Shown here piece after piece: positions 1 to 16,201 of a DNA stretch of 16,201 nt (its first letter is position 1; each line of letters begins with the position of its first letter). The notes below the pieces were generated by a model. It was not told the origin of the DNA, searched no databases, and worked only from the letters and a program-made list of their open reading frames with translations. Source of the DNA: Alphaproteobacteria bacterium. GTDB lineage: Bacteria; Pseudomonadota; Alphaproteobacteria; Puniceispirillales; Puniceispirillaceae. The stretch spans positions 1 to 16,201 of the forward strand of contig JAKMFG010000075.1 in assembly GCA_022425565.1 (NCBI GenBank), given 5' to 3'. The translations under genes were made by a program, and so were the position numbers.

Positions 1-761
1 CCAATGGCCCCGGCCACGGCGCGCGAGGCGTCGGGGCGTCCGATCGAGCTGGCCACATCGCCATAACTTGCCAACGCCGCCGGCGGAATTCGCAGAAGCG
101 CCTCCCATACCTTGATCTGAAACGGGCTGCCGCGAAGATGCAGGCGTACCGGCTCGACCCCCGACCAGTCGCCGGACATCGCGCCGGCCAGAGCAGCCGC
201 CGCATCGTCATGAAGCGCAGCATCGCCCGACATGATGTCGGCTGCCGGGAACATGCGGCGCACCCGTTCGATCCCAGCACTCTTATCCCCGGCGCCCTTA
301 TCCCCGGCGCCCTTATCTTCAACCTCGTCATCAAAGGCCATATGGCAGATGCCACGCGGGGTCGAGGCGATGAAGAGCCGGCCGAACAGGCTGTCAGCAT
401 GACCATAACGAATGGCGAGCCCGGCGCCGCCGCGCGCATACTCGCCCGGGGTCATGCCCTCGACCGAGACAAACAGGTCGTGGAGCCGCCCGGGGCCGGA
501 CAGGCCGGAATCGAGCGCCGCGCCCAGAAGGCTGGCCCCGCCGTCGCGAAGAGCCTTGCGGGCGTGGTCGAGGCTGAGATAGCGGGCGAATGTCTTGGGG
601 CTGACGCCGGCCCAGGCGGTGAACATGCGCTGGAAATGAAACGGGCTGACATGTGCCGCCGCCGCCACATCCTCAAGCGCCGGACACTCGCGAAAATGCG
701 CGGCGATATAGGCAATGCCGCGCTCGACACGGCGATAGTCAATCTGCTGCTGCTGGTGCAT
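1..761 (-). CDS. Ada-like AraC regulator / O6-alkylguanine-DNA alkyltransferase (3' end cut by window)
   Basis: This is a partial gene of 253 visible codons, open at the left edge. Residues about 15-110 form an AraC-type HTH of the Ada kind, with FHFQRMFTAWAGVSPKTF near 41-58 and the Ada-typical GLSGPGRLHDLFV near 86-98. From about 114 the alkyltransferase N-subdomain follows, and near 213-253 the conserved FQIKVWEAL...IP...SYGDVA...GRP.ASRAVAGAI block. The sequence stops just before the expected PCHR active-site cysteine motif, so catalytic competence cannot be seen. There is no N-terminal Ada zinc/methylphosphotriester domain, so this is the shorter Ada-like form: a regulator fused to a suicide O6-methylguanine repair domain. 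The start at 761 is chosen because GGAGG lies 5 nt upstream; an in-frame ATG at 794 has no such site. A linker at residues 149-163 carries a repeated DKGAG unit. Confidence 0.88.
   Translation of the reverse strand, partial: MHQQQQIDYRRVERGIAYIAAHFRECPALEDVAAAAHVSPFHFQRMFTAWAGVSPKTFARYLSLDHARKALRDGGASLLGAALDSGLSGPGRLHDLFVSVEGMTPGEYARGGAGLAIRYGHADSLFGRLFIASTPRGICHMAFDDEVEDKGAGDKGAGDKSAGIERVRRMFPAADIMSGDAALHDDAAAALAGAMSGDWSGVEPVRLHLRGSPFQIKVWEALLRIPPAALASYGDVASSIGRPDASRAVAGAI
282..317. repeat. 15-bp tandem repeat in the Ada-like gene (2.4 copies)
   Basis: The unit cttatccccggcgcc occurs at 282-296 and 297-311, followed by six more bases of a third copy. It is in frame and encodes DKGAG repeated on the minus strand, inside the linker between the HTH and alkyltransferase parts. 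The two complete copies are identical, which suggests a recent slippage event. Confidence 0.9.
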
Positions 762-844
762 GACGGCCTCCGATACTGGTTTATCGGCCTCCATCCTATG
801 CGCCGTCAATTCCCGCCGGCGACCCGTTTCTTGCGGAGTTTCCC

Positions 845-2476
845 CTACCCCTCATTCGCGCGCTGGCGCAGCACGAATTTCTGGATCTTGCCGGTCGAGG
901 TCTTGGGCAGCTCGCCAAAGACCACATGTTTCGGCCGCTTGAACCCGGCCATCTGGCCGCGGCACCAGTCGAGGAACTCTTCCATGCCGACATCCTCGCC
1001 GGGCTTCAGCTCGACGAAGGCGCAAGGCACCTCGCCCCATGTCTCGTCAGACTTGGCGACAACCGCCGCCGCCGCCACCGCCGGGTGACGGTAGAGATAG
1101 CCCTCAACCTCGACCGAGGAGATGTTCTCACCGCCCGAAATGATGACATCCTTCAGCCTGTCCTTGATCTGGATATAGCCGTTCTCGTGCCAGACGGCGG
1201 CATCGCCGGAGAAGAACCAGCCGTCATGCAGCGCCGCGCCGGTCGCAGCCTCGTCCTTGTAATAGCCCTTCATCACCGCGTTGCCGCGCAGCACGATTTC
1301 GCCCTGGGTTTCGCCATCACGCGGGACAAGCTCGCCGGTCTCGGTGTTCATCACCGCCGCGCCTTCATGCATCGGGAAGGCCACGCCCTGGCGACTCTGC
1401 AGGTCGGCAAGCGCATCGAAATCGAGATCGTCCCATTCCTCGCGCCAGACACATTGGGTGACATGACCATAGGTTTCGGTCAGGCCATAGACATGCGTCA
1501 CCTCAAAATTCATCTCCGCCATCTTCTGCAGGATGGCGGCCGGCGGCGGGGCACCGGCGGTGAAGGCCTTGACCTTGTAGTCGAGCTTCGGATGCATGTC
1601 CTCGGGCGCGTTCACCAGCAGGCTGAGAACGATGGGGGCGCCGCCGAAATGCGTCACCCTATGCGTGTCGATAGCGCCAAGAATGTTCTCTGCGCTGATC
1701 TCGCGGATCAGCACCAGCGTGCCGGCCATCATCGTCATCGTCCAGGCATGGCACCAGCCGTTGCAGTGGAACATCGGCACGATATAGAGATATGTCGGAT
1801 GCTGCGGCAGCGGCCAGCCGGTGGCCGTGCCCATGCTCATCAGATAGGCACCGCGATGATGGTACACCACGCCCTTGGGCCGGCCCGATGTGCCGGAGGT
1901 GTAGCCAAGCGCCAGCGCCTGCCACTCGTCAGCCGGCATCTGCCAGTCATAGTCCGGGTCACCAGCCGCGATGAAGCTCTCGTAATCCTCGCTACCGATC
2001 GGCGCCAGATCGCCCATCTTCGCGTCGCGAATATCGACCACATGGATGTTCTTGCGAACGTCCGCAGGCAGCGATTCCAGCGCCGGCACCACGGCCGGGG
2101 CGAAGGCGGTATCGACAATCAGCGCGCGGCAGTCACTGTTCTCGAGAATATAGGAGATCGTCTCTGCCTCGAGCCTTGTATTGATGGTGTTCAGCACACA
2201 TCCCGCCATCGGCACGCCAAAATGCGCCTCGAACATCTCGGGCGTGTTGGCGGCAATCACCGATACCGTGTCACCAATGCCAAGCCCGGCCCCGTTCAGC
2301 GCCGACGCCAGCCGCCGCATGCGCGCATAGCTCTCGGCCCATGTGTAGCGGCGCTCGCCATAAATCACGGCGGTACGGTCCGGAAACAGATCGGCGGTGC
2401 GGGTGATGAAACTGAGCGGCGACAGCGGCACGAAATTGGCTTCGTTCCGCGGCATGGCCTCGTAATGCTGCCTCAT
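845..2476 (-). CDS. Acyl-CoA synthetase (AMP-forming), medium/long-chain type
   Basis: This 543-residue member of the ANL adenylate-forming superfamily activates a carboxylic acid with ATP and CoA to an acyl-CoA. Visible core motifs are the P-loop YTSGTSGRPKG at 192-202, GLTETYG at 331-337, SGD at 423-425 in the TGD position, DRLKD at 439-443 with the hinge aspartate, and the C-terminal PKTSTGK with catalytic lysine 530. Full length for the family. It resembles the bacterial acyl-CoA synthetases whose N-terminus reads N..NFVPLSPLSF, rather than the DmdB methylmercaptopropionate ligase family. The acid is not predictable from motifs. ATG 2476 has AGAGGGG about 7 nt upstream. It lies 142 nt (2477-2618) downstream of psuG on the same strand, so it may be read from the same transcript or from its own promoter. 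Confidence 0.92.
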   Translation of the reverse strand: MRQHYEAMPRNEANFVPLSPLSFITRTADLFPDRTAVIYGERRYTWAESYARMRRLASALNGAGLGIGDTVSVIAANTPEMFEAHFGVPMAGCVLNTINTRLEAETISYILENSDCRALIVDTAFAPAVVPALESLPADVRKNIHVVDIRDAKMGDLAPIGSEDYESFIAAGDPDYDWQMPADEWQALALGYTSGTSGRPKGVVYHHRGAYLMSMGTATGWPLPQHPTYLYIVPMFHCNGWCHAWTMTMMAGTLVLIREISAENILGAIDTHRVTHFGGAPIVLSLLVNAPEDMHPKLDYKVKAFTAGAPPPAAILQKMAEMNFEVTHVYGLTETYGHVTQCVWREEWDDLDFDALADLQSRQGVAFPMHEGAAVMNTETGELVPRDGETQGEIVLRGNAVMKGYYKDEAATGAALHDGWFFSGDAAVWHENGYIQIKDRLKDVIISGGENISSVEVEGYLYRHPAVAAAAVVAKSDETWGEVPCAFVELKPGEDVGMEEFLDWCRGQMAGFKRPKHVVFGELPKTSTGKIQKFVLRQRANEG

Positions 2477-2548
2477 GGATATACCCCTCTGCCCGGCTGT
2501 TGGTCAGGAAAGGCGGCGCCGGGCCGGCCGCGTCTCGAAGATCCGGTT

Positions 2549-2579
2549 GGTATGATGACGGCTGGACGATGGCTGTCAA
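2549..2579 (-). promoter_or_regulatory. Candidate sigma70-type promoter for the acyl-CoA synthetase
   Basis: On the minus strand a perfect TTGACA (2574-2579) is followed after 19 nt by CATACC (2549-2554), which matches the -10 consensus at only three positions. The spacer is longer than ideal. It sits in the gap between psuG and the acyl-CoA synthetase, where an independent promoter would be expected if the latter is its own unit. Weak support. Confidence 0.25.
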
Positions 2580-2618
2580 GAAGCGCCTGCCGTGCCAGGT
2601 CACTCTCGATGGTCACTT

Positions 2619-3530
2619 TTAAAGGCAGGCGGCAATCATCCCGGCGAGCGCCGCGTTGTCGATGATCAGCTGCTTGTTGGCAGCAAGGCTTCGGCCACCG
2701 GACCGGCGCGCGATCTCGGCAAGAAGCCAGGGTGTGGCGGCTGCGCTGGCCGGCGCTTCGTCGATGCAGGAAGCGATCCATTCCTCAATCTCGTCGATCT
2801 CAATGGCGAGATCGGGAGTGACCGGGTTGCAGACAAGGACGGACCCGCCGATGCCGAGTTCGGCCCGGGCGCGCGCCACGGCGGCGATATCCTGCGGGCT
2901 GTCGGCGCGGATATCAACGGCGAGGCCACTATGCCGTGCCCAGAAAGCGGGCATGTCGTCGGTCCGGTATCCGACAAGTGTCACACCCATTGTCTCGAGC
3001 GCCTCGCGTGTACGCGGCAGGTCGAGAATGACCTTCGGGCCGGAGCAGACAACAATCATCGGTGTATGGGCCAGCTCGAACAGATCGGCAGAGACATCCA
3101 TGCTGGCCTCGAAACCGCGATGCACACCGCCGATGCCACCAGTCGCGAACACGTCGATCCCGGCCAGACGCGCCAGAATCATCGTTGTCGATACGGTGGT
3201 TGCGCCAAGCGCCGGCGCGCCAGCCGCCCCGGACAACGCAACCGGCAGGTCGCGGCGCGACAGCTTTTTCACGCCTTCCTGTGTTGCCAGCCTTTCCATT
3301 GCGGCATCATCAAGACCGGCATGCGGCCTGCCATCAATTACCGCAATGGTGGCCGGCTCGGCCCCGGCGGCGCGCACGGCTGCCTCGGCTCCGCGCGCAA
3401 CCTCGATATTCTCAGGGTGGGGCAGGCCATGGCTGATCAGGGTGGATTCCAGCGCCACAATCGGGGTTCCAGCAGCACGTGCCGCGGCAACCGGGGCAGG
3501 ACACACAAAGTCGATCTGGCTGTCTTTCAT
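2619..3530 (-). CDS. psuG: Pseudouridine-5'-phosphate glycosidase
   Basis: PsuG cleaves pseudouridine 5'-phosphate to uracil and ribose 5-phosphate, breaking the C-C glycosidic bond in the cytoplasm. The protein (303 residues from ATG 3530) matches the family along its whole length: VALESTLISHG with the catalytic-type glutamate 28, VKKLSRRDLP with lysine 89, GATTVSTTMILA, the signature VFATGGIGGVHRG near 128-138, DVSADLFEL, VVCSGPKVILDL with lysine 166, and ATPWLLAEIA near the end with the NKQLI..NA segment. The upstream gene psuK ends in TGATG, overlapping this ATG by one base, with GGAG 8 nt before it. A GTG one codon earlier (3533) is an equally possible start. The overlap implies translational coupling to psuK, which supplies the substrate. 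Confidence 0.95.
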   Translation of the reverse strand: MKDSQIDFVCPAPVAAARAAGTPIVALESTLISHGLPHPENIEVARGAEAAVRAAGAEPATIAVIDGRPHAGLDDAAMERLATQEGVKKLSRRDLPVALSGAAGAPALGATTVSTTMILARLAGIDVFATGGIGGVHRGFEASMDVSADLFELAHTPMIVVCSGPKVILDLPRTREALETMGVTLVGYRTDDMPAFWARHSGLAVDIRADSPQDIAAVARARAELGIGGSVLVCNPVTPDLAIEIDEIEEWIASCIDEAPASAAATPWLLAEIARRSGGRSLAANKQLIIDNAALAGMIAACL

Positions 3531-4393
3531 CACTTCTGCTCCGCCTGCCGGCCTGCCGCGAAATCCGCACCGGCGGCAAGGGCCGCTTCGAGATGTGCGG
3601 CAAGCCCGGCGGCTGGGGTTGCTGTCAGTCCCCAGAATAGCGCCGCCGCCATGGCGTCGCCAGCGCCGTTTGCCTGAACAAGCGGCACTGGCGGGGGGGA
3701 CTTCGTCACGCAGTCATCATCCTTTGCAAGCGCCGCCTGACATCCGCCATCACTGACCAGAACCACACCCCCGGGGCGCAGCCGTGCTGCCAGCGCCCGG
3801 GCCATGTCTGCAACCGGCGCGTCGCCGGCAAGAATCGTGGCCTCGCTGCGGTTCAGGACAAGCGCATCGAGCCGTGCAAGGCAGCCTGCCAGCCGCCCGA
3901 CCTTTGCCACCGAGGTCGCTGCAGCGAACACAGGACGTGTCTCCGGCTGTGCCTGACAGATTGCCTGCAGCACCGATTCGGGGAAATTCGCGTCAATGAC
4001 CAGCGGCCCGTCACCAATGATGTTTGCGAGCGCCATCTCTGGCGTCACCTCATCATAGAGACCCATCGAGGCCGCCCCGACAACAAGCTCGCCATCGGCG
4101 GCAACAATTGCCGTATAGCCGGGCACCTCGCCCTCAAGCGGAATCAGGCACGGCTCCACCCCGGCGGCACGAAGCCGTTTATCAAGCGCCGATATTTCAT
4201 CTGCTGGCTGAACACCAGTGAAATGCGCATGGCTGCCATGCACCGCCAGATGGCGCGCGATGTTGGCTGCCACACCTCCGATCCCGATCCGCTGCAAGGC
4301 AGGGTTGGTACGACCCAAAACAGCTTCACCGACAAAATGGAGGTGCCTGTCGAGATGACACCCACCGCAAATATGGAAGACAGGCTTTGTCAT
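3530..4393 (-). CDS. psuK: PfkB-family pseudouridine kinase
   Basis: This 287-residue carbohydrate kinase of the PfkB/ribokinase family is best read as the pseudouridine kinase that makes pseudouridine 5'-phosphate for PsuG. It shows the N-terminal substrate-binding motif GIGGVAANIARHLAVHG at 37-53, the LNRSEA segment at 180-185, and the C-terminal PfkB signature with the anion hole and catalytic aspartate, ANGAGDAMAAAL, at 241-252 (D246). Kinase-family membership is clear from sequence. The pseudouridine specificity rests mainly on the one-base overlap with psuG, the arrangement known for psuK-psuG pairs. ATG 4393 starts 10 nt after the MFS stop codon; no strong ribosome binding site is visible, so coupling to the upstream gene is likely. 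Confidence 0.88.
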   Translation of the reverse strand: MTKPVFHICGGCHLDRHLHFVGEAVLGRTNPALQRIGIGGVAANIARHLAVHGSHAHFTGVQPADEISALDKRLRAAGVEPCLIPLEGEVPGYTAIVAADGELVVGAASMGLYDEVTPEMALANIIGDGPLVIDANFPESVLQAICQAQPETRPVFAAATSVAKVGRLAGCLARLDALVLNRSEATILAGDAPVADMARALAARLRPGGVVLVSDGGCQAALAKDDDCVTKSPPPVPLVQANGAGDAMAAALFWGLTATPAAGLAAHLEAALAAGADFAAGRQAEQK

Positions 4394-4403
4394 GATTATT
4401 GAA

Positions 4404-5624
4404 TTACACCGCGAATCCGTGACGCCGCCAGGCCCTCCACTGGATCAGCGCGACGAGCGCAGAACCAAGGCCCATGATCAGCAGCGCGCCGCTCCAGGCA
4501 TCCAGCCTGTCGCCGCCTCCACCAAGGTCGAGCATCATTCCCACCGCCGGTGCACCGAGGGATCCACCGGCAAAGCCAACCATTGAATGGACCGCAAGAA
4601 GGGCACCGCGGTCGCCCTCACCGGCCACCGACACCACCCCTGCTGTCAAAGCCCCGGAATCAAGCATGATGCAGACATTATATATGAACAGGCAGCCAAG
4701 CGCGATCCACATGGGCGCACTCAGGGCAAGCGAAGAGACAGCTGCCACTATCACCGAAGCCATGCCAACAAAGGAGATGATCCGGTGCCTGCCATTACCA
4801 AGACACAGGCGGGCGCCGATGATCGAGGCTGCCATTCCAGCCAGGGTCAGCGCGGTGACCAGCCCGGTGACGATTCCGAGTGAAAGGCCGTGACGGGCAC
4901 CTATCAGCGCAAACAGCGCAAAGCTCCAGCCCCGGAAAGCGAACAGCTCGTAGGTATGCGCCCCATAGGCGAGGATGTAGCTGAATGCCACCCTGTTGCG
5001 GATGGCAGGGCGCAGATCGAGCGGGTGACGGGCCTCGGACGCCGGACGGTGTTGCGGGACTTTCGACTGGACAAGAAGCAGAACCGCTATTGCAGCCGCA
5101 AAGGCACTACCAGCCCCGACCCATGCGGCAATATCGTGATCGACATAAGCCAGCAGCGTGCCGTTCAGCAGAAAAGACACGCCGGTGCCAAGGCTGAAAC
5201 AGGAGGTGTAAAATGGAACGGCCCGGATACGCCTTGCATCCGACAGGCGGGCGTTCAGAATCTGCAGCCCCGGCATATAGGTGCCGGCAAGCCCGGCCCC
5301 AACGATGCTCCATGTCAGCACAGCGCTCCAGAACCCGTCAGCAAACAGCGCAAACCCAGCCGAACCGATGGCGGTTGCGAATGATCCGCCGATAAAGATG
5401 CGTTTGGCGTCGATGCTGTCCGTCAGCCCTACAAGGATGGGCGTGGCAGCTACATAACCAACAAAATAGGCGCCGCTGATCCACCCGATCTCAATATTGC
5501 TGAGACCCCATTCACCCCCAAGGGTGACAAGAAAGACCGGCCAGATCGCAAAGCTGACCATCGATGTGATGGCCGCAAGGCAGGTGATGACAATCAGGAC
5601 CAGCGGTCGGGTGCTGCCGGACAC
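4404..5624 (-). CDS. MFS transporter, probably of the psu operon
   Basis: A 406-residue protein with the pattern of about 12 hydrophobic membrane segments of the major facilitator superfamily. A degenerate motif A (GLTDSIDAKR, residues 66-75) lies in the loop after the second segment, and a polar central loop near 189-207 separates the two halves. The substrate cannot be read from sequence. Its position between livF (14 nt after the livF stop) and psuK (10 nt before its start) makes a nucleoside such as pseudouridine, or the released uracil, a reasonable guess. The start is GTG at 5624, needed to include the first membrane segment; only a weak GGG-like ribosome binding site precedes it, suggesting translation is coupled to livF. 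Confidence 0.85.
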   Translation of the reverse strand: MSGSTRPLVLIVITCLAAITSMVSFAIWPVFLVTLGGEWGLSNIEIGWISGAYFVGYVAATPILVGLTDSIDAKRIFIGGSFATAIGSAGFALFADGFWSAVLTWSIVGAGLAGTYMPGLQILNARLSDARRIRAVPFYTSCFSLGTGVSFLLNGTLLAYVDHDIAAWVGAGSAFAAAIAVLLLVQSKVPQHRPASEARHPLDLRPAIRNRVAFSYILAYGAHTYELFAFRGWSFALFALIGARHGLSLGIVTGLVTALTLAGMAASIIGARLCLGNGRHRIISFVGMASVIVAAVSSLALSAPMWIALGCLFIYNVCIMLDSGALTAGVVSVAGEGDRGALLAVHSMVGFAGGSLGAPAVGMMLDLGGGGDRLDAWSGALLIMGLGSALVALIQWRAWRRHGFAV

Positions 5625-5638
5625 GTCCCGGTCAGCCG

Positions 5639-6592
5639 TCAGCCGCCAAGGAACAGACGCCCGACATCGGGATTCTCGAGCAGCCGGTCACCTTCGCCGG
5701 CGATCGCCGTCTCTCCCGAGACCAGAACATATCCGATGTCAGCAAAGGCGAGGCCTTTCTTGGCATTCTGCTCGACCATGATGATGGTCTTGCCGTCCTT
5801 GCGCTGAAGGTCGTCGAGAATCTCGAACACCATGTCGATGAACCGCGGCTCAAGGCCGATCGACGGCTCGTCCACAAGCAGGACCTTTGGCTGCATCACA
5901 AGTGCCCGCGAGATTTCGAGAAGGCGACGCTCACCCCCTGAGAGAACGCCCGCAGGCTTGTCACGCCGATCCGCAAGGCGGCTGTATTTGTCGAACACTT
6001 CCTCAGCCGCGATCTTCGCCTCGGCAGGCCTGTTCTTCAGAAAACCACCCATCAGCAGATTTTCCTCAACCGTCATCTGCGGGAAAACCGACTTGTCCTG
6101 AAGGATGTATGCAATGCCGGCCTTGGCCAGCTTTTGCGATGGCGTCAGCTTGGTGACGTCCTGCCCCTCGATGACGATGCTGCCGGAAAAGATGTTGGTG
6201 AAACCGAAGATCGAGTGCAGCACGGTCGATTTGCCGGCACCGTTCGGGCCGATCAGGCAGAGCGACTGGCCTTTGCCGATCCGCAGGCTGAAATCATGCA
6301 GGATTTCCATCTTGCCGTAGCCGGCCCGCAGGTTGTTGATCGACAGAAACGCACCGCTATCGGCCAGTGCATCCAGCTCTGACATCTCGGGAGCATTGGC
6401 GGCGATCGAGGCGGCTTCCTTGGCCACCTGATCGACAGACATCACCACATCGACGGAGCCGCTACCATAGCCGCTGACGCCTTTCTTGGCGGCAGCCTTT
6501 TTGGCAGGCGCCTTCTTCACGGCAGTTTTCTTAGCTGCGGTTTTCTTCGCAGGTGACTTCTTTGCCGCCGCTTTCTTTTTCGCCTCGGCCAT
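5639..6592 (-). CDS. livF: LivF-type ABC ATPase with histone-like lysine-rich N-terminal tail
   Basis: This is one of the two ATPases of the HAAT importer. From ATG 6592 it has 317 residues, about 80 more than usual LivF proteins. The ABC core begins near residue 82: Walker A GPNGAGKST 115-123, Q-loop glutamine 165, signature LSGGE 217-221, Walker B VLLVDEP 237-243, and VEQN in place of the switch histidine, which is normal for LivF. The first 37 residues hold 15 lysines, with KK doublets at 6-7, 11-12, 16-17, 21-22, 26-27, 31-32 and 36-37 separated by Ala/Pro/Ser/Thr/Val triplets, as in H1/AlgP-like tails. A Gly/Ser- and then Ala/acidic-rich linker (38-80) follows. livG ends in TGATG, overlapping this ATG, with GGAGG 6 nt upstream, so the tail is expected to be translated. 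A TTG at 6595 is a weaker start. Confidence 0.93.
   Translation of the reverse strand: MAEAKKKAAAKKSPAKKTAAKKTAVKKAPAKKAAAKKGVSGYGSGSVDVVMSVDQVAKEAASIAANAPEMSELDALADSGAFLSINNLRAGYGKMEILHDFSLRIGKGQSLCLIGPNGAGKSTVLHSIFGFTNIFSGSIVIEGQDVTKLTPSQKLAKAGIAYILQDKSVFPQMTVEENLLMGGFLKNRPAEAKIAAEEVFDKYSRLADRRDKPAGVLSGGERRLLEISRALVMQPKVLLVDEPSIGLEPRFIDMVFEILDDLQRKDGKTIIMVEQNAKKGLAFADIGYVLVSGETAIAGEGDRLLENPDVGRLFLGG
6482..6580 (-). repeat. Region encoding seven xxxKK pentapeptide repeats of the LivF tail
   Basis: The codons for residues 5-37 of LivF encode a five-residue (15-bp) repeat of three small residues plus two lysines. Lysine codons (AAA/AAG) and the small-residue codons vary between copies, so the repeat is kept at protein level and is not a fresh DNA slippage product. 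Confidence 0.9.
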
Positions 6593-7338
6593 CAATGTCC
6601 TCCAAGATAGGCGTCGATGACGCGCTGGTCGTTCTGCAGTTCTTCGGGCGCGCCGCTGGCCAGCATGTGGCCATTGGCAAGGCAGTAGATATCCGAAGCC
6701 AGGTTCATGATCACACGCATATTGTGCTCAATCACGCACAGGGTGATCCCCAGCTCCTCATTCGCCCGCTGCAACCTGTCGATCAGGCCGTTGATCAGTG
6801 TCGGGTTGATACCAGCTGTCGGCTCGTCGAGAAGAAGCGCCTTTGGCTCATTCATAAGTGCCATGGCAAATTCCAGCAGCTTTTGCTGCCCGAAAGACAG
6901 ATCGCCCGAGATCAGATTGCGCTTGGAATAGAGCCCGACAAACTCAAGCAGATGCTCAGCCCGGTCGCGAATCTCACCCTTGCGGCTGGCAAACATCGAG
7001 GATTTCGATTCCGCCCTGTGCGAGACCGAAATCTGCATGTTTTCGACGCAGTTCATCTTGCCGTAGATGCGGGTCTGCTGAAAGGTCCGCAACATGCCGA
7101 GACGGGCGATATCACCAACCAGCAGATGCGAGATTTCCTTGCCATCGAACTTGATCGAGCCCTTGTCAATCGGGTGATAGCCAACGATCGAATTGAACAA
7201 TGTGGTCTTGCCACAACCGTTCGGGCCGATGATGCCGGTGATCGAGCCCCGCTTGACCTTAAGCGAGATATCGACATTGGCCTTCACCCCGCCATAGGAC
7301 TTGGAGACATCGTCGACCTGGATAATTGCGTCACTCAT
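6592..7338 (-). CDS. livG: LivG-type ABC ATPase
   Basis: A 248-residue ATPase subunit of the HAAT (branched-chain amino acid/amide type) importer, partner of LivF at the cytoplasmic face of LivH-LivM. Motifs are Walker A GPNGCGKTT 38-46, Q-loop FQQTR near 86-90 (the RTFQQTR region typical of LivG), signature LSFGQQ 147-152, Walker B ALLLDEP 167-173 and switch histidine 205 in IEHN. The ATG overlaps the livM stop by ATGA, with AAGGAGG 7 nt upstream. The usual LivG length and an intact motif set indicate a functional subunit. Confidence 0.94.
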   Translation of the reverse strand: MSDAIIQVDDVSKSYGGVKANVDISLKVKRGSITGIIGPNGCGKTTLFNSIVGYHPIDKGSIKFDGKEISHLLVGDIARLGMLRTFQQTRIYGKMNCVENMQISVSHRAESKSSMFASRKGEIRDRAEHLLEFVGLYSKRNLISGDLSFGQQKLLEFAMALMNEPKALLLDEPTAGINPTLINGLIDRLQRANEELGITLCVIEHNMRVIMNLASDIYCLANGHMLASGAPEELQNDQRVIDAYLGGH

Positions 7339-8399
7339 CGCGCCGCCTCCTTCTCATCACCATCGGCAATGTTCGATGTGTCGACAACGATGCCGAACAG
7401 CTCGGGATATTTGGTCTGCAGCCAGCCCATGATCCCCTGCTGGAAATACACTATATTGACGATCAGGATCAGGCCAAGCGCCACCCACTGAAGGTTCAGC
7501 AGATAGGTCCAGGTAGCTTCCTTGACGACATGGAAAATGATCGCTCCCAGCACTGGGCCCCACAGGGTGCCCTTGCCGCCGAGAAGCGCCATGGCGACCA
7601 TGAAGATTCCAAAGGTCGGGATCGGATAGGCCACTTCCTTGTCGATGAAGCCTGCCATGTTGCCGGCGACCGCACCGATACAGCCCATGAAGAAGGCCGG
7701 AATGGCCCAGCCGATGCGCTTGTAGGCAAGCGTCGGAATGCCCATCGCCTCGGCCTTGTCCTCGTCATCACGGATGGCGTTTGCCGCCAGACCGAACTGG
7801 GTTGAATAGAGCCACCTCAGCAGGAAATGCGACACGATCGTGAAGGCGAAACACAGCATGTAGAAGAAGGTCGACCGGAACTCGATATCACCCGGGAACA
7901 GCGGCATCGAAATGCCCGAAGCCCCGCCCACATAGTTGATGGTGATGGTAATTTCGGCAACGGCAATGGCCAGACCGAGCGAGCCGATCGCGAAATAGGG
8001 CCCGCGTAGTCCGAACATAAATGAACTGAACACCAGCGACAGCAGCAGTCCGACGATGCCTGCAGCCAGAATGCCGAGGCCAAGGCCCCAGAAATATTCA
8101 GCTGCCGTGAATTCCGGCTTGATCGAACCCATCGCCGAGGTGTACTCGCCGACGCCGCCTTCATAGAAGAAGGAGATCTGCACGATCGCGGAGACATACA
8201 TCCCGACCCCGAAGAATGTGATGTTGCCGAGGGAGTTGTATCCCATCTGGCCGCCAAGCGTGTCCCAGGTCGAGGCCATCAGCACCATCATCCACAGATA
8301 GGCAATGGTCAGCGTATATTGCGGGAACAGAATCGGCCCGAAGATACCGAACAACGCAAGTCCGGCGTAGGTCATCATGGTCCTGTTGGTCATGCTCAT
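7335..8399 (-). CDS. livM: LivM-type ABC permease
   Basis: A 354-residue integral membrane subunit of the HAAT importer with roughly nine to ten hydrophobic segments. It shows the family marks GGQMGYNSLG near 49-58, LRGPYFAIGSLGLAIAVAE near 131-149, the GGASGI motif near 158-163, and the ATPase-coupling loop AIRDDEDKAEAMGI at 208-221. The C-terminal 25 residues are hydrophilic. The start overlaps the livH stop by ATGA; AGGTGG lies 4 nt upstream. It should form the channel with LivH. Confidence 0.93.
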   Translation of the reverse strand: MSMTNRTMMTYAGLALFGIFGPILFPQYTLTIAYLWMMVLMASTWDTLGGQMGYNSLGNITFFGVGMYVSAIVQISFFYEGGVGEYTSAMGSIKPEFTAAEYFWGLGLGILAAGIVGLLLSLVFSSFMFGLRGPYFAIGSLGLAIAVAEITITINYVGGASGISMPLFPGDIEFRSTFFYMLCFAFTIVSHFLLRWLYSTQFGLAANAIRDDEDKAEAMGIPTLAYKRIGWAIPAFFMGCIGAVAGNMAGFIDKEVAYPIPTFGIFMVAMALLGGKGTLWGPVLGAIIFHVVKEATWTYLLNLQWVALGLILIVNIVYFQQGIMGWLQTKYPELFGIVVDTSNIADGDEKEAAR

Positions 8400-9301
8400 C
8401 GTACCACCTGCCGGTTACGCCGCATCTGGATCTGGCGATAGATCAGCACCAGCAGCAGGATGCAGACAGGTGCCGCCACCTCATACGCGGTTCCAAGGAT
8501 CGCGCCGGTATATTTCTCAAACAGGCCGATGCCGAAGCCGGCCCCGATCACCGCCGGCAGATTGCCGAGGCCGGCAGCCGTCACGATGGCGAAGGAGCGC
8601 ACCGAATAGGTGATGCCGTAGAACGGCTGGATCACCCAGATGATCGATACGAGAACACCCGCCGCACCACACAGCGCCGCGTTGAAGGCAAAGGTAAAGG
8701 CATAGACCCGGTCGATATCGATGCCGAGAACACGCGCCGCACGCGGGTCCTGCGCCGTGGCGCGGATTGCCTGGCCGGCACGCGAGCGCTTCATGAAAAG
8801 CACCACCGCAACCGCGATCACCCCCGCAAGGACAAGCGTCACAATCTTCGATGAAGGCACGGTAACCATGTTGTCGAAGGCATCATAGACCGGCATTTCC
8901 ATGTCGATCGTCTGCACCTCAGGCCCGAAGATCAGGTTGATCACCTGCTGCAGAAGCAGCGAGAGGCCGAAGGTGGCAAGAAGCGAGACGAACATGTCCT
9001 GATCGATGATGCGCCGGATCATCACCACATAGATGATCCATCCGAAGATGAACATCAGCGGCATGACGATCAGCAGGATCAACACCAGCGGCACATGCAT
9101 CTGATGCAAGGCAAAGGCCAGATATCCGCCCATGATGACGAAGTCACCCTGTGCCAGATTCTTAATATTCATCACACCCCATACAAGGGCCAGACCGTAG
9201 GCGCTGAGCGCAAACACCGCACCAACGAATATGCCGTCCAAAATGACCTGCACATTGATGATGGGCGCCCACACAAACAGCAACTGTAGATTATCCCACA
9301 T
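8396..9301 (-). CDS. livH: LivH-type ABC permease
   Basis: A 301-residue permease subunit with about eight hydrophobic segments. It carries the LivH hallmarks GLALVWGVMNIKNLAQGDFVIMG from residue 36 onward, the LLATFGLSLLLQ stretch near 107-118, and the coupling loop RSRAGQAIRATAQDP at 172-186 followed by ARVLGIDIDRV. ATG 9301 is preceded by AGGAAGGG about 3 nt away. The gene lies 102 nt downstream of livK, beyond a terminator-like hairpin, and overlaps livM by 4 nt. Confidence 0.93.
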   Translation of the reverse strand: MWDNLQLLFVWAPIINVQVILDGIFVGAVFALSAYGLALVWGVMNIKNLAQGDFVIMGGYLAFALHQMHVPLVLILLIVMPLMFIFGWIIYVVMIRRIIDQDMFVSLLATFGLSLLLQQVINLIFGPEVQTIDMEMPVYDAFDNMVTVPSSKIVTLVLAGVIAVAVVLFMKRSRAGQAIRATAQDPRAARVLGIDIDRVYAFTFAFNAALCGAAGVLVSIIWVIQPFYGITYSVRSFAIVTAAGLGNLPAVIGAGFGIGLFEKYTGAILGTAYEVAAPVCILLLVLIYRQIQMRRNRQVVR

Positions 9302-9353
9302 ATTCCCTTCCTCGACAGAGACGCTGCGTAAGTATCAATCACATAAAATTGAC

Positions 9354-9386
9354 GAAAGAAAAGGGGGAAGCAGGACGCTTCCCCCG
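9354..9386 (-). terminator. Intra-operon Rho-independent terminator/attenuator between livK and livH
   Basis: On the minus strand the sequence forms a perfect 9-bp stem, GGGGGAAGC and GCTTCCCCC (9377-9385 and 9363-9371), with a 5-nt loop, followed by TTTTCTTTC (9354-9362). It lies 18 nt after the livK stop. In ABC operons such hairpins often let the binding protein be made in excess over the membrane subunits, either by partial termination or by protecting the 3' end of the livK message. Confidence 0.8.
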
Positions 9387-9403
9387 GATATTTGAATGAC
9401 CGA

Positions 9404-10612
9404 TTAGTAGGCCACGTTCCGCGGATGCACCATATCGCCGGCCTTTTCGACCAGACCGTAGGTACCGTCGGCATTGATCTGACGCATGAACATCGGCTTG
9501 GCGATGTTGTTGCCCTGCGCCGAGAACTTGATGTCACCATAGAAGGTTTCCATCTCGACTGCCGAGATCGCGTCACGCAGCTTGTCCTTGTCGAGGCTGT
9601 TGGCTGCCTCGAATGCCTCCTTGAAGACATAGACGGCTGCCGAAGCCTGGGCGGACTGGTACGGGACCGAAGTGTAGGACGGATAGTCGGCCTTAAAGCC
9701 GGCATTCCAGTCAGCGGCCGACCCGAACATCGCGTCGGACTTCGACAGGGTCTCAACCCACTGTGTCGGGCACAGGAAGCCGTTGGCGGTCTTCGGGAAC
9801 TTTTCCTGGACCTTGGCAGCTTCACAGTGCGTCAGTGCGATCATCGGCACATTAACCTTCATCTCGTCGATCTGACGGGCCGCAGTTGCCGCACCCTTCG
9901 AGTGGCCAGAGATGATCAGGGCGTCAGGCTTCAGCGCCTTCACCTTGGTCAGCGTGGTCGACATGTCGGACAGGTCGGCAGGCAGCTGGTCGTCGATGAC
10001 AACCTTCATGCCGTACTCTTTAACCTTGTCCATCACACCGGCGCGAACATCCATCGAGAACGGGTCGCCCTCGAAGGCCAGAGCGATACGAACGCTCTTC
10101 GGGTCGGATGACTTGGCAGCAGCAAAATCTACCGCGGTGGCAAGATACTGCTCGGACGTCGACAGCACTGCGAACAGATACTTGTAACCCTGGGTGAAGA
10201 GCGAACGCGATGCGCCCTCTGCCTCGACCATCGGGACACCGAACTTTTCCGATACAGGCGCAATGGCCTTGGTCATGCCCGAGCTGTACGGCCCAAGCAT
10301 ATATTCGACGCCATCCTGCTGGATCAGACGCTCGGCAAGCTGCGCGCCACGCGCAGGAGTGGACTCATCGTCGTAATACTTAACGGCAAGCTTGTAACTC
10401 TTGCCACCGACCTTCACGCCGCCGGCTTCGTTGATCACCTTCACGGCGTAGTCATAGCCGCGCTGGGTGTGAAGACCGTTGGTGGCATATTTGCCGGTCA
10501 GCGAGATCGACGAGCCGAGTGTGATGGTGTCACCATCAACGCGTGCCAGCGCCGGTGTGGCAAGGGTGACCGCAAGCGCTGCCGCAGCCACGATACCGTG
10601 TTTCATGAACAT
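9404..10612 (-). CDS. livK: HAAT-type periplasmic substrate-binding protein
   Basis: A 402-residue solute-binding protein of the LivK/type I periplasmic fold. It starts with a Sec signal peptide (positive MFMKH, hydrophobic core, ALA cleavage region near residue 23). The mature part opens with the family pattern ITLGSSISLTGKYATNG, then YYDDESTPARGAQLAERLI, GPYSSGMTKAIAPVSEKFGVPMVE and IALAFEGDPFS. Which ligand it binds cannot be told from these motifs; members of this family bind amino acids, urea, amides and aromatic acids. ATG 10612 has GGAGG 7 nt upstream; a second ATG two codons later is too far from it. It is the first gene of the livKHMGF set, and its product delivers substrate to LivH-LivM. 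Confidence 0.93.
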   Translation of the reverse strand: MFMKHGIVAAAALAVTLATPALARVDGDTITLGSSISLTGKYATNGLHTQRGYDYAVKVINEAGGVKVGGKSYKLAVKYYDDESTPARGAQLAERLIQQDGVEYMLGPYSSGMTKAIAPVSEKFGVPMVEAEGASRSLFTQGYKYLFAVLSTSEQYLATAVDFAAAKSSDPKSVRIALAFEGDPFSMDVRAGVMDKVKEYGMKVVIDDQLPADLSDMSTTLTKVKALKPDALIISGHSKGAATAARQIDEMKVNVPMIALTHCEAAKVQEKFPKTANGFLCPTQWVETLSKSDAMFGSAADWNAGFKADYPSYTSVPYQSAQASAAVYVFKEAFEAANSLDKDKLRDAISAVEMETFYGDIKFSAQGNNIAKPMFMRQINADGTYGLVEKAGDMVHPRNVAY

Positions 10613-10656
10613 TTCGTTTCCTCCAAGAAAAGCGAGTAGTCTTATTTTGAGACATT

Positions 10657-10685
10657 ACTATGGCGAAAGAATCAGGTCTGTCCAA
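10657..10685 (-). promoter_or_regulatory. Candidate promoter upstream of livK
   Basis: On the minus strand TTGGAC (10680-10685) is followed after exactly 17 nt by CATAGT (10657-10662), giving three and four consensus matches. Transcription would begin near 10650, about 38 nt before the livK start and upstream of its GGAGG site. The 142-nt gap to the DMT gene is the largest within this minus-strand run up to psuG, which fits an operon head here. Prediction only. Confidence 0.35.
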
Positions 10686-10754
10686 CGCCAAACTGGACGA
10701 AGCGCTCCCTTTTTTGTCGCAGGCAAGCCATCACCCGGCCAACAGACCGAGATG

Positions 10755-11660
10755 TCAGCCAAGAAGCACCATGACAATCGAGATCGCGAGCAGCAGCATC
10801 GCAAACAATTCCTTTGCCGAGGGCTTCTCACGGAAATAGATCACTGAAATCGCGAGGACAAACAGGATTTCAATCTGCCCGACGGCGCGCACAGGCGCCA
10901 CTGCATAAAGAGAAAAAGCGGTGAACCAGCAGGCTGTCGAGAACGCCCCGGAAAGGCCGACAATGCTGCTGTCGCGCCAGTGCACGAAACTGGCCCGCAG
11001 CTGGTCGGGGGCACGCCGCCACAACCACAAACCCATCAGCACCGCCTGAATCAGAACCGCGATCGCTGCCGTTACGCCGGCGCGGGTGACCAGGTCATCA
11101 CTGTCCAGCGTGTCGATGGCTGCACGGTAGGCGACGGTGCAGAAGCCGAGCGAGGCCCCGCTTCCAAGGCCGATGGCAGTTTGCCGCGTAAATAACGACT
11201 CGCGCAGATTGCCAAGGGTCAGCTTGCTTTTCGCCAGCGACAGCAGGAACACCGCCACAACACCAATGACGATGGCGACGCCGACCTGAAGGCTGACGAT
11301 GTAGCCAAGGATCAACGCCTCGAATATGGCGGCCTGAATCACCTCGGTTTTGGAAAAGGCCGTGCCGGCGGCAAAGGACCGGTGCGAGAACATCGTCACC
11401 AGCAGCACGGTGAAAATGATCTGCATCACCCCGGCGACCGTCGTCCACGCCAGAAATGTGAAGGTAATGCCGGGAAGGGGCTCGCCGCTCCAGATTGCAT
11501 ATCCCGCCACCCACGCCCAGGCGAATGGCAGCGCATATGAAAAGCGGACATAGCTCGCGCCAAGATCGCCAAGTGGCGCCTTCAGCTTTTTCTGGTACGC
11601 ACCTCGAACCGTTTGGCCGAGCGCCGCCCCGATTGTCACCCAGATCCACAGCATGGCCAT
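10755..11660 (-). CDS. DMT superfamily (EamA-like) transporter
   Basis: A 301-residue inner-membrane protein with about ten hydrophobic segments arranged as two repeated halves, the layout of EamA/drug-metabolite transporters. Features include AYQKKLK after the first segment, the TAFSKTEVIQAAIFEALILG stretch of segments 3-4, and the second-half counterpart APVRAVGQIEILFVLAISVIYFREKPS near the C-terminus. Direction and substrate are unknown. It lies 36 nt after the TauD-family gene on the same strand, so the two are probably co-transcribed; ATG 11660 is preceded by GGGAGAG 5 nt away. Export of a by-product such as sulfite, or uptake of an organosulfur compound, would fit the context but is inference. 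Confidence 0.85.
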   Translation of the reverse strand: MAMLWIWVTIGAALGQTVRGAYQKKLKAPLGDLGASYVRFSYALPFAWAWVAGYAIWSGEPLPGITFTFLAWTTVAGVMQIIFTVLLVTMFSHRSFAAGTAFSKTEVIQAAIFEALILGYIVSLQVGVAIVIGVVAVFLLSLAKSKLTLGNLRESLFTRQTAIGLGSGASLGFCTVAYRAAIDTLDSDDLVTRAGVTAAIAVLIQAVLMGLWLWRRAPDQLRASFVHWRDSSIVGLSGAFSTACWFTAFSLYAVAPVRAVGQIEILFVLAISVIYFREKPSAKELFAMLLLAISIVMVLLG

Positions 11661-11683
11661 GTCATCTCTCCCATGGTGGTCGC

Positions 11684-11707
11684 GCTAGACAGGCCGCTAG
11701 ACAGGCC
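11684..11707. repeat. Perfect 12-bp tandem duplication at the end of the TauD-family gene
   Basis: The 12-mer gctagacaggcc occurs twice in a row (11684-11695 and 11696-11707). On the minus strand it duplicates the last three codons and the stop (Arg-Pro-Val-TAG), leaving two in-frame TAG codons 12 nt apart. Confidence 0.9.
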
Positions 11708-12524
11708 GATCACCTTTTAATGTGATTCGGTGAAGCAACCTGCGGTGCCCATGATAGTCGTTCAGCGGATAGTGAAGCGTACACCGGTTGTCCCAGATGG
11801 CGACGTCGCCGACGCGCCAGCTGAGGCGGCACTGGAATTCCGGCAGTATCTGGTGCCGGAACAGATGGGCCAGCAGGCCGGCGCTCTCCTCCTCGGTCCA
11901 TCCGTCAAAACGGATGGCGTGGCCGGGACTGGCATAAAGGGATTTGCGTCCGGTCTCGGGATGCGTTCGCACAACCGGGTGGCTGGCCTGCATGGCATCG
12001 GCATCCACCGCCTTGCCTTTCTCGGCAATGCGGGCGGTACGCGATGCCGCCACCTTGGCCTTGCCGGCCGTGCAGATCACGCGGAGACCGGACAGCGTTT
12101 GCTGCAGCCCGTCCGACAGCCTGTCCCAGGCAAGGTGCTGGTTGGCGAACAACGTGTCACCGCCAATCGGCGGCAACTCGATCGCCTGCAGCATGGTCGC
12201 CATCGGCGGCTTGTCCTGATAGATCGTGTCGGTGTGCCAGACACCACCAAAATTGACGGTTTCGTCCTCGCGTTTCAGCACCGAGGTGATTTCGGGGAAC
12301 CCGTCCAGCCCGTCCAGAAACGGATAGATGTCTGGCTCGCCGATCGCGCGCGCCAACGCCAGCTGACGTTGCGGCGGAAGATTCTGATCCCTTATTACAA
12401 GAAGGTGATGTTCCAGCCAGACTGCCCTGATATCGTCGATCAGCCGGGATTTGAAATCTTCTTTTGCAAGGTCCAGACCCGTGATCTCGGCGCCCATGGC
12501 CGGTGCCAGTGGTGTCACCTTCAC
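11697..12524 (-). CDS. TauD/TfdA-family 2-oxoglutarate Fe(II) dioxygenase, substrate unknown
   Basis: A 275-residue non-heme iron dioxygenase, about the length of E. coli TauD. The iron ligands are H97 and D99 (WHTD) and H251; R262 corresponds to the 2-oxoglutarate arginine and R266 to TauD R270. However, aligned to E. coli TauD, the taurine-contacting positions H70, Y73 and N95 are Tyr67, Leu70 and Gly93 here, so taurine is an unlikely substrate. The reaction is oxidative hydroxylation coupled to 2-oxoglutarate decarboxylation; another sulfonate, a sulfate ester or a different acid is possible. The start is GTG 12524 with GGAGGGG 6 nt upstream, and the N-terminal VTPLAPAMGAEITGLDL matches the family start. 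It is divergent from xsc and followed by a DMT transporter gene. Confidence 0.88.
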   Translation of the reverse strand: MKVTPLAPAMGAEITGLDLAKEDFKSRLIDDIRAVWLEHHLLVIRDQNLPPQRQLALARAIGEPDIYPFLDGLDGFPEITSVLKREDETVNFGGVWHTDTIYQDKPPMATMLQAIELPPIGGDTLFANQHLAWDRLSDGLQQTLSGLRVICTAGKAKVAASRTARIAEKGKAVDADAMQASHPVVRTHPETGRKSLYASPGHAIRFDGWTEEESAGLLAHLFRHQILPEFQCRLSWRVGDVAIWDNRCTLHYPLNDYHGHRRLLHRITLKGDRPV

Positions 12525-12596
12525 CCGTCACCCCTCCGTCAAATAAGGTGCATTGCCTTGCCGGAACACCCGGCTTGTTCATGACGCTATCTTGAA

Positions 12597-12663
12597 GGCT
12601 GGCGTGACGCAACAATGTGGGCATGGCCATACCGGCGGCACGCCCGCAGGCCGGCGTGACACA
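12597..12663. repeat. Two direct repeats GGCYGGCGTGACRCA in the divergent region
   Basis: Copies lie at 12597-12611 and 12649-12663, with 13 of 15 positions identical and start-to-start spacing of 52 bp, close to five helical turns. The placement between two divergent genes suggests operator use. The binding protein is unknown. Confidence 0.6.
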
Positions 12664-12697
12664 GGGCGACATTTAGCGTCAGTGACAGCCGACAGGT

Positions 12698-12729
12698 CTG
12701 GACCTAGTTTTACGCTGATCTGGCTCTAA
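12698..12729 (+). promoter_or_regulatory. Candidate TauR/MocR-type operator upstream of xsc
   Basis: CTGGACCTAG (12698-12707) and CTGGCTCTAA (12720-12729) share the pattern CTGGnnCTAR and start 22 bp apart, about two turns, so they would lie on the same DNA face. MocR-family activators bind direct repeats, and as I recall the R. capsulatus TauR site is a CTGGAC-YTAA-like repeat. The position just upstream of an AT-rich possible -10 fits an activator. The assignment is inference. Confidence 0.45.
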
Positions 12730-12768
12730 TGCCAGCCGCCATAGCCTGCGATTTATTACGCAAGGTCT

Positions 12769-12788
12769 GCGCTGGCTGTTGCCAGCGC
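12769..12788. repeat. Perfect 8-bp inverted repeat in the xsc leader
   Basis: GCGCTGGC and GCCAGCGC flank a TGTT spacer, 66 nt before the xsc start. It could be a protein-binding dyad or, if transcribed, a stable small hairpin in the 5' leader. It is not followed by a T-run, so it is not a terminator. Confidence 0.55.
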
Positions 12789-12854
12789 CACGCAGAATAC
12801 CGTGTGCGACCGCACCAACATGAACAAGACGCTCTTGTGGAAGGATGACGCATC

Positions 12855-14636
12855 ATGAAGATGACGACAGAAGAGGCTTTCGTTAAGGTCCTGCAGATGC
12901 ATGGCATCGAGCATGCCTTTGGTATTATCGGTTCGGCGATGATGCCCATTTCCGACCTGTTCCCGCAGGCTGGCATCACCTTCTGGGACGCGGCACATGA
13001 GTGCAACGCCGGCATGATGGCCGACGGCTTTACCCGCTCCACCGGCAAAATGTCGATGATGGTTGCCCAGAACGGTCCGGGCATCACCAATTTCGTGACA
13101 CCGGTCAAGACCGCTTACTGGAACCACACCCCGCTGCTGCTGGTCACGCCGCAGGCGGCCAACAAGACCATCGGTCAGGGCGGCTTCCAGGAAGTCGAGC
13201 AGATGGCTCTGTTCAAGGACATGGTTGCCTATCAGGAAGAGGTTCGCGATCCGGCCCGCATCGCCGAGACGCTGAACCGTGTGATCCTGCAAGCCAAGCG
13301 CGCCTCGGCCCCGGCCCAGATTAATGTGCCGCGCGACTTCTGGACCCAGGTTATCGATATCGAGCTTCCGGCAATCGTCGAGTTCGAGCGCCCGACAGGT
13401 GGTGAAGACGCCATCGAGGCCGCCGCGAAGATGCTGTCCGAGGCGGAATTCCCGGTCATGCTGAACGGTGCCGGCGTCGTCATCGGCGGTGCCATCGGCG
13501 AATCGATGAAACTGGCCGAGCGTCTCGACGCTCCGGTCTGCTGTGGCTACCAGCATAATGACGCCTTCCCGGGTTCGCACCCGCTGTTCGCCGGCCCGCT
13601 CGGCTATAACGGCTCGAAGGCCGGCATGGAGCTGATTACCAAGGCCGATGTCGTGCTGGCACTCGGCACACGCCTGAATCCGTTCTCGACCCTGCCGGGC
13701 TACGGCATCGACTACTGGCCGAAGAACGCCAAGATCATTCAGGTCGATATCAACCCTGATCGGATCGGCCTTACAAAGCCGGTGACCGTCGGCATCGTCG
13801 GCGACGCCAAGAAGGTGGCTGCAAGCCTGCTTGAGAAACTCGGCCCAAATGCCGGGGATACCGGCCGCGCCACCCGCAAGGAGGTCATCGCGACCACCAA
13901 GTCGGCCTGGGCTCAGGAGCTGACATCGATGGACCATGAGGACGACGATCCGGGCACGACCTGGAACGAGCGCGCCCGCACCCGGGAGCCAAAGAAGATG
14001 TCGCCGCGCATGGCATGGCGTGCAATCCAGAGCGCGCTTCCGAAAGAAGCCATCATCTCGTCCGACATCGGCAACAACTGCGCCATCGGCAACGCCTACC
14101 CGACCTTCGAGGAAGGCCGTAAATATCTTGCCCCCGGCCTGTTCGGCCCGTGCGGCTACGGCCTGCCTTCGATCATGGGTGCGAAGATTGGCCGCCCGGA
14201 CCTGCCGGTTGTCGGCTTCGCCGGTGACGGCGCCTTCGGCATCTCGATGAACGAAATGTCGGCTGTCGGTCGCAACGAATGGCCGCCGATCACGATGATC
14301 ATCTTCCGCAACTATCAGTGGGGCGCCGAGAAGCGCAACACCACCCTGTGGTTCGATGACAATTTCGTCGGCACCGAGCTTGACGACAATGTCTCCTATG
14401 CCGGCATCGCCAAGGCCTGTGGCCTCGAGGGTGTTGCCGTCTTCGGCATGGACGAGCTGACCGACGCGCTGAACACCGCCATCGACGCGCAGATGAAGAA
14501 CGGCAAGACCACCTTCATCGAGGTGATGCTGAACCAGGAGCTTGGTGAGCCTTTCCGCCGCGATGCGATGAAGAAGCCGGTTTCGGTGGCTGGCATCAGC
14601 CGCGACGACATGCGCCCGCAGGAACTGGTATCCTAG
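12855..14636 (+). CDS. xsc: Sulfoacetaldehyde acetyltransferase
   Basis: Xsc is a ThDP-dependent enzyme that converts sulfoacetaldehyde and phosphate to acetyl phosphate and sulfite, the desulfonation step at which C2-sulfonate pathways (taurine, isethionate, sulfoacetate) converge. The 593-residue protein begins MKMTTEEAFVKVLQMHGIEH, essentially the roseobacter Xsc N-terminus. Glu49 in AHECNAG is the ThDP-activating glutamate, and the cofactor motif GDG (457-459) is followed by exactly 26 residues and Asn486. Length is typical for Xsc. ATG 12855 has AAGGA 9 nt upstream. The gene is followed by a strong terminator, so it seems monocistronic; the phosphate acetyltransferase (pta) that often follows xsc is absent here, as are taurine aminotransferase or dehydrogenase genes. 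Confidence 0.97.
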   Translation: MKMTTEEAFVKVLQMHGIEHAFGIIGSAMMPISDLFPQAGITFWDAAHECNAGMMADGFTRSTGKMSMMVAQNGPGITNFVTPVKTAYWNHTPLLLVTPQAANKTIGQGGFQEVEQMALFKDMVAYQEEVRDPARIAETLNRVILQAKRASAPAQINVPRDFWTQVIDIELPAIVEFERPTGGEDAIEAAAKMLSEAEFPVMLNGAGVVIGGAIGESMKLAERLDAPVCCGYQHNDAFPGSHPLFAGPLGYNGSKAGMELITKADVVLALGTRLNPFSTLPGYGIDYWPKNAKIIQVDINPDRIGLTKPVTVGIVGDAKKVAASLLEKLGPNAGDTGRATRKEVIATTKSAWAQELTSMDHEDDDPGTTWNERARTREPKKMSPRMAWRAIQSALPKEAIISSDIGNNCAIGNAYPTFEEGRKYLAPGLFGPCGYGLPSIMGAKIGRPDLPVVGFAGDGAFGISMNEMSAVGRNEWPPITMIIFRNYQWGAEKRNTTLWFDDNFVGTELDDNVSYAGIAKACGLEGVAVFGMDELTDALNTAIDAQMKNGKTTFIEVMLNQELGEPFRRDAMKKPVSVAGISRDDMRPQELVS

Positions 14637-14661
14637 ACAGCCTTTCCGAAGCGTAAATGAC

Positions 14662-14693
14662 AAAGCCCCCGCCAGAACGGCGGGGGCTTTTTT
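14662..14693 (+). terminator. Rho-independent terminator of xsc
   Basis: A perfect 12-bp stem, AAAGCCCCCGCC (14662-14673) and GGCGGGGGCTTT (14679-14690), encloses the loop AGAAC and is followed by a run of T through 14693. It starts 25 nt after the xsc stop codon. Confidence 0.95.
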
Positions 14694-14705
14694 GTGCGCC
14701 GGCGA

Positions 14706-14726
14706 CATATCTTCCCGGCAGATATG
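14706..14726. repeat. 7-bp inverted repeat before the small membrane-protein gene
   Basis: CATATCT (14706-14712) and AGATATG (14720-14726) are perfect complements separated by 7 nt and centred about 30 nt before ATG 14747. The spacing of one and a third helical turns between half-site centres is compatible with a dimeric regulator, but the arms are short. Confidence 0.4.
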
Positions 14727-14746
14727 AACGCTGATAGCCTCGGGCC

Positions 14747-14989
14747 ATGACCACGCTTGCCTTCGACACGCATAAATTCGTCAAGGAACTGACGGCCGCC
14801 GGCATGAAGACCGCGCAGGCCGAAGTGCTGGCCAGCAGCTATGCCAGCCTGCTCACCGACCGGATCGCCACCAAGGATGACCTGAAGGCTCTGGAAGACC
14901 GGCTGAACGCCCGCATCGCCTATGCCCAGGTGGCGGCGGTGGTGGCGCTCAGCGCGGTAATTGTCCTTGTCGCCTTTCTTGGCGGCTGA
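14747..14989 (+). CDS. Small DUF1640-like coiled-coil protein with C-terminal membrane anchor
   Basis: An 80-residue protein beginning MTTLAFDTHKFVKELTAAGM, a pattern seen in short bacterial DUF1640 relatives. Residues about 9-55 are helical with heptad-like character (KTAQAEVLASSYASLL, then KDDLKALEDRLNARI), and residues about 58-78 form one hydrophobic segment ending in FLGG. It is therefore probably a membrane-anchored helical protein facing the cytoplasm. No function is established for these bacterial proteins. No clear ribosome binding site precedes the ATG. It is separated from xsc by the terminator, so it is its own unit, possibly under the dyad at 14706-14726. Confidence 0.75.
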   Translation: MTTLAFDTHKFVKELTAAGMKTAQAEVLASSYASLLTDRIATKDDLKALEDRLNARIAYAQVAAVVALSAVIVLVAFLGG

Positions 14990-15013
14990 GGCCGCCGGAA
15001 CCTGCTCCTGATA

Positions 15014-15048
15014 CGTCAGGCCCCAAAGCGTCAGGCCTAAACCGTCAG
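15014..15048. repeat. CGTCAGGCC micro-tandem repeat over the 3' end of the quinone oxidoreductase gene
   Basis: CGTCAGGCC occurs at 15014-15022 and 15029-15037, and CGTCAG again at 15043-15048, giving an imperfect period of 14-15 bp. The last unit lies inside the gene's final codons, the second runs into the stop codon, and the first lies beyond it. It looks like a small slippage duplication. Confidence 0.75.
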
Positions 15049-16011
15049 AATGGTACAGCCCGTGGTCTGGCGCGCGGCCAGCGCCTCATGCGCGGCGGCG
15101 GCCTGTTCCAGCGGGAACCGCTGGTTGATATTCACCTTGACGGTGCCGTCCATCACATGGCCGAACAGCGCCGCGCTCGCCGGCTCCAGCCAGCTTCGCA
15201 CAGTCGAGAAATGGAACAGGGTCGGGCGGGTCAGATGGAGCGAGCCCTTGCCGAGATCGGCAATCTTGAAATCGCTGTACGGGCCGGAAGACTGGCCGAA
15301 GGCCACCGCCGTGCCATGCCGCCTGAGGCTGGCGAGCGTGCCGGCGAAGGTGTCCTTGCCAACCGAATCATAGGCCACATCAGCCCCCGCCCCGCCGGTG
15401 ATCTCCATCACCCGCGCAGGCACGTCTTCCGATCTGTAGTCGATGACATGGTCGAAGCCATGCGCGGCGGCGAGCGCGCATTTCTCGGCCCCGCCCGCCG
15501 TGCCGATGGCAGTGGCGCCGATCGATTTCAGCCATTGTCCAGCCAGCAGGCCAACCCCGCCGGCGGCGGCATGGAACAGGACGGTATCGCCAGGCTTCAC
15601 CGCATAGCTGTCATTCAGCAGATAGGCGACGGTCAGCCCCTTCAGCATGATCGCCGCCGCGACCTCGGACGAAATACCGTCGGGAAGCTTCACCACAAGA
15701 TCGGCGTTGATGGCACGCGACGTGGCATAGGCCCCGTTCGGCAGGGTATAGCCGACCCGGTCGCCGACCGCGACATGGCTCACGCCCTCGCCGACGGCGG
15801 TGACGATGCCGGCCCCTTCGCTGCCGAGGATCAGGTTCTCGTCGACGGGCCAGGGATAGGCGCCGGTGCGGATATAGATATCGATGAAATTGATGCCGAT
15901 GGCCTGATGCTCGATGACCACCTCGCCGGCAGCCGGCGTGATCTCGCCGATCTCGATTCGCTGGATGACCTCGGGACCGCCTTGCGTCCGTGCTGCCATT
16001 GCATAACCCAT
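15037..16011 (-). CDS. NADPH:quinone oxidoreductase (zinc-independent MDR family)
   Basis: A 324-residue medium-chain reductase of the QOR type, close to the 327 residues of E. coli QorA. It has the N-terminal QOR pattern AIGINFIDIYIRTGAYPWP (38-56), GSEGAGIVTAVGEGV (63-77), PNGAYA near 91-96, LKGLTVAYLL near 123-132 and the NADPH-binding AAAGGVG at 148-154. It lacks the cysteine/histidine cluster of zinc alcohol dehydrogenases. It should reduce quinones or other activated carbonyl/alkene compounds with NADPH in the cytosol. The start at 16011 is chosen because AAGGAG lies 6 nt upstream; an upstream in-frame ATG at 16101 would add 30 residues of non-family sequence. No neighbour explains its physiological substrate. 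Confidence 0.93.
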   Translation of the reverse strand: MGYAMAARTQGGPEVIQRIEIGEITPAAGEVVIEHQAIGINFIDIYIRTGAYPWPVDENLILGSEGAGIVTAVGEGVSHVAVGDRVGYTLPNGAYATSRAINADLVVKLPDGISSEVAAAIMLKGLTVAYLLNDSYAVKPGDTVLFHAAAGGVGLLAGQWLKSIGATAIGTAGGAEKCALAAAHGFDHVIDYRSEDVPARVMEITGGAGADVAYDSVGKDTFAGTLASLRRHGTAVAFGQSSGPYSDFKIADLGKGSLHLTRPTLFHFSTVRSWLEPASAALFGHVMDGTVKVNINQRFPLEQAAAAHEALAARQTTGCTILTV

Positions 16012-16106
16012 GATAGTCTCCTTCAATTCCGCATATTGCGATATTCGGGCAGCCCGGGCCGGACGTGCCAGACACCGGACGCATTTGATGATGCACAGCA
16101 TATGGG

Positions 16107-16126
16107 GGACATGCTAAGGCTTGTCC
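16107..16126. promoter_or_regulatory. Imperfect 20-bp dyad upstream of the quinone oxidoreductase
   Basis: GGACATGC (16107-16114) and GCTTGTCC (16119-16126) pair at seven of eight positions around TAAG. It lies about 95 nt upstream of the oxidoreductase start and would also be upstream of, or within, a divergent gene at the edge. The size fits MarR-like operators, but no regulator is identified. Confidence 0.35.
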
Positions 16127-16170
16127 AGCGATTCAGTTCGCCCCCTTATCAGCAAGTTTGGCGCTTTCCC

Positions 16171-16201
16171 ATGACAAGCCAGATACAAGACAACGCCGCC
16201 C
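16171..16201 (+). CDS. Possible start of a plus-strand gene cut by the right edge
   Basis: ATG at 16171 opens a frame reading MTSQIQDNAA to the edge. The same frame is open back to ATGs at 16111 and 16102. No good ribosome binding site precedes 16171, and too little is visible to name a family. Included because a divergent gene is expected at this position. Confidence 0.25.
   Translation, partial: MTSQIQDNAA

Follow-up and report, generated by a model that had tools for sequence, protein, structure and literature searches.

A lysine- and alanine-rich N-terminal tail on the LivF-like ATPase of an alphaproteobacterial importer

What is a run of evenly spaced lysine doublets doing at the N-terminus of an importer ATPase? 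The question is raised by livF in the 16,201-nucleotide stretch of DNA from a marine alphaproteobacterium analysed here (the window), whose product begins with 40 residues that are 38% lysine and 35% alanine. The tail was first seen in a preliminary description made from the sequence, and as an observation it stands. No strand was given there; the gene runs along the minus strand (6592-5639), and the forward-strand frame at the same coordinates contains stops.

The livF gene, its neighbours and a conserved N-terminal segment

The livF open reading frame (5639..6592, minus strand) encodes a 317-residue ABC ATPase. As first described, a normal LivF ABC domain follows the N-terminal region. The nucleotide-binding domain occupies residues 81-317 plus the stop codon (5639..6352, minus strand), and ABC_tran (PF00005), the family that defines this domain in a HAAT LivF, spans residues 98-243 with 108.6 bits against a cut-off of 25. 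The best match, the NCBIfam LivF equivalog PRK11614, scores 202 bits with a cut-off of 441, and judged by sequence the protein is LivF-like, not the LivF equivalog. The operon has the other components of a HAAT importer, all on the minus strand: the LivG ATPase (6592..7338), the two BPD_transp_2 permeases LivM (7335..8399) and LivH (8396..9301), and a Peripla_BP_6 substrate-binding protein (9404..10612) which, among solved structures, is nearest by sequence to urea-type binding proteins.

Downstream of the transporter are genes for an MFS protein, a PfkB-type kinase and a PsuG-like (Indigoidine_A) protein. The PsuG-like and pseudouridine-kinase-like PfkB genes (2619-4393) are likely a pseudouridine breakdown pair. 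It had been thought suggestive that the operon also handles a nucleoside. However, PsuG and PfkB each occur in only 4 of the 67 relatives with 3.5 kb of downstream sequence, and on the tree the four PsuG-bearing loci all fall within the window's closest clade, and we rejected a nucleoside operon as the cause of the tail. On the other side, genes for a TauD-like dioxygenase (231.6 bits, below the NCBIfam cut-off of 313) and sulfoacetaldehyde acetyltransferase (Xsc; 938 bits, above the cut-off of 676) lie beside the transporter at 11697-14636. Among the relatives with 5.5 kb upstream of livF, 11 of 55 have TauD and 4 of 55 have Xsc; these neighbours point to organosulfonates as possible substrates. 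The window also holds a perfect 15-bp tandem repeat of 2.4 copies at 282-317.

The claim that the livF initiation site is well supported was confirmed. A GGAGG Shine-Dalgarno sequence within the end of livG and a stop/start overlap, TGATG, are found at 6592..6603 on the minus strand; GGAGG precedes the ATG by 6 nt, and one base is common to the livG stop and the livF start. Both features are present in each of the 31 tailed proteins with a complete start in the window's clade (defined below). Across the 82 distinct complete starts, the one-base overlap occurs in 63, including 33 of the 36 complete K-rich ones, and GGAGG in 35. The rule for picking a start took whichever in-frame one lay closest to the livG stop, so that "in frame" is true by construction for these 82. 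One K-rich tail (L048) has its reading frame broken inside the tail and another (L036) is without a readable start, defects in which error and decay are indistinguishable.

Between the tail and the core is a conserved segment, GYGxGxVDxVxSVDxVxxxAxxIA...LxxL, which runs into the core AGYG (residues 41-90; 6323..6472, minus strand). Part of it had been read as a 43-residue Gly/Ser and Ala-rich linker, but it is neither low-complexity filler nor a spacer: from GYG (residue 41) to the core AGYG (residue 90) the segment measures 48-49 residues in 89 of 90 distinct relatives, tailed or not, the motif search having failed in the remaining one (L107). Six residues, G41, Y42, G45, V47, S52 and V53, are invariant in 71 sequences. 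Helices were modelled at residues 53-64 and 70-76, and two helices were modelled in a tail-less relative too; in the structure comparison, residues 1-78 give no information. Because the GYGxGxVD end is invariant in the alignment yet of low confidence in the model of LivF alone, we infer that it probably docks on a partner subunit. The segment (residues 41-89) marks this LivF subfamily. In the LivF proteins of three genomes of 1.2-1.3 Mb (L200, L202 and L203) the GYG half is absent and the second helix region is apparently kept.

Composition, selection and distribution of the tail

The tail (residues 1-40; 6473..6592, minus strand) has a net charge of +14. The residue counts reported at the outset were exact: 15 lysines fall within residues 1-37, and KK doublets at 6-7, 11-12 and onward to 36-37 make seven consecutive doublets with a period of five. 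The longest period-5 run of KK in 200,000 residue shuffles was five and the observed seven was reached by none (0/200,000), which rules out chance as the source of the periodicity. Over 36 complete tails, KK spacing equals 5 in 125 of 252 successive spacings, compared with 8% in shuffles. The lysine content of residues 1-40 (38%) also places the tail among lysine-rich low-complexity regions at the PMC6821194 threshold of at least 30% Lys. The doublets are encoded variously as AAA AAG, AAG AAG or AAG AAA, and thus simple copying of a single DNA unit does not explain the repeat.

Structure models were read for confidence and secondary structure. The pLDDT is 46-51 across blocks of residues 1-40, and on these predictions we take the tail to be disordered. 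The helical moment of the window's tail (0.22) is not above that of shuffles (mean 0.35), ruling out an amphipathic membrane helix and indicating that charge is what counts. Given no amphipathic face and low model confidence, the conserved property is a length-tolerant positive charge.

To analyze selection on the tail we used 12 close pairs of relatives, in which two proteins were used twice. Pooled over the pairs, pN and pS are 0.095 and 0.446 for the tail, and 0.028 and 0.401 for the core. Alignment of repetitive sequence favours matches and so lowers dN in gapped pairs; the two pairs without an alignment gap are free of this bias, and their tail dN/dS values are 0.10 and 0.26. At aligned tail positions lysine is conserved in 238 of 271 cases and other residues in 392 of 491. 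Total gaps are 0 in the two ungapped pairs, 5, 5, 10, 15 and 20 residues in five of the twelve, and 4, 7, 11, 12 and 28 in the other five. The synonymous variation between repeat units noted earlier is real, as the codons above illustrate, and its reading as upkeep at the protein level is borne out by the tail dN/dS; the tail is under purifying selection in the close pairs. From these counts, the tail appears to be translated and maintained as a basic peptide, though under looser constraint than the core.

Base composition does not account for the lysines in a simple way. The clade loci with short starts are the AT-rich ones, with a mean GC of 0.40 (n = 7) versus 0.50 for tailed loci (n = 31; p 0.0004, uncorrected for kinship), so that AT bias does not by itself explain the lysine. 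Among the tailed loci, however, charge rises as GC falls (rho -0.43).

The search of homologues, mapped on a tree with operon context, showed the tail to be common to most of one clade. Scoring of 86 proteins gave 40 with a K/R-rich tail, 45 that start short and one with a tail of another kind; four were unscored (L051, L065, L090 and L104), and the K-rich state was set by hand for L032, L036, L048 and L082, in which the start is broken or cut off. The window's clade (SH-aLRT 98) has a K-rich tail in 34 of 43 proteins and a short start of 8-22 residues in 7, with 2 unscored. We use the name SAR116-type for this clade on the strength of several records in it that bear the title SAR116 cluster or Candidatus Puniceispirillum; others there read Rhodobacteraceae, Paracoccaceae, Rhodospirillaceae or SAR324, and the name is tentative. 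Outside the clade, 45 scored rows include 6 K/R-rich tails, all in records titled as alphaproteobacterial groups, and 38 short starts. Thus, with short starts in 7 clade proteins and 38 of 45 outside rows, the tail is unnecessary for this transporter in general. The residues before GYG range from 4 (L188) to 179 (L098), and among the 36 complete K-rich tails 29 lengths occur, between 32 and 179 residues. On the tree, tail state changes at least eight times, three of these forced by well-supported branches; the tree is of a quick type in which 35 of 87 inner branches are weakly supported and gain and loss are indistinguishable.

The 80 loci of relatives are best matches and not a random sample. 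Even sampling of the class gave the subfamily in 33 of 385 genomes (E 1e-90 or better). Five of the 33 are the window's genome and members of its family, with K tails; none of the 25 read among the other 28 (3 were not fetched) has a K-rich N-terminus. The statement that known LivF proteins lack such a tail fails for the orthologues of the clade, most of which have one, and other proteins of related genomes carry such tails too. It fits the paralogues, whose matches, among those listed, all start at residue 63 or later.

Candidate roles of the tail

We favour, at a probability of roughly 40%, a reading in which the disordered K/A polycation acts as a soft, non-specific electrostatic tether holding the LivF ATPase to a nearby polyanion. 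The LivF of this HAAT-type (LivHMGF) importer would then bear two N-terminal additions. The inner one (residues 41-89) would be the fixed-length segment that probably docks on a partner subunit, and the outer one (residues 1-40) would be a K/A-rich polycation, translated and disordered, of the AKK kind that related genomes place on ribosome- and membrane-associated proteins as well. Anionic inner-leaflet lipids would be the nearest candidate for the polyanion, and RNA the next. This reading builds on the translation signals, purifying selection, lineage distribution, low model confidence and absence of a helical amphipathic face; disorder in the cell, binding by the tail and the target of that binding are what we infer. 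Since the permeases should already hold LivF at the membrane, the tether may be superfluous, and a soft spacer without a partner is nearly as likely.

Several of these observations would also fit a somewhat unlikely explanation, that the N-terminus is permissive and the tail a low-complexity expansion tolerated there, with no specific partner, growing and shrinking largely by five-residue units while selection keeps it only soluble and basic. Tolerance of this sort would account for the 29 length values (32-179) in 36 tails, the multiples of five among the total gaps of the close pairs (5, 5, 10, 15 and 20 residues, in 5 of 12) and the eight or more state changes on the tree, and for the occupation of the same site by a helix-hairpin-helix unit in a Hyphomicrobiales MAG (L111). 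However, lysine is better conserved than the other residues and dN/dS lies well under 1, K/R-rich tails occur again in six rows outside the clade, and the AT-rich short-start loci of the clade (uncorrected for kinship) are the opposite of what an AT-driven gain of lysine would predict.

AKK tails on other proteins bear on both the tether and a further alternative. A search with the Pfam HC2 model (E 0.001 or better) matched in 22 of 37 related genomes, one over the cut-off, and in 1 of 14 controls, none over it. The search returned 30 loci, five of which are LivF; nine others checked with Pfam were trigger factor, L21 (two), DUF502 (two), TopA, TatA, MurJ and one protein without a match. The AKK tails of TatA and MurJ were seen in one genome each and that of DUF502 in several. 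In genomes of the window's order (L122, L144, L150, L141, L124, L131 and L145), AKK-rich tails are C-terminal on DUF502 (over the HC2 cut-off in L122), TatA, MurJ, TopA, trigger factor and L21. The LivF tail thus belongs to a type of basic low-complexity appendage that is common in the lineage, and is not a histone homologue.

The C-terminal tail of L21 is basic in all 25 clade genomes measured (net +3 in one, +7 to +22 in 24), including the 7 in which the LivF start is short, while three outside genomes have 2-4 residues at the tail position. Because the L21 tail is basic even where the LivF start is short, the two are uncoupled. Indeed, among 30 hand-chosen genomes, 2 of them without an L21 match, LivF tail charge did not track L21 tail charge (rho -0.10, n = 28); as the charges do not correlate, no target common to the two tails is indicated. 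Within genomes, tail DNA showed no likeness beyond amino-acid demand in 7 of 8 comparisons, the exception being the LivF tail and trigger factor of G002, whose likeness was reached by only 0.015 of reshuffles. Thus we rejected the LivF tail as a recent DNA copy of an L21 or trigger-factor tail, and the likeness among tails is at the protein level. The helix-hairpin-helix unit in the L111 LivF tail (L111:5716-6057) has a related counterpart at the C-terminal end of L21 in a clade MAG, L176 (E 7e-14, with low-complexity masking); Pfam gives only sub-threshold HhH matches here.

That the tail binds nucleic acid or ribosomes, and thereby links the nucleoid or ribosome with the transporter or the polysome translating it, is in our view unlikely. 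Similar tails on L21, trigger factor and TopA speak for it, as do the kinship of the L111 and L176 units and, in PMC6821194, the link of K-rich low-complexity regions (LCRs) to nucleic-acid binding, with 34 of 45 bacterial L21 LCRs above 30% Lys. Such tails are also found on the membrane proteins TatA, MurJ and DUF502, however, the basic L21 tail persists where the LivF start is short, and the gene context has no pointer to a nucleoid link.

It is quite unlikely that the tail docks on acidic patches of LivG or LivM and so tunes ATPase activity. In the clade, LivG has a net charge of -0.9 in tailed loci (n = 31) versus +4.9 in short ones (n = 7), and the LivF core -6.7 (n = 34) versus -1.3 (n = 7); outside it, LivG is at -5.4 with a tail (n = 5) versus -3.1 without (n = 38; p 0.055). 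The C-terminal 40 residues of LivG differ as well (-2.1 versus -0.3). The difference, however, affects whole proteins and goes with GC, which led us to reject an acidic LivG end as the partner, and LivM ends do not differ (three of them, in L019, L021 and L022, were misread). Because the LivF core reverses outside the clade (-8.0 with a tail versus -10.8 without) and only three supported independent pairs exist, we make no claim on acidic partners.

Of comparably low probability is a broader reading in which AKK tails form a common addressing code in SAR116-type bacteria for L21, trigger factor, TatA, MurJ, DUF502 and the importer ATPase. If true, translation and transport machinery would be gathered at the inner membrane of these small cells.

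Finally, a start near residue 51-70 that leaves the tail unmade is very improbable: in-frame ATG codons do occur at residues 51 and 70, but neither is preceded by a GGAGG-like site by eye, the residue-1 start has GGAGG and couples to livG, as in the tailed clade members with a complete start, codon-level selection acts on the tail, and the GYG motif upstream of residue 51 is invariant in 71 sequences, so that the tail as untranslated DNA was rejected.

Comparison with known systems

Set beside the HAAT-family LivF (LivFGHM), the protein differs in its additional conserved 41-89 segment and K/A tail, and falls below the NCBIfam LivF cut-off. The likening of the tail to histone H1 comes down to composition: it resembles the histone H1-like HC2 (PF07382) in this and in AKK spacing, but at 24.6 bits over residues 4-40 it is below the gathering cut-off of 40 bits. 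AlgP, the other likeness proposed, has basic A/K/P repeats. Pentapeptide repeat proteins, whose family we take to be PF00805, are not among the four Pfam families matched at E 0.001.

The feature itself is true and well conserved; its kind is already known on other proteins, and in the open-access literature, across titles and the first lines of abstracts, we found no description of a lysine tail on LivF or any ABC importer ATPase. The main text of PMC6821194 does not contain the word "transporter"; in its passages on low-complexity regions, lysine-rich ones are reported in topoisomerases. In the relevant portions of that paper and of PMC5676037, basic lysine tails are discussed for DNA and RNA binding, and a tail on an importer ATPase raises the question whether these tails serve some general electrostatic purpose beyond nucleic-acid biology. 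The clade offers natural tail-plus and short-start orthologues, and the fixed segment under the tail marks a LivF subfamily with a directly testable partner contact.

As far as the same portions of PMC6821194 and PMC5676037 describe them, the tails of bacterial L21, TopA, HupB and Ku are likewise Lys-rich and basic with KK motifs, and in PMC5676037 HupB binds DNA less strongly once its PAKK/KAAK tail is lost. The HupB tail is C-terminal and acts on DNA, and the ribosomal LCRs in those parts of PMC6821194 are mostly C-terminal, whereas the LivF tail is N-terminal and belongs to a transporter ATPase.
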